Shown: positions 1-64,000 of the stretch, one piece after another
Position numbering within the stretch: the stretch's first letter is position 1
Layout: each line of letters begins with the position of its first letter
From: Methylococcales symbiont of Iophon sp. n. MRB-2018
GTDB taxonomy: Bacteria > Pseudomonadota > Gammaproteobacteria > Methylococcales > Methylomonadaceae
Length of the DNA: 64,000 bases
Direction of reading: 5' to 3'
NCBI GenBank assembly: GCA_003666325.1
Contig: QPIL01000120.1
Location: 23,170 to 87,169, forward strand
The notes under the pieces: model-generated
What the model saw: only the letters and a program-made list of their open reading frames with translations
Database searches by the model: none
What the model was told of the DNA's origin: nothing
Program-made: the position numbers and the translations under genes

Positions 1-108
1 GTCTTTTTTGCCATATTCTGCGTTGTATAAAATGTTGTCTAGCTTGCTATGCGCATAATTTATGCTGAGGTCTTTATACCTTTAACCGTTAATACAGAGG
101 AAGGTGAT

Positions 109-1779
109 ATGTTTTTAAAATATGTAATACATTTTGTTTTAGTCTTTTTGTTAAATGTGAATGTATTTGCTTCTGAACAAACAAAAGCAGCCATTGCAAC
201 CGCACACCCCTTGGCAACCCAAGTAGGTTTTGAAATATTACAGCAAGGGGGTAATGCTTTTGATGCTGCGGTGGCTATCAGTGCTACTCTAGCTGTTGTT
301 GAGCCTTCTAGTTCTGGTTTGGGAGGTGGTGGGTTTTGGTTATTACATAGAGCCAGTGATGGTTTTGAAACCATGTTGGATGGTAGAGAAAAAGCACCTT
401 TAGCAGCACATCACGATATGTTTCTTGATAAACAAGGAGATATTATTAAAGACTTATCTAAAAATGGTGTATTAGCTGCTGGAATACCTGGCTTACCAGC
501 TGCTTTAGTGCATTTATCAGAAAAATATGGCGAGCTTTCACTTGCCCAATCATTAAAACCTGCAATTCACTATGCACAGAATGGCTTTATTATTGGTGAG
601 AAACATAGAAAACTATTAAGCCTTAGATTAGAAGTATTAAAAAAAAATATTCAGGCAACGCATATATTTCTCAACGACAATAAAGTTCCTAATAAGAAGT
701 CAGTTTTACGACAGGCTGATTTAGCAAATACATTAAAGCAAATAGCGCAATTTGGTAAAAAAGGTTTTTATGCTGGAATAGTTGCTAAACAGTTAATTGA
801 GGGTGTTAGTCATGCAGGTGGTATTTGGTCGCAACAAGATTTAGATGATTATCATGTTGTGGAAAGGGAGCCGATTAGAGGTGACTATAAAGGGATAAAA
901 ATAACCAGTGCGGCATTGCCTTCTTCGGGGGGTATTGTGTTAGTCGAGGCTTTAAATATTTTAGAAAAATATCCTCTGGATGAATTTAATGTAATCAGGC
1001 GAAAGCATATTATCAGCGAGGCACTGCGTAGAGCATATCATGATCGTGCTCTATATTTGGGGGACAATGATTTTGTTAAAGTACCAGTTAAACAGCTACT
1101 TAATAAAGATTATGCGGCTGGTTTAAGAGCCTCTATAAGAATGGATAAAGCAACCCCCAGTGATTATTTGTCAGCTTCTGTAGTAGCAAAAAGTAGAGGT
1201 AAAAACACCACCCATTTTTCAATTATAGACAGTAAAGGTAATAGGGTTGCTGCAACTTTAAGTGTGAATTATCCTTTTGGTTCTGGTTTTATAGCTACAG
1301 GCACGGGGGTTTTACTAAATAATGAAATGGATGACTTTGTCAGCAAAGTTGGGGAAATGAATGGTTATGGTTTGGTTGGTGGGGCGGCAAATGCTATTGA
1401 ACCAGGCAAGAGAATGCTCTCTAGCATGTCGCCGACCTTTATTGAGGATACTGATAGAGTGGGCGTGTTAGGTACACCGGGTGGTAGTCGAATAATTTCT
1501 ATGGTGCTATTAGCCATACTAGATTTTGCCAAAGGGAATGGTCCAGAGTCGTGGCTTTGGGAGCCTAGATTTCATCATCAATATATTCCTGATTTAATCC
1601 AGTATGAAAAGGGCGGATTAACAGAGCATGAAGTACACGGCCTGACTTTATTAGGACATCAGTTAAAAGAAGTTCAATATCGTTATGGCAATATGCAAGC
1701 GCTACAGTTTAATAAAACAGATAATAGCTATTCAGCTGTTTCAGACCCTAGGGGTGAAGGTACTGCACGGGTTCGATAA
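109..1779 (+). CDS. ggt: gamma-glutamyltransferase
   Basis: Signal peptide, then TKAAIATAHPLATQVGFEILQQGGNAFDAAVA, GLGGGGFW, and the nucleophile-region TTHFSIIDSKGN. The ORF opens at 49, but the first 20 codons derive from repeat sequence; ATG 109 has an upstream GAGGAAGG. Confidence 0.93.
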   Translation: MFLKYVIHFVLVFLLNVNVFASEQTKAAIATAHPLATQVGFEILQQGGNAFDAAVAISATLAVVEPSSSGLGGGGFWLLHRASDGFETMLDGREKAPLAAHHDMFLDKQGDIIKDLSKNGVLAAGIPGLPAALVHLSEKYGELSLAQSLKPAIHYAQNGFIIGEKHRKLLSLRLEVLKKNIQATHIFLNDNKVPNKKSVLRQADLANTLKQIAQFGKKGFYAGIVAKQLIEGVSHAGGIWSQQDLDDYHVVEREPIRGDYKGIKITSAALPSSGGIVLVEALNILEKYPLDEFNVIRRKHIISEALRRAYHDRALYLGDNDFVKVPVKQLLNKDYAAGLRASIRMDKATPSDYLSASVVAKSRGKNTTHFSIIDSKGNRVAATLSVNYPFGSGFIATGTGVLLNNEMDDFVSKVGEMNGYGLVGGAANAIEPGKRMLSSMSPTFIEDTDRVGVLGTPGGSRIISMVLLAILDFAKGNGPESWLWEPRFHHQYIPDLIQYEKGGLTEHEVHGLTLLGHQLKEVQYRYGNMQALQFNKTDNSYSAVSDPRGEGTARVR

Positions 1780-1904
1780 GTAAGTATCTAAGTGTATTAA
1801 ATACTGAAACCATTATAGCAAGCACTATTACTGAAGTGAGTATTTGGAATACAAATATGAACATATTTTCTTTTAAATGATATTACTTATTACTTTAGTA
1901 TCCC

Positions 1905-2612
1905 ATGACTTCTAAATTTGTTGATGTATGGTACGGCGATATTTTATTGGCTAAGGAAGATGAGCCTTATAGCGATAAATATTATTGGTCAGCGCTCAAT
2001 ACACAGGAAAGAGAGAAAGCAGAGACTTTTACACGGCAGTTATTACAAAAAAAATTCATAAAAACTAGAGCCAAGTTGAAGAGGATTTTAGCGGTCTATT
2101 TGCAAACTGACCCTCAAACACTTGTTCTTGAGTATACAGAATATGGAAAGCCATATATTAAACAGGATTGTGATATTTATTTTAATTTGTCACATAAGAA
2201 AAATAAGTTTGTCATTGCGGTCAGTAATATTGATGAATTAGGCATAGATATTGAATTATGCAAAGATAGAAAAAATATGTCGGGCATGGTCAAAAAGTGT
2301 TTCTCAGAAATAGAGTCGCACTTTTGGTCATCCTTAGCTGTAGAGCAACAAACATATATGTTTTACCGGTTTTGGGTTAGGAAAGAAGCCTTTGTCAAAG
2401 CCGTAGGGCGCGGTATTGCACTAGGGTTAAATCAATGTGTAGTTGACTCAAATAAGCAATCTGGTTTTATAAGTATTCCTTTCGCTTATGGGCAGCCAGA
2501 AGATTGGTCAATCATTGATGTTAAACTAGATGATGAAGACATCTGTGCTGTGGTATTAAAAACGACAGATAAATTTGAATTTAAACTAATGAGATCTCAG
2601 CATAACGCATGA
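1905..2612 (+). CDS. 4'-phosphopantetheinyl transferase (Sfp/AcpT superfamily)
   Basis: Motifs NLSHKKN, GIDIELCKDR, FWVRKEAFVKAVGRGI. The last 7 codons lie inside a MITE-like repeat. Confidence 0.88.
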   Translation: MTSKFVDVWYGDILLAKEDEPYSDKYYWSALNTQEREKAETFTRQLLQKKFIKTRAKLKRILAVYLQTDPQTLVLEYTEYGKPYIKQDCDIYFNLSHKKNKFVIAVSNIDELGIDIELCKDRKNMSGMVKKCFSEIESHFWSSLAVEQQTYMFYRFWVRKEAFVKAVGRGIALGLNQCVVDSNKQSGFISIPFAYGQPEDWSIIDVKLDDEDICAVVLKTTDKFEFKLMRSQHNA

Positions 2613-2750
2613 ACGGATAAAAAAGGCTAGAAGTTTTCCAGTTTTCAGCCAAAATAACGTGCAATAGCTTACTATTACACTTGTATTTTGACTAAAACCT
2701 GAAAAATTCTATCGTTTTTTTTGTCCGTTCCAGAGTTATGCTGAGGTCTT
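2592..2750. mobile_element. MITE-like element, copy 1 (159 bp)
   Basis: Termini GAGATCTCAGCATAAC...GTTATGCTGAGGTCTT; flanking 5-bp direct repeat CTAAT (2587-2591, 2751-2755); internal imperfect palindrome shared with copies at 14985 and 47179. Confidence 0.85.
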
Positions 2751-2880
2751 CTAATACCATTTTCAAAAATAAATGATAGCATCTAGCAGCCATTTATTAT
2801 AAAACAAGGGCAATGATAAAGCGATTTTCTACACTGCACTGCTTGTTTTTAATTTACTGATACCTGCCGAAAATTTTCAC

Positions 2881-3537
2881 TTACGAGCCGTTGAACTCGC
2901 CACTCATTAAACTAGCTATCGTTTTAAAAACAGCTGCAAACATCTCTCTCGTTAATCGTTTAGTTTGTACATTGTAGCGACTACAATGGTATGAATTTAC
3001 CAGCACTCTACCATCTGGCAATTGATGTTGTTTGTTATGTCCAAATTTAGCGGTATTTAGTTTTAATCGGTAGGCTTTTAATATGGCCTGATGAGCAATA
3101 GTGCCTAAAGCCATAATGACTGCATTCTGTGGAAGCATTTTTATTTCTTCAGCCAGAAAATAATTACAGTTATTGATTTCTGCTCCTGTTGGCTTATTTT
3201 GTGGTGGTAAACATTTGACTGCGTTTGTTATCCTACAGTTTTTTAATATTAGCCCATCATCTAATGCTTCAGAATGTTTTTTATTGCTATAGCCAAATTC
3301 AAATAATGTTGCATACAAAAGTAGCCCCGCATAATCACCCGTAAATGGTCGACCTGTTGCATTTGCTCCGTGCATACCGGGTGCCAACCCTACGATTAAA
3401 AGTTGCGCATTGCTATCTCCAAAAGGCGCTACAGGGCGTGCATGGTAGTCAGGGTGTTTTTGTTTAACTTCGCATAAGAAATTATCTAGTCTGGTACAGG
3501 TCTTACACTCTTGATTAAAAACTTGTTTTGAAAACAT
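2881..3537 (-). CDS. uracil-DNA glycosylase family protein (family 4/5-like)
   Basis: CKTCTRL, LLIVGLAPGMHGANATGRPFTGDYAG, and a conserved HCSRYN-like segment typical of UdgB-type proteins. Confidence 0.8.
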   Translation of the reverse strand: MFSKQVFNQECKTCTRLDNFLCEVKQKHPDYHARPVAPFGDSNAQLLIVGLAPGMHGANATGRPFTGDYAGLLLYATLFEFGYSNKKHSEALDDGLILKNCRITNAVKCLPPQNKPTGAEINNCNYFLAEEIKMLPQNAVIMALGTIAHQAILKAYRLKLNTAKFGHNKQHQLPDGRVLVNSYHCSRYNVQTKRLTREMFAAVFKTIASLMSGEFNGS

Positions 3538-3630
3538 ATTGAACCATTTATTTCAGCTAATGTGGTTTGTAAAAATCGTTTCAAAAATATGCACAGTAAT
3601 GAAAAATCACTTCCATTTTTCTTTGAACAT

Positions 3631-3656
3631 AAAAAAAGGCCTTTCGGCCTTTTTTA
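3631..3656 (-). terminator. Intrinsic terminator downstream of pnp
   Basis: AAAAAAAGGCCTTTCGGCCTTTTTTT: GC stem with U-tracts on both strands. Confidence 0.8.
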
Positions 3657-3672
3657 TGAAGGTAAAAAGAAT

Positions 3673-5754
3673 CTAGTCTTCTTTATCCACTTCTTTCATA
3701 CTCAATCTCACGCGACCTTGGCGATCAATTTCAAGCACTTTGACTTTAATTACGTCACCTTCGGATAATTTATCACTGACTTTTTCAACCCGCTCTTCTG
3801 AAATCTGAGAAATATGAACCAAGCCATCTTTACCAGGTAATATGGTTACAAAAGCACCAAAGTCCATCAATCTGGCAACTTTACCTTTGTAGATTTTACC
3901 GACTTCAACTTCAGCGGTAATTTCTTCCACAATACGCCTGGCTTCTTCACCCGCCGCTCTATCAACTGAGGCAATTTTCACAATACCATCATCAGTTAAA
4001 TCAATGCTAGCACCCGTTTGTTCAGTAATACCACGAATAGTCGCACCACCTTTACCAATTACTTCGCGTATTTTGCTAGGATCAATTTTAATAGTAATAA
4101 TACGAGGAGCAAAATCTGACATTTTTTCGCGTGTTGAAGACAGTGATTTGTTCATTTCACCTATGATAAACAATCGACCATGTTTGGCTTGTTCCAAAGC
4201 GGCTTTCATGATTTCAGCGGTAATACCGTCAATTTTAATATCCATTTGTAAGGCGGTGATTCCATTTTCAGAACCTGCCACTTTAAAATCCATATCCCCT
4301 AAATGATCTTCATCACCTAAAATATCAGAAAGTACAGCGAACTTATCGCCTTCTTTTATTAAGCCCATAGCAATACCTGCAACAGGTGCTTTAAGCGGTA
4401 CACCCGCATCCATTAAGGCAAGACTACTACCACAAACCGAAGCCATAGAACTTGAGCCATTTGACTCAGTGATTTCAGAAACAATACGAATCACATAAGG
4501 AAATTCTTCTAAGCTAGGTATTACCGCTGCAATACCCCGTTTAGCTAAACGACCATGCCCTATTTCACGACGTTTTGGAGAGCCTACGAAACCGGTTTCA
4601 CCTACACAATATGCAGGGAAATTGTAATGCAACATAAACGGTTCTTTATATTCGCCAGCGAGTGCATCAATAATTTGTGCATCACGTTCTGTACCTAAAG
4701 TTGCGACTACAATCGCTTGGGTCTCGCCTCTAGTAAACAACGCAGAACCATGTGTTCTTTCTAAGAAACCTGTTTTAACGCTGATAGGTCTTACTGTATC
4801 AAGGTCACGACCATCAATCCGTATTTTTTCTTCTAAAATTGAGTCACGAACAATTGTTTTTTCCAGATGCTCAATAATGTCTCTAATATCACTTTCTGCA
4901 TATTGCTCATCAGCGGTTAATTTTTCTACACAAGTTGCTCTCAAATCAGACAAAGTATCTTGTCTATTTAATTTTTCAGCAATTTTATAAGCGGCTTTAA
5001 TACCTGACTCGAGTTCTGCTTTAACTAAAGCAGATAAAGTTTCATCCGTTTCTGCTACAGTCCATTCCATTGCAGGTGTTGCAACTTCCAAAGCAAATTC
5101 TTTGATAGCCGTAATTGCACATTGCATTTGCTCGTGACCAAACAATACCGCACCTAACATGACTTCTTCAGATAATAAATCAGCTTCTGACTCAACCATC
5201 AATACAGCTTGCTCTGTACCAGCAACAACCAATTCTAACTGAGACTCTTTCATCTCTGTAGCATTTGGATTTAATAGGTATTCACCCTCTTTATAACCCA
5301 CACAAGCCGCAGCAATCGGGCCATTAAAAGGCAAACCAGATATAGCTAATGCAGCAGAAGCACCAATCAATGCTGGGATTTCTGTATCAACCTCTGGGTT
5401 TAATGAAATAACGGTTGCAACAATTTGTACTTCATTAGTATATCCATCAGGAAATAAAGGACGAATAGGTCTGTCTATTAAGCGACAAATTAATGTTTCT
5501 TTTTCTGTCGGGCGACCTTCACGCTTAAAAAATCCACCAGGTATTTTACCGGCAGCATAAGCTTTTTCTTGATAGTTTACGGTTAAAGGGAAAAAGTCAC
5601 CCCCTTTTGATTCTTTTTTACCGACAACAGCTACTAATATTGAAGTTCCTTCAACATTAATTAATACTGTACCACTGGCTTGACGAGCAATTTCTCCTGT
5701 TTCTATGGTTACAAGATGATCGCCGTATTGAAATTCTTTCCTGATGGGAGTCAC
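3673..5754 (-). CDS. pnp: polyribonucleotide nucleotidyltransferase
   Basis: Full-length RNase PH repeats plus KH and S1 domains ([38 protein letters not shown]). Confidence 0.98.
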
Positions 5755-5821
5755 TATTTAAGTCCTTAACATTAAGGTTATAAATATGAAGACACTATGT
5801 CTTCATATTTGAAAATTATTC

Positions 5822-5962
5822 GTAACTACTCAACTTACCTTCTATTTTGTCCAATAGCCGCGTTGAAAGTGTGCATTTACACTTGTAAACTCCGCGCTTT
5901 CGCTTTGCTCTTGAGCAAAATAGAGAATAATCTAAGTAATTACGGAGTACGCTGAGTAGTTA
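5822..5962. repeat. Palindromic element in the rpsO-pnp intergenic region
   Basis: 11-bp inverted ends GTAACTACTCA...TGAGTAGTTAC, with nested TCTATTTTG/CAAAATAGA and GTGT..ACAC arms. Confidence 0.65.
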
Positions 5963-6016
5963 CAATTATTCTAACAAAAAAGCTGCATAATCTTAAATTA
6001 AACACTTTTCTTTTTA

Positions 6017-6286
6017 TTACTTACGCAGTCCTAAACGCTCAATTAATGAGCGGTAACGGCCCATATCTTTCTTTTTTAAGTAATCCAGCAATTTACGACG
6101 CTTATTTACCATACGCAATAAACCACGTCGAGAGTGATTATCTTTTTTATGTTCTGCAAAATGTGGTGTTAAATGTGCAATGTGTGCCGTTAATAAGGCA
6201 ACTTGCACTTCGGGTGAACCGGTATCTGTATTAGATAAGCGATATTCTTCAACAACTGTTCTTTTCTGTTCTGCTATAAATGACAT
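6017..6286 (-). CDS. rpsO: 30S ribosomal protein S15
   Basis: 89 aa, [50 protein letters not shown]. Confidence 0.98.
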
Positions 6287-6597
6287 TTTAATCCCTATAG
6301 ATTAATTAAATTAATAAACCAAGACACTGGCTTACATGATGACATAGCTTCCACAATAGGGCGTAGAATACTATGTTTGTTGAAATTAGTTAAATCAGAC
6401 TTCATACTCTGAATACTTGAGTACAGATCTATTCAGATTAAATATTTTTTCGGCGTTAGTCTACCATCTAATAGTAATTTATTTAAACCTAAAATCTTGT
6501 TTACTATATATTCTCACTATGCCATGAGAAGTAACGGTTTATCCATATTGAGCAATATAGTATTTAGTCTTTAGTCTTTAGTCTTTTTAAAGCTTGG

Positions 6598-6939
6598 CTA
6601 TTCATTAAGTAGCTCGGCTACTCTCATTCCCGTATCAAAGGAATCATCATAATAAAACCTGAATTCTGAAATATGTCTTAACCGCATTCTTTTTGCAACT
6701 TGATGGCGTAGGCTAGGCGCTAATTCATTCAATACACTCACATTCTCTTGCTTGCTTTGCTCATCACCATTCAACACAGTAATATATATTTTAGCTACAG
6801 CAAGATCTTTGGAGACAAGCACTTCATTGATTGTTATAAAGCCTAAGCGAGAATCATGGGTTTCCCGTTGTAAAACATAAGCCAATTCCTTTTGCATTTG
6901 CGAAGAGACACGCTCACTACGCCCATACTCGTTAGCCAT
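6598..6939 (-). CDS. rbfA: ribosome-binding factor A
   Basis: RSERVSSQMQKELAYVLQRE, FRFYYDDSFDTGMRVAELL; located next to infB. Confidence 0.95.
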   Translation of the reverse strand: MANEYGRSERVSSQMQKELAYVLQRETHDSRLGFITINEVLVSKDLAVAKIYITVLNGDEQSKQENVSVLNELAPSLRHQVAKRMRLRHISEFRFYYDDSFDTGMRVAELLNE

Positions 6940-9737
6940 TATTCTACAACTCGTTTTACTTCTACACGTTCGAATACTTCGATTTGATCATTATTTTTTA
7001 TATCGCTGTAATTCTTCACTCCGATACCACATTCCATGCCCATTTTAACTTCATTGACATCATCTTTAAAACGACGCAACGACTCTAACTGACCTTCATA
7101 AATCACTATATTATCGCGTAACACTCTGATCGGTAAATTACGTTTAACAAAGCCGTCAAGGACCATACACCCTGCAATAGCACCAAGTTTTGGAGATTTA
7201 AAGATGTCACGCACTTCGGCAAGACCCACAATTTTTTCCTGTATTTCTGGTGCCAACATGCCACCTATGGCTCTTTTAACTTCATCGATCGCTTCATAAA
7301 TAATGCTGTAATAATGTAAATCAATATTTTTTTCTTGAATTAATTTACGCGCAGTTGCATCAGCTCTTACATTAAAGCCCATCAAAATAGCGCCGGAAGC
7401 TAAAGCAAGATTAGCGTCGCCTTCATTAATACCCCCTACGCCACCATAAACACATTTAACGGTTACTTCATCATTCGATAATTTAATCAATGATTCTCTT
7501 AATGCTTCCAAACTACCCTGTACATCCGTTTTAAGCACAAGGTTTAATGCAGAAGTATCACCCGCTGCCATTTTGGAGAATACTTCATCCAATTTAGATG
7601 CTTGTTGTCTTGCATGTTTGAATGATCGTTTCCTATGCTCTCTATGCTCGGCCAATTCTTTTGCCGCCTTTTCATTTTGTGCAAAAATAAATTCATCACC
7701 TGCTTCAGGCGTTCCAGAAAGCCCTAAAATTTCTACGGGTGCCGACGGCCCAGCAGTAGAAATTGTATTACCATTTTCATCAAACATGGCTCTAATTCGA
7801 CCATACTCATGCCCACATAAGACAATTTGACCTTTCTCCAAGGTACCTCGCTGCACTAGAATAGTCGCCACAGGACCGCGTCCTCTATCTAATCTGGATT
7901 CTATGACAAAACCAGAAGCGACACCTTCTACAGGTGCTTGTAATTCCAGAATTTCAGTTTGTAAAATCAATGCTTCAATTAATTTATCAATACCTTCTCC
8001 TGATTTAGCAGACACTCTTAGAAATTGAGTATCTCCACCCCATTCTTCAGGAACCACTTCCAAAGCCGACATTTCTTGCATCACTTTATCTGGATTAGCT
8101 TCAAGCTTATCCATTTTATTGATAGCTACAATTAAAGGCACACCTGCCGCCCTTGCATGCTCAACAGCTTCTTTAGTTTGAGGCATCACACCATTATCGG
8201 CAGCGACAACAACAATAATAATATCGGTAACTTCTGCACCTCGTGCACGCATGGCTGTAAAAGCAGCATGTCCAGGCGTATCAAGAAAAGTTACATTGCC
8301 ATGATCAGTTTTAACTTGGTAAGCACCAATATGCTGAGTAATACCTCCAGCTTCACCCGATGCCACACGAGTCTCACGGATGTAATCCAGTAATGATGTT
8401 TTACCATGATCGACATGTCCCATAATAGTAACAATAGGCGCTCTAGGTGATGTTTCACGATCATCAGCTTCTTTCAGATCAACAACATCAGCCAACATTT
8501 CTTGTTCAAGATTATCATCACTTTGTAGAACAGGTTTATGCCCCATTTCTTCTACTAAAATGACTGCCGTTTCTTGATCAATGGTTTGGTTAATGGTTGC
8601 CATGACACCTAGTTTCATCAATTCCTTGATCACTTCACCGGCTTTAATGTTCATTTTTTGTGCTAATTCCGCAACGATCACTGTTTCAGGAATAGTCACA
8701 TCATGCACAATTGCCTCCACTGGTTTTTCAAACTGATGTTTAGCGTCCATCTCAGTGGCTAATTGAATTCTTTTTTGCTTTCCTTTTTTACCTTTTGCTT
8801 TCTTGCTTGCACCTGTTGGCATAGCTTGTCCTCTTCCAGGAGCAAGCCCTCTTTTTTGTACAGGAGCAGTGGGTTTATCTGAAATAGTTGCTTTGTTTTT
8901 ATTGGCTATAGATGCTATTTGTTTTTTTTTATGCAAAGTTTGCTGTTTTTTAGCTTCTGCCTGCTTTCTTACTTTCGCTGCATTTCTTTCTATAGATACT
9001 TCTAACCGTGCTTTCTTTTCTGTTTCTAGTTTTTTTGCTTTCTGTTCTTTTTCTGAAAGCTGAGGTTCTGCTGTTGCACTATCTTTTTCTTTATTATTTA
9101 CTCTATCGGCAACCGTTTTTGACCTTACTGAGCCATCCTTTTTATTCATTGCAATATTTTTTTTATTGCCATTACTCTGCTCAGGATTTGTTACAACTCC
9201 TTTTGTTGTTTTTGCTGCAATATTCTGTTTTACTTTAATTGCTTTTTTTTCGGCTGTTTCTATTTCTACAGTGTCTTTACGTTTTATTTCTTTTTGCGTT
9301 TCTCTGATACTTTTCTCGTGCTTTTTACGATCTTCTTCATCAGAGGCAATTTGTTGTTTCTGTTCTTCTAAGGCTTTTTTAGCGCGTTCAATTTCTTTTT
9401 GCTCTTCGCTTTTTTCTGTATCACTACGTTTGATATATGTCTTCTTTTTGCGCACCTCAATGTTGACTGTTTTTGTTGCTACACCGGGTGCTGTAGTTTG
9501 CTTAAGCTCTGTTACTTTACGTCTCTTTAACGTTATTTTATTAGGTGTCTCTTGTTCTTCCGTTTCGCTTTTACCATGTCTTTTACGCAAATAAGCTAAT
9601 AACTTAATTCTCTCATTATCTTCAATAAGATCGTCTTGTTCCGAAGCGGTTACGCCAGCTTCCTTTAGTTGCTCTATAAAGCGTTCCAAAGGAATGTTTA
9701 CCATTTCCGCTAATTCTTTAACTGTTTTATCACTCAT
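6939..9737 (-). CDS. infB: translation initiation factor IF-2
   Basis: GTPase motifs [33 protein letters not shown]; long charged N-terminus. Confidence 0.98.
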
Positions 9738-11269
9738 TTTGATCCCTCGATTCCTTCTTTACCTTGTTCATCTGCAAACCAAGGTTCACGCGCTTTCATA
9801 ATTAATTTTCCTGCCCACTCTTCATTCATGTCTGTAAAGACTAGCAGTTCATCAATCGCTTGTTCGGCTAAGTCTTTCATGGTTACAATACTTTTTGCAG
9901 CCATTTCATGTGCCAACTTATCAGTCATGCCCTCCATCTGCAAAAGATCATCAGCAGGGTGTGATGTTTCTACTGCTTCTTCTGATGCAATCGCATTAAT
10001 CAATACCGCATCTTTTGCACGGCTCCTTAATGCCTCAACCAGTTCTTCATCAAAGCCTTCAATTTCTAGCATTTCTTCAACGGGTATATAAGCAATTTCT
10101 TCTACATTGCTTAAACCAACTTCTACTAAAACTTCTGCAATTTCTTCATCAACGTCCAGTTGTTTTATAAATGTTTGTTTTATTTTCTGCAATTCTTCTT
10201 TATTTTCTGAATCGGCATCGCTAACGTCACGAACATTCAATTCCCAACCCGTCAATTCAGTCGCTAGTCGTACATTTTGTCCGCCTCGCCCAATCGCTTG
10301 CGATAAATTATCGCTGGCTACAGAAACATCCATGCTGTGTTTATCTTCATGGACAACAATCGCTTCTATTTCTGCAGGAGACATGGCATTAATAACAAAC
10401 TGGGCATCATTATCATTCCAGAGAATAATATCAACTCTTTCGCCTGCCAGCTCATTAGATACCGACTGAACTCTTGATCCTCGCATACCGACACAAGCAC
10501 CGACTGGGTCAAGCCTTGGATCATTCGTTTTAACTGCAATTTTGGCTCTTGAACCTGGATCTCTAGCAGCAGCCAATACATCAATGAGTCCTTCTCCAAC
10601 TTCAGGAACCTCAAGTTTGAATAAGGCAATCAATAATTCAGGTGCAGAACGACTGACAAATAATTGAGGCCCTCTTACTTCTGAACGTACTTCTTTTAAA
10701 TAGCCTCGAATTCGGTCACCAATTCGAATAGATTCTCTGGGAATCATATCTTTTTTAGCAATATAAGCTTCTACATGACCACCCAAATCAAGATATACAT
10801 TGCCTTTTTCCAGACGTTTTACCACGCCGGTAATTAATTCACCGACTCTATCTTGGTAGGCTTCAACTATTTTCTTACGTTCGGCTTCTCTGATTTTTTG
10901 AATAATAACCTGTTTTGCTGTTTGTGCCGCAATGCGACAAAAAGCCACGGAATCAATCGCATCTTCAACAAAACTGCCTACTTCAATAGCAGGTTCATCT
11001 ATTTGCGCAACTTCTAACAAAACCTGCAAAGTAGGAAGTTCAACATCACCATCAATCTCGTCATTACTTGCTACGACTTCCCAGCGACGATAAGTTTGAT
11101 ATTCTCCAGTATCTCTGTCAATTTTAACCCGAGCATCGATATGAACTTCATGTCGTTTTACTGCAGCTGCCGCCAATGCTAATTCTAATGCTTCAAAAAC
11201 AATTTCTTTATCTATATCTTTTTCATTAGAAAAAACATCTGCCATTAATAAAATTTCTTTATTTTCCAT
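9734..11269 (-). CDS. nusA: transcription termination/antitermination protein NusA
   Basis: S1/KH architecture, [29 protein letters not shown]; 4-nt overlap with infB. Confidence 0.97.
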
Positions 11270-11744
11270 TCCGCTTTCCTTTTTTAATATCGAACTCAGG
11301 CACTAATCGCGCTTTACTCATTGCCTGAAATGGGATTTTTGATAATTGATTTGCTTGTTGAAGATAAACAATATTGTCTTCAACGCTATCAATTAACCCT
11401 GTAATTTTTCTTTGCTTATTAATAGGTCTAAATAAGTTTACGGTAATAACACTGCCTATAAATTGCTCAAACTGACTCATTTTAAAAAAAAGCCTATCTG
11501 CACCAGGTGATGATACTTCTAATTGATAATTGCTAGAGATAGGATCTTCAACATCTAAAAGACCACTTAATTGATGACTGACTTTTGTGCAGTCTTCAAG
11601 AACAATGCCATTTTCGGTATCAATATATATTCTCAACAGACCATGCTGCGGATGCGGATTAAATTCAATGCCGACGCATTCATAACCCAGACCTTCCACA
11701 GTTGGTTCAATCAATTTAACCAAATGTTCTGGAGCCTGCTTCAT
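11259..11744 (-). CDS. rimP: ribosome maturation factor RimP
   Basis: [44 protein letters not shown]. Confidence 0.94.
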
Positions 11745-11784
11745 ATTGTCTCACTTTCCGTTTGCATTAAAAAAAGACGCATAT

Positions 11785-11804
11785 AAAAAAAGAGCCAGAG
11801 GCTC
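11785..11804 (-). terminator. Terminator/attenuator-like hairpin in the rimP leader
   Basis: Minus strand GAGCCTCTGGCTCTTTTTTT, between tRNA-fMet and rimP. Confidence 0.6.
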
Positions 11805-11909
11805 TTCCATGAGTAACACTAAGTGCCTAGGTATAATTAATTACACTTTGGCACTATCCAGATATTGAACAAGCTCTTAAAACAGTTCAATTTCCAACGA
11901 CCAAAAAAC

Positions 11910-11930
11910 AAAAAAACCCCAAAAGGGGCT
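11910..11930 (-). terminator. Terminator of tRNA-fMet
   Basis: Minus strand CCCCTTTTGGGGTTTTTTT directly after the tRNA. Confidence 0.75.
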
Positions 11931-11941
11931 TTCTGTAAATC

Positions 11942-12018
<77 letters not shown>

Positions 12019-12087
12019 ATCATTTTTGCCATTATAAGGATTATTTAATATTTAGCAAGGGGAATATATTCTATTTGAAATGAATGG

Positions 12088-12585
12088 TTAAATAATAAGC
12101 AACACAGCCGCTGCTGCAAATACAGCAGCAAAAACATCATCAAGCATAATACCCAGCCCACCTTTCACCTTTTTATCTATCCATCCAATAGGCCACGGTT
12201 TTAGAATGTCGAAGACTCTAAAAAAAACAAACCCTAAGAACACGGCATACCATGAGAATGGCACTAGCCACATGGTAATCAAAAAGCCTGCAATTTCATC
12301 CCAGACAATGCCTCCAAAATCATCAACTCCTAATTGTTTTGTGGCTGAGTCACAAATCCATATTCCTGAGATCATCACCAACACTGTCAGCATACTATAT
12401 AGCCAAAAATCAGCTTGTATAAAAAGCAAATAAACAGGAATAGCGGCTACTGTCCCCATGGTTCCTGGTATTAATTTAGTTAAACCAGAGCCAAATCCAA
12501 AGGCTAAAAATAAAACTGGGGTTTTTAATATATCACTTGCAGATAACTTGTTATTTCCATATTCAGATCTAAGAAAAATGCTCAA
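12088..12585 (-). CDS. pgpA: phosphatidylglycerophosphatase A
   Basis: FGFGSGLTKLIPGTMGTVAAIPVY, VWDEIAGFLI, FRVFDILKPWPIGWIDKKVKGGLGIMLDDVFA. Confidence 0.95.
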   Translation of the reverse strand: MSIFLRSEYGNNKLSASDILKTPVLFLAFGFGSGLTKLIPGTMGTVAAIPVYLLFIQADFWLYSMLTVLVMISGIWICDSATKQLGVDDFGGIVWDEIAGFLITMWLVPFSWYAVFLGFVFFRVFDILKPWPIGWIDKKVKGGLGIMLDDVFAAVFAAAAVLLII

Positions 12586-13504
12586 AACCTTTAACCTCTA
12601 ATTCACTTACTACATTAGAACGCAGAATCCTCAATCCCTGTTTTGCTTCTATCACACCGATTTGAGTACACGCTATCTGAATTAAATCTATTTTGTTGGG
12701 ACTTACGGTAAAACACAGTTGATAATCATCTCCTGCTGATAGTGGTAACATCCAGTCACCCGTTTTATCAATGTATTCATTAAGCTGTGTTGTTCGAGGG
12801 ATATTATTCCAGTGTAAACAAGCTCCTACACCGCTTTGCTGCAAAATATGGTTTAAATCTGAAGCAATGCCATCGGATAAATCAATACAGGCAGAAGCAA
12901 AATTTCTTATGGCTAATCCCTCAATAACTTTAGGCTGAGGCTGGTGTAATTGTTGTAATGCTTGCTCAGGTATAGAGCATGCGTAGCCCTGTTCTATTTT
13001 TAAAGCTAAACCTGCATCACCTAAACAGCCTGTTACACATATAATGTCGTCAATTTTTGCAGTCGACCTTTTTAAGGCTTGCCCTTTCGGTATCAAGCCC
13101 ATGGCTTGAATGGTTAAGGTCAAAGAGCCTGAAGTGGTATCACCACCAATAATATCAACAGAAAATTGATTGGCTAATTCACTCAAACCTTGTGAAAAGG
13201 CCGCTAGCCAAACCTCATTTACTTTAGGTAGCGTCAGTGCCAGAGTGGCTGATACAGGATCTGCGCCCATGGCTGCCAAATCACTTAAATTAACAGCCAA
13301 TAATTTATGCCCTAATTGTTGAGGGTCGGCATTTGCAAAAAAATGCACACCTTCAACCATGGTGTCTGTCGTTAAGGCTAATTCATATCCTTCAGGTACT
13401 GACATCAAGGCACAATCATCTCCAATACCTAAGTGATTAACAGAGGTGTTTTTTAACGGTTTGCTGAAATATTGTTTAATTAGACCAAACTCTGTAACGG
13501 GCAT
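12569..13504 (-). CDS. thiL: thiamine-monophosphate kinase
   Basis: GIGDDCALMSVPEG, TTDTMVEGVHF, NLSDLAAMGADP, GGDTTSG. Confidence 0.95.
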   Translation of the reverse strand: MPVTEFGLIKQYFSKPLKNTSVNHLGIGDDCALMSVPEGYELALTTDTMVEGVHFFANADPQQLGHKLLAVNLSDLAAMGADPVSATLALTLPKVNEVWLAAFSQGLSELANQFSVDIIGGDTTSGSLTLTIQAMGLIPKGQALKRSTAKIDDIICVTGCLGDAGLALKIEQGYACSIPEQALQQLHQPQPKVIEGLAIRNFASACIDLSDGIASDLNHILQQSGVGACLHWNNIPRTTQLNEYIDKTGDWMLPLSAGDDYQLCFTVSPNKIDLIQIACTQIGVIEAKQGLRILRSNVVSELEVKGFEHFS

Positions 13505-13513
13505 AGCGGATAT

Positions 13514-13957
13514 TTAAGACTTATTTGTGTTTGCTTTAGAGGCAATTTCTAGCGCACGAGTTTTCTTGCTGATATGGTCTAAAATACTATTGATATATTT
13601 ATGACTACCTTCTGCACCAAAACATTTTGCTAGGTTTACACCTTCATTGATAATGACTTTATAGGGTGTATTCAGACGGTTGATAAATTCATAAACACCA
13701 ATTCTTAAAATAGCTCTTTCTACAGGGTCTATTTTTTCTACTGGCCGATCTACAAATTCAGCCAAAGCTTTATCAATGGTGTCAAGCTGTTGAGGTATAC
13801 CATGAAATAATTCGGAAAAATATTTTTTTTGTGCACCTTTCAAGCGCTCCTCTTCCAGAAAATTCATTTCTATCCGAGCTAAACTTTCTCCTGATACTTG
13901 CCATTGATAAAGTGCTTGTACCGCACATTCGCGAGCTTTAGTTTTAGCCGAACGCAT
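13514..13957 (-). CDS. nusB: transcription antitermination protein NusB
   Basis: ARECAVQALYQWQ, VINEGVNLAKCFGAEGSHKYINSILD. Confidence 0.96.
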   Translation of the reverse strand: MRSAKTKARECAVQALYQWQVSGESLARIEMNFLEEERLKGAQKKYFSELFHGIPQQLDTIDKALAEFVDRPVEKIDPVERAILRIGVYEFINRLNTPYKVIINEGVNLAKCFGAEGSHKYINSILDHISKKTRALEIASKANTNKS

Positions 13958-14433
13958 TAACTCTCCAGATTAGCAAATAAACTGACCATTTCTATTGCCG
14001 ATAGAGTAGCTTCTGCGCCTTTGTTGCCGGCTTTTGTGCCTGCTCTTTCAATCGCTTGCTCAATGGTATCAACAGTCAACACACCAAAACTAACAGGCAC
14101 ATTATATTGCAATGAAACAGAGGCAATGCCTTTAACACATTCGCCTGCAATATATTCAAAATGAGGGGTGCCACCTCTTATAATCGCACCTAAGGCGATT
14201 ATGGCATCATATTTTTTTGTTGCTGCAACACGTTGAACAACTATAGGCAATTCAAAGGCACCCGGTGTTTTAACTAAACAAATATCGTCTTTATTGGCAC
14301 CATGTCGAAGCAATGTATCAATAGCCCCTCCTTCTAATTGATCAACAATAAAACTATTAAATCGTGAAGCTACAATACAAAATTTACTGCCTTGAACGGA
14401 CAAATTTCCTTCAATTATTTTTACTGCCGACAT
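13957..14433 (-). CDS. ribH: 6,7-dimethyl-8-ribityllumazine synthase
   Basis: [69 protein letters not shown]. Confidence 0.97.
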
Positions 14434-14984
14434 TTTCTTTCTCTTTTATTAGTTTAAATTCTTGGTGCTATTTCAACATAATTTTATTATGGATGCAGGA
14501 TGATAATTTATCATACTCCTGAAACCCAAGACTTCAGAGTGTATACGCCATATATAGATGTATATGCGAAGTCAAAAACTCAAACATTATCAATATCTTA
14601 TCAGCATAAGACGTAACTATTCAATAACCTAAGGGCAATATTAAAAAACTATAAACATAAAGAGTGTATCTGCTTTTTAAATCGCTAGGGATAATTGTTT
14701 CACTTGAATTTGCGGTATAAAAAGGTAATGACATAAAAACACTTGACTGTTTTTTAGATGAGGAAAAGTCTTTTTTCTGCAACTCTATAAAATTCACATA
14801 GATATTTCACTGATTCAGTGCTGCCATGAATAAATGAGTAAAATAAAATCAACACTTTTGATTCAGAGGGATTTGGAATAGAACATTGTGTTGACTAAAA
14901 CCTAGTATTTTTTATTTTAATGGCAAGGATAACGATAAAAAAAGTTAAGAGGAATCATAGCAGGTATTATATGCAATATTTATT

Positions 14985-15140
14985 GAGACCTCAGCATAGC
15001 TCTGGACTGGACTAAAAAAGGGATAGAATTTTTTAGGTTTTAGTCAAAATACAAGTGTAATAGCTATTGCACGTTATTTTGGCTGAAAGATGGGAAACTT
15101 CTAGCCTTTTTTATCCGTTCATGGGTTATGCTGAGGCCTC
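14985..15140. mobile_element. MITE-like element, copy 2 (156 bp, opposite orientation to copies 1 and 3)
   Basis: GAGACCTCAGCATAGC...GTTATGCTGAGGCCTC; flanks TTATT/TTACT (one mismatch). Confidence 0.8.
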
Positions 15141-15169
15141 TTACTTATAAGAAACTAGGGTTAAACAAG

Positions 15170-16201
15170 ATGATTCGTGTTGGTATAGTGGGGGGGACAG
15201 GATATACAGGGATTGAACTTCTGCGTATTCTTGCTTTGCATAAAGAGGTGGATATTACCGTGGTAACTTCTCGGTCGGATGCGGGTCAGGTGGTCTCTTT
15301 GCTATACCCCAGTTTACGAGGTTTATGTGATCTTGCTTTTACTGAACCCAATATAGAGTCATTATCCGAATGTGATGTAGTTTTTTTTGCTACACCCAAT
15401 GGCACTGCCATGTTAATGGCTGAAGAACTATTATCAGCCAATGTCAAAGTAATTGATTTATCTGCCGATTTTAGAATAAAAGATGATAAGGAATGGTCAA
15501 AATGGTATGGCATGACACATGCCTGTCCTGACTTAATAGAACACGCTGTTTATGGTTTGGCTGAAGTCAATCGAGAAGCGATAAAACACGCCAGTTTGAT
15601 TGCTTGTCCAGGTTGTTATCCCACCGCAGTCCAATTAGGCTTTTTACCTCTATTGGAAAATAATTTGATTGACCCCACGCATTTGATAGCGGATGTAAAA
15701 TCAGGTGTCAGTGGTGCAGGTAGATCGGCTCAAGTTAGTGCATTAATGAGTGAAACCGGTGAAAGTTTTAAAGCCTATGCGGTAGCAGGACACAGGCATC
15801 TAGCCGAAATTAACCAGGAATTGGAGATAGCCGCCAAGCAGCTTGTTTCTTTAACATTTGTACCGCATTTAACACCAATGATAAGGGGTATACACGCTAC
15901 TTTGTATGGACAGATCATTGCTGACGTTACAGAGGTGCAGGCATTATTTGAACAACGTTATCAAGATGAATTTTTTGTCGATGTACTTCCCACGGGAGCG
16001 CATCCTGATACTCGAAATGTACGTGGTAGCAATAAATGCCAGATAGCCATTCATCAACCCCAAGGGGGTGATACCTTAGTTGTTCTGTCAGTGATAGATA
16101 ATCTAGTTAAAGGCGCGGCAGGTCAAGCAGTGCAGAATATGAATTTAATCTTTGCATTAGCTGAAAACCAAGGATTGGAAACAGTCGCTTTATATCCTTA
16201 A
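15170..16201 (+). CDS. argC: N-acetyl-gamma-glutamyl-phosphate reductase
   Basis: [50 protein letters not shown]. The upstream ORF extension (from 15128) is MITE-derived. Confidence 0.96.
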
Positions 16202-16212
16202 TTGTAAAATGG

Positions 16213-16275
16213 ACTCAAGACTCAAGACTCAAGACTCAAGACTCAAGACTCAAGACTCAAGACTCAAGACTCAAG
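16213..16275. repeat. Heptamer tandem array, 9 x ACTCAAG (locus A)
   Basis: Nine exact ACTCAAG units. Confidence 0.97.
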
Positions 16276-16279
16276 ACCC

Positions 16280-16645
16280 CTTGGTTTTTATCGGGAATCT
16301 CGTTTTAAACATCTGGATTCCTGTTTAGAACATGCAGGAATGGCGAGGGGAGTGGAGCGGATCTTGTACCCTATGCAACAAATAACTCTGAATAAAAGAG
16401 GTTTAGTGGCTCTGTGTTTGGGGTTGACTTTGTTAGTATTTTTTTATCAGAAAAACGACCAAGAAATAGCCGTTATTTTACCAAATACTGCTTTTTTTCT
16501 ATGGTTTTGTTTTATTTATTATTATAAATCAGATGGTTGTTGTGTTTTTAAGGGTTGGCTAAATAAACTAAAGCAATTTCATACTTTTTAAAATTATCAG
16601 CCAAAAATCAAGGGGTCTTTAGTCCTGAGTCTTTTTTATAGTTTT
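16280..16645. repeat. Body of the heptamer-associated repeat, locus A
   Basis: Shares TTTTAAACATCTGGATTCCTG..GCAGGAATG..CAACAAATAACTCTGAAT..CAGAAAAACGACCAAGAAATAGCCGTTATTTTACCAAATACTGC..TTTTTAAGGGTTG with other loci; ends near inverted heptamers (CTTTAGTCCTGAGTC). Confidence 0.88.
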
Positions 16646-16693
16646 TAATTGCCCCTGGCTATTGAAAAGTTATTTTAAAGATATACTTGGATT

Positions 16694-17800
16694 CTATTCA
16701 GTATGCTCAACCACTTGCAGATTATATCCAGAAAGACCAAAATATTTTTTTTCTGCGCCCATGACTTTTAAACGATGTACACCCAAATCTGCCAAAATCC
16801 GAGCGCCTGTTCCTGTGGTACGCCAAGCGGCTATCTTTTCTAAACTTGATGATTCTGTCACTACACCATTATCTTGTAAATGATATTGGTGAATATGCTC
16901 AACCAGTGACTTATTATCTTCATATTGTCTAATTACCACCAAAACACCACGACCCGCTTCAGCGATTTTTTCCATTGCTTCGCTAATTGCAATTGAACTA
17001 CCTGAGCGTTTTGATGAAAACAAATCATCCAGCAAATTACGCGCATGAACACGCACTAAAACAGGATCATTCCCCACCACATCACCCATTACAAGAGCAA
17101 GATGCACATTGTCATCATTACTATCTTGATAGGCATACAATTTGAAATCCCCATATTCTGTTGGATAGTGGCACTCACTAATTCGATCTAGGGTATTTTC
17201 ATTCTGGATTCTATATTGAATCAAATCAGCAATAGTCCCTATTTTAAGATCATGTTGTTTGGCAAACACTTCAAGATCAGCTCGTCTTGCCATACTGCCG
17301 TCTTCGTTCAATATTTCCACAATGACAGCAGCAGGTTCTGCCCCAGCCAGTTTAGCCAGATCACAACCAGCTTCAGTATGTCCAGCACGGTTCAGCACAC
17401 CTCCTGCCATCGCCATCAGCGGGAATATATGCCCAGGCTGGACTAAATTATCCGCTGTAGAATGTTTAGCTACCGCAGTTTGTATTGTTAACGCTCTATC
17501 TGATGCGGATATTCCCGTTGTTACTCCTGTCGCCGCTTCAATCGACACCGTAAAATTAGTGGAATGTGCGGTTTTATTCTCATTAACCATTAACGGTAAT
17601 CTAAGCTGTTGACATCTTTCCTTGGTCAGCGTTAAACAGATCAGACCTCGTCCATATTTTGCCATAAAGTTAATATCTTTAGCTGCTGTAAAGGATGCTG
17701 CCATCACTAAGTCACCTTCATTCTCACGGTCTTCATCATCCATAATAATGACCATTTTACCCTGCGCTAAATCGGCTATAATTTGTTCCGTTGTATTCAT
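16694..17800 (-). CDS. ribBA: 3,4-dihydroxy-2-butanone-4-phosphate synthase with C-terminal GTP cyclohydrolase II-like domain
   Basis: [43 protein letters not shown]-terminal GCHII-like region. Confidence 0.93.
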
Positions 17801-18456
17801 TGAATTATAAACCCACTGTTTTGTAATAATTCTTCTGTCACGTTACTGCCAGATATTGCAGCTCTATCTCCCTGCATTAACCTTTCCATATATCTAGCCA
17901 ATAAATCAACCTCTAAATTCACTTTAGTACCTATTACCATATCACCTAATGTAGTCTCTTTAAGCGTATGAGGCACAATATTAACGCTAAATAAAGCGCC
18001 ATCAACCTCATTAACCGTAAGGCTCACACCATTAATGCAAATAGAGCCTTTTTCTGCGATATATTTTGCCAGATTATCAGGTGCTTTAAATTGAAAATAA
18101 AATGATCGTCCATCTTGCTTCTTGCCGACAACAATACCCAGTCCATCAACATGACCGCTGACAATATGCCCGCCTAATCGAGTCGTTGCTGTTAATGCCA
18201 GTTCCAAATTAACTGATGATCCTACAGTGGCTGATTTTAAACCAGTTCTGCAAATAGTTTCATTGGAAACATCCGCACAAAAATAATGAGAACCTATTTC
18301 TACTGCGGTTAAACAAACACCATTTACAGCGATGCTGTCGCCTAATGCGGTTTCACTAATAGCCAGCTTTCCGGTATCAATTTTATATTGATAATCGCCA
18401 CCTTGTGCCTTAATAGCTACTATTTGACCTTTTGCTAAAATAATGCCTGTAAACAT
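17797..18456 (-). CDS. ribE: riboflavin synthase alpha subunit
   Basis: MFTGII, two lumazine-binding repeats, GDSIAVNGVCLTA, GSICINGVSLTVNEV. Confidence 0.96.
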   Translation of the reverse strand: MFTGIILAKGQIVAIKAQGGDYQYKIDTGKLAISETALGDSIAVNGVCLTAVEIGSHYFCADVSNETICRTGLKSATVGSSVNLELALTATTRLGGHIVSGHVDGLGIVVGKKQDGRSFYFQFKAPDNLAKYIAEKGSICINGVSLTVNEVDGALFSVNIVPHTLKETTLGDMVIGTKVNLEVDLLARYMERLMQGDRAAISGSNVTEELLQNSGFIIQ

Positions 18457-18457
18457 A

Positions 18458-19543
18458 TTAATTACTTGTATTAAAAATCATTCTTAGATCAGTCCCTATT
18501 TGTCTGAACGCGCTTATTTTAAGCTGTTTTTTATCTGCCATTTTTTCCATATCAGGCAAGTGGAATAAACCTCTTCCTTGATCACCTAATATACAAGGTG
18601 CCATATAAACCCACCACTCATCAATCAGGTTTTCATTCAGCAATGCACCATTTAAAGTAGCACCTGCCTCTACCATGACTGTATTAATTTGCTGCTGCCC
18701 TAAGAAAGTCATCACTGCTTTTAAATCTAACCGTCCCATCTTGCTGGCTAATTGAAAAACTTGAACCTCCATACTTTTAAGTTGTGCTATTTTTTGTGGA
18801 TTATCATTGCATGTTAATATCCAAGTTTGTCCTGGCAAACTCAACAGTTTAGCGGTTAGCGGTATTTGTAATTGTGAATCGAGGATGACTCTGACAGCTT
18901 GTTTTACCTGTACATCCAACCTGACATTCAAACTAGGGTCATCAAGCAAAACCGTATTAATTCCCGTCAAAATAGCAGAACTTTCTGCTCTTAATATTTG
19001 CACATCAGCTCTTGAATGCTCAGAAGTAATCCATTTGCTTTCACCCGATGCCATGGCTGTGCGACCATCCAGACTCATCGCTAATTTACTGCGAATATAG
19101 GGAATCCCCGTCTCCATACGTTTAATAAAACCTTTATTTAACGCCTCCGCATCCTGCCTCAAAACATCACAAACAACTTCTATTCCTGCCTGCTGCATTC
19201 TTTTTATCCCACTGCCAGCCACTAGCGGATTAGGGTCTTGCATAGCAATAACAACCCGACCAACACCGGCAGCAATCAAGGCATCACAACAAGGGGATGT
19301 TTTACCCCTATGACTGCAAGGCTCCAGAGTGACATAAGCAGTCAAACCCTTTGCACACGCAATTTGTTTTAAAGCATTAATTTCTGCGTGAGCAGAACCT
19401 GCACTTATATGCCAACCTTCAGCAACAATTTTATCATTATCAACTAATACACAGCCCACTCTAGGGTTTGGGTCTGTTGTGTACAAACCTTTTTCTGCTA
19501 ATCGCAGTGCTTTTGCCATATAAAATGGGTCAGATCGACTCAT
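18458..19543 (-). CDS. ribD: bifunctional diaminohydroxyphosphoribosylaminopyrimidine deaminase/reductase
   Basis: [44 protein letters not shown]. Confidence 0.97.
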
Positions 19544-19994
19544 TATCTTGCTGTAAATTTTTAATGGTTTCGGTAAATTCGCTCACATCCTGAAAACTAC
19601 GATAGACCGAGGCAAAACGAACAAAAGCTACATGATCAAGTAAATTGAGTTCTTTCATAACCCATTCACCCAATTCACCAGCAGGCATTTCTCTATCCCC
19701 TGTTGCTGTCATTTGCTTTTTTATTCGACTGACTGCCGCCTCAATGTCTTCGCTTTTAACAGGTCTCTTTTCTAATGCTCTGTGCATTCCAGAACGTAGT
19801 TTTTTCTCATCAAAAGTCTGTCTGGAACCATCGCGTTTAATTATTTTTGGTAAAGTAAGCTCCGCTATTTCATAGGTGGTAAACCGTTCTTTGCATGACC
19901 CACATTCCCGCCGCCGTCGCACTTGATCACCTTCACTTGCTAATCGAGAATCAATGACTCTGGTATCTTGAATCGAACAAAAAGGACATCGCAT
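19530..19994 (-). CDS. nrdR: transcriptional repressor NrdR
   Basis: [34 protein letters not shown]; the listed ORF runs upstream to 20090, but the canonical start is at 19994. Confidence 0.96.
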
Positions 19995-20575
19995 ACTTTT
20001 ACCTACTTTTTCTAAAACCCGTTTAAGATAGCTACAGTTACTGCCAGTTGTGTGTGGACGAAGTATATCTTGTTCGGGTTCTAAGACCAATTATCAAAGA
20101 ATAAAAAAACTTCCGTTCTATACCAAAAAATAGAATAGTCAGGACAATAGGGTTTAAAACCCTTGATAATATAATTTTGATGACAAAAGCTCCCATCGCA
20201 TCAATTATTCGCCATTTTTTGTTACATTGTAGGTGTATTTTTTAACACCTTGCTTTTTAAAACCTTATCGTTTTAAAGTAACATTCTGGAAAACATGGAA
20301 AGTAACAGAGTTTAAGCAACCAAGCCCTGTTACAACAAGAGCATTTGAAAGCGAGTAGATCGAATGTTCATCCTATATACAAGCACCACGTTCCATCGCC
20401 GTGCTAACAAAAAAATCAAGAACGACCAGCTAATGCAAGCGTTATCTGGGGCGACAGTGGTGCAAAAAAATAAATACATTTTTGGGGCTTCATCGCGTTC
20501 AAACCGCTGCCCCCTTATTTTGGCGTTAGCATTCATGTTTATAATACTACCGATGATATAAAAGGAGACGGCATT

Positions 20576-20830
20576 ATGGTAGTAAATATAGTAGAAAAAT
20601 CTCAAAAAGAGGTTGACAGGAATTATGATTTTTTTAAAACACAAATTTCCCAACTTAAAAGCGACCACCTAAACGAGTTTGCGTTATTGCATGATAAAAA
20701 AATTAACGATTTTTTTATCAGTGAAGATGATGCAATTAGAATTGGCACAGAAAAATATGGTGAAGGTAATTTTTCAGTTCAGCGAGTAAATGATAGTTCT
20801 ATTGAGTTAGGGTATCAATCCTATCTCTAG
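20576..20830 (+). CDS. small hypothetical protein, DUF5678-like
   Basis: 84 aa; FALLHDKKINDFFISEDDAIRIGTEKYGEGNFSVQRV resembles the short 'FA(L/V)I.n.EVI.ff.seeeA...g..+.G.g.F.Iq.V' proteins; AAAGGAG upstream. Confidence 0.6.
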   Translation: MVVNIVEKSQKEVDRNYDFFKTQISQLKSDHLNEFALLHDKKINDFFISEDDAIRIGTEKYGEGNFSVQRVNDSSIELGYQSYL

Positions 20831-21054
20831 CCTGAGTTAAATTGCCCTTGGTTGTTGGAAACCACACTACTTCCCTGTAAATAAGGGAATTATCGAATAT
20901 TTTAAACCCATAGATGCCCGTCATGAATTTATAGAACTGAACTTAAATAGCTAATAATGTTTTTATCAGTTGCGAAAAAAAAAAGTTCATCGTATACTCA
21001 CCGTCAGCTTACTTGATCAAGCTAACAAATAGTAAAAAACTCTGGAGAATAACT

Positions 21055-21129
21055 ATGAAATGGGAAACACCAGCATACAACGACTTACGTTTTGGTTTTG
21101 AAGTCACAATGTACATTTATAACCGTTAA
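21055..21129 (+). CDS. pqqA: PQQ precursor peptide PqqA (24 aa)
   Basis: MKWETPAYNDLRFGFEVTMYIYNR* with the conserved E-x3-Y pair (EVTMY); GGAG upstream; just 5' of pqqB; below the ORF-track length cutoff. Confidence 0.95.
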   Translation: MKWETPAYNDLRFGFEVTMYIYNR

Positions 21130-21148
21130 TAAAAAACGCTTATAAATT

Positions 21149-21179
21149 AAAAAAGGGGCTCTTTGAGCCCCTTTTTTTG
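21149..21179 (+). terminator. Intrinsic terminator between pqqA and pqqB
   Basis: AAAAAGGGGCTCTTTGAGCCCCTTTTTTT. Confidence 0.88.
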
Positions 21180-21278
21180 CCTGCTACTTTGTCCAGTATA
21201 AAATTAATAAAATTATGACTAATCGTCTTAATACTTTATTATTACTCACCTTAATCCTGATTTTATGGTAAAAAAATT

Positions 21279-22187
21279 ATGCAAATAAGAGTTCTGGGCT
21301 CGGCCGCAGGCGGTGGTTTTCCACAATGGAATTGCAGTTGTCCCAATTGCAAGGCGGTAAGATCGGGTTCTATTAAAGCCAGCCCACGAAATCAATCGTC
21401 TATTGCTGTTTCTTCGGATGGTGAACACTGGGTGCTTTTTAATGCCTCACCTGATGTACGCACACAATTAGAAAATTTTCCAGAAATCCATCCTAAAAAA
21501 AAGGTGCGTGGCACAGGTATTGAAGCCATAGTTATAATTGATTCCCAAATTGATCATGCAACGGGTCTTCTTATTTTGCGAGAAGGTGATCCGTTGACTA
21601 TTTATTGCACTGACATGGTCAAGCAAGATTTAAGTACAGGTTTTCCAATTTTTAGCATTTTACAACATTTTTGCGGTGTGATTGATCATCCCATCCCTTT
21701 AGATGGCAAATCTTTTACTATCGCTAATATTGATGATCTTGAGTTCACTGCATTGGCTCTTAAAAGCAAAGCACCACCATACTCACCACATAGAAATGAT
21801 CCGCATGAAGGCGATAATATCGGCATGATCATTCGCCAGGTTTCAACGGGTAAAAGCACTTTTTATGCTCCCGGCTTAGGGGTGATAGAAGATCATGTAG
21901 AAAAAGCCATGAGCGAAGCGGATTGTGTATTAGTGGATGGTACGTTTTGGACAAATGACGAGCTTGCTGCTGTAGGTCGTCCATTATTAGCCAGAGAAAT
22001 TGGCCATATCCCCCAGTCAGGTGAAGGCGGTATGATTGAATTTTTAGATACCTTGGAAAAACCACGCAAAATTTTAATCCATATTAATAACACAAACCCT
22101 ATTCTGAATGAAAATTCAAAAGAAGGTGACATACTGAAGCAACATAATATAGAAGTATCATTCGACAACATGAATATTGAGCTGTAA
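21279..22187 (+). CDS. pqqB: PQQ biosynthesis protein PqqB
   Basis: [24 protein letters not shown], metallo-beta-lactamase fold. Confidence 0.97.
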
Positions 22188-22189
22188 CC

Positions 22190-22921
22190 ATGACAAAACA
22201 AACACCCTGGACTCGTGAAGAATTTGAGGCACAATTGCGTGGCATGGAGCGGTTTTATCATATTCATCATCCCATACATACTATGATGAATGCAGGAGAG
22301 CTAAATCAGCAACAATTACAAGGTTGGGTAGCTAACCGTTTTTACTACCAGTTAATGATTCCAATCAAGGATGCCAATATTTTAGCCAACTGCCCTGACC
22401 GGGTAACTCGCTCGCTTTGGACGCAGCGCATTATTGATCATGATGGTAGCCCTGACCAACCGGGTGGTATTGAAGCCTGGATACAATTAGGCATAGCGGT
22501 AGGTTTGAGTCGTGAAGAGATAGTATCACTAGAACATGTATTACCTGCGGTACGCTTTGCTGTCGATAGCTATGTTAATTTTGCCAGAAGAGCTGAATGG
22601 CATGAGGCAGCTAGCTCGTCTTTAACGGAAATGTTTGCCCCCAAAATCCATAAACAACGGCTAGACAACTGGCCTGAGTTATATCCTTGGATTGATCAGG
22701 ACGGCTATACTTATTTTCGTAAACGCTTATCAGAGGCAAGACGAGATGTAGAACATGGCTTGGAAATTACCCTAGATTGGTACAAAACACGGCAACAGCA
22801 AGAGCGTATGGTTGAAATTCTACAGTTTAAACTTGATGTTTTATGGTCAATGGCAGATGCTATATATATGGCTTATGTCAACTGTATGCCGCCGTACTTT
22901 AATGTGCAGAAAAAGGCATAA
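22190..22921 (+). CDS. pqqC: pyrroloquinoline-quinone synthase PqqC
   Basis: [46 protein letters not shown]. Confidence 0.97.
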
Positions 22922-22954
22922 GCACCCAAGTATAAGTCAACATTTCTGTCTAAT

Positions 22955-23138
22955 CTATCAGCAATTAGTCAACCCTTAAAAACACAACAACCATCTGATT
23001 TATAACAATAAATTAAACAAAAAGCATAGAAAAAACAGAAGTATTTGGTAAAATAACGGCTATTTCTAGGTCGTTTTTTAGTCTTTAGTCTTTAGTCCTG
23101 AGTCCTGAGTCCTGAGTCCTGAGTCCTGAGTCCTGAGT
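22955..23138. repeat. Heptamer-associated repeat, locus B (reverse orientation, right part of body plus 8 heptamers)
   Basis: GTCAACCCTTAAAAACACAACAACCATCTGATTTATAACAATAAATTAAAC...AGGTCGTTTTTT then AGTCTTT x2, AGTCCTG x6. Confidence 0.92.
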
Positions 23139-23147
23139 AAAGATTGA

Positions 23148-23642
23148 CTAGGCAGCACCGTTTCTTTCAAGTGTTATAAAACTGTAACTAAAATCAACAC
23201 TTTCATCCTCTTCTATCTCTTCTCTGGCTATTTCATTCCATTCTTCTTTATTAAAATCAGGAAAATAAGTATCTGCGTCAAACCTTTTATTGATTTGTGT
23301 GAGATAAAGAAGATCAGCTTTAGGTAATATAAGCTGATACAAAGTCGCACCACCAATGACAAAAATTTCGTCATACTGCTGACAAAATTCAATGGCTTTA
23401 TCGACCGTATTAAAAACCACACATCTCTCAACTTGATAGTCTGGATTACGACTAATAATGATATTAGTCCGTCCTGGTAATGGCCTGCCAATAGAGGCAT
23501 AGGTTTTTCTACCCATTAAAATAGGAGAGCCCATGGTAATTGCTTTAAATTTTTTTAGATCCGCAGATAAATGCCAGGGTATTTTATTGTTTAAACCAAT
23601 AGCTCGATTGCTCGCCATTGCAACAATAATTGATAATTTCAT
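23148..23642 (-). CDS. folA: dihydrofolate reductase
   Basis: IVAMASNRAIGLNNKIPWHLSADLKKFK, MGRKTYASIGRPLPGR. Confidence 0.97.
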   Translation of the reverse strand: MKLSIIVAMASNRAIGLNNKIPWHLSADLKKFKAITMGSPILMGRKTYASIGRPLPGRTNIIISRNPDYQVERCVVFNTVDKAIEFCQQYDEIFVIGGATLYQLILPKADLLYLTQINKRFDADTYFPDFNKEEWNEIAREEIEEDESVDFSYSFITLERNGAA

Positions 23643-23735
23643 AGCTATTAACCCATAATAAATTTATCGGCAGAATACTGATAAATAACTCTAATTTTTT
23701 AAGCAATCACCTTGACTGGGCGTATTAATACTATT

Positions 23736-24545
23736 TTATATACCCTCACAATCAATACTGATTCGCTGCACTTTCTCACCAAGTTTTATGGCTGTTAATT
23801 GTCCTCCCCATAAACAACCAGTATCAATAGCAAAACAATTATGTCCTTGGTAATAACCTAAGGTAGACCAATGCCCAAAGATGATTTTCATTTTAGACGA
23901 TTTTCGCTTAGGTACTGTAAACCAAGGCATTAGATGTGAAGGCTGAGTACCTGGTGCGTTATTATGTTTAAAATCTAGGTATCCATTGCTCTTACAATAT
24001 CGCATTCGGGTAAAACAATTAACGATAAAACGTATTTTATCCATGCCCTTGATATAAGCTGTCCATTTATGCGGTTTATTACCATACATTACCCGAAAGA
24101 ATTTTAAATGTTTATCACCTTGCAGTACAGCTTCTGCTGTTAAAGCCATTTTTTTTGTTGTGGCAAAATCCCATTGCGGAGGGAGCCCTGCATGGAGCAA
24201 ACAAAAATCGTCATTATAATGAAACAAGGGTTGATGCCTTAGCCAATAAAGTAATTCATCACTATCATCTGCTTGTAGTACTGGGCTTAAGGTATCTTTT
24301 TTTCGGGGCTTACGTTGCTCAAACGATGTCGCTATCAAATGCAAATCATGGTTACCTAATACTGTAATCGCAGCATTGTGCAAAGACTTAACAAATCGCA
24401 ATGTTTCTAAAGACTTTGGTCCTCGATTAACCAGATCTCCTGCAAACCAGAGTTGATCCACTTGATCATCAAATTTAATATGTTCCAGAAGCCTAAGTAA
24501 ATCGTCATAACAGCCTTGTATATCGCCGATTGCATAGATAGCCAT
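23736..24545 (-). CDS. apaH: diadenosine tetraphosphatase (symmetrical)
   Basis: YAIGDIQGCYDDL, FAGDLVNRGP, VLGNHDLHL, HAGLPPQWD. Confidence 0.97.
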   Translation of the reverse strand: MAIYAIGDIQGCYDDLLRLLEHIKFDDQVDQLWFAGDLVNRGPKSLETLRFVKSLHNAAITVLGNHDLHLIATSFEQRKPRKKDTLSPVLQADDSDELLYWLRHQPLFHYNDDFCLLHAGLPPQWDFATTKKMALTAEAVLQGDKHLKFFRVMYGNKPHKWTAYIKGMDKIRFIVNCFTRMRYCKSNGYLDFKHNNAPGTQPSHLMPWFTVPKRKSSKMKIIFGHWSTLGYYQGHNCFAIDTGCLWGGQLTAIKLGEKVQRISIDCEGI

Positions 24546-24550
24546 GTTGA

Positions 24551-24928
24551 CTAATGGAGCGTTCTTGGGATTGATAAAGTAAACTTAGGAATAATCGCTT
24601 TAAAGCTATCGCCACCATCAGAAATCATGGAATATTTACCTTGCATCACACCAACAGGTGTTTCTATCATGGCTCCGCTAGTATAGCGAAATGACTCGCC
24701 AGGTTTTAAATAAGGTTTTTCCCCAACTACCCCTTCACCTTTAACTTCCTGATTTTTACCATTTGAGTCGGTAATTAGCCAGTGCCTAGATAATAAGGTT
24801 GCAGCAATAGCACCTGCATTAGTAATAGTAATGGTATAAGCAAAAACATAGCGGTTTTTATCTGGCGATGATTGTGCTTCAATGTATTGAGGTTGTGTTT
24901 CAACTATAATGTTATTTTTTTCAGTCAT
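24551..24928 (-). CDS. apaG: ApaG domain protein (Co2+/Mg2+ efflux-associated)
   Basis: VFAYTITITNAG, LLSRHWLITDSNG, VVGEKPYLKPGESFRYTSG. Confidence 0.95.
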   Translation of the reverse strand: MTEKNNIIVETQPQYIEAQSSPDKNRYVFAYTITITNAGAIAATLLSRHWLITDSNGKNQEVKGEGVVGEKPYLKPGESFRYTSGAMIETPVGVMQGKYSMISDGGDSFKAIIPKFTLSIPRTLH

Positions 24929-24958
24929 TGTTAAATGATATAACAATTTGAGACAATA

Positions 24959-25144
24959 ATGTTATGCAAACTATTAATTATTTCATTTATTTCACTTAAT
25001 TCAATGAATCTTAAAATTATCTTTATTCCACTATTGTTTTTTGTATCCTTTGCTTATTCAGCCAATGCAAACAGTTTATTTTCAGCCGCCATGTACCGAC
25101 TGAAACCAAAACTGACGATAAAGAAGGGGGCAAATAATGGATAA
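24959..25144 (+). CDS. small putative secreted protein
   Basis: 61 aa with signal-peptide-like region (MNLKIIFIPLLFFVSFAYSANA); overlaps the mpl start by 8 nt. Confidence 0.35.
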   Translation: MLCKLLIISFISLNSMNLKIIFIPLLFFVSFAYSANANSLFSAAMYRLKPKLTIKKGANNG

Positions 25145-26528
25145 TAATGTGCCTCAGAAAGCATCATTCCACCTGCATATTTTAGGTATTTGTGGCACCT
25201 TTATGGGGGGGCTTGCCTTAATAGCTAGAGAATTAGGTTATCAAGTCAGCGGTTCTGACCAAAATGTATACCCACCCATGAGTACACAACTGGAACAACA
25301 GGGAATTACTCTGATGAATGGATACAGTGCTGAAAATTTACAGTGTAAACCTGATTTAGTCATCATTGGTAATGCTTTGTCTAGGGGTAATGAGGAGGTT
25401 GAAGCCGTTTTAAATCTTGGGCTTAAATATACCTCAGGTCCTCAATGGTTATCTGAACATCTGTTACAAAATAGATGGGTTTTAGCTGTTGCAGGTACAC
25501 ATGGAAAAACCACAACAAGCAGTATGTTGACATGGATATTAGAGTATCAAGGTTATAAGCCTGGGTTTTTAATTGGCGGGGTTCCATTAAATTTTGGATT
25601 CTCTGCTCGACTAGGTGAGTCTGATTTTTTTGTTATAGAAGCTGATGAATATGATTCTGCTTTTTTTGATAAACGCTCTAAATTTGTTCATTATCGTCCT
25701 CGAACCGCAGTTCTAAATAATCTGGAATTTGATCATGCTGATATTTTTGAAGACTTGGATGCGATCAAAAAACAATTCCATCATTTAGTCAGGACTATTC
25801 CTGCTGATGGTTTAATTATTAGTCCTGAAAATGAGCATAATATTAACGATGTTATTGCAATGGGTTGTTGGACAGCGATTGCAAAAACAGCCATTAATAG
25901 TGATGCTGAATGGCAAACCGTGTTATTGCAGGCAGATGGTAGCCAGTTTGAAGTCTTTCACAAAGGAGAAAAGCAAGGTGTAGTTAACTGGGCACTCAGT
26001 GGTGAACACAATGTATACAACGCTATGTCAGCTATTGTGGCTGCAAAACATGTAGGTATACTCGCTAATGATGCCATTCATGCACTGGAGACGTTTCAAA
26101 ATGTAAAGCGGAGGATGGAGATTATTGCCAATATTAAGGGCATTACCCTTTATGATGATTTTGCTCATCACCCAACGGCAATAAAAACCACATTAGATGG
26201 GCTAAGAAAAAAAGTAGCCAATGAAACCATTATAGCTATAGTTGAGCTACGCTCTAATACCATGCGAATGGGGATTCATACTGAATCTTTAGCGCAATCA
26301 CTTGCACTAGCAGATAGCGCGATTATTTATCAACCAGCAGATTTGAATTGGGATTTAACAAAAGTGTTGAGTTACGCAGACAATATTCAGCTATGTACAA
26401 GTCTGGATGATATTATCAGACAATTAAAAACAGAAACAGAAACAGAAACAGATTCAGTCAAACACTTGGTGTTGATGAGTAATGGTAGTTTTGGTGGAAT
26501 ATCTCAGCGTTTGATAAATGAGCTATAA
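25137..26528 (+). CDS. mpl: UDP-N-acetylmuramate:L-alanyl-gamma-D-glutamyl-meso-diaminopimelate ligase
   Basis: LGICGTFMGGLALIARELGYQVSGSDQNVYPPMS, AGTHGKTTTSSML, DDFAHHPTAI. Confidence 0.97.
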   Translation: MDNNVPQKASFHLHILGICGTFMGGLALIARELGYQVSGSDQNVYPPMSTQLEQQGITLMNGYSAENLQCKPDLVIIGNALSRGNEEVEAVLNLGLKYTSGPQWLSEHLLQNRWVLAVAGTHGKTTTSSMLTWILEYQGYKPGFLIGGVPLNFGFSARLGESDFFVIEADEYDSAFFDKRSKFVHYRPRTAVLNNLEFDHADIFEDLDAIKKQFHHLVRTIPADGLIISPENEHNINDVIAMGCWTAIAKTAINSDAEWQTVLLQADGSQFEVFHKGEKQGVVNWALSGEHNVYNAMSAIVAAKHVGILANDAIHALETFQNVKRRMEIIANIKGITLYDDFAHHPTAIKTTLDGLRKKVANETIIAIVELRSNTMRMGIHTESLAQSLALADSAIIYQPADLNWDLTKVLSYADNIQLCTSLDDIIRQLKTETETETDSVKHLVLMSNGSFGGISQRLINEL

Positions 26529-26581
26529 ACAGCCCATGATGGTTTCATCACGGGCAAGTGTTTTTAAAAAAGATGCGGTTC

Positions 26582-26881
26582 CTAAGCTAATAAATCATCC
26601 ATCTTAGCTTTTACAGTAGAGTCATAATGACGCATCAAGGCCAATTCTGTAGGTCTTGGGGGCATGCTCGCTTCAACCTCTACTTTTAATGCAGATAGAA
26701 AATGGCGCTTTAAAGTTGAATCTTCTGGAATTTGTAATGGTGTTGTCGTTGCAACAGTGGCAGTTATTGCCGCCGTTTCTTCAACACCGGCTGGTTTTGG
26801 ATCTGCCACGTTAGCATTAGTTTTATTAGCTGGTTTAGATGAACTACAAAACAGTGCTTTAATGGTATCTAGGATAGACAT
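26582..26881 (-). CDS. small hypothetical protein with duplicated short motif
   Basis: 99 aa; STLKRHFLSALKVEVEASMPPRPTELALMRHYDSTVKAKM has two L(K/M)RH(F/Y) units. Confidence 0.65.
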   Translation of the reverse strand: MSILDTIKALFCSSSKPANKTNANVADPKPAGVEETAAITATVATTTPLQIPEDSTLKRHFLSALKVEVEASMPPRPTELALMRHYDSTVKAKMDDLLA

Positions 26882-26939
26882 GTATTTTTCCTCTTTTTTA
26901 ATAGGTATTACAGGTTTTTTTGGTAGACGCTATATTACA

Positions 26940-27085
26940 CCATTTATTCTTAAACATGGTATAAAAGCCGTTTCACTCCCTTTGTCATTCTTACATGTTC
27001 TCAGCAAGAATCTAGCTGTTTAAAACTAGCCCCCCCGATAACAGACGTTGGGAATGATGTGTGCTAACAGAGGTTCCAGTTATTT
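26940..27085. repeat. Diverged copy of the heptamer-associated body (reverse), without heptamers
   Basis: TCATTCTTACATGTTCTCAGCAAGAATCTAGCTGTTTAAAACTAG..CCGATAACAGACGTTGGGAATGATGTG..TAACAGAGGTTCCAGTTA. Confidence 0.75.
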
Positions 27086-27163
27086 TGCTATAAGTTGCTT
27101 GAATTGCTTGTGAAAAATGATTACAGTCATGCAGTTAATTAAAGAAAAGATTGAGGATATACT

Positions 27164-27601
27164 ATGAAAATAATAAAAAATATAAAATATTTCATGCTGT
27201 TAGGCACAATATTTTTTGCTGGATCAAGCTACGCATTTGAAGTAGGTGGCGCACGTCATTACTGTAAACCCCCGCAGTTTAGAGAGTTTTCCCCACCAGA
27301 AAGAGTGAGGAATCAGCCTTTTATCGAAGTAGAACCTGGCTCAGAAATTTCTGTTAAAGCAACGGGTTCAATTGACCCAAGTAGTATCCGAGTTTTTGCC
27401 AAGAAAATAGTGCTTAAACCTACTATTGTTGATAAGAAAAGTTTTTTTCTAATAACAGCTACATTGCCCGCTGAATTACGCAGTGGCTATGTTAGGATTG
27501 ATTTAATAGCGCAAGCGGATAAAAGAGAATGTACGGGTAAGGATGGTTGGCTGATTAAAATAAAAGACACGGGGGACTCAGGGCTCAAGACTAAAGACTA
27601 A
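27164..27601 (+). CDS. hypothetical secreted protein
   Basis: 145 aa with signal peptide; C-terminal GDSGLKTKD* is read from the adjacent heptamer array. Confidence 0.7.
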   Translation: MKIIKNIKYFMLLGTIFFAGSSYAFEVGGARHYCKPPQFREFSPPERVRNQPFIEVEPGSEISVKATGSIDPSSIRVFAKKIVLKPTIVDKKSFFLITATLPAELRSGYVRIDLIAQADKRECTGKDGWLIKIKDTGDSGLKTKD

Positions 27602-27960
27602 AGACTAAAGACTAAAGACTAAAGACTCAGGACTAGAGTAACTGGGATCTCTGTTACCACACGTCATTTCCGAAGTCTGTTATCGGGGAGCTAGTTTTAA
27701 ACACTTGGATTCCTGTTTAGAACATGCAGGAATGACGGAGGGAGTGAAGCGGATCTTATACCCTATTTAACAAATAACTCTGAATGAAAGAGGTTTAGTT
27801 GCTCTGTGTTTGGGGTTAATTTTGTTAGTATGTTTTATCAGAAAAACGACCAAAAAATAGCCATTATCTTACCAAATACTGCTTGTTTTGTTTATGGTTT
27901 TTGTTTAATTTATTGTTATAAATCAGGTGGTTGTTGTGTTTTTAAGGGTTGACTAACTAG
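27576..27960. repeat. Heptamer array plus body, locus C
   Basis: ACTCAGG/ACTAAAG units to ~27634, then the conserved body to GGGTTGACTA. Confidence 0.93.
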
Positions 27961-28071
27961 CCATGCAATAATTTCAACTTCTTTGACCATACCCAGATGG
28001 CGAATTTCTTCCTCTCGTTCCCACGAGGGAACCTAGGAACGAGAGGAAAATGGTTTTAACAGTTACTTTAA

Positions 28072-28821
28072 TCATACAAGGGCGAAGCGATTAATATAGC
28101 TTTTCAATATCTTTAATACCTGAAGCATTCCCTGTTTTACATGGTGTTCTATTTTATCCATAGTGATTTCATTTTCTGATTTTCCTGCGGCCCAGTTAGC
28201 AACAACAGCAATGGAGGCATAATGAAGTGCTAGTTCTTTTGCTAAAGCAGCTTCTGGCATGCCTGTCATGCCTACTAAATCACAACCATCTCGCTGCATT
28301 CTTATAATTTCTGCCGACGATTCAAGCCTAGGCCCTTGAGTGCATCCATAAGTGCCTTTATGACTGATAGTTATATTCGCTTGTTCGGCAGCTTGTATAA
28401 GGCGGGTGCGAAGTTGCTCATTATAAGGGTGGGTAAAATCAATATGGGTAACTTGGCTCAGATTCTCTGCAAAAAAAGTGTGTTCACGATGGTAACTATA
28501 ATCAATAATTTGGTCAGGTAGAACAATATGAGTGGGCGACATTGAGGGTGTAATTCCACCTACAGAGGCTATGGCAATAATTTCAGTGACACCATACTCT
28601 TTTAAACCCCAAATATTAGCACGGTAATTAATTTTATGAGGTGGGATAGAATGGGGAGAACCATGACGGGCAAGAAAGATGATTTCTTTGTCATCAATCT
28701 TTGCAAATACAAAATCAGCAGATGGTTGGCCGTAGGGTGTTTTTATGGTTTGGGTAGATGTGACTTCTAAACCATCAATTTGGTTGAGCCCAGTACCACC
28801 AATGATTGCAAGTTTTGACAT
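28072..28821 (-). CDS. mtnP: S-methyl-5'-thioadenosine/thioinosine phosphorylase
   Basis: IIGGTGLNQIDGL, FLARHGSPHSIPPHKINYRANIWGLKE, YGCTQGPRLES. Confidence 0.93.
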   Translation of the reverse strand: MSKLAIIGGTGLNQIDGLEVTSTQTIKTPYGQPSADFVFAKIDDKEIIFLARHGSPHSIPPHKINYRANIWGLKEYGVTEIIAIASVGGITPSMSPTHIVLPDQIIDYSYHREHTFFAENLSQVTHIDFTHPYNEQLRTRLIQAAEQANITISHKGTYGCTQGPRLESSAEIIRMQRDGCDLVGMTGMPEAALAKELALHYASIAVVANWAAGKSENEITMDKIEHHVKQGMLQVLKILKSYINRFALV

Positions 28822-28830
28822 GGGAAAACC

Positions 28831-29370
28831 TTATGGAGAGCAGGCAAAAATACCAGGCGCATTTCTTAAATAGCCTTTATAGTCCATACCGTAACCAAAC
28901 AAATAGCGGTTTTCAACATCAAGCCCTATAAAATCAGCTGTAATCGGTTTTTTATGGTTTAAAATTTTATTCACTAAAACGGCAGAATAGGTGGCCTTTG
29001 CGTATTGTTGCTGACAATACTGAATAATAGCTTGTAGTGTAAACCCTTCATCAAGAACATCATCAATAATAAGTACTGTTCTATCTTTTAGGTTTGATTG
29101 TGGTTTTTGAATCCATTTGATTTGTCCGCCTAATGTTTGCTTGCAATATCGACTGGCGTTAATTGTATCAACAGTACAGGGCATGGTTAAACGTGTTAAT
29201 AGTTTACCCGAAACAACGATGCCACCATTCATTACGCAAAGAATGACAGGGTTTTTGTCTTTCAAGCGGATATTGATTTGAGCTGCCATGTTGTCAATAG
29301 CGTTTTCAACTTCACTTTCTGGGTAAAGCAAGTTAGCAGAGGCTTCTATTTGTTTTATTTCTTTAAGCAT
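28831..29370 (-). CDS. hpt: hypoxanthine-guanine phosphoribosyltransferase
   Basis: PRTase motif RTVLIIDDVLDEGFTL; FIGLDVENRYLFGYGMDYKGYLRN. Confidence 0.9.
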   Translation of the reverse strand: MLKEIKQIEASANLLYPESEVENAIDNMAAQINIRLKDKNPVILCVMNGGIVVSGKLLTRLTMPCTVDTINASRYCKQTLGGQIKWIQKPQSNLKDRTVLIIDDVLDEGFTLQAIIQYCQQQYAKATYSAVLVNKILNHKKPITADFIGLDVENRYLFGYGMDYKGYLRNAPGIFACSP

Positions 29371-30373
29371 GAATGAATTGTTTAATTTGAGCTGAGGATT
29401 GTTGCCATTGACTGCATTTTAATAACTGAGCACGAGAGAATTGAAATTTGCCTTGCATGGCTTTTAGTCTTTGTTCTCTTTTGCTATTTTGAGTAATAGG
29501 GATATGGGTTAAAACTTGCTCTGCTGCTGTGGGATTATTACACACTAAAACCATGTCACAACCTGCTTGTAAGGCTAATTCCGCACGTTGGCTAAAGTCG
29601 CCCATTGATACCGCACCTTCCATGCTCAAGTCATCACTAAAAATGGCGCCATCAAAATTTAATTGGTCGCGTAAAATTTCTTTGATCCATCGTGTTGAAA
29701 AGCCAGCAGGTAGAGAGTCTATTTGTGGATAAACCACATGAGCTGGCATAATGGCTTCTAAGCCTTCATTGATTAATTGTTTAAAAGGGAGCAGGTCTTT
29801 TGCAAAAATAGTTTGTAAATCACGGTCATCAACAGGTAGTGCTAAATGTGAATCTAGGGCAACAGCACCATGACCAGGGAAATGTTTGCCTGTTGCAGCC
29901 ATGCCGGCAGAACACATTCCTACTCTAAATTGGCTGGCTAATTGTGTGGCAAGCTGCTGATTTGTAGAAAAAGACCTGTCTCCTATGATATTGCTAATAC
30001 CACAATCTATATCGAGTACTGGGGCAAAACTAAAATCTATACCTACTGCCAAAAGCTCAGCCGCCATTAACCAACCGGCTATTGCTGTCAGTTCTGGTTG
30101 CTGGGCATAAGTTGCAGCAGCAGGTAATTTGGAAAAACCGCTTTGAAATCGCTGCACTCTACCGCCTTCTTGGTCAACGGCAATTAGAATATCACCGTTT
30201 CGAATGCTACGAATCTGTTGGATAAGTTGGGTGATTTGTTCTGGAGCGTTATAATTGCGTGAGAATAAAATAACCGCACCTGTGTTTGGGTGATTGATTT
30301 TTTCTTTTTCTAAAGTGGTGAGTGTTAGACCCTCCAAGTCTATCATTACTGGGCCAATAGGTAGTTTTGTCAT
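29363..30373 (-). CDS. nagZ: beta-N-acetylhexosaminidase NagZ
   Basis: IAVDQEGGRVQRF, GKHFPGHG, FSDDLSMEGA. Confidence 0.96.
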   Translation of the reverse strand: MTKLPIGPVMIDLEGLTLTTLEKEKINHPNTGAVILFSRNYNAPEQITQLIQQIRSIRNGDILIAVDQEGGRVQRFQSGFSKLPAAATYAQQPELTAIAGWLMAAELLAVGIDFSFAPVLDIDCGISNIIGDRSFSTNQQLATQLASQFRVGMCSAGMAATGKHFPGHGAVALDSHLALPVDDRDLQTIFAKDLLPFKQLINEGLEAIMPAHVVYPQIDSLPAGFSTRWIKEILRDQLNFDGAIFSDDLSMEGAVSMGDFSQRAELALQAGCDMVLVCNNPTAAEQVLTHIPITQNSKREQRLKAMQGKFQFSRAQLLKCSQWQQSSAQIKQFIHA

Positions 30374-30490
30374 GTTTATGGAGAGCTTATGCGAGTTTTT
30401 ATTATAGGGTTAAGTTTGTTGATAGATTTCACTAATATCTGGCTTTTGAGGAACCAATATAAACCAAGGGTATTGGCTATCATTACAAAG

Positions 30491-30653
30491 TAAGTAGCTA
30501 AGTATAATTAATTTAACGGGTTTTTACCTAGGATTTTTTTATATTGAAGGTGCATAAATTAGTGTGTAGTAAGCAAGCTAGGCAACAAATTATGCAACGC
30601 AGAAGAGGGTAAAAAAGTCGCGTTAAATTAATTATGCCTTGGTGCGTAGTAGG
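30491..30653. repeat. Palindromic repeat family 2, long copy
   Basis: AGCTAAGTATAATTAATTTAACGGGTTTTTACC ... GGTAAAAAAGTCGCGTTAAATTAATTATGCCTTGG arms; AAGCTAGGCAACAAATTATGCAACGCAGAA core recurs near 1, 33692 and 39741. Confidence 0.75.
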
Positions 30654-30767
30654 CGATATAAATTAAATGGACCTAGTTCTATACTGTCTTGTTGTAGATG
30701 GGAGTGTGGTTGAAAACGCAATGCTGAGCCTACTAAGATTAACATTAAAATAAAAAATAAGAACTTT

Positions 30768-31823
30768 ATGAGTGTATCTAATCCATTGTTTCAGCCTGCT
30801 CAAGAACCTCTGCCTGACAATAAACTAGCGGTCTCATTTAAAGTGTTGCTGGGGCTGTATCTGATTATTCCATTAAGTATAGTGGTTTATATTATTGACC
30901 AATATTATTGGGGCAATTATTTGCAATCTATTCTACCCAGTCGTCCAGAACATTTTATTATCTTTCAAATTCTATTCGGTACCCCACATATTATTGCCAG
31001 TGCCATTATGCTAACCAGTAATAGGGAATATTTTCAGTTTTATAAGGTGAAATTGTTAGTAATGACATCTTTAATTATACTGCTGTTTGGAATAGGCAGT
31101 TTGTTTATACCTTATAGAGTGTTATACGTTACAGCAGCCTGCTGGACTGTGTATCATGTGTTTAAACAACAACATGGTATTGCCAAAGGCGTTTGCAGAT
31201 TACCAGATTGGGCTTTTTGCTGGTTGCTATGGATGAGTGTCAGTGCTGGTATTTTTATCTATATTGGTGTTTTTTTAAAAAATAGTCTAGGTGTCCAAGA
31301 AACAGAATGGGTAAAAATGATTGCCTTTGTTTTGGTTGCAGGTTTGATATTAAGTAGTATTTTATGTCAACGGCATATACAAACTACTTTTGGCAAATGT
31401 TTTATGTGGTCAAATACTTTGTTAATAGTCAGTAGTTATTATATGTATACCCAGCAGTATTATTTTTTGGCTATTCTTATTCCACGTCTTGTGCATGATG
31501 CAACGGCTTATGTTTTTTATGTAACCCATGATTACAATAAGCATCATTTAAACCCACAAAATGCACTTTTTAAATATGCGAAGCGTTGTCGTTTGCATGT
31601 ATTTGTCGTGTTACCTTTGTTTTCTTTTGCTCTGGCGTTTATTTTGCAGGCTTATGGCGATGAGTGGGTTAACATGATTACCCGTTTTTTCTTTGATAGT
31701 GAAATTCGTAAGGCCGTCACTTTAGGTATCATAGGATACTTGTCATTAATGCATTATTACACAGAAGCTTTTACTTGGCAGGCGGGTTCTCCTTTAAGAA
31801 AATATATTCGATTTTCAAAATAA
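30768..31823 (+). CDS. polytopic membrane protein with conserved-looking His motifs, function unknown
   Basis: 351 aa; FGTPHIIAS, TVYHVFKQQHG, PRLVHDATAYVFYVTHDYNKHH, MHYYTEAFTW in predicted TM context. Confidence 0.8.
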   Translation: MSVSNPLFQPAQEPLPDNKLAVSFKVLLGLYLIIPLSIVVYIIDQYYWGNYLQSILPSRPEHFIIFQILFGTPHIIASAIMLTSNREYFQFYKVKLLVMTSLIILLFGIGSLFIPYRVLYVTAACWTVYHVFKQQHGIAKGVCRLPDWAFCWLLWMSVSAGIFIYIGVFLKNSLGVQETEWVKMIAFVLVAGLILSSILCQRHIQTTFGKCFMWSNTLLIVSSYYMYTQQYYFLAILIPRLVHDATAYVFYVTHDYNKHHLNPQNALFKYAKRCRLHVFVVLPLFSFALAFILQAYGDEWVNMITRFFFDSEIRKAVTLGIIGYLSLMHYYTEAFTWQAGSPLRKYIRFSK

Positions 31824-31845
31824 AGCGTTCTATTTTTGTTGATAT

Positions 31846-32526
31846 TTATACTTTCGCATTCGTAGCTGCAAGAAGTATATCAAGTTCTTTTAGGCGTTCT
31901 GGTGTGCCAATATCCATCCAAAAGCCGTCAAACTTTTCACCTGAGACTTGGTTTTCTGCCATCGCTTGTCGCAATAAAGGAGCTAGTTTTTTTATTCCTG
32001 GCGGAATGTTTTTAAATAGATCTGGATGGTAAAGTCCTATGCCACTGTAAGTTAATGTCGGCTGTCCTTGTGAGGCGAGTATGTGATCGTCTGCTAAATG
32101 AAAATCACCTTCTGGATGATACTCAGGATTAGCAATTAACACTAAATGAGCACGTTTAATTTTTTTATTAAGCAAGGTATGGAAGGGGAAGTCATTAGCA
32201 ATATCACCATTAACTAGCAGAAAAGGTTCTGACCCTAATAAAGGTAAAGCATTAATAATACCGCCTGCCGTTTCTAGTGCCATATTGCCTTCATCAGAAT
32301 AAGCGATAGACGCATTAAATTGTTTACCATCCGCTAGCACTTGTTTAAGCTGTTTGCCAAGGTGGGAAATATTGATCACAATGTCATTAAAACCAGCAGC
32401 AACGAGTTGTTCAATAGTATATTGAATAATGGGTTTACCGGCTGCCAATAAAAGAGGTTTAGGTGTGGTATCGGTTAAAGAACGCATTCTTTTGCCACGT
32501 CCTGCGGCTAGAATCATTGTCTTCAT
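31846..32526 (-). CDS. murU: N-acetylmuramate alpha-1-phosphate uridylyltransferase / sugar nucleotidyltransferase
   Basis: MILAAGRGKRMRSLTDTTPKPLLLAAGKPIIQYTIEQL; overlaps amgK-like gene. Confidence 0.88.
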   Translation of the reverse strand: MKTMILAAGRGKRMRSLTDTTPKPLLLAAGKPIIQYTIEQLVAAGFNDIVINISHLGKQLKQVLADGKQFNASIAYSDEGNMALETAGGIINALPLLGSEPFLLVNGDIANDFPFHTLLNKKIKRAHLVLIANPEYHPEGDFHLADDHILASQGQPTLTYSGIGLYHPDLFKNIPPGIKKLAPLLRQAMAENQVSGEKFDGFWMDIGTPERLKELDILLAATNAKV

Positions 32527-33545
32527 GGTTTTGTAGGTAGAGTAGATGAGTAAGCAAGAAGAATATTCTGCTTTAAGTAATGGTTAAATGATTCAAGCTC
32601 GGGGTATTTTTCACAAACTTGACTAACATAGTCAAGCGTGCGCGGTATATCCTGCAAATAACTGGATTTCTGATCGCGGAGATGTAAACGCGAGAAAATT
32701 CCAATCGCTTTAAGATGTCTTTGTAAGCCCATTAAATCAAACCAACGTGTGAATGTTTGCAAGGAGGCAGTAATCAGTCCTGAATCGGTTAGACGTTGAA
32801 AATACAGTGTCATCCATTGCTCAACCTGGTCAGTCGGCCATGCGATATAACAGTCACGGAGTAAGGAAACAAGATCATAAGTGACAGGGCCAATGACAGC
32901 ATCTTGAAAATCAATAACACCTGGGGAGTTTTGTTTTAAAACCATCAAATTTCTACAATGAAAATCTCTATGTACGCAGACCTGAGGCTGTTCCAGTGCG
33001 GAGCTAATTAAAACCTGGTTGAGAGCTGATTTTATAGGATCAGGCATTGTTAAGTTAAGTGTTTTATTTAAAAACCACAGGTAAAAAATGGAAAGTTCTT
33101 TATCAAACAGTGCTTCGTTATAATAAGGCAGTTGACAACTGTTAATATCTATACAGCTTTGCAGTTGGTGTAAGCAATCAAATGTGCTTTTGTATAGTTC
33201 TAGGGCATTATTGCTAGTAAGCATATCTAAAAGACAGTGGCGACCAAAATCCTCTAGCAATAAAAAACCGTGTGCTAAATCCTGATGCACAATTTCTGGA
33301 ACGTGAATTCCTTGTTGCTTAAACAGTGCTGCAATTCGAATAAAAGGTTCGATGTTTTCTTTTTTAGGGGGGGCATCCATAACAATATGTTGCCCGCTTT
33401 GATGGGTGACTCTGAAATATCGTCTGAAGCTGGCATCACTGGAGGCGACTTCAAAATGCGTGATTTCTAAATTAAGTGTATTTTCTAACCAATGGATTAT
33501 TGATTTTTTGCGGATATCTATCATTGAGTTTATGCACTGATGCAA
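32523..33545 (-). CDS. amgK: aminoglycoside phosphotransferase-fold sugar kinase (AmgK-like)
   Basis: CVHRDFHCRNLMVL, VIDFQDAVIGPVTYDLVSLLRDCYIAWP; paired with murU. Confidence 0.87.
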   Translation of the reverse strand: MHQCINSMIDIRKKSIIHWLENTLNLEITHFEVASSDASFRRYFRVTHQSGQHIVMDAPPKKENIEPFIRIAALFKQQGIHVPEIVHQDLAHGFLLLEDFGRHCLLDMLTSNNALELYKSTFDCLHQLQSCIDINSCQLPYYNEALFDKELSIFYLWFLNKTLNLTMPDPIKSALNQVLISSALEQPQVCVHRDFHCRNLMVLKQNSPGVIDFQDAVIGPVTYDLVSLLRDCYIAWPTDQVEQWMTLYFQRLTDSGLITASLQTFTRWFDLMGLQRHLKAIGIFSRLHLRDQKSSYLQDIPRTLDYVSQVCEKYPELESFNHYLKQNILLAYSSTLPTKP

Positions 33546-33691
33546 ATTAGAGCGTAATAAAGGATGTAAATTTTACAGCGTATTGTCTTTTTGTGACATT
33601 TGTTTTGTTAAGCTAACGCACAATAAATAAACACCCCAGCTTGCACAGGGTTTTTATTTATCTTTAAGGAGTAACGAAACAAGCATAGCAG

Positions 33692-33783
33692 GCTAAGTAT
33701 CTAGGGATAATTAATCTAACATTTTACTGGTCTTTTTTGCATATTCTGCGGTGCATAAATTGTTGCCTAGCTTGCCACCTGCC
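33692..33783. repeat. Palindromic repeat family 2, partial copy
   Basis: CTAGGGATAATTAATCTAACATTTTACTGGTCTTTTTTGCATATTCTGCGGTGCATAAATTGTTGCCTAGCTTGCC. Confidence 0.65.
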
Positions 33784-33912
33784 TTGCTTGATATTGCTGC
33801 CATTTTTCTTTTATAAGGGAGTTAAGGTAAATTTATTGAGTTGATATTTTAAAACTAAGGTAAAATACACGCAATTTTTTTATAAAACTAGCCAACTTAG
33901 CGACTCTTACCT

Positions 33913-36534
33913 GTGCATTGCAAATTATTGATTGTTATCTTTCTTTTTATATACTCCGGATTAGGTTTTGCTGATAGCGGTGCTTGGAATTGTGAAAAAA
34001 TAAAAGATCAGGAATGGTCTTGTTCTGTAGAAGAAAGCAAGGCTACAGAAATACAAAGCGAGGATGCTTTGCCTGTCCAGCCAGAATCTAGCCCTGTAAA
34101 AATTCTTGCCCCGCCTGAACCCGTTAAAACCAAACCTAAGCAACAAGGCGTTTATGTTACTCCACCTGACACCATTGCCAAACGCTCAGGCTGGACTTGC
34201 AAGGCTAACGGCGAAAATGGAACCCAGAGTTGTGGTCTTGCAGGTGTAGACCCTAAAGTAAAAGCCAGAGGCGTGGATGACCTTGGTGCTTATGACGGTT
34301 TTTTTGCTTCAGCATTTGACTATAACCAAGAGCAAGTGTTTGAAACACTGCAAGCACAACTAAAATATGATCCTTGGAAAAGCTGTCTAGCATCTTCAAA
34401 AGATAAGTCACAATATATTCCTGGTAAGGATCTTCGTGATACCGCACCGATAGATATTAACGCAGACTATTCTGAAGTGTTTGATAAGGAAATTACCAGT
34501 TTTTTTGGCAATGTTGAGATTATTCGTGCAGACCAAAAAGTGTTATCTGATATGGCTAGCTATGACACCGTATCAGAAACCATAGATGCTCAGGGGCATG
34601 TTTATTATAGTGAAGATGAACTTTCTCTTTATAGCGACACTGCTTTATTAAACCTGGGGACTGATGAGGCACGTTTAAGAAAAGCAATGTTTATTGCACC
34701 CTCTGCACCTCTTCGAGGTAGTGCAGATGTGGTATATCAAGATAGTAAATTATTATCTCGATATACCAACGCAGCATTTACCAGTTGCCGTCCAGGTAAT
34801 CAGGACTGGGTTGTCCATGCAGAGCGATTAAAAATGAATAAAGAGGCGGGGGAGGCTTCAGCAAAAAATGCATGGCTTGAGTTTAAGGGCGTGCCTGTTT
34901 TATATACACCGTACATTTACTTTCCTTTGGATGATCGTCGAATAACAGGGCTTTTAACCCCTTCTTTTGGTAATGACGAGGACAATGGCTTTGATGCTAC
35001 CATTCCATATTACTGGAATATAGCACCCAACTATGACCTTACCGTTTGGGCACGTTATATGTCTAAACGAGGTGCTATGTTTGGTGGGGACTTTCGTTAT
35101 TTAACTAAAAAGAATGAAGGCTCATTAGGCTTAGAGTATCTACCTTATGACTTGATTGAAGACAAACCAAGATATTCTGGGTATTTTCAAGATAAAGCTC
35201 GGTATACAGAAAAAATAAGTAGTGATATTGACCTCAATTATGTGTCAGATTCTGATTACTTTGATAACCTGAATGATGCCTTGGGTATTGCAACGGATCG
35301 CTTTCTTAAAAGTCAAGCTACATTCAATTACAATCAACAGGGCATTGCATTTCGTACTCACTTAGAAGGGTATCAAACAATAGATCAAAATGTAATTGAT
35401 AATAGTAAGCCTTATCTAAAATTACCGCAGGTCAGTTTAAATCTAAATCATTCTTTTGATAAATGGCCGATTGATTTAGCAATGGATAATGAATATGTTC
35501 ATTTTTATCGAGACGGAGCTGTGCAAGGTCAACGATTTAACCTAAAACCCTCTATAGAATTACCGTTAGAAACAACCAGTGGTTTTATAAAACCAAAAAT
35601 TTCATTGCAATATACACAATACATATTAGAAAACCAGATAGAGGGTAAAGCGGATGATATTGCACGGGTGTTACCGATTGTCTCTGTAGATGGTGGATTA
35701 ACTTTTGAGAAGGACGTTAATTTTGCCAGCTCAAAGTATTTGCATACCATTGAGCCACGGTTATTTTATCTCTATATTCCTAAGAATAATCAGGATGATA
35801 CCCCTATTTTTGATACCGCATTAAATGACTTTAATTTCAGTAGTCTGTTTAGAGAAAACCGTTTTAGTGGGACGGATAGGGTGCAAAATGCAAACCAAAT
35901 AAGTATGGCACTGACAACTCAATTGATTGACGCTGAGACGGGGCAGGATCGGTTAACCTTGAGCCTGGGGAATATCTTTTATTTTACAGATAGAGTCGTT
36001 ACTTTGAGAGAAAACGATGCAGTAGAAACAAACAATTTCTCTAATGTAGTTACAGAATTAAGTGGGCAATTAACGGATCATTTTTCATTTTTTTCAGGTC
36101 TACAATGGAGTCCTGATAACAACGATATTGAGCGTGGTCAAATAGAATTTCGTTACAGAAATCAACCAGAGCAGATTATTAACGTGGGTTATCGATACAG
36201 ACGTGACCATTTGAATGAAAATAGAGCAATCAATTTAGCAGATGCGTCAATTCGCTGGCCACTTTATGACGAGTGGTTTGGGGTTGGGCGTTGGCAATAT
36301 TCGATTGAGGATAATTTAACCACGGAAAGTTTTCTTGGTCTGGAAAAAGAAAGTTGTTGTTGGCGCTTTCGTATTCTTTGGCGCAGACATACTGAGGATA
36401 ATAATTCTGCATCTGAACATGAAACCAGTCACGGTGTTTTTGTACAGTTAGAACTTAAAGGACTCGCCAGTTTTGGTGATACAGTCGATGATTTTCTTGA
36501 AAAGAACTTAAAAGGTTATTTGCGACCAAAATAA
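33913..36534 (+). CDS. lptD: LPS-assembly protein LptD
   Basis: Beta-barrel OMP with ADSAVYD-like LPS-A/OstA region (ITSFFGNVEIIRADQKVLSDMASYD), GLLTPSFG, upstream of surA. Confidence 0.95.
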   Translation: MHCKLLIVIFLFIYSGLGFADSGAWNCEKIKDQEWSCSVEESKATEIQSEDALPVQPESSPVKILAPPEPVKTKPKQQGVYVTPPDTIAKRSGWTCKANGENGTQSCGLAGVDPKVKARGVDDLGAYDGFFASAFDYNQEQVFETLQAQLKYDPWKSCLASSKDKSQYIPGKDLRDTAPIDINADYSEVFDKEITSFFGNVEIIRADQKVLSDMASYDTVSETIDAQGHVYYSEDELSLYSDTALLNLGTDEARLRKAMFIAPSAPLRGSADVVYQDSKLLSRYTNAAFTSCRPGNQDWVVHAERLKMNKEAGEASAKNAWLEFKGVPVLYTPYIYFPLDDRRITGLLTPSFGNDEDNGFDATIPYYWNIAPNYDLTVWARYMSKRGAMFGGDFRYLTKKNEGSLGLEYLPYDLIEDKPRYSGYFQDKARYTEKISSDIDLNYVSDSDYFDNLNDALGIATDRFLKSQATFNYNQQGIAFRTHLEGYQTIDQNVIDNSKPYLKLPQVSLNLNHSFDKWPIDLAMDNEYVHFYRDGAVQGQRFNLKPSIELPLETTSGFIKPKISLQYTQYILENQIEGKADDIARVLPIVSVDGGLTFEKDVNFASSKYLHTIEPRLFYLYIPKNNQDDTPIFDTALNDFNFSSLFRENRFSGTDRVQNANQISMALTTQLIDAETGQDRLTLSLGNIFYFTDRVVTLRENDAVETNNFSNVVTELSGQLTDHFSFFSGLQWSPDNNDIERGQIEFRYRNQPEQIINVGYRYRRDHLNENRAINLADASIRWPLYDEWFGVGRWQYSIEDNLTTESFLGLEKESCCWRFRILWRRHTEDNNSASEHETSHGVFVQLELKGLASFGDTVDDFLEKNLKGYLRPK

Positions 36535-36535
36535 G

Positions 36536-37852
36536 GTGGGAGTTGAGTTAATGAAGTATAGATATAAAAAGCTGACTGTTTTTTTGGGATTAATACTGCT
36601 CACTTTAATGAGCACTTTAACTGTACATGCAGAACTTCTGGATCGCATAGTTGCAGTCGTAGAAAATGATGTTGTTTTAGACAGAGAGTTAACAGAGGAA
36701 GTATATAGCGTTGTTAGCAACCTTCAAGCTAATAATGTGACAATACCCCCTACTATTATCCTTAGAAAACAAGTGCTGGAACGTTTGATATTGGATAAAT
36801 TACAAAGACAATTTGCTGCAAAGTCTGGCATTAAAGTCAGTGATTCCATGTTAAACAATGCAATTACTGGTATTGCCAAAAAAAACAACTTAACAATAAA
36901 TAAGTTTAGAGAAGAGCTGAAAAATGAGGGGATAAGTTTTAAGGACTTTGAAGAAAACATTCGTAATGAAATAATTATTAATCAATTAAGGACTCGGGAA
37001 ATTAGTTCTAGGATAAGGGTGACCGAAAGAGAAGTTGGTCATTACGTGGAAACACAGGGTGACATTGGAAAAACTAATGTTCAATATCATATAGGGCATA
37101 TCTTAATAGCCATCCCTGATGCACCCTCTCCATCCATTATTCAGGAAGCGAAAAATAAGGCAAAAGCTGTGCTGGCTGATTTGCAAAAAGGTACTGATTT
37201 TGAACAAATAGCAGCCTCTGTTTCTTCTGCTGCAAATGCTTTGAAAGGAGGAAGTCTGGGCTGGAGAACAATAGATGAAATACCGGTTCTCTTTGTTGAT
37301 TCTGTCTTCAAGTTGAAGGAAGGTGAGGTAGCCAAGTTAATTAGAAGTCCAAGTGGTTTTCATATTATCAAGTTATTTGGGTTAAAAGGTGTTGATAAAC
37401 ACATGGTGACCAAAACTAAAGGACGGCATATTCTTATTAAGACAAATGAACTGATTAATGATGAGAAAGCAAGAAAAAGATTGCTAAACTTAAAAACAAG
37501 GATTCTGGATGGAGATGATTTTTCAACTTTAGCCAGATCTAATTCTGATGATAAAAGTTCAGCTATTAATGGTGGGGATTTGGGCTGGGTCGGGCCGGGA
37601 TATCTTGTTCCTCCTTTCGAATTAGCGATGAATAAATTAGCCATCAATGAAATCAGTGATCCTGTTCAAACACAGTTTGGCTGGCATATTATTCAGGTTT
37701 TAGAAAGAGAAGAAAAAGATAATAGTGACGAGTTTAAAAAAACGCAGGCGAAAAAGGTGATTAGGAAACGTAAGATAGAAGAAGAAACTGAATTATGGTT
37801 GCGTAGATTAAGAGACGAAGCATTTGTCAAAATTAACACGGATAGATTATAG
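36536..37852 (+). CDS. surA: peptidyl-prolyl cis-trans isomerase SurA
   Basis: LLDRIVAVVENDVVLDRELTE, two parvulin domains (GGSLGWRTIDEIP; GGDLGWVGPGYLVP). The ORF's first start at 36536 may be 5 codons upstream of the true start (ATG 36551). Confidence 0.95.
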   Translation: MGVELMKYRYKKLTVFLGLILLTLMSTLTVHAELLDRIVAVVENDVVLDRELTEEVYSVVSNLQANNVTIPPTIILRKQVLERLILDKLQRQFAAKSGIKVSDSMLNNAITGIAKKNNLTINKFREELKNEGISFKDFEENIRNEIIINQLRTREISSRIRVTEREVGHYVETQGDIGKTNVQYHIGHILIAIPDAPSPSIIQEAKNKAKAVLADLQKGTDFEQIAASVSSAANALKGGSLGWRTIDEIPVLFVDSVFKLKEGEVAKLIRSPSGFHIIKLFGLKGVDKHMVTKTKGRHILIKTNELINDEKARKRLLNLKTRILDGDDFSTLARSNSDDKSSAINGGDLGWVGPGYLVPPFELAMNKLAINEISDPVQTQFGWHIIQVLEREEKDNSDEFKKTQAKKVIRKRKIEEETELWLRRLRDEAFVKINTDRL

Positions 37853-37896
37853 CCTCATCCATAGTTAGTTTACATCATACAAACAGCAAGGAAGTC

Positions 37897-38370
37897 GTGT
37901 TAAAAAATAGTTTAGAGGTTCTGTTAGCAAAGCAAGATTTGAAGCAGCATCAAGCGTTTATTTTAAGCCTGTCTGAGCAGCTAGGTGTAAGCGTGTTAGA
38001 AAGTGCCGCCGCACTGCTTTATCACCATAAAATCGCCCCTACTTTTTATGCTAATGATTGGCAACGGGGAAAGAAAAACAACCTTGAGCTAGCTCTTGTG
38101 CCTTCAAAGGTAAAACTGGTTAGATACCGTTTGGCAGTGGGGCAGAAACATCAGGTTTTAGCGGAAGAAATAAAGAATATTTTAGTGGATATAGCAGGTG
38201 TGGAAAAAAACCAGATTGGCAAGTTGGATATTAGAAATCATTACACCTTAGTCGATTTGCCTTATGGAATGCCAGCAGATATATTTCAGTTATTATCTGA
38301 AACAGAAATAAACAATAAAAAACTAAATATTAAGCGGACTAAACAGTATGGGAAACATAATAATCAATAA
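37897..38370 (+). CDS. stand-alone DbpA/CsdA-type RNA-binding domain protein
   Basis: VKLVRYRLAVGQKHQVLAEEIKNILVDIAGVEKNQIGKLDIRNHYTLVDLPYGMPADIFQLLSETEINNKKLNIKR matches the C-terminal domain pattern of DEAD-box helicases DbpA/DeaD; no helicase core. GTG start with AAGGAA upstream. Confidence 0.8.
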   Translation: MLKNSLEVLLAKQDLKQHQAFILSLSEQLGVSVLESAAALLYHHKIAPTFYANDWQRGKKNNLELALVPSKVKLVRYRLAVGQKHQVLAEEIKNILVDIAGVEKNQIGKLDIRNHYTLVDLPYGMPADIFQLLSETEINNKKLNIKRTKQYGKHNNQ

Positions 38371-38561
38371 AAAAAGTATTCAAATTCTTGAATACAGCAA
38401 ACACCCCTAAACCTATTCAAATACTGTTTACACTTATTTTTTTACATTGACGAATGCAGAATCAATGCAATTAATCCGTAGTCGTGACTGTGTGGAGTAT
38501 AGAGTTTAAGAGCCAAGAAAGAATGACTTGATGCAGTCAGCCCTGAATTTTTATTTTTAAA

Positions 38562-39731
38562 ATGAATATAGAATATATTGACAAACCTGCACAATTAAAT
38601 GATTTGTGTAAAAGAATTCAAAGCCAATCTTGGATAGCTCTTGATACCGAATTTTTAAGAGAAAAAACCTACTATCCTATTTTTTGTTTATTGCAGATTG
38701 CTACACCTGAATGGGTGGTTTGTGTTGACCCTATTGCCTTGCCTGAATTATCCGAGTTATTTGAAGCGATCAATAACCCGAAAATAACTAAAGTATTACA
38801 CGCATGTAGACAGGATCTTGAAATTTTTTATAAAATTACGGGAAAGGTCTCAGCTCCCGTATTTGACACTCAGATTGCCGCACCATTACTAGGCTTTCAG
38901 GAGAATCTGGGTTATGCCGTGTTGGTTTCAAGTTTTCTCAATGTTAATTTACCTAAAGCATATACTCGCACTGACTGGAGTGTTCGACCTCTGAGTCAGG
39001 CACAGATCCAATATGCAGCTGATGATGTGATTTATCTTTGTAAAATTTATAGCATTATGTGTGAACAACTTGAGGAAAGAGGGCGTTTAAATTGGCTGGA
39101 AAATGATTTTGAATTATTAACAGATACTGAATTGTATCAATTGTCGCCGATTAATGCATGGCTAAAAATAAAGGGAAAAAATAATCTGACTGGAAAACAA
39201 CTCTCAATTGTACAAGTATTGGCGCAATGGAGAGAGCAGACAGCACAGCAAGAAAATAGACCTAAGAACTGGCTGATTAGGGATGATTTATTACTGGAGT
39301 TAGCTAAATTAAGACCAGGCACAGTGGCTGATTTAATTAAAGTACGAGGTATGAGCGAGCAAATAGTACGACGTTATGGCAAAACTATCTGTCAGTTGAT
39401 TGAGAAAGCAAAAAATAAACTGCCTATAGCGCTCAACAATACAAGAAAATCGGTTAAAAAAACGCAGGCACAGGAAGCCGTTTTAGATCTGCTAACAGCA
39501 ATTGTCAGGATTAGAGCGGATGAAAACTCAATCAATCCAGCTATACTGGCGAGTAGAAAAAGCCTTGAGAAATTGCTGTTTGAAGAAGACGGTAATTCTT
39601 TATTGTGTGGTTGGCGTTATAGTATGGTGGGACAAGAGCTGCAAGGGGTAATGAAGGGTCAATATAAAGTGACTGTCGATAAGGGCAGTGTTGTTTTATC
39701 CGACCATCTTAAAGTGAATACGGTTGAATGA
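38562..39731 (+). CDS. rnd: ribonuclease D
   Basis: WIALDTEFLREKTYYPIFCLLQIA, VFDTQIAAPLLGF, TDWSVRPLSQAQIQYAADDV, HRDC domain. Confidence 0.96.
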   Translation: MNIEYIDKPAQLNDLCKRIQSQSWIALDTEFLREKTYYPIFCLLQIATPEWVVCVDPIALPELSELFEAINNPKITKVLHACRQDLEIFYKITGKVSAPVFDTQIAAPLLGFQENLGYAVLVSSFLNVNLPKAYTRTDWSVRPLSQAQIQYAADDVIYLCKIYSIMCEQLEERGRLNWLENDFELLTDTELYQLSPINAWLKIKGKNNLTGKQLSIVQVLAQWREQTAQQENRPKNWLIRDDLLLELAKLRPGTVADLIKVRGMSEQIVRRYGKTICQLIEKAKNKLPIALNNTRKSVKKTQAQEAVLDLLTAIVRIRADENSINPAILASRKSLEKLLFEEDGNSLLCGWRYSMVGQELQGVMKGQYKVTVDKGSVVLSDHLKVNTVE

Positions 39732-39740
39732 TTGCATTGT

Positions 39741-39838
39741 AGCCTAGCTCCCATTATGAGTGGCTATATGTCAAGTTAGGCAACATTTTATGCAACGCAG
39801 AAGATGGCAAAAAAGACCCGTAAAAATGTTAAATTACA
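39741..39838. repeat. Palindromic repeat family 2, partial copy
   Basis: GTTAGGCAACATTTTATGCAACGCAGAAGATGGCAAAAAAGACCCGTAAAAATGTTAAATTA. Confidence 0.65.
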
Positions 39839-39899
39839 GCATATTCAAAAAACAACTAAACCAAACAACTCCAGTCTCTACTGCATAAACTCTAAAAAC

Positions 39900-40498
39900 C
39901 CATCCTTATCTAGCCAACCCTTAAAAACACAACAACCCTCTGATTTATAACAATAAATTAAACAAAAACTATAGAAAAAACAAGCAGTATTTGGTAAAAT
40001 AACAGCTATTTCTTGGTCGTTTTTCTGATAAAAACATACTAATAAAACCAACCCAAACACAGAGTAACTAAAGCTCTTTCATTCAGAGTTATTTGTTGAA
40101 TAGGATATAAGATCCGCCTCACTCCCTCCGTCATTCCTGCATGTTCTAAGCAGGAAATCCAGGTGTTTAAAACTAGATTCCCGATAACAGACTTCGGGAA
40201 TGACGTGGTAACAGAAGTTCCAGTTACTTTAGTCCTGAGTCCTGAGTCTTTAGTCTTTAGATCCGTAGGGTGCGTTCCACGCACCTAATCAAAAATCAAG
40301 GAGTCCTGAGTCTTTAGTCTTTAGATCCGTAGGGTGCGTTCCACGCACCAGATCCATAGGGTACGTTCCACGCACCAGAACTAATCAAAAATCAAGAGAT
40401 CCCTAGTCTTTAGTCTTTAGTCTTTAGTCTTTAGTCTTTAGTCTTTAGTCTTTCGTCTTTCGTCTTTAGTCTTTAGTCTTTCGTCTTGAGTCCTTGTA
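39900..40498. repeat. Heptamer-associated repeat, locus D (reverse) with nested GTAGGGTGCGTTCCACGCACC hairpins
   Basis: Conserved body ~39905-40215, then heptamers (AGTCCTG/AGTCTTT/CGTCTTT) interleaved with three copies of GTAGGGTGCGTTCCACGCACC or close variants. Confidence 0.93.
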
Positions 40499-40632
40499 TA
40501 GTGAAAGCGGCTTTTTGATAAAAAAGGTTTGTTGAACCCAAGAAAAGCAGTGCCAACATTAAATCGTTGTGCAGAATTTGGAGCGATGTATGTGCATCAA
40601 GGTACTGTTAAATCTACAGAAATAGAGCGGGT

Positions 40633-41130
40633 TTAAAATAATAAAAGAGTGAGTCCATACGCACCCAGGTAAGTCATCATAAAATAAAAAAAAGAAAGGG
40701 TTAAACTTGCTACAAGGTTGACAGCAATTACTTTTTTAATGATGAAAGTAATAAGGATAAAATCCCATAGGATCAATGCGGCCATAAAACAATAGCTGAT
40801 TATACTGTCACTGGCGGCAAGCCAAGTTAGAGTAGGCACGATAAAAAAAGCCACGACATTTTCACAAAACAATACAGCGGTAATGATTTGAACATAAAGA
40901 TGCGTGGTTTTATTTAGAAATAAAATAAGCCCAACAAAACCAAAAGTGAGTAATGTTTCTATAATAACTTCAAAAAGAGCTTCCGCTGGATCGATCATAT
41001 TAGCTTGTATAAAAAGCTCTATAAGAAAATAAAACCAGAAATTTTGTTTAAGAAAAGTAACGGACTTTGGCAAATCTAATGGATTTACTTTTAAAAAACA
41101 AATGGGTAAATAAGTCTTAAAGTTGTTCAT
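40633..41130 (-). CDS. hypothetical membrane protein
   Basis: 165 aa, several hydrophobic segments; overlaps the downstream-coded 41127 ORF by 4 nt (operon). Confidence 0.7.
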   Translation of the reverse strand: MNNFKTYLPICFLKVNPLDLPKSVTFLKQNFWFYFLIELFIQANMIDPAEALFEVIIETLLTFGFVGLILFLNKTTHLYVQIITAVLFCENVVAFFIVPTLTWLAASDSIISYCFMAALILWDFILITFIIKKVIAVNLVASLTLSFFYFMMTYLGAYGLTLLLF

Positions 41131-42515
41131 AATGCATCGGTGTTACTAGGATCAGCAGTTGTTAATGGCTCTGATGAAACAGAATAGCTTTCATCCTGAA
41201 TAGGATATTGGCTAAATTGATTGTTTAGTGCTTGAACCATATCTCTTGTCTGCTCTATTAAATTAATAGTTTTAGAACGTGTTTTTTTATTTTTGCCAAC
41301 GGGTTCATTTATGGGTAGAAGAATGCGCCAGAAGGTTAAGCTTTTTTCAAACAAGCCAGATAAATTTTCAGTTAAATCAAGTTCTTTTTGGCGTTCTTGT
41401 AGACTTCGAATGATAAATTTGGCATGAACTTTGGCCATCATAAGATGGGTGGGAACCAGAAATACTAGAAAAATAAGGATAAATGCGGGACCAATAATAG
41501 GATCGAACAAGTGCTGCACTACACCAATAGTAATTTCTGCAAAAAGCAGTAATGTTACAAAAAATCCTAAAATGATAAATGTTGACATATTGAGTCGGTC
41601 TTTCCATAAGGTTAGACTTTGTTCCACCTCATACAAATAAACATCGTTAATATCACTAATGCTTTTTTCCAAAGAGTGGAGAACGCGATAGGAACGGTCA
41701 TTTTCAATATTTGCCAGGCGTTTTTCAATTTCACTAATAGAGTTTTGTGTTGAATCAGACAAGACAATAAATTGTCCGGTATGAATACCCAATTCAGCTA
41801 ATCTTCTTTGCCAGGAAGCTATAATTTCATGGGTTTTATTACTGTCAAGGCTGATCTCTGAATGATCTACAACATAAATAAACTTATTAGTATCTTGCTG
41901 AGCAATAATTTCATCAATTGAATGTTTAATGAGTTCAGGTGTTGCATCAAATAAGTCGGTAAAGACTAGAACCAAGTCAGACATATCAAGAATATGTTGA
42001 GTCAATACCGGAACCACTGGGCTTGTTAAGGAAGGGTTGACAACAGGGGTGTCTACAAAAAGTTTTCCCTTGAGACGTTCACTGTTAACGGTTTTTAATT
42101 CCAGATATGCATTAATTTTAGCCCCTTCACCTTTGACCGTTTGTTCGATTTTATGGCTGGTTTGATAAAAAGGAAGTCTATAGTCTGCATCTAAAGCAGT
42201 ACCAGGCAAGGTTGTGTTAGTCGTTTGTGGTGTGTATTGATGGATGGTGAATTTATGGTTAGAAGAATGAATGTTAGCGTTTAAATAACGAGCAATAAAA
42301 TCTGATTTTGCTGTTGAAAAACCACCAATGAGACTGACTATAGGCCACCAAGAGCTTTTTTTAACCGTTGAATCTTCATTATCAAGCAGACCTAAGTCAA
42401 ACTCTAGTTGATCTAATTGCTGAAAAGTATTACTTGCCTTATGTAATATAGGGTTTGAAGCAGAAAAATAGTTTTCAAGATGAATTAAATGTTTGCTTAT
42501 CGTTTTATCTGCCAT
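41127..42515 (-). CDS. dynamin-like/GTPase-fold membrane-associated protein with degenerate motifs
   Basis: PIVSLIGGFSTAKSDFIARYL (P-loop-like), KLFVDTPVV (G3-like), two TM segments near the C-terminal half. Confidence 0.6.
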   Translation of the reverse strand: MADKTISKHLIHLENYFSASNPILHKASNTFQQLDQLEFDLGLLDNEDSTVKKSSWWPIVSLIGGFSTAKSDFIARYLNANIHSSNHKFTIHQYTPQTTNTTLPGTALDADYRLPFYQTSHKIEQTVKGEGAKINAYLELKTVNSERLKGKLFVDTPVVNPSLTSPVVPVLTQHILDMSDLVLVFTDLFDATPELIKHSIDEIIAQQDTNKFIYVVDHSEISLDSNKTHEIIASWQRRLAELGIHTGQFIVLSDSTQNSISEIEKRLANIENDRSYRVLHSLEKSISDINDVYLYEVEQSLTLWKDRLNMSTFIILGFFVTLLLFAEITIGVVQHLFDPIIGPAFILIFLVFLVPTHLMMAKVHAKFIIRSLQERQKELDLTENLSGLFEKSLTFWRILLPINEPVGKNKKTRSKTINLIEQTRDMVQALNNQFSQYPIQDESYSVSSEPLTTADPSNTDAL

Positions 42516-42916
42516 TTATGGAAACCATTATTTTTATATTTATTAAGGTTAATTCATAAATAATGAGTATACACTGAGACGGTGATATTCTGCCAATAAA
42601 AGTAGTGTAAGTTGGAATTAAAGAAAAACCAGGTCAATACATGAGCGCACCTTATGTCCAGAAAATCCAGTGACTAAGTTAAAAGCCTTCACAATAGCTA
42701 CTATTACCTGCGATTTTTGCCTTGAGTCTGAATTTTGTGAACGTAATCTGCTTTTTTCCAAACTTAATCCAATACAGGTTCTAGTCCCAAATCATTCAGG
42801 GTTGAAAGCAAGCATTACTTTGTAGGGGCTTATAGACGCTTTAACCTCGGTAATATCAAGCTGACCAGTTCTGTATTGGCAGGGTATGGGGATCATGATA
42901 ATCTGCCCCTCGTTCT

Positions 42917-43510
42917 TTAAAAATTCTGCAACGTCAATAAGCGATTATTTGCAGGCATAGAAAAATCATCGTTAAGGAATAATCCGATATTTCTTGCCAA
43001 ATCTACAATCGTTTCAAAATCACGGATTCCTCGTTGTCGGTCGACGGCTTTTAACCATTGATCAAATTGAGCATTGCTGGCACTGGTGAATTTCCCCTGA
43101 TAATTAAACGGGCCATAAATACAAACAGTGGCTTTGTTAGTTAAATATTTTTCTAATCCACTAAAAAAACTTTCGACTTCATGCCAATGCATAATATGTA
43201 AAGTATTAGCGCTAAATAATGCTTCTATTTGCTGACAAGGCCAGTCCTTATCGGTAACATCCAAAACTTGTGCAAACTCCAGGTTTGCTAAATTAGCATC
43301 CCTGACCCAACTATTAATGGCTACTATATTTTCGGCTTTATCGCTAGGCTGCCATTTCAAATGGGGCAGATTTTCTGCAAAATAACAGGCATGTTGTCCT
43401 GTACCACTGCCAATTTCCCACAGATGTTTAGATTCGGCAAATAGCGTTTGAATTATCTGTAAAATAGGCTGTTTATTATTTTCGCAAGACTGCGAGTAGG
43501 GTTTATTCAT
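42917..43510 (-). CDS. DUF938-family SAM-dependent methyltransferase
   Basis: LWEIGSGTGQHACYFAENLPHLKWQPSDKAENI, HIMHWHEVESFF, VCIYGPFNYQGKFTSASNAQFDQWLK. Confidence 0.9.
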   Translation of the reverse strand: MNKPYSQSCENNKQPILQIIQTLFAESKHLWEIGSGTGQHACYFAENLPHLKWQPSDKAENIVAINSWVRDANLANLEFAQVLDVTDKDWPCQQIEALFSANTLHIMHWHEVESFFSGLEKYLTNKATVCIYGPFNYQGKFTSASNAQFDQWLKAVDRQRGIRDFETIVDLARNIGLFLNDDFSMPANNRLLTLQNF

Positions 43511-44672
43511 GGCTGTTAAACAAATTAATAGTATGACAGAAGTAAGTGCTATTAGCTGGAATACGCTGATTCAAAATAAAGACCCTTTTCTCAGGCATGA
43601 GTTTTTACTAGCTTTGGAACAAAGTGGCTCAGTGAGTGAACAAACTGGCTGGCTTCCCCATCACTTATTACTTGAAGAAGATAATCAACTGATTGCTGCC
43701 ATGCCATTATATTTAAAATACCATTCACGAGGTGAATACGTTTTTGATCAGCAATGGGCGGATGCTTACGCTCAATCAGCGATGGCTTATTATCCTAAAT
43801 GGCTTAACGCGATTCCATTTACACCTTGCCAAGGCCAGCGGATACTCATTAATAAAAACGGTAATGCATCAGACATTATCCCGTTATGTGTTGAGTTTAT
43901 TCAACAACAGGCTGAAGTTAACAATATATCCAGTCTACACTGCTTATTTACTGATAAGGCTCAAACCGAAATATTACAGCATCAGCTACTAATTCGGCAA
44001 AATGTTCAGTTCCAATGGTTTAATAATCATTATGCTGATTTTGATGATTATCTACAAACATTCACTTCCAGAAAACGTAAACAAATCAAAAAAGAACGCC
44101 AGCAAGTAAAAAATGCAGGTATTCAAATTGTTCAAGTTCAGGGTGAGGACATCTGCGAACAACAATGGCAAGTGTTTTTTCAATTTTATCAACTGACTTA
44201 TTTAAAACGCGGTCAATCGGCTTATTTGAATATTGACTTCTTTAAACAATTGGCTAAAACTATGGCAGAACAAATTTTACTGGTACTGGCGATTAAAGAT
44301 CAACGCTATGTCGGTGCTGCTCTGAGTTTTATTGGCGAAAAAGCCTTATATGGTCGCTATTGGGGATGTTATCAAGAATACAAACATCTGCATTTTGAAA
44401 CTTGTTATTATCAAGGTTTAGATTATTGCATTAAACACAAGCTACAGGTATTTGACTCTGGCGCACAAGGTGAGCATAAAATAGCCCGAGGTTTTATACC
44501 CATAACAACCTATTCAGCACATTGGGTACAAGACTCGCAATTCTCAAAATTAATCGCTAATTTTTTAGATCGCGAAAAAGTGTTAATTCAACAATATAAG
44601 CAACAATGCTATCAACATTTGCCTTTTAATCAGCAGCATAGTGAGCAACAAAAAAATTTATTCCCCACCTAA
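43509..44672 (+). CDS. predicted N-acyltransferase (DUF482/COG3146, GNAT-like)
   Basis: WNTLIQNKDPFLRHEFLLALEQSGSV, MPLYLKYHSRGEYVFDQQWADAY, DSGAQGEHKIARGFIP. Confidence 0.9.
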   Translation: MAVKQINSMTEVSAISWNTLIQNKDPFLRHEFLLALEQSGSVSEQTGWLPHHLLLEEDNQLIAAMPLYLKYHSRGEYVFDQQWADAYAQSAMAYYPKWLNAIPFTPCQGQRILINKNGNASDIIPLCVEFIQQQAEVNNISSLHCLFTDKAQTEILQHQLLIRQNVQFQWFNNHYADFDDYLQTFTSRKRKQIKKERQQVKNAGIQIVQVQGEDICEQQWQVFFQFYQLTYLKRGQSAYLNIDFFKQLAKTMAEQILLVLAIKDQRYVGAALSFIGEKALYGRYWGCYQEYKHLHFETCYYQGLDYCIKHKLQVFDSGAQGEHKIARGFIPITTYSAHWVQDSQFSKLIANFLDREKVLIQQYKQQCYQHLPFNQQHSEQQKNLFPT

Positions 44673-45122
44673 AAAACCTTGCTGTCGCCAGGCTTCATAA
44701 CTCACCAAAGCTACGGTATTGGATAAATTCATACTGCGGTTATTGGCTTGCATGGGGATTCTTAATTGATGCTCTGTAGGAATCTCCTGTTGAAGTTCTG
44801 CGGGTAATCCTGCTGTTTCTGAACCAAATAACAAAACGTCACCTGCTTGGTATTTTATTTGATCATAAAGTTGCATGCCTTTAGTCGTTATTGCTAATAT
44901 TCTTCGATTCGGCACTGCTGCTAAAAATGCCTGATAACTTGAGTGTTGGGTGATATTTGCTAGGTCTTTATAGTCAAGACCTGACCGGCGCAGGTTTTTT
45001 TCTTCAAGATTAAAACCCAACGGCTCTATTAAATGTAGATGACATCCATTATTGGCGACCAGTCTAATAATGTTTCCCGTATTTTGCGGGATTTTGGGTT
45101 CAAATAGAGTAATGTTAAACAT
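44658..45122 (-). CDS. trmL: tRNA (cytidine(34)-2'-O)-methyltransferase
   Basis: MFNITLFEPKIPQNTGNIIRLVANNGCHLHLIEPLGF, LLFGSETAGLP, SMNLSNTVALVSYEA. Confidence 0.95.
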   Translation of the reverse strand: MFNITLFEPKIPQNTGNIIRLVANNGCHLHLIEPLGFNLEEKNLRRSGLDYKDLANITQHSSYQAFLAAVPNRRILAITTKGMQLYDQIKYQAGDVLLFGSETAGLPAELQQEIPTEHQLRIPMQANNRSMNLSNTVALVSYEAWRQQGFLGGE

Positions 45123-45233
45123 TTTGCAGGTTTTTTTAACCTTAAACCTAGAAAGATCAGTAGATTATACTTCAAAAAAACACTATTGAACGGCGGCAAT
45201 CAATGTAGCAAAAAGATCTTGATAAGGATAAAG

Positions 45234-45408
45234 ACTCAGGACTCAAGACTCAAGACTCAAGACTCAAGACTCAAGACTCAAGACTAAAGACTCAAGACTC
45301 AAGACTAAAGACTAAAGACTAAAGACTCAGGACTCAAGACTCAGGACTCAAGACTCAGGACTCAAGACTCAGGACTCAAGACTCAAGACTCAAGACTCAA
45401 GACTAAAG
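45234..45408. repeat. Heptamer tandem array, 25 units (locus E)
   Basis: 175 bp = 25 x 7; mixed ACTCAAG, ACTAAAG, ACTCAGG units. Confidence 0.95.
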
Positions 45409-45431
45409 GGCTAGAAGTAGGGTGCGTTTGC

Positions 45432-45532
45432 CCGCCAAGGATGGTGGAAATGCAGTAAGATTGTCTGGAACAATCTCTGCTGACCGCCAAGGATGGTGGA
45501 AATGCAGTAAGATTGTCTGGAACAATCTCTGC
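45432..45532. repeat. Two tandem 49-bp units (period 52) nested in locus E
   Basis: CCGCCAAGGATGGTGGAAATGCAGTAAGATTGTCTGGAACAATCTCTGC twice, each with hairpin AGATTGT..ACAATCT; flanked by GGTGCGTT/CACGCACC arms. Confidence 0.92.
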
Positions 45533-45539
45533 CCACGCA

Positions 45540-45870
45540 CCAGAACTAAAGACCCAAGACTAAAGTAACTGGAACCTCTGTTACCACGTCATTCTCGAAG
45601 TCTGTTATCTGGAATTTAGTTTTAAACATCTGGATTCCTGCTTAGAATATGCAGGTGACGCGGATCTTATACCCTATTTAACAAATAACTCTGAATGAAA
45701 GAGGTTTAGTTGCTCTGTGTTTGGGGTTGATTTTGTTAGTATGTTTTATCAGCAAAACGACCAATAAATAGCCGTTGTTTTACCAAATACTGCTTTTTTT
45801 ACCTATGATTTTTGTTTAATTTATTGTTATAAATCAGATGGTTGTTTTTTTTAAGGGTTGACTAAATAAG
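45540..45870. repeat. Body of heptamer-associated repeat, locus E
   Basis: GTAACTGGAACCTCTGTTACCACGTCATTC ... CAGCAAAACGACCAATAAATAGCCG ... TTAAGGGTTGACTAAATAA. Confidence 0.9.
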
Positions 45871-45973
45871 TTTTATAGTAGGTTTGAGACTGTGGGGTAG
45901 GTTTGTGGGATATTTCAGGGTCAGTGTCAATTAAACTCGCCTTTTCCGCCATCCTTTGCAGCATTTATCTTGA

Positions 45974-47155
45974 TTAAATAGCGGCCTTAATACGCGCTAA
46001 GGCATTTTTCAGATTTTCCATACTGGTCGCAATAGATATTCTAATATGCCCTGGACAACCAAAAGCAGAACCAGGGACTAATGCAACGCCAGCATTTTTA
46101 ATCAAATATTCGGCAAAATCCAGATCATTATTAATACCCTTTAGTTTAGCAATGTGTTTTTCCACATTGGGGAATAGATAAAAGGTACCATCACTTTTAA
46201 TACATTCGAACCCCTCAAAAGTATTCAATTCTGCTACCACATAATCATGCCGCTTTTTAAATTCAACCAGCATAGTTTCTATACAACTTTGATCACCAGA
46301 AATAGCTTCCACCGCAGCAACTTGAGAAATAGAGGTGGGGTTTGATGTACTTTGTGATTGAATTTTACTCATGGCTGCAATCAGACTCACCGGCCCTGCT
46401 GCATATCCAATACGCCAGCCAGTCATTGAGTAGGCTTTGGAAATACCGTTTAATACCATGGTTCGGTCATATAACTCAGGACAGGCATTTAAAATATTAA
46501 CAAAAGAACCTCTATCCCAAAGAATATGCTCATACATATCATCAGTAGCCACAATAATTTTGGGATAATCTTTTAAAACGTCAGCTAATGCTTTCAGCTC
46601 TTCTTGGGAATAAGCCATACCACTGGGGTTTGATGGACTATTAATGACAAATAAACGGGTTTTATCAGTAATCGCAGCACGTAACTGCCCAGGGTTAATT
46701 TTAAATTGTTGATCCTGACCTGCTTTAACAATAACAGGCACACCATTTGCTAATAAAACCATATCAGGGTATGAAACCCAGTAAGGAGCAGGAATAATCA
46801 CTTCATCACCCGCGTTGAGTAATGCCTGGGCCAAATTAAAAAAACTTTGTTTACCACCACAAGATACCAGAATTTGATTCGGCTGATAATCAAAGCCGTT
46901 ATCTGCTTTAAACTTGTCAATAATCGCTGTTTTTAAATCAGCAATACCATCCACAGCCGTGTATTTGGTAAACCCATTTTCAATAGCTCTAATTCCTGCT
47001 AGTTTGATATGTTCTGGTGTATCAAAATCGGGCTCACCTGCACCTAATCCAATAATATCCTTACCTGCTGCTCGCATTTCAGCGGCTCTGGCTGTGATTG
47101 CTAATGTGGGTGATGGTTTAACCGCATTTACTCTGTTTGATAGTTTTATACGCAT
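45974..47155 (-). CDS. pyridoxal phosphate-dependent aminotransferase (aspartate aminotransferase type)
   Basis: GLGAGEPDFDTPEHI, NSPSNPSGMAYS, NGISKAYSMTGWRIGYAAG. Confidence 0.94.
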   Translation of the reverse strand: MRIKLSNRVNAVKPSPTLAITARAAEMRAAGKDIIGLGAGEPDFDTPEHIKLAGIRAIENGFTKYTAVDGIADLKTAIIDKFKADNGFDYQPNQILVSCGGKQSFFNLAQALLNAGDEVIIPAPYWVSYPDMVLLANGVPVIVKAGQDQQFKINPGQLRAAITDKTRLFVINSPSNPSGMAYSQEELKALADVLKDYPKIIVATDDMYEHILWDRGSFVNILNACPELYDRTMVLNGISKAYSMTGWRIGYAAGPVSLIAAMSKIQSQSTSNPTSISQVAAVEAISGDQSCIETMLVEFKKRHDYVVAELNTFEGFECIKSDGTFYLFPNVEKHIAKLKGINNDLDFAEYLIKNAGVALVPGSAFGCPGHIRISIATSMENLKNALARIKAAI

Positions 47156-47178
47156 AATTCCCTAGGCTCAACTTAAAT

Positions 47179-47335
47179 GAGACCTCAGCATAACGCATGA
47201 ACGGATAAAAAAGACTAGAAGTTTTCCATCTTTCAGTCAAAATAACGCGCAATAGCCCACTATTACACTTGTATTTTGACTAAAGCCTGAAAAATTCTAT
47301 CGTCTCTCTCTCGCCCAGAGTTATGCTGAGGTCTC
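47179..47335. mobile_element. MITE-like element, copy 3 (157 bp)
   Basis: GAGACCTCAGCATAAC...GTTATGCTGAGGTCTC with perfect 5-bp flanking repeat TAAAT (47174-47178, 47336-47340). Confidence 0.88.
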
Positions 47336-47623
47336 TAAATATCAATAATCTGGCTATTATACTCTATGTATAATAGCTGGCTAGTTTGTAACTACTTAGC
47401 TTACTCTATAGAGGGCAATCTAAGCAGTTATACCATTATCCAACAAATAAACACACCAATATAGCAGCCATATTATGACCTTATAAGCACACTAAAAAAT
47501 AGGGAGTTATAAATAAGTAGCTCCTATTTTTAGCAAACACATAAGGCACTAATATAAGTACTATATTAGTATATTTACTTATTGAATATAGTATTACGCT
47601 AGTTTTAGAGAAATAAAGTATTC

Positions 47624-49630
47624 GTGAAAAAAAAATTTAAAATTCAAAGTCATTACCAACCTGCCGGAGACCAACCTAAAGCCATACAGCAATTAATTGA
47701 AGGTTTAAACGATGGTGAAGTGCATCAAACTTTGCTGGGAGTTACTGGTTCTGGAAAAACCTTTACTATTGCCAATGTGATTATGCAGACACAACGTCCT
47801 GCAATGATTATGGCACCCAACAAAACCTTGGCTGCCCAGCTATATGGCGAAATGAAAGAGTTTTTCCCTCATAATAGTGTGGAATACTTTGTCTCTTATT
47901 ATGACTATTATCAACCAGAGGCTTATGTCCCAGCATCAGATACTTTTATTGATAAAGATGCTTCTTTAAACGAACATATTGAACAGATGCGTTTATCGGC
48001 GACCAAGGCTTTGCTTGAGCGTCAAGATACTATTGTCATTGCTACTGTTTCTGCCATTTATGGTTTGGGTGAGCCCGAATCTTATTTTAAAATGGTTTTA
48101 CATTTAGTACGGGGGGATTTGATCAAACAGCGTGATTTATTAAGACGTTTGGCTGAAATGCAATACACCCGCAATGATATGGATCTGAAGCGTGCAACTT
48201 ATCGGGTGCGTGGTGATGTTATTGATGTATTTCCAGCGGAGTCAGAGGAACAGGCTTTGCGTATTGAGCTATTTGATGATGAAATTGAGCGCTTATCATT
48301 ATTTGACCCCCTCACTGGAGAACTTACCCAGCGTTTGGCGCGTTATACGGTTTATCCAAAAACGCATTACGCAACCCCCAGAGAAAAATTGCTGACAGCT
48401 GTTGACGCGATAAAAATAGAATTAAAAGAGCGCTTGGAACAGCTTCGTGAAAACAGCAAATTAGTGGAAGCACAACGTCTTGAGCAACGCACTTTATTTG
48501 ATATAGAAATGATTATCGAAGTGGGGTATTGCTCAGGCATAGAAAATTATTCCCGCTATTTATCTGGCAGAGGACAGGGAGAGTCACCACCAACCATGTT
48601 TGATTATTTACCCAATAATGCTTTACTGATTCTTGATGAAAGCCATGTTACCGTCCCGCAAATTGGTGCCATGTATAAAGGAGATCGGTCGCGTAAGGAA
48701 ACTTTGGTCGAATACGGTTTTAGATTGCCTTCTGCATTGGATAACAGACCCTTAATGTTTGAGGAGTTTGAAGCGAAAATAGCGCAGAGAATTTATGTTT
48801 CTGCAACGCCCAGTAAATACGAAAAAGAATATTGTCATGATTTTGTTGAGCAAGTAGTCAGGCCCACAGGACTGTTGGACCCATTAATTGAAGTACGTCC
48901 TGCGACAACACAAGTAGATGATTTGCTTTCTGAAATTCATAAGCGGGTCAAACTCAAGGAGCGTGTTTTGGTCACCACCTTAACCAAAAGAATGTCGGAA
49001 GATTTAACGGATTATCTGATGGAACATGATATTAAAGTACGTTATTTACATTCTGATATTGATACTATTGAACGGGTAGAAATCATCCGTGATTTACGTT
49101 TGGGTCAATTTGATGTACTGGTGGGTATCAACTTGCTACGCGAGGGGCTGGATATTCCAGAAGTTTCTTTAGTGGCAATACTGGATGCAGATAAAGAAGG
49201 TTTTTTACGTTCGGTAGTTTCACTGGTACAAACTATTGGACGAGCCGCTAGAAATGTAAATGGTATGGCCATACTTTATGGCGATAAAGTCACAAACTCC
49301 ATGCGTATGGCAATTGATGAAACCGAACGCCGTAGAGAAACACAAAAACAATTTAATCTTGAACAAGGGATAACACCGAAAGGTATTGTGAAATCTGTTA
49401 CCGATATTTTGGAGTTTGGGATTCCAGGTGCTGGTTTTGGGGATACAGCATCTAAAACCAAAATAGCCGAAGCAGTGGCAGAATATAAAACAATGACTCC
49501 TAAACAAATAGGTAAAAAGTTAAAGCAACTGGAAGACAAAATGTACCAACATGCGAAAGACCTAGAATTTGAAGCGGCAGCAGCTATGAGGGATGAAATT
49601 AAATTATTGCAAGCTGAAATAATGCTTTAA
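47624..49630 (+). CDS. uvrB: excinuclease ABC subunit B
   Basis: [34 protein letters not shown]-terminal UVR motif; GTG start. Confidence 0.98.
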
Positions 49631-49674
49631 ATTCCAGCATTTATTAGCCATAAAATCAATAAATCAATGACCTG

Positions 49675-49900
49675 CAAACTTGTCCACAAAACTTGTGGAT
49701 AACTCTGTTTATAACTGTATGATAACCGCTCTTAATATTGATTATTTGTGGGCTAGGCTTAAATTGTGTGCTTTTTAGACAATAATATTTTTTTACCTAT
49801 AAAACAATGAGTTGGAAATAAATAAACACTTTCTATAATAAATCAATAGTTTACAGTATGTTGTTTAACTATAAAAAAACATTCTGTGTATAACCCCATG
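49675..49900. other. Candidate replication-origin region (DnaA-box cluster in AT-rich intergenic DNA)
   Basis: TTGTCCACA (49680), TGTGGATAA (49695, perfect complement of TTATCCACA), TGTGTATAA (49885); non-coding gap between uvrB and rlmD, ~5 kb from mnmG-rsmG-parAB. Confidence 0.45.
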
Positions 49901-50562
49901 TTACTAATTTTTTTCAAAGCCTTTAATTGCCTTTTTTGCTACAAAATTCTCTCAGGTATATTTTTATTTTTGTCAAGCTCTGTTTGGGTTTTTTATTAGA
50001 AACAAAATCGCCGCTCCATCAGGTCTTTTTTTTGGACTATAGCTTTTATTTGGGTTGTTTTTTGGGTCTATGGCAAACAGAGTGTAAACAATTATAATTA
50101 CAGATTTTCTTACCCGATAAAATCATAAAGATGAATAGCACCGAAATATTTTCACTAGCCTTAGGTTTGGAAAGTCCCTGAGAAATCAAAAACGTTGAAA
50201 TGAAGGTAATACCGTATTCAACAAATAAATACCAATCTAGCACTCATATTATCACCTTCTGATTATGTGCTTTACCCTTGCTAGCTGTTTAGATAATGAA
50301 TAGTGTGCGATTACAAGATTATTTATTAGTTATAATCTAGCTTCAATTCTGTTAGCTAACGCAAAATAAGAGACTCTATTATTCCAAAAGATAGAAATAA
50401 AATCAGTCGATTGATTGCTGAAAATACCAATAGACAACCGTATAAGGCTATTTAACGGTCATCCCGAATGGCTAAGTGATTATCAACCTTTGCCAAATGC
50501 TGGATTAGCAATGCAAAATCAGCTTGCTATCAAACTTCAAAAGGCTGAAAACAAAAATAAAT

Positions 50563-51900
50563 ATGAGACCTAGAATAGCTAAAAAGAAAAAATTATCCGA
50601 AACACCCATCACCGTGACTATTGAATCTTTAGCGCATGACGGTCGAGGCATTACTCATGTTGATGGTAAAGTGGTTTTTATAGATGAAGCGTTACCAGGC
50701 GAACAACTTGACTTTATCTATACGGATAGTCGCAGAGATTATGCAGAAGGTAAAATAGACACTTTACACACACGGTCTGAACTACGGGTTGATCCAGAAT
50801 GCCCTCATTTTGGTATATGTGGTGGTTGTAGCTTTCAACATGTAAAAAATGAAGCACAAATCAGCATTAAAGAAGGCTTATTAACAGAACAATTCAATCG
50901 TATAGGTAAAATTGACATCCCAGAAATATGGCAACCTTTAACTGGGCCATATTGGGGGTATCGTAGAAAAGCACGCATGGGTGTTAAATATGTAGCTAAA
51001 AAAGATCGTGTATTAGTTGGATTTAGAGAACGCCGCAACCCCTTTTTAGCCGAAATTGAAAGCTGTAAAGTCATGTCTCCATCTGTCGGTGAGAAGCTAA
51101 TGGACTTATCTGAAATGATCGGCAGTTTAACGATTAAAGATAAAATACCACAAATTGAAGTGGCGATTGGTGATGAAGATTGTGTCTTGGCATTTCGCGT
51201 ATTGGAACCACCTTCTGCCGAAGATAAAGAACGTATGCGTGCTTTCGGCCATCAACATAAAATGCATATTTGCCTGCAATCCAAAGGCCCAGATAGCATT
51301 GTTCCGATTGAGGGTGAGCCAGAAATAGCCCTTACTTATGTATTATCTGAACAAAATATTAAAATTAACTTTAAACCAGCGATGTTTATCCAAGTTAATT
51401 ATGAAATTAACAAAAAAATGGTAAACCGTGTTATCGAAACCCTAGATTTAAACGAAAATGATAATGTATTAGATTTATTTTGTGGTTTAGGTAACTTTAC
51501 CTTGCCTATGGCTACTAAAGCAGGACATGTGGTGGGTGTAGAAGGCGATTTACCACTGCTTAATCATGCTAAAGAAAATGCCATATTAAACAAGCTAGAC
51601 AATGTTGAGTTTTTTGTAGCCGATCTCAATAAAGATGTTTCTGATCAAGCCTGGGCAAAACAAAAATTCAATAAAGTTATGTTAGACCCTTCCAGAGCAG
51701 GAGCCGCTAAAGTATTGCATAATTTAAAATACTGGAAGCCAGATTTAATTATGTATGTTTCCTGTAACCCTTCTACTTTGGCGCGAGATGCAGCTATTTT
51801 GGTTAATGAATTGGGCTATAAACTGCTTAAGGCAGGGGTGATTGATATGTTCCCTCAAACTGGACATGTGGAATCCATTGCACTTTTTGCAAAAGCCTAG
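50563..51900 (+). CDS. rlmD: 23S rRNA (uracil(1939)-C(5))-methyltransferase
   Basis: TRAM domain, CPHFGICGGCSFQHV Fe-S motif, DLFCGLGNFTLPMA, LDPSRAGAA, YVSCNPSTLARDA. Confidence 0.96.
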   Translation: MRPRIAKKKKLSETPITVTIESLAHDGRGITHVDGKVVFIDEALPGEQLDFIYTDSRRDYAEGKIDTLHTRSELRVDPECPHFGICGGCSFQHVKNEAQISIKEGLLTEQFNRIGKIDIPEIWQPLTGPYWGYRRKARMGVKYVAKKDRVLVGFRERRNPFLAEIESCKVMSPSVGEKLMDLSEMIGSLTIKDKIPQIEVAIGDEDCVLAFRVLEPPSAEDKERMRAFGHQHKMHICLQSKGPDSIVPIEGEPEIALTYVLSEQNIKINFKPAMFIQVNYEINKKMVNRVIETLDLNENDNVLDLFCGLGNFTLPMATKAGHVVGVEGDLPLLNHAKENAILNKLDNVEFFVADLNKDVSDQAWAKQKFNKVMLDPSRAGAAKVLHNLKYWKPDLIMYVSCNPSTLARDAAILVNELGYKLLKAGVIDMFPQTGHVESIALFAKA

Positions 51901-51909
51901 TCAGCCAAT

Positions 51910-52398
51910 ATGAAGTTTACTTCCCACTACATTCATATTTCCATTACAGAGCAGAAACTAGCATTAATTAATCATGGAAAAACCACAATAAGCTATCCTG
52001 TTTCAACCGCTAAAAATGGTGCAGGAGAGACTATGGGTAGTGAATGTACTCCTAGAGGCTGGCATAAAATCAGGGCAAAAATTGGCGACAATCAACCTCT
52101 AAATGCTGTGTTTGTAGGACGAAGACCTAACGCAGAAGTTTATAGTGCTTCATTAGCTGAGGCATTTCCAGATAGAGACTGGATACTCACTCGGATATTA
52201 TGGTTGGCAGGGCTAGAACCTGGCAAAAATAGGTATGGCAGAGTTGATTCAAGTTGGCGATATATCTATATTCACGGCTGTCCAGATGGCTTGATCACTG
52301 GCAAAGCAGAATCACATGGTTGCATACGCATGAAAAATGAAGATGTTTTAGACTTATATAACCGAGTCAAGACAGGAGTAACCGTATTTGTTGAATAA
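51910..52398 (+). CDS. L,D-transpeptidase (YkuD fold)
   Basis: IYIHGCPDGLITGKAESHGCIRMKNEDVLDLYNRV. Confidence 0.92.
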   Translation: MKFTSHYIHISITEQKLALINHGKTTISYPVSTAKNGAGETMGSECTPRGWHKIRAKIGDNQPLNAVFVGRRPNAEVYSASLAEAFPDRDWILTRILWLAGLEPGKNRYGRVDSSWRYIYIHGCPDGLITGKAESHGCIRMKNEDVLDLYNRVKTGVTVFVE

Positions 52399-53206
52399 AA
52401 TGCATAGAATCGTATTAGGTATTGAATATGATGGTAGCCATTTTTCTGGCTGGCAACGCCAAGATAATCGACGCACTGTTCAAGGTGAGATGGAGAAATC
52501 CTTATCATTAATTGCTAATCAAAAAATAAAAGTACAATGCGCAGGCAGAACAGATACAGGTGTCCATGCTTTAGAACAAGTTGTACATTTTGATACCGAT
52601 AGTATTCGAACGCATGACAACTGGATCAGGGGAGGCAATCGTAATTTACCAGCCGATATACGCATTCTTTGGGCAAAATGGGCTATTGATGATTTCCATG
52701 CACGTTATAGTGCGGTGGCACGTTATTACCGTTATGTTTTTTTGAATCGCTCGACGAATTCTGCCTTGCAGCATAGTAGAGTATCATGGTGTCACCATCC
52801 TTTAGCTGAAGTTAAAATGCATATTGCTGCTCAATCATTAATTGGACACCATGATTTTTCTTCCTTTAGAGCATTAAGCTGTCAGTCAGCCAGTCCTGAT
52901 AGGCTAATGCATTTTATTAATGTTTTTCGCCAAGCTGACGAAGTAGTTATAGAATTAGTAGCTAATGCTTTTTTGCATCACATGGTGAGAAATATCGCCG
53001 GAGTATTAATGGCGATTGGCACAGGCAAACAATCTATAGATTGGGTGCAAGAGTTGCTTGATATTAAAGACAGAAGACAAGGTGGCATAACGGCACCGCC
53101 CTATGGATTGTATTTAGGAGGGGTGTATTACCCTGAAAAGTATAAAATCAACAAACATTCAGCATTTAATAAGTTACCCGCGGATGCCTGTCGATTTGCA
53201 TATTGA
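52388..53206 (+). CDS. truA: tRNA pseudouridine(38-40) synthase
   Basis: LGIEYDGSHFSGWQRQ, CAGRTDTGVHALEQVVHFDT, FLHHMVRNIAGVLMAIG. The stop TGA overlaps a MITE terminus. Confidence 0.97.
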   Translation: MLNKMHRIVLGIEYDGSHFSGWQRQDNRRTVQGEMEKSLSLIANQKIKVQCAGRTDTGVHALEQVVHFDTDSIRTHDNWIRGGNRNLPADIRILWAKWAIDDFHARYSAVARYYRYVFLNRSTNSALQHSRVSWCHHPLAEVKMHIAAQSLIGHHDFSSFRALSCQSASPDRLMHFINVFRQADEVVIELVANAFLHHMVRNIAGVLMAIGTGKQSIDWVQELLDIKDRRQGGITAPPYGLYLGGVYYPEKYKINKHSAFNKLPADACRFAY

Positions 53207-53219
53207 GACCTCAGCATAA
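53205..53219. repeat. Solo MITE terminus (GAGACCTCAGCATAA)
   Basis: Identical to the outer end of copies 2/3; no second end found downstream. Confidence 0.7.
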
Positions 53220-53254
53220 TTAATTTTTTTAACTCGAAATTTTTGACTATAAAT

Positions 53255-53887
53255 ATGATCGATAGCTATAATTTATTAACATTTCACGTTCATGGTGCTG
53301 GGCATAGTCAAGGGGGTATAGCCAATACCGTAGCAGAATTACTTACTTTTTTAGAGGGCTTATTAGAACGCTCCCCTAGCGAAGTTTTTTCTATACTTTT
53401 ACCCGGTATTTCTGGAATAGAGAATATTCATCCACTCATAGTACATTTTCCTATTGCCTTTTTATTGACCTATTTTGTTATTGATCTATTAGCTAGTCTA
53501 TTAAAAAAACCAGCTTGGCATCAATTTTCCACAGGCTTGCTCTATTTAGGAACCATCGCAGCTGGTGCCGCAGTAGCCGCTGGCTTAGCAGCTAAAGGGA
53601 GTGTTCAACATGGAGGCAATGTACACGCAATAATGGAAAAACATGAAATTATCGGCATTTCCATCTTATCTCTAGCCGTATTCCTTTCCCTATGGCGGAT
53701 ATTAAGTCATGGCATGATAGAAGGTATTAGCAAAATATTAAATTTATCTTGCTCTGCATTATTAGTCCTTTTAATAATATTAGGTGCTGATTTAGGTAGC
53801 TTAATGGTATACAAACATGGCGTTGCTGTTGAAGCAGTAAAAGATAGCATGATTGATTATTTTTATGAACACACACACTCACATTAG
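53255..53887 (+). CDS. DUF2231-family membrane protein
   Basis: ENIHPLIVHFPIAFLLTYFVIDLLA, HGGNVHAIMEKHEIIGI. Confidence 0.85.
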   Translation: MIDSYNLLTFHVHGAGHSQGGIANTVAELLTFLEGLLERSPSEVFSILLPGISGIENIHPLIVHFPIAFLLTYFVIDLLASLLKKPAWHQFSTGLLYLGTIAAGAAVAAGLAAKGSVQHGGNVHAIMEKHEIIGISILSLAVFLSLWRILSHGMIEGISKILNLSCSALLVLLIILGADLGSLMVYKHGVAVEAVKDSMIDYFYEHTHSH

Positions 53888-53931
53888 AAAAAACCAAATT
53901 TCCCATCAGCAGAAGCGTAGCAAAAATAAAG

Positions 53932-54050
53932 ACTCAGGACTCAAGACTCAAGACTCAAGACTCAGGACTTAGGACTTAGGACTTAGGACTTAGGACTTAG
54001 GACTCAGGACTCAGGACTCAGGACTCAGGACTCAGGACTCAGGACTAAAG
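53932..54050. repeat. Heptamer tandem array, 17 units (locus F)
   Basis: 119 bp = 17 x 7: ACTCAGG, ACTCAAG, ACTTAGG, ACTCAGG, ACTAAAG. Confidence 0.96.
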
Positions 54051-54222
54051 TAACTGGAACCTCTGTTACCATACGTCATTCCCGAAGTCTGTTATCGTTT
54101 ATCAGCAAAACGACCAAGAAATAGCCGTTATTTTACCAAATACTGCTTTTTTCCTATAGTTTTTGTTTAATTTATTATTATAAATCAGATGCTTGCTGTG
54201 TTTTTAAGGGTTGACTATTTAT
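54051..54222. repeat. Internally deleted body, locus F
   Basis: GTAACTGGAACCTCTGTTACCATACGTCATTCCCGAAGTCTGTTATC joins directly to GTTTATCAGCAAAACGACC; ~200 bp missing relative to loci C/E. Confidence 0.85.
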
Positions 54223-54483
54223 TGGAGTTGGCTTATACATTTTTTAAAAAAACAGACACTATCACAGCATTTATTTTTGAATAATGGTATTATAGAAAAT
54301 TCAAAAAATAATAAGACTATAAAAATATAGATAGGGGACAGGCTTAGAATTAAATACCAAATGAGTATGGTTTTGTTGGAGGTTTGAGTAGTAGAGAGTG
54401 GATTTTTTTAGTTTAGTTATTTTTTGAATGTGGTATAAGACAGAAGGCTTGTAAAGTTAGCTCTATCAGCAAAGTAACAGGAA

Positions 54484-54684
54484 TCAGTTAAATAGCAGAG
54501 AGCCTTTTTTAATATTTTTATTAGATAATATTAAAAAAGACTCCCTGCTTTTATGTTTAGCATTCCTTTGATATTTTGTTTTGTCTTTGAATGTTTGTGC
54601 TTTGTTAAATTGAAAAGCAAATTTTGCTACTGGATTTTTGCTGTGTATAAATTCCAATATTTTGGAATTTTTTCTTTTTTTCAT
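54484..54684 (-). CDS. small basic protein, ArfA-like ribosome-rescue candidate
   Basis: 66 aa MKKRKNSKILEFIHSKNPVAKFAFQFNKAQTFKDKTKYQRNAKHKSRESFLILSNKNIKKGSLLFN; AAGGAG 7 nt before ATG; hairpin within the 3' coding end. Confidence 0.6.
   Translation of the reverse strand: MKKRKNSKILEFIHSKNPVAKFAFQFNKAQTFKDKTKYQRNAKHKSRESFLILSNKNIKKGSLLFN
54494..54549 (-). promoter_or_regulatory. 23-bp stem / 10-nt loop hairpin inside the 3' end of the small ORF
   Basis: Minus strand AGCAGGGAGTCTTTTTTAATATT-ATCTAATAAA-AATATTAAAAAAGGCTCTCTGCT; two non-Watson-Crick positions only. Confidence 0.88.
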
Positions 54685-54759
54685 AATAACTCCTTAAAAG
54701 TTTTGGAATATTCTCCATAGTCTATTAATATAAACCCTTTATTTGAACATAGAACCGTT

Positions 54760-56628
54760 GTGGATTTCCAGAAAAAGTTTGGCGTTATAATTATTGGTGG
54801 TGGACATGCAGGTACTGAAGCAGCATTAGCTTCAGCGCGTTGTGGTGTCAAAACATTACTGCTTACGCAGAATATAGATACCTTAGGGTTAATGAGTTGC
54901 AACCCTGCCATTGGTGGAATAGGTAAAGGGCATTTAGTTAAAGAGATTGATGCCTTGGGTGGTGCAATGGCGTATGCAGCCGATCTTGCTGGTATTCAAT
55001 TTAGAACCTTAAATGAAAGTAAAGGGCCTGCGGTAAGAGCAACACGAGCGCAAGCAGACCGAAGTTTATATAAGCAAGCGATCAGAACTAGGTTAGAAAA
55101 CCAGCAAAACCTGACCTTGTTTCAGCAAACCGTTGCGGATTTAATTGTTAAAGGTGACAAAGTTGTTGGTATTAAAACCCAAATGGGTCTGGATTTTTTC
55201 GCCAAAGCCATTGTATTGACCACCGGTACATTTTTAGGTGGTTTAATTCATATTGGCTTAGAAAATTATAGCGCTGGTCGAGCGGGTGATTCTGCCTCCA
55301 TTGCTTTATCAGAACGCTTACGTGAACTTCCTTTTCGTGTTGATCGTTTAAAAACAGGCACGCCACCCAGAATAGACGGCAGGTCTATTGATTTTGACAA
55401 GCTGGAAACACAACATGGCGATGAGATATTGCCTGTATTTTCCTATATCGGTAATCGAGCGCAGCATCCTCGTCAAATACCTTGTTATATCACTCGTACC
55501 AATAGTAAGACACACGATATTATTCGCTCTGGCATGAACAGATCACCCATGTACACGGGTGTAATTGATAGTGTAGGCCCGCGCTATTGTCCTTCTATTG
55601 AAGATAAAGTAGTGCGCTTTGCTGATCGAGATTCTCATCAAATCTTTGTAGAACCAGAAGGTTTGCAAACCCATGAAGTGTATCCAAATGGTATCTCAAC
55701 CAGTTTGCCTTTCGATATTCAGCATCAACTGGTTCAATCCATGGTAGGTTTTGAAAATGCAGTCATTATTCGTCCTGGCTATGCCATTGAATATGATTTT
55801 TTTAATCCGATTGATTTAAAAGCATCTTTAGAAACTAAACATATAAAGGGTTTGTTTTTTGCTGGGCAAATTAATGGAACCACGGGTTATGAAGAAGCCG
55901 CAGCACAGGGTTTGATTGCTGGTTTAAATGCGGCAAGATTAGTGAATGATCTTGAGAGCTGGTGCCCACAACGTAATGAAGCTTATATCGGTGTGATGAT
56001 TGATGATTTGATCACGCTGGGCACAGAAGAGCCTTATCGCATGTTTACCAGTCGAGCCGAATATCGCCTTCTGTTAAGAGAAGATAATGCTGATTTACGC
56101 TTAACTGAAAAAGGTAGGGAATTAGCCTTAGTGGATGATGTGCGTTGGCAAGCCTTTCAGCAAAAACGTGAAGCTATAACCCAACTGCAAACTGATTTAA
56201 CCAAACAATGGGTAAGAACGGGGACAAAGCAAGCGAAGCAAGCGGAACAAATATGGGGCAAGGAGCTTAAAAAAGAAGCCAATATGATGGCACTGTTATG
56301 TCGTCCAGAAGTGGATGTGGATAATTTACTTAAATTTGCGGCTATTAGTGATATTGATGAGCAAGTGGCACAGCAAGTTGCCATTCAAGCCAAATATGCA
56401 GGTTATATTGATCGTCAGCAAATAGAGATCAACCGAATCCAGCGTTATAATGACTTTAAATTACCTATGGATGAAGATTACAGCAAAGTTTCAGGGCTTT
56501 CTAACGAAATCAGTGAAAAACTAAAAGTGCAAAAACCAGAAACATTAGGTCAAGCATCACGGATACCAGGAATAACTCCAGCGGCTATTTCTTTATTATT
56601 GGTGCATTTAAAAAAGAAATCTGGATAA
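54760..56628 (+). CDS. mnmG: tRNA uridine-5-carboxymethylaminomethyl synthesis enzyme MnmG
   Basis: [47 protein letters not shown] start. Confidence 0.98.
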
Positions 56629-57257
56629 TGGAGAATTGTCAGCAGGTTTTGCAGCAAGGGATGCAAGAACTTGCTATCACCGTAGATGATGACAAGCTAC
56701 AATTATTATTAGCTTTTATTAAGCTCATTGAAAAATGGAATAAAGCTTACAATTTGACCGCAATAAGAAACAGGGATGAGATGGCACGTTTGCATATACT
56801 TGATAGTTTAACTGTTTTACCTTTTATAAAAGGATCGCGAGTTGCCGATATTGGAACTGGAGCAGGTTTACCAGGCATACCTCTGGCTGTTTTTTTACCA
56901 GATGTTGCGTTTACTCTAGTAGATTCCAACTCAAAAAAAACACGTTTTGTACAACAAGCGATCTTAGAGTTACAACTAAAGAATGTGACAGTTCTACATA
57001 CACGCGTTGAAAACATTAAACCTGAATATGACTTTTCTACTGTTATTACGAGGGCTTTTGCAAGTTTGCAAGATATTATGCAGTTAACTCAACATCTATT
57101 GAATAAAAACGGGGTTCTATTAGCTATGAAGGCTCAGCAGTCTCAACAAGAACTAGCTACTATGACCGTTCCATATTCAATTATTCCACTGAATGTACCA
57201 GGCGTGGAAGGTAAAAGATGTTTAATCAAAATAGAAAAGTTTGTAGATAATGGGTAA
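56628..57257 (+). CDS. rsmG: 16S rRNA (guanine(527)-N(7))-methyltransferase
   Basis: WNKAYNLTAIRNRDEM, HILDSLTVLPF, VADIGTGAGLPGIPLAV. Confidence 0.97.
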   Translation: MENCQQVLQQGMQELAITVDDDKLQLLLAFIKLIEKWNKAYNLTAIRNRDEMARLHILDSLTVLPFIKGSRVADIGTGAGLPGIPLAVFLPDVAFTLVDSNSKKTRFVQQAILELQLKNVTVLHTRVENIKPEYDFSTVITRAFASLQDIMQLTQHLLNKNGVLLAMKAQQSQQELATMTVPYSIIPLNVPGVEGKRCLIKIEKFVDNG

Positions 57258-58020
57258 AGTCATTGCCGTTACTAATCAAAAAGGTGGAGTAGGAAAAACC
57301 ACAACCAGCGTTAATCTGTCCGCATCCCTAGCCGCTACAAATCGTAGAGTATTGCTCATTGATATGGATCCGCAAGGCAATGCTGCTATGGGCTGTGGTG
57401 TGGATAAAGATGAAGCTAAATATTCCAGTTGTGAATTGTTACTAGAAGAAGTACCTGCCTCAGAGATAATTATAAAAAATAAGTCTTTGGGGTTTGATAT
57501 TATTCCCGGAAATGCTGACTTAACGGCGGCTGAAATACAGTTAATGAATGCAATTAGTCGAGAGCGTCGTCTTGCAGATGCCTTATTGCAAGTACAAGAA
57601 GACTATGATTATATTTTTATTGACTGTCCTCCCTCATTAAATATGCTGACCTTGAATGCGATGGTTGCTGCTAATAGTGTATTGATTCCTATGCAGTGTG
57701 AATATTATGCATTAGAAGGGCTGTCGGCATTATTGTCTACTATAAAAAGTATTCAGGATAGAATTAATCCTCAACTGCATTTGGAAGGGATTTTAAGAAC
57801 CATGTTTGATAATAGAAGTCGCTTAACTAAAGATGTTTCAGAACAGTTATTAGCTTATTTTAAAGAGGATGTTTTTAGAGTGTGTATTCCCCGAAACATA
57901 CGCTTAGCAGAAGCACCCAGTCATGGTTTACCTATCATTCAATACGATAATAAATCCCGAGGTGCTGTTGCATATCTTGCAATGGCTGGCGAAATGATTA
58001 GAAAAGAAGAGAAACAATAG
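57250..58020 (+). CDS. parA: chromosome partitioning ATPase ParA/Soj
   Basis: VIAVTNQKGGVGKTTTSVNLSASLA, LIDMDPQGNAAMG. Confidence 0.97.
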   Translation: MGKVIAVTNQKGGVGKTTTSVNLSASLAATNRRVLLIDMDPQGNAAMGCGVDKDEAKYSSCELLLEEVPASEIIIKNKSLGFDIIPGNADLTAAEIQLMNAISRERRLADALLQVQEDYDYIFIDCPPSLNMLTLNAMVAANSVLIPMQCEYYALEGLSALLSTIKSIQDRINPQLHLEGILRTMFDNRSRLTKDVSEQLLAYFKEDVFRVCIPRNIRLAEAPSHGLPIIQYDNKSRGAVAYLAMAGEMIRKEEKQ

Positions 58021-58872
58021 ATGGCTGCAAAAAAACGTGGTTTAGGTCGAGGTCTGGATGCTTTGTTAGGAGAACTACAGCCTGTCACCAGTGTAGAGAA
58101 AACTCAAAATCGGCAAAGCTTACCGATAGAGTTTTTACAAAGAGGAAAATATCAACCACGAAAAGATATGAATCCAGAGGCACTTCAGGATTTAGCGGAC
58201 TCAATTAAGGCACAAGGCATTATTCAACCCATTGTGGTTCGATTAATTGCAGATAATCAATATGAAATCATTGCAGGGGAGCGTCGTTGGCGAGCGGCTC
58301 AATTGGCAGCTTTACAAGAAGTGCCGGTGCTGATAAAACAGATTGATGATAGAGCTGCCATGGCTGTAGCACTAATTGAAAACATCCAAAGAGAAGACTT
58401 AAATGCGTTGGAAGAAGCAGAAGCATTAAAAAGGTTACTTGATGAGCTTGAAATGACACATCAACAAGTGGCTGATGCAATAGGAAAGTCCAGGGCAACA
58501 GTCTCTAACTTATTGCGTTTGTTAGATTTAAAAAGTGAAGTAAAAAACCTTTTAGGGAAAGGATTAATAGAAATGGGGCATGCCCGGGCATTATTATCCC
58601 TAGACGGTGATTCGCAAATTGAAGTAGCCAATAGAGTTGTCAAACAGAGCTTAACAGTACGCGCTGTTGAAAAAATAATTAAAAATTGGGGCAATGAAAA
58701 GATAGCTGAAAAAAAACAAGCAGATACTGATACGCTAAAGTTACAAGAACAACTATCAGAAAAAACAGGTACCAAAGTAACCATTAATCATCAAAATAAT
58801 GGCAGAGGAAAATTGGTTTTTAATTACACCAGTTTAGAAGAATTAGAAGGAATCATTGGTCGTATTCGATAA
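58021..58872 (+). CDS. parB: chromosome partitioning protein ParB/Spo0J
   Basis: KKRGLGRGLDALLGE, GERRWRAAQLA, LIENIQREDLNALEEA, HTH QQVADAIGKSRATVSNLLRLL. Confidence 0.97.
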   Translation: MAAKKRGLGRGLDALLGELQPVTSVEKTQNRQSLPIEFLQRGKYQPRKDMNPEALQDLADSIKAQGIIQPIVVRLIADNQYEIIAGERRWRAAQLAALQEVPVLIKQIDDRAAMAVALIENIQREDLNALEEAEALKRLLDELEMTHQQVADAIGKSRATVSNLLRLLDLKSEVKNLLGKGLIEMGHARALLSLDGDSQIEVANRVVKQSLTVRAVEKIIKNWGNEKIAEKKQADTDTLKLQEQLSEKTGTKVTINHQNNGRGKLVFNYTSLEELEGIIGRIR

Positions 58873-58999
58873 CAAGCACTGATAGAGATGATCCTATAAT
58901 GTATGTAAATTAAATTTTGAGTGTCGTCCAAGCGCAAATGGCAATGGTGGAATAGGGCTTGAAAAATATTCTAATGTTTTGTCTGGTTTTTAATAGCAA

Positions 59000-59150
59000 C
59001 CCTATAAGGGCCGCCTCACTCCGCCATTCCTGCATGTTCTAAGCAGAAATCCAGGTGTTTAAAACTAGATTCCCGATAACAGACTTCGGGAATGACGTGC
59101 GGTAACAGAGGTTCCAGTTACTTTAGTTTTTAGTCCTTAGTCCTGATCCC
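59000..59150. repeat. Heptamer-associated repeat, locus G (reverse, left part of body, few heptamers)
   Basis: CCGCCTCACTCCGCCATTCCTGCATGTTCTAAGCAGAAATCCAGGTGTTTAAAACTAGATTCCCGATAACAGACTTCGGGAATGACGTGCGGTAACAGAGGTTCCAGTTACTTTAG. Confidence 0.9.
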
Positions 59151-59341
59151 TATAAGCAAAGGAGTCGTATTTGTTGAATACGGTATTAGACTTGATCACC
59201 TTGTTTTCTGCTTAAAAATAAGCTATGCAAACTAGATAAAAAAAACTATAATGCCCAGTTCATTGGAGTTCTTTGCTCCGTCCTTGCTTTACTGCTATAT
59301 ACAAATATTTAAGCAGAAGGCTTATCCCAAAAGGAGAAAAA

Positions 59342-59917
59342 ATGCGACATTATGAAATCGTCTTTTTAGTACATCCTGACCAAAGTTCTCAGGTTCAAGC
59401 AATGATTGACCGTTATAAAGCAACTATTGAAGATGCTGACGGCAAAATTCATCGTCTTGAAGATTGGGGGCGTAGACATTTAGCCTATCCTATAAAGAAA
59501 ATCCATAAAGCACATTATGTATTGATGAATGTGGAATGTGATCAAACTACTTTAGATGAGCTAGAAAGTGGTTTTCGTTTTAACGATGCTATTTTACGCA
59601 GTATGACAATAGCAAAAAAAGAAGCCATTACAACGGACTCTCTGATTGCAGCAGCTAAAGCAGAAGAAGTAAAGGCAGCTGAAACTAAAGCAGCAGAAGC
59701 CGCAGCCGCTACAAAAGCTGCCGAAACCGAAGCTGCCGAGAAAGCCGCTACAAAAGCTGCCGAAACCGAAGCTGGCGAGAAAGCCGCTACAAAAGCTGCC
59801 GAAACCGAAGCTACCGAAGAAGTCACTACAAAAGTCGCCGAAACCGAAGCTACCGAGAAAGCTGCTACTAAAACTGCTGAAGTAGAAAAAGAAGCAACTT
59901 CAAAAGATGCTAAGTAA
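59342..59917 (+). CDS. rpsF: 30S ribosomal protein S6 with long Ala/Glu/Lys/Thr-rich C-terminal repeat tail
   Basis: [25 protein letters not shown]..., followed by [25 protein letters not shown]... repeats; start preceded by AAAAGGAG. Confidence 0.95.
59705..59880 (+). repeat. In-frame ~39-bp minisatellite in the 3' part of rpsF
   Basis: Unit ~ACAAAAGCTGCCGAAACCGAAGCTGCCGAGAAAGCCGCT repeated with decay. Confidence 0.9.
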
Positions 59918-59946
59918 ACCCACAAGTAAAACATTAGAGGATTATC

Positions 59947-60174
59947 ATGGCAACTAACATGAGACATAAAAAAATGAGTCAATTTGATACTGAAGGCTCT
60001 CCAGAGATTGATTATAAAAATATTGCTTTGTTAAGTGAATACATAGCAGAAACAGGTAAAATTATTCCTGGTCGTATTACAGGTACAGCAGCAAAGTATC
60101 AAAGACAGCTTTCAACAGCAATAAAGCAAGCGAGATATGTTGCTTTATTGCCTTTTTGCGATTCACATAAATAG
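59947..60174 (+). CDS. rpsR: 30S ribosomal protein S18
   Basis: [50 protein letters not shown]. Confidence 0.98.
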
Positions 60175-60192
60175 GTTTAGCGGTAAGTAGAG

Positions 60193-61107
60193 ATGAACTT
60201 TCTGGCAGCTTATATAATGAAAGGAAGAATGCAAGCCATGATAGTTGCTTCTTCGTTGGCATTATTGTCGTTAGTTTTGCCTCCTGCAAGTATCGTAAGT
60301 TCAGCCTCTGTAGCATTAGTTACTTTAAGACGGGGGGGATATGAGGGATTTTATGTTCTCATCTGTGCTTGCCTATCAGCCGCATTGCTTGGTTTTTTTC
60401 TTTTTGGTAGTTTTCAGTTTGCCTTGCTTTATGGCTTGATGTTATGGCTACCGATATGGTTTATTTCCATTGTATTAAGAAGAAATAAGCATTTATCCGT
60501 TGCAATTGAAATTGCTGTAATTATAGGAATTATTGCTGTAATAGGTTTTTATGTCTATGTCAGTGATCCTGCTTTGATGTGGCAAGCGGTACTTGAAGGG
60601 ATGGTAAAACCCATGTTGGCTAATGATTCTGATATGCCAGTAGATGACATTAAACAATCCATCCAGATATTTTCCCACTATATGACGGGAGGTATAACTG
60701 CTGGAGCTATTTATGGACTATTGTTTGGGCTATTCTTAGCGCGGATGTGGCAAGCAGCACTTTATAATCCAGGTGGTTTTAGAGAAGAATATCTCACCCT
60801 TAAAGTCCGCCCTAAAGTGGCTTTAGTGAGTGTTTTTGTTTTAATGATGGCATGGTTTATGTCGGGTGATATTGCAGAGATTTTCTGGAATATAACAATT
60901 ATTTTTATTGTTTTATATACATTCATAGGTACAGCAATATTACACGCCGCTTTTTCAACATTGAAAATGAAGCGTTTTTTGGTGCCAATGCTATACGTAA
61001 CGCTGATAATGATTCCTCATGCTATTGCAGTTGTCATTATTGTAGGGATAACTGATGTTTGGGTAGACTTACGCAGTAAATTTTCAAATAAAGTAAGGAC
61101 TGAATAG
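60193..61107 (+). CDS. DUF2232-like (YybS-type) membrane protein
   Basis: ~300 aa polytopic protein between rpsR and rplI; location and topology match this family. Confidence 0.75.
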   Translation: MNFLAAYIMKGRMQAMIVASSLALLSLVLPPASIVSSASVALVTLRRGGYEGFYVLICACLSAALLGFFLFGSFQFALLYGLMLWLPIWFISIVLRRNKHLSVAIEIAVIIGIIAVIGFYVYVSDPALMWQAVLEGMVKPMLANDSDMPVDDIKQSIQIFSHYMTGGITAGAIYGLLFGLFLARMWQAALYNPGGFREEYLTLKVRPKVALVSVFVLMMAWFMSGDIAEIFWNITIIFIVLYTFIGTAILHAAFSTLKMKRFLVPMLYVTLIMIPHAIAVVIIVGITDVWVDLRSKFSNKVRTE

Positions 61108-61150
61108 TTCTTGAATATTCGATTCAAAATCGATGTAAGGAGCATTAAAG

Positions 61151-61600
61151 ATGGAAGTTATTCTTCTTGAAAAAATAGCTAACTTAGGTGACTTAGGTGA
61201 CAAGGTTAGTATTAAGGCAGGTTATGGTAGAAATTATCTGCTTCCACAAGGTAAAGCTGTAGTAGCAACTGCTGAAAAAATTAAAGAATTTGAAACACTT
61301 CGTGTCGAACTTGAACAAATAGCAGCAGAGAAATTAGCCGCTGCCAGTGCACACGCGATTGCTTTGAGTGAATTGACGGTTGTTATTACTCATAAAGCAG
61401 GCGATGAAGGCAAATTATTTGGTTCTGTAGGAACTCAAAATATTGCAGATGCATTGACAGAAGCAGGTGTTAAAGTTGAGAAGCATGAAGTTAGAATGCC
61501 TACGGGGGTAATACGTCAAATAGGTAATTATAATATTGACATTCATCTGCATTCAGATGTGATAGTAACATTATCCATTGAGATTGCCGCTGAAGCATAA
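61151..61600 (+). CDS. rplI: 50S ribosomal protein L9
   Basis: [40 protein letters not shown]. Confidence 0.98.
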
Positions 61601-61606
61601 AACATT

Positions 61607-62551
61607 ATGATCATCGTAACTGGAGGTGCAGGCTTTATTGGTAGCAACCTTGTGCTGGGTTTGAACCAGCGAGGTTACGATGATATTTTAGTGGTCGATG
61701 ACTTGACTAACGGTGTTAAGTATAAAAACTTAGTAGATTGTCAGATTGCCGATTACCAAGATAAAAATGATTTTTTGCTAAAATTACAACAAGGTTTTTA
61801 TTCAGCTACATCAATAAAAGCCATTTTTCATCAGGGTGCTTGTTCTACTACAACAGAGTGGGATGGGTGCTATATGATGAAAAATAACTATGAATACAGC
61901 AAGACCTTATTGCATTATTGTCAGTCGCATAAAATTCCTTTCATTTATGCATCCAGTGCTGCCGTGTATGGTTCTGATAATAATTTTAAAGAACAACTGA
62001 GCTATGAAAAGCCGTTGAATGTTTATGCGTATTCAAAATTTCAGTTCGATCAATATTACAGACGCTTTCAAAACAAACTAACGGCACAAGTGGTTGGTTT
62101 ACGATACTTTAATGTTTACGGCCCACACGAAGAGCATAAAGGTAGCATGGCAAGTGTTGCATTTCATCTTAATAATCAGATTAAAAAGTCAAATAGTGTT
62201 CGTCTTTTTGAAGGATGCGATGGCTATGGAAATGGTGAGCAACAACGAGACTTTATTTATGTAGCTGATGTCGTTGATATTAACTTATGGTTTTTAGATA
62301 ACCCTCAAGTTTCTGGTTTATATAATACGGGAACAGGGCGCGCTCAGAGCTTTAATGACGTAGCTAATGCAGTATTGGCATACCATCAGCAGGGTCAACT
62401 TGAATATATTCCTTTTCCAGAGCATTTGAAGGGATGTTATCAAAGTTTTACCGAAGCTAATTTAGAAAACTTGAGATCTGTTGGCTGTGATTATCAATTC
62501 AAATCTGTAGAAGAAGGTGTACAACTCTATATGAAATGGTTGAACAAATAG
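61607..62551 (+). CDS. hldD: ADP-L-glycero-D-manno-heptose 6-epimerase
   Basis: [69 protein letters not shown]. Confidence 0.97.
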
Positions 62552-62575
62552 CTCAGATTCGAATTTATTCGTATT

Positions 62576-63838
62576 ATGCTTAAAATTTATACTGTTTTAT
62601 TTTATTTATTAACTCCCTTTATACTGCTACGTCTCTATTGGCGTGGAATCAAAGCACCAGAATATCGAAAACGCTGGCTAGAGCGCCTAGCTATTTATCA
62701 AAAACAATATCCGACTAATGTCATCTGGATTCATGCTGTATCAGTCGGCGAGGCTGAAGCCATTTTCCCCTTGGTTAAACAATTACAGCTAATATCCCCA
62801 TCAAATAATATCCTTATTACAACAACAACGCCTACGGGTTCAGCAAGAGTACAAGCTGTGCTGAATAATACAGTTGCGCATGTTTACTTACCCTATGATT
62901 TACCCGTTGTAGTAAAACAATTTCTATCCGTTTTTAAGCCTAAAATAGCGATAATTATGGAAAAGGAAATTTGGCCAAATATTTATGCCCAGTGTGCAGA
63001 TAACCATATTCCTTTAATGATTATCAATGCGCGATTATCGGCCAATTCAGCAAAAGGCTATAAAAAAATAGCCGCTTTAGTTAAGCCTGCATTATCAAAA
63101 GTTTGCTGGGTTTTGACGCAAACAAAAGAAGACCGCAGACGCTTTATTGATATTGGAGCAAGAGAAGAAAAAGTCTCTGTTTCGGGGAATATCAAGTTTG
63201 ATTTAGCAATAGATAATAATATTGTTCAACAAGCGAAAGAAATAAAGAAAGAATGCTTTATTAATCGCTTTGTGTGGATTATTGCAAGTACCCATAAAGG
63301 GGAAGAAAGTATTTTTTTAGAACTATATTTGCAACTAAAAAAACAGATTCCTGAATTACTTTTGTTAATTGTGCCTAGGCATCCAGAACGGTTTAATGCA
63401 GTAAAGTCATTAGTTGAAGAAGCGAATTTTAATGTCTGTATGCGTAGTACAGGTCAACTATGTACAGATGCAATTGATGTTTATATTGCAGATACGATAG
63501 GTGAATTAAAGTTATTGTATGGCGTTGCAGATATTTGTTTTGTTGCTGGTAGCATGGTTCCGGTGGGGGGGCATAATGTTCTGGAGCCTGCTGTTATGGA
63601 GGTTCCAGTCTTATTTGGCTCATATATGATGAACTTTAAAGAAATTGCCAGAAATGTGATAGATCTTGGAGCAGCCATACAATGTGAGACTAATGCACAA
63701 ATTTTAGATACCGTGCTACGTTTGTATAATGATTCTGATTTCAGTGCAGAAATGGTTGAAAAAGCAACTCTTTTTATAAAGCAAAATAAAGGCGCCACAG
63801 AAAAGACAGTGGGTATAATTATGCAGACTTTGAATTAA
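62576..63838 (+). CDS. waaA: 3-deoxy-D-manno-octulosonic acid transferase
   Basis: WIHAVSVGEAEAIFPLV, VEKEIWPN-like MEKEIWPNIY, FVAGSMVPVGGHNVLEPAVMEVPVLFG. Confidence 0.97.
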   Translation: MLKIYTVLFYLLTPFILLRLYWRGIKAPEYRKRWLERLAIYQKQYPTNVIWIHAVSVGEAEAIFPLVKQLQLISPSNNILITTTTPTGSARVQAVLNNTVAHVYLPYDLPVVVKQFLSVFKPKIAIIMEKEIWPNIYAQCADNHIPLMIINARLSANSAKGYKKIAALVKPALSKVCWVLTQTKEDRRRFIDIGAREEKVSVSGNIKFDLAIDNNIVQQAKEIKKECFINRFVWIIASTHKGEESIFLELYLQLKKQIPELLLLIVPRHPERFNAVKSLVEEANFNVCMRSTGQLCTDAIDVYIADTIGELKLLYGVADICFVAGSMVPVGGHNVLEPAVMEVPVLFGSYMMNFKEIARNVIDLGAAIQCETNAQILDTVLRLYNDSDFSAEMVEKATLFIKQNKGATEKTVGIIMQTLN

Positions 63839-63867
63839 TAGTTAGTCAAGCTTTAAAAAGGATCAGG

Positions 63868-64000
63868 ACTCAGGACTAAAGACTAAAGACTAAAGACTAA
63901 AGACTAAAGACTAAAGACTAAAGACTAAAGACTAAAGACTAAAGACTAAAGACTAAAGACTAAAGACTAAAGACTAAAGACTAAAGACTAAAGACTAAAG
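63868..64000. repeat. Heptamer tandem array, at least 19 units, running off the window edge (locus H)
   Basis: One ACTCAGG followed by 18 perfect ACTAAAG units. Confidence 0.98.

Follow-up and report, generated by a model that had tools for sequence, protein, structure and literature searches.

ArfA (PF03889), found in beta- and gamma-proteobacteria, is a small, basic backup ribosome rescue factor with a C-terminal K-x-x-Y-x-R-K-x-K-H motif. When not bound to the ribosome, peptides of this kind are mostly disordered. The arfA message contains a stem that is cut by RNase III and that also causes transcription termination, yielding a non-stop mRNA that places ArfA under tmRNA control (PMC3989581). 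ArfA is active when truncated at Asn47, 2 amino acids after its KH, but not when shorter (PMC5378476), and the KH motif of both ArfA and BrfA contacts U534 of the 16S rRNA in the mRNA channel (PMC6881298). BrfA of Bacillus subtilis has the Lys-His motif in common with ArfA and owes its non-stop mRNA to an internal terminator (PMC6881298); it is described as having no sequence relationship to ArfA and as probably confined to Bacillus. ArfT of Francisella tularensis, a bacterium without ArfA and ArfB, is a small basic factor of 40 aa that recruits a release factor, carries KKGGSTNKK near its C-terminus, and has neither a terminator nor an RNase III site ahead of its stop codon (PMC6299226). ArfB (YaeJ), a further backup to trans-translation, has its own GGQ domain. 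A 2021 review expected more small release-factor-recruiting rescue proteins to exist and considered them hard to find by sequence similarity (PMC8012679).

Here we describe a 66-aa protein encoded in a 64,000-nucleotide stretch of DNA, which we refer to as the window, from a Methylococcales symbiont, a methane-eating bacterium. It belongs to DUF7230, until now a Pfam family of unknown function on which we found no papers in the literature searched. Judging from gene and protein sequence, DUF7230 is very probably a ribosome rescue factor that has so far gone unrecognised, acts in the manner of ArfA with the help of a release factor, and is produced from non-stop mRNA.

A small basic gene beside mnmG

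The ORF runs on the minus strand from an ATG start at 54684 to 54484 and comprises 66 codons. As a previous sequence-only reading of this DNA had stated, it is preceded by a strong Shine-Dalgarno sequence (TAAGGAG, 54690..54696, minus strand); it ends in a TGA stop codon (54484..54486, minus strand). The protein scores 65.3 bits against Pfam DUF7230 (PF23876; cut-off 27, E = 5.4e-18), with no meaningful match among NCBIfam models or, by sequence, in the PDB, and a plasmid search found nothing. Codons 17-44 (54553..54636, minus strand) encode a basic core kept in the family, NPVAK...FNKAQ.F.DKTKYQR.AKH, in which N17, V19, A20, A23, and D34 are invariant in our family alignment (A1) and Y38, R40, K43, and H44 are kept at ≥90%. 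The core ends in the Lys43-His44 codons (54553..54558, minus strand), the KH motif known from ArfA and BrfA (PMC6881298). The pattern K..Y.R..KH..RE pointed out in the sequence-only reading is present in the ORF, and its Y.R..KH portion is conserved across DUF7230.

As already noticed from the sequence, the gene adjoins mnmG (54760..56628, plus strand); the two are divergent, and this arrangement recurs in most family members: a tblastn search of MnmG against the homologue loci gave matches upstream in 31 of them, the window's own included. Elsewhere in the window, the ORF at 59273-59917 (plus strand) is ribosomal protein S6-like and has a long repetitive Ala/Glu/Lys/Thr tail.

The genome containing the window is 98.6% complete and encodes tmRNA (ssrA), SmpB, RNase III (rnc), and two RF1/RF2-type matches; RNase III and tmRNA-SmpB are likewise present alongside ArfA. 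We did not detect ArfA in this genome, and no ArfB match rose above the cut-off, the only ones being RF1/RF2-like matches of about 34 bits. We found DUF7230 itself in 38 of 61 relatives and in 13 of 369 genomes drawn across the class. In a single-protein scan of named genomes, a sister gene (83% identical) was found in the Methylococcales symbiont of the sponge Hymedesmia, with others in further Methylococcales. One genome (G025) has two copies (L012 and L045), each with a hairpin. ArfB occurs in 9 of the 38 DUF7230 carriers versus 11 of the 23 non-carriers, and 12 of the 61 relatives have neither gene. Strict mutual exclusion of ArfB and DUF7230 was dropped as an idea, since ArfB is rarer among carriers but not significantly so (Fisher p = 0.09).

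A covarying hairpin anchored to the protein core

On the minus strand, positions 54549..54494 fold into a hairpin of 23 consecutive base pairs, 2 of them G-U, with a 5′ arm (54527..54549) and a 3′ arm (54494..54516) identified by folding and covariation and a predicted loop of 10 nt (54517..54526). The stem begins right after codon 45, 24 nt past the first base of the Tyr38 codon, and ends 7 nt upstream of the TGA, exactly where the sequence-only reading had placed it; the stop codon is predicted to be removed from most of the mRNA. The folding energy is −28.5 kcal/mol compared to −6.65 ± 2.27 for 56-nt shuffles (z = −9.6), and among 171 pieces of 260 nt each, taken from window ORFs of ≥150 aa, none contained a local hairpin as stable. 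We looked for a T-run terminator after the stem and found none.

We observed a strong long stem, 21-33 bp in length, in 41 of the 42 homologues carrying the Y.R..KH motif. Only L034 lacks one: in this GC-rich gene no stem stands out from the background. This survey used local windows and just 60 shuffles per gene, at which some GC-rich members (L007, L024, L048) are individually non-significant, and the case rests on the set. Distances were measured from the KH codons because the automatic start choice may be wrong in a few loci (e.g. L045). Measured in this way, stem starts fall between −10 and +7 nt relative to the KH end (SD 4.6 nt), whereas the stop codon lies anywhere from 33 to 183 nt beyond KH (SD 35 nt), so the length of the ORF drifts while the stem stays tied to the core. 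The hairpin precedes the stop in 30 of the 41 genes with a stem. In the other 11 the stop falls inside the predicted hairpin, as it also does in several ArfA genes, and these genes would yield a non-stop message only if the 5′ arm is cut.

The pairing itself is under selection. Among 21 aligned sequences, 20 of the 23 stem pairs show two-sided changes, 89% of the cells in the stem are paired compared to 42-55% with the partner slid, and the covariation score is 0.602 versus 0.233 for shuffled and 0.08-0.18 for slid controls. The window gene and its sister (L046) differ at 5 pairs, 3 of them by double substitutions, and all 5 are still paired despite the residue changes SRESFLI to SKEPFPI and KK to GK. 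The hairpin in DUF7230 genes is therefore no chance feature. The sequence-only reading would have failed had no homologues kept the hairpin inside the gene along with the basic core; 41 of 42 keep the two, and together with the strong covariation they support it.

Hairpins differ toward the edges of the family. Stems of 25 pairs overlap the stop in two genomes of a third family (L031, L032). In two genomes of another family (f120; L036, L037), the ORF holds a GC-rich hairpin and, after it, a T-rich stretch, both upstream of the stop. A terminator scan accepted L037 and not L036; the arrangement is suggestive of an internal terminator like that of brfA. Short members in small genomes are mostly without a strong hairpin, as are some distant members (f180 genomes of 1.0-1.5 Mb, and L033).

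Comparison with ArfA and the proposed mechanism

The sequence-only reading had likened K..Y.R..KH..RE to the core of ArfA and suggested a search with the ArfA model. We found no PF03889 match in the window protein, in any member of alignment A1, or in the genomes of the 61 relatives, with the E. coli control found. Any likeness is limited to a motif of about 14 columns: DKTKYxRKxKH aligns with ArfA KGKGSYxRKxKH over 14 columns with an hhalign probability of 31% (13 columns and 22% in another run), and reciprocal HMM scores between the two families reach 14.1 and 13.1 bits versus 9.6 and 5.2 for the best decoys, a modest excess. It does not extend to the N-terminal half, where DUF7230 has NPVAKxAxxFNKAxxF and ArfA has the RF2-binding NAxxAL..PLFRxRV; DUF7230 also lacks KGKGS, and the RF2-binding region with Phe25 (LFRQRV) is unrecognisable in alignments A1 and A2. 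With PF03889 absent and this half unrecognisable, we rejected a direct ArfA assignment. Of the earlier proposal of a diverged or unrecognised rescue factor, membership in ArfA is thus lost and "unrecognised" is kept as a prediction that agrees with the shared core and hairpin. RTPRFRxRV was seen only in a distant group (L039, L041) of short proteins, NPxAKxVRTPRFRxRVV, which are picked up by the DUF7230 profile as well as by that of ArfA and may be an evolutionary bridge between them. Homology between DUF7230 and ArfA, confined to the mRNA-channel motif, is possible and so far only suggestive; it is equally possible that the two families arrived at this solution by convergence, for which a case has been made with BrfA and ArfT.

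The anatomy of the two genes is closer than their sequences. The same script that was used for DUF7230 detected a strong hairpin in 17 of 19 ArfA loci of another order (−23 to −39 kcal/mol), the remaining 2 being missed by the motif pattern used. The distance from the Tyr codon of GSYxRKxKH to the hairpin start is 19-33 nt in most of them and shorter in five, which places the hairpin at a point past the motif similar to that in DUF7230. Based on the motif, the KH pair of DUF7230 would lie at the corresponding end of the core. With a channel-type basic motif at the end of the core and a covarying stem behind it, placed to remove the stop codon, an ArfA-like way of working is well supported as a prediction. 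BrfA, compared by its description, would resemble DUF7230 as the product of a non-stop mRNA with a shared Lys-His motif, but in the main DUF7230 group the stem resembles an RNase III site rather than a terminator. ArfT would share the recruitment of a release factor, but DUF7230 has a hairpin and no KKGGSTNKK-type motif, and for lack of that motif the ArfT identity suggested by one 40-aa member (L040) was rejected. ArfB would share the backup role, but the 66-aa DUF7230 protein is without GGQ.

What the sequences show is a conserved core, the genomic setting, and a covarying stem whose position follows the core rather than the stop. The steps from cleavage and tagging to ribosome binding and recruitment of a release factor are inferred and would run as follows. 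The mRNA would fold its 23-bp stem just past the codons of the basic core, and a nuclease, most likely RNase III, would cut the stem to leave a message without a stop codon, at the end of which translating ribosomes would stall. When trans-translation is working, tmRNA-SmpB would tag the product of roughly 50 aa for destruction. When it is overloaded, the untagged peptide would survive, insert its basic tail DKTKYQRNAKH into the mRNA channel left empty in stalled ribosomes, and bring in a release factor that frees the nascent chain.

Several other explanations of the stem can be weighed against this mechanism. Hairpins are common near gene ends, and the stem could be an ordinary intrinsic terminator overlapping a small, functionally unrelated gene at its 3′ end; the T-rich 3′ arm ends of 13 of the 41 stems would speak for this. 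However, a T-run directly follows the stem in only 4 of the 41 genes, the window stem is not terminator-like, and the stems are long, anchored to the KH codons, and mostly followed by the stop. Even if transcription did terminate there, the message of the 30 genes with the stop beyond the stem would lack a stop codon, which is the BrfA arrangement. We therefore regard a mere terminator as very unlikely. The scarcity of T-runs fits RNase III better than termination, and RNase III is probably the main cause of truncation. That the palindrome is a DNA element, such as a mobile-element remnant or a protein-binding site, with the ORF incidental, is extremely improbable: strong palindromes can be DNA sites, but G-U combinations outnumber A-C combinations by 50 to 19 on the coding strand of the stem alignment, indicating that the mRNA sense strand folds and that selection acts on it, and the ORF is a clear Pfam member with a core conserved over many genera beside mnmG.

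A remaining alternative accepts the non-stop control and assigns the protein another role at the ribosome, for example in hibernation or as a ribosome-binding regulator. A small, basic, and probably disordered protein would suit such a role. However, a non-stop arrangement amounts to tmRNA control, the known cases found in the literature searched (ArfA and BrfA) are rescue factors, and the core ends in YxRKxKH, which in ArfA is the part lodged in the mRNA channel. We consider this role slightly less likely again than the terminator, and favour rescue from non-stop mRNA as the function of DUF7230.

Phage relatives and wider meaning

Relatives of DUF7230 also occur in phages. Four from Pseudomonas phages (Wroclawvirus, Pakpunavirus) and Aeromonas phage Ah1 (L114-L117) are DUF7230-like, annotated only as hypothetical, and without a strong hairpin; three are of 38-50 aa, and the fourth (L117) is a frame of 75 aa. 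In three of the four copies fetched, the protein ends naturally soon after KH, and by sequence these proteins are possible phage ribosome rescue factors. Enterobacterial-type jumbo phages (CBB, GAP32, XbC2, Kaldavass, Munch, fENko-Kae01, and Hallingskeid; L118-L124) carry relatives with a conserved hairpin, AAAGGACGY..RCGTCCTTT, directly 3′ of the KH codons, which in phage Munch was annotated by the depositors as a terminator inside the CDS. More tentatively, and with some doubt on our part, DUF7230, ArfA, the L039/L041 group, and phage families PHROG 6310, 1359, and 4586 might form one superfamily of release-factor-recruiting rescue peptides, under tmRNA control in bacteria through RNase III stems or internal terminators and with own copies in jumbo phages, some with a hairpin right after KH.

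DUF7230 is a strong candidate for one of the rescue proteins that had been expected to exist, and it was found through RNA architecture. It comes from Methylococcales, an order in which ArfA was undetected in all 61 genomes searched, and phages are suggested to carry relatives. A function can now be proposed for this Pfam family, and a stem that is anchored to the protein core and not to the stop codon provides a search signal for further cases.
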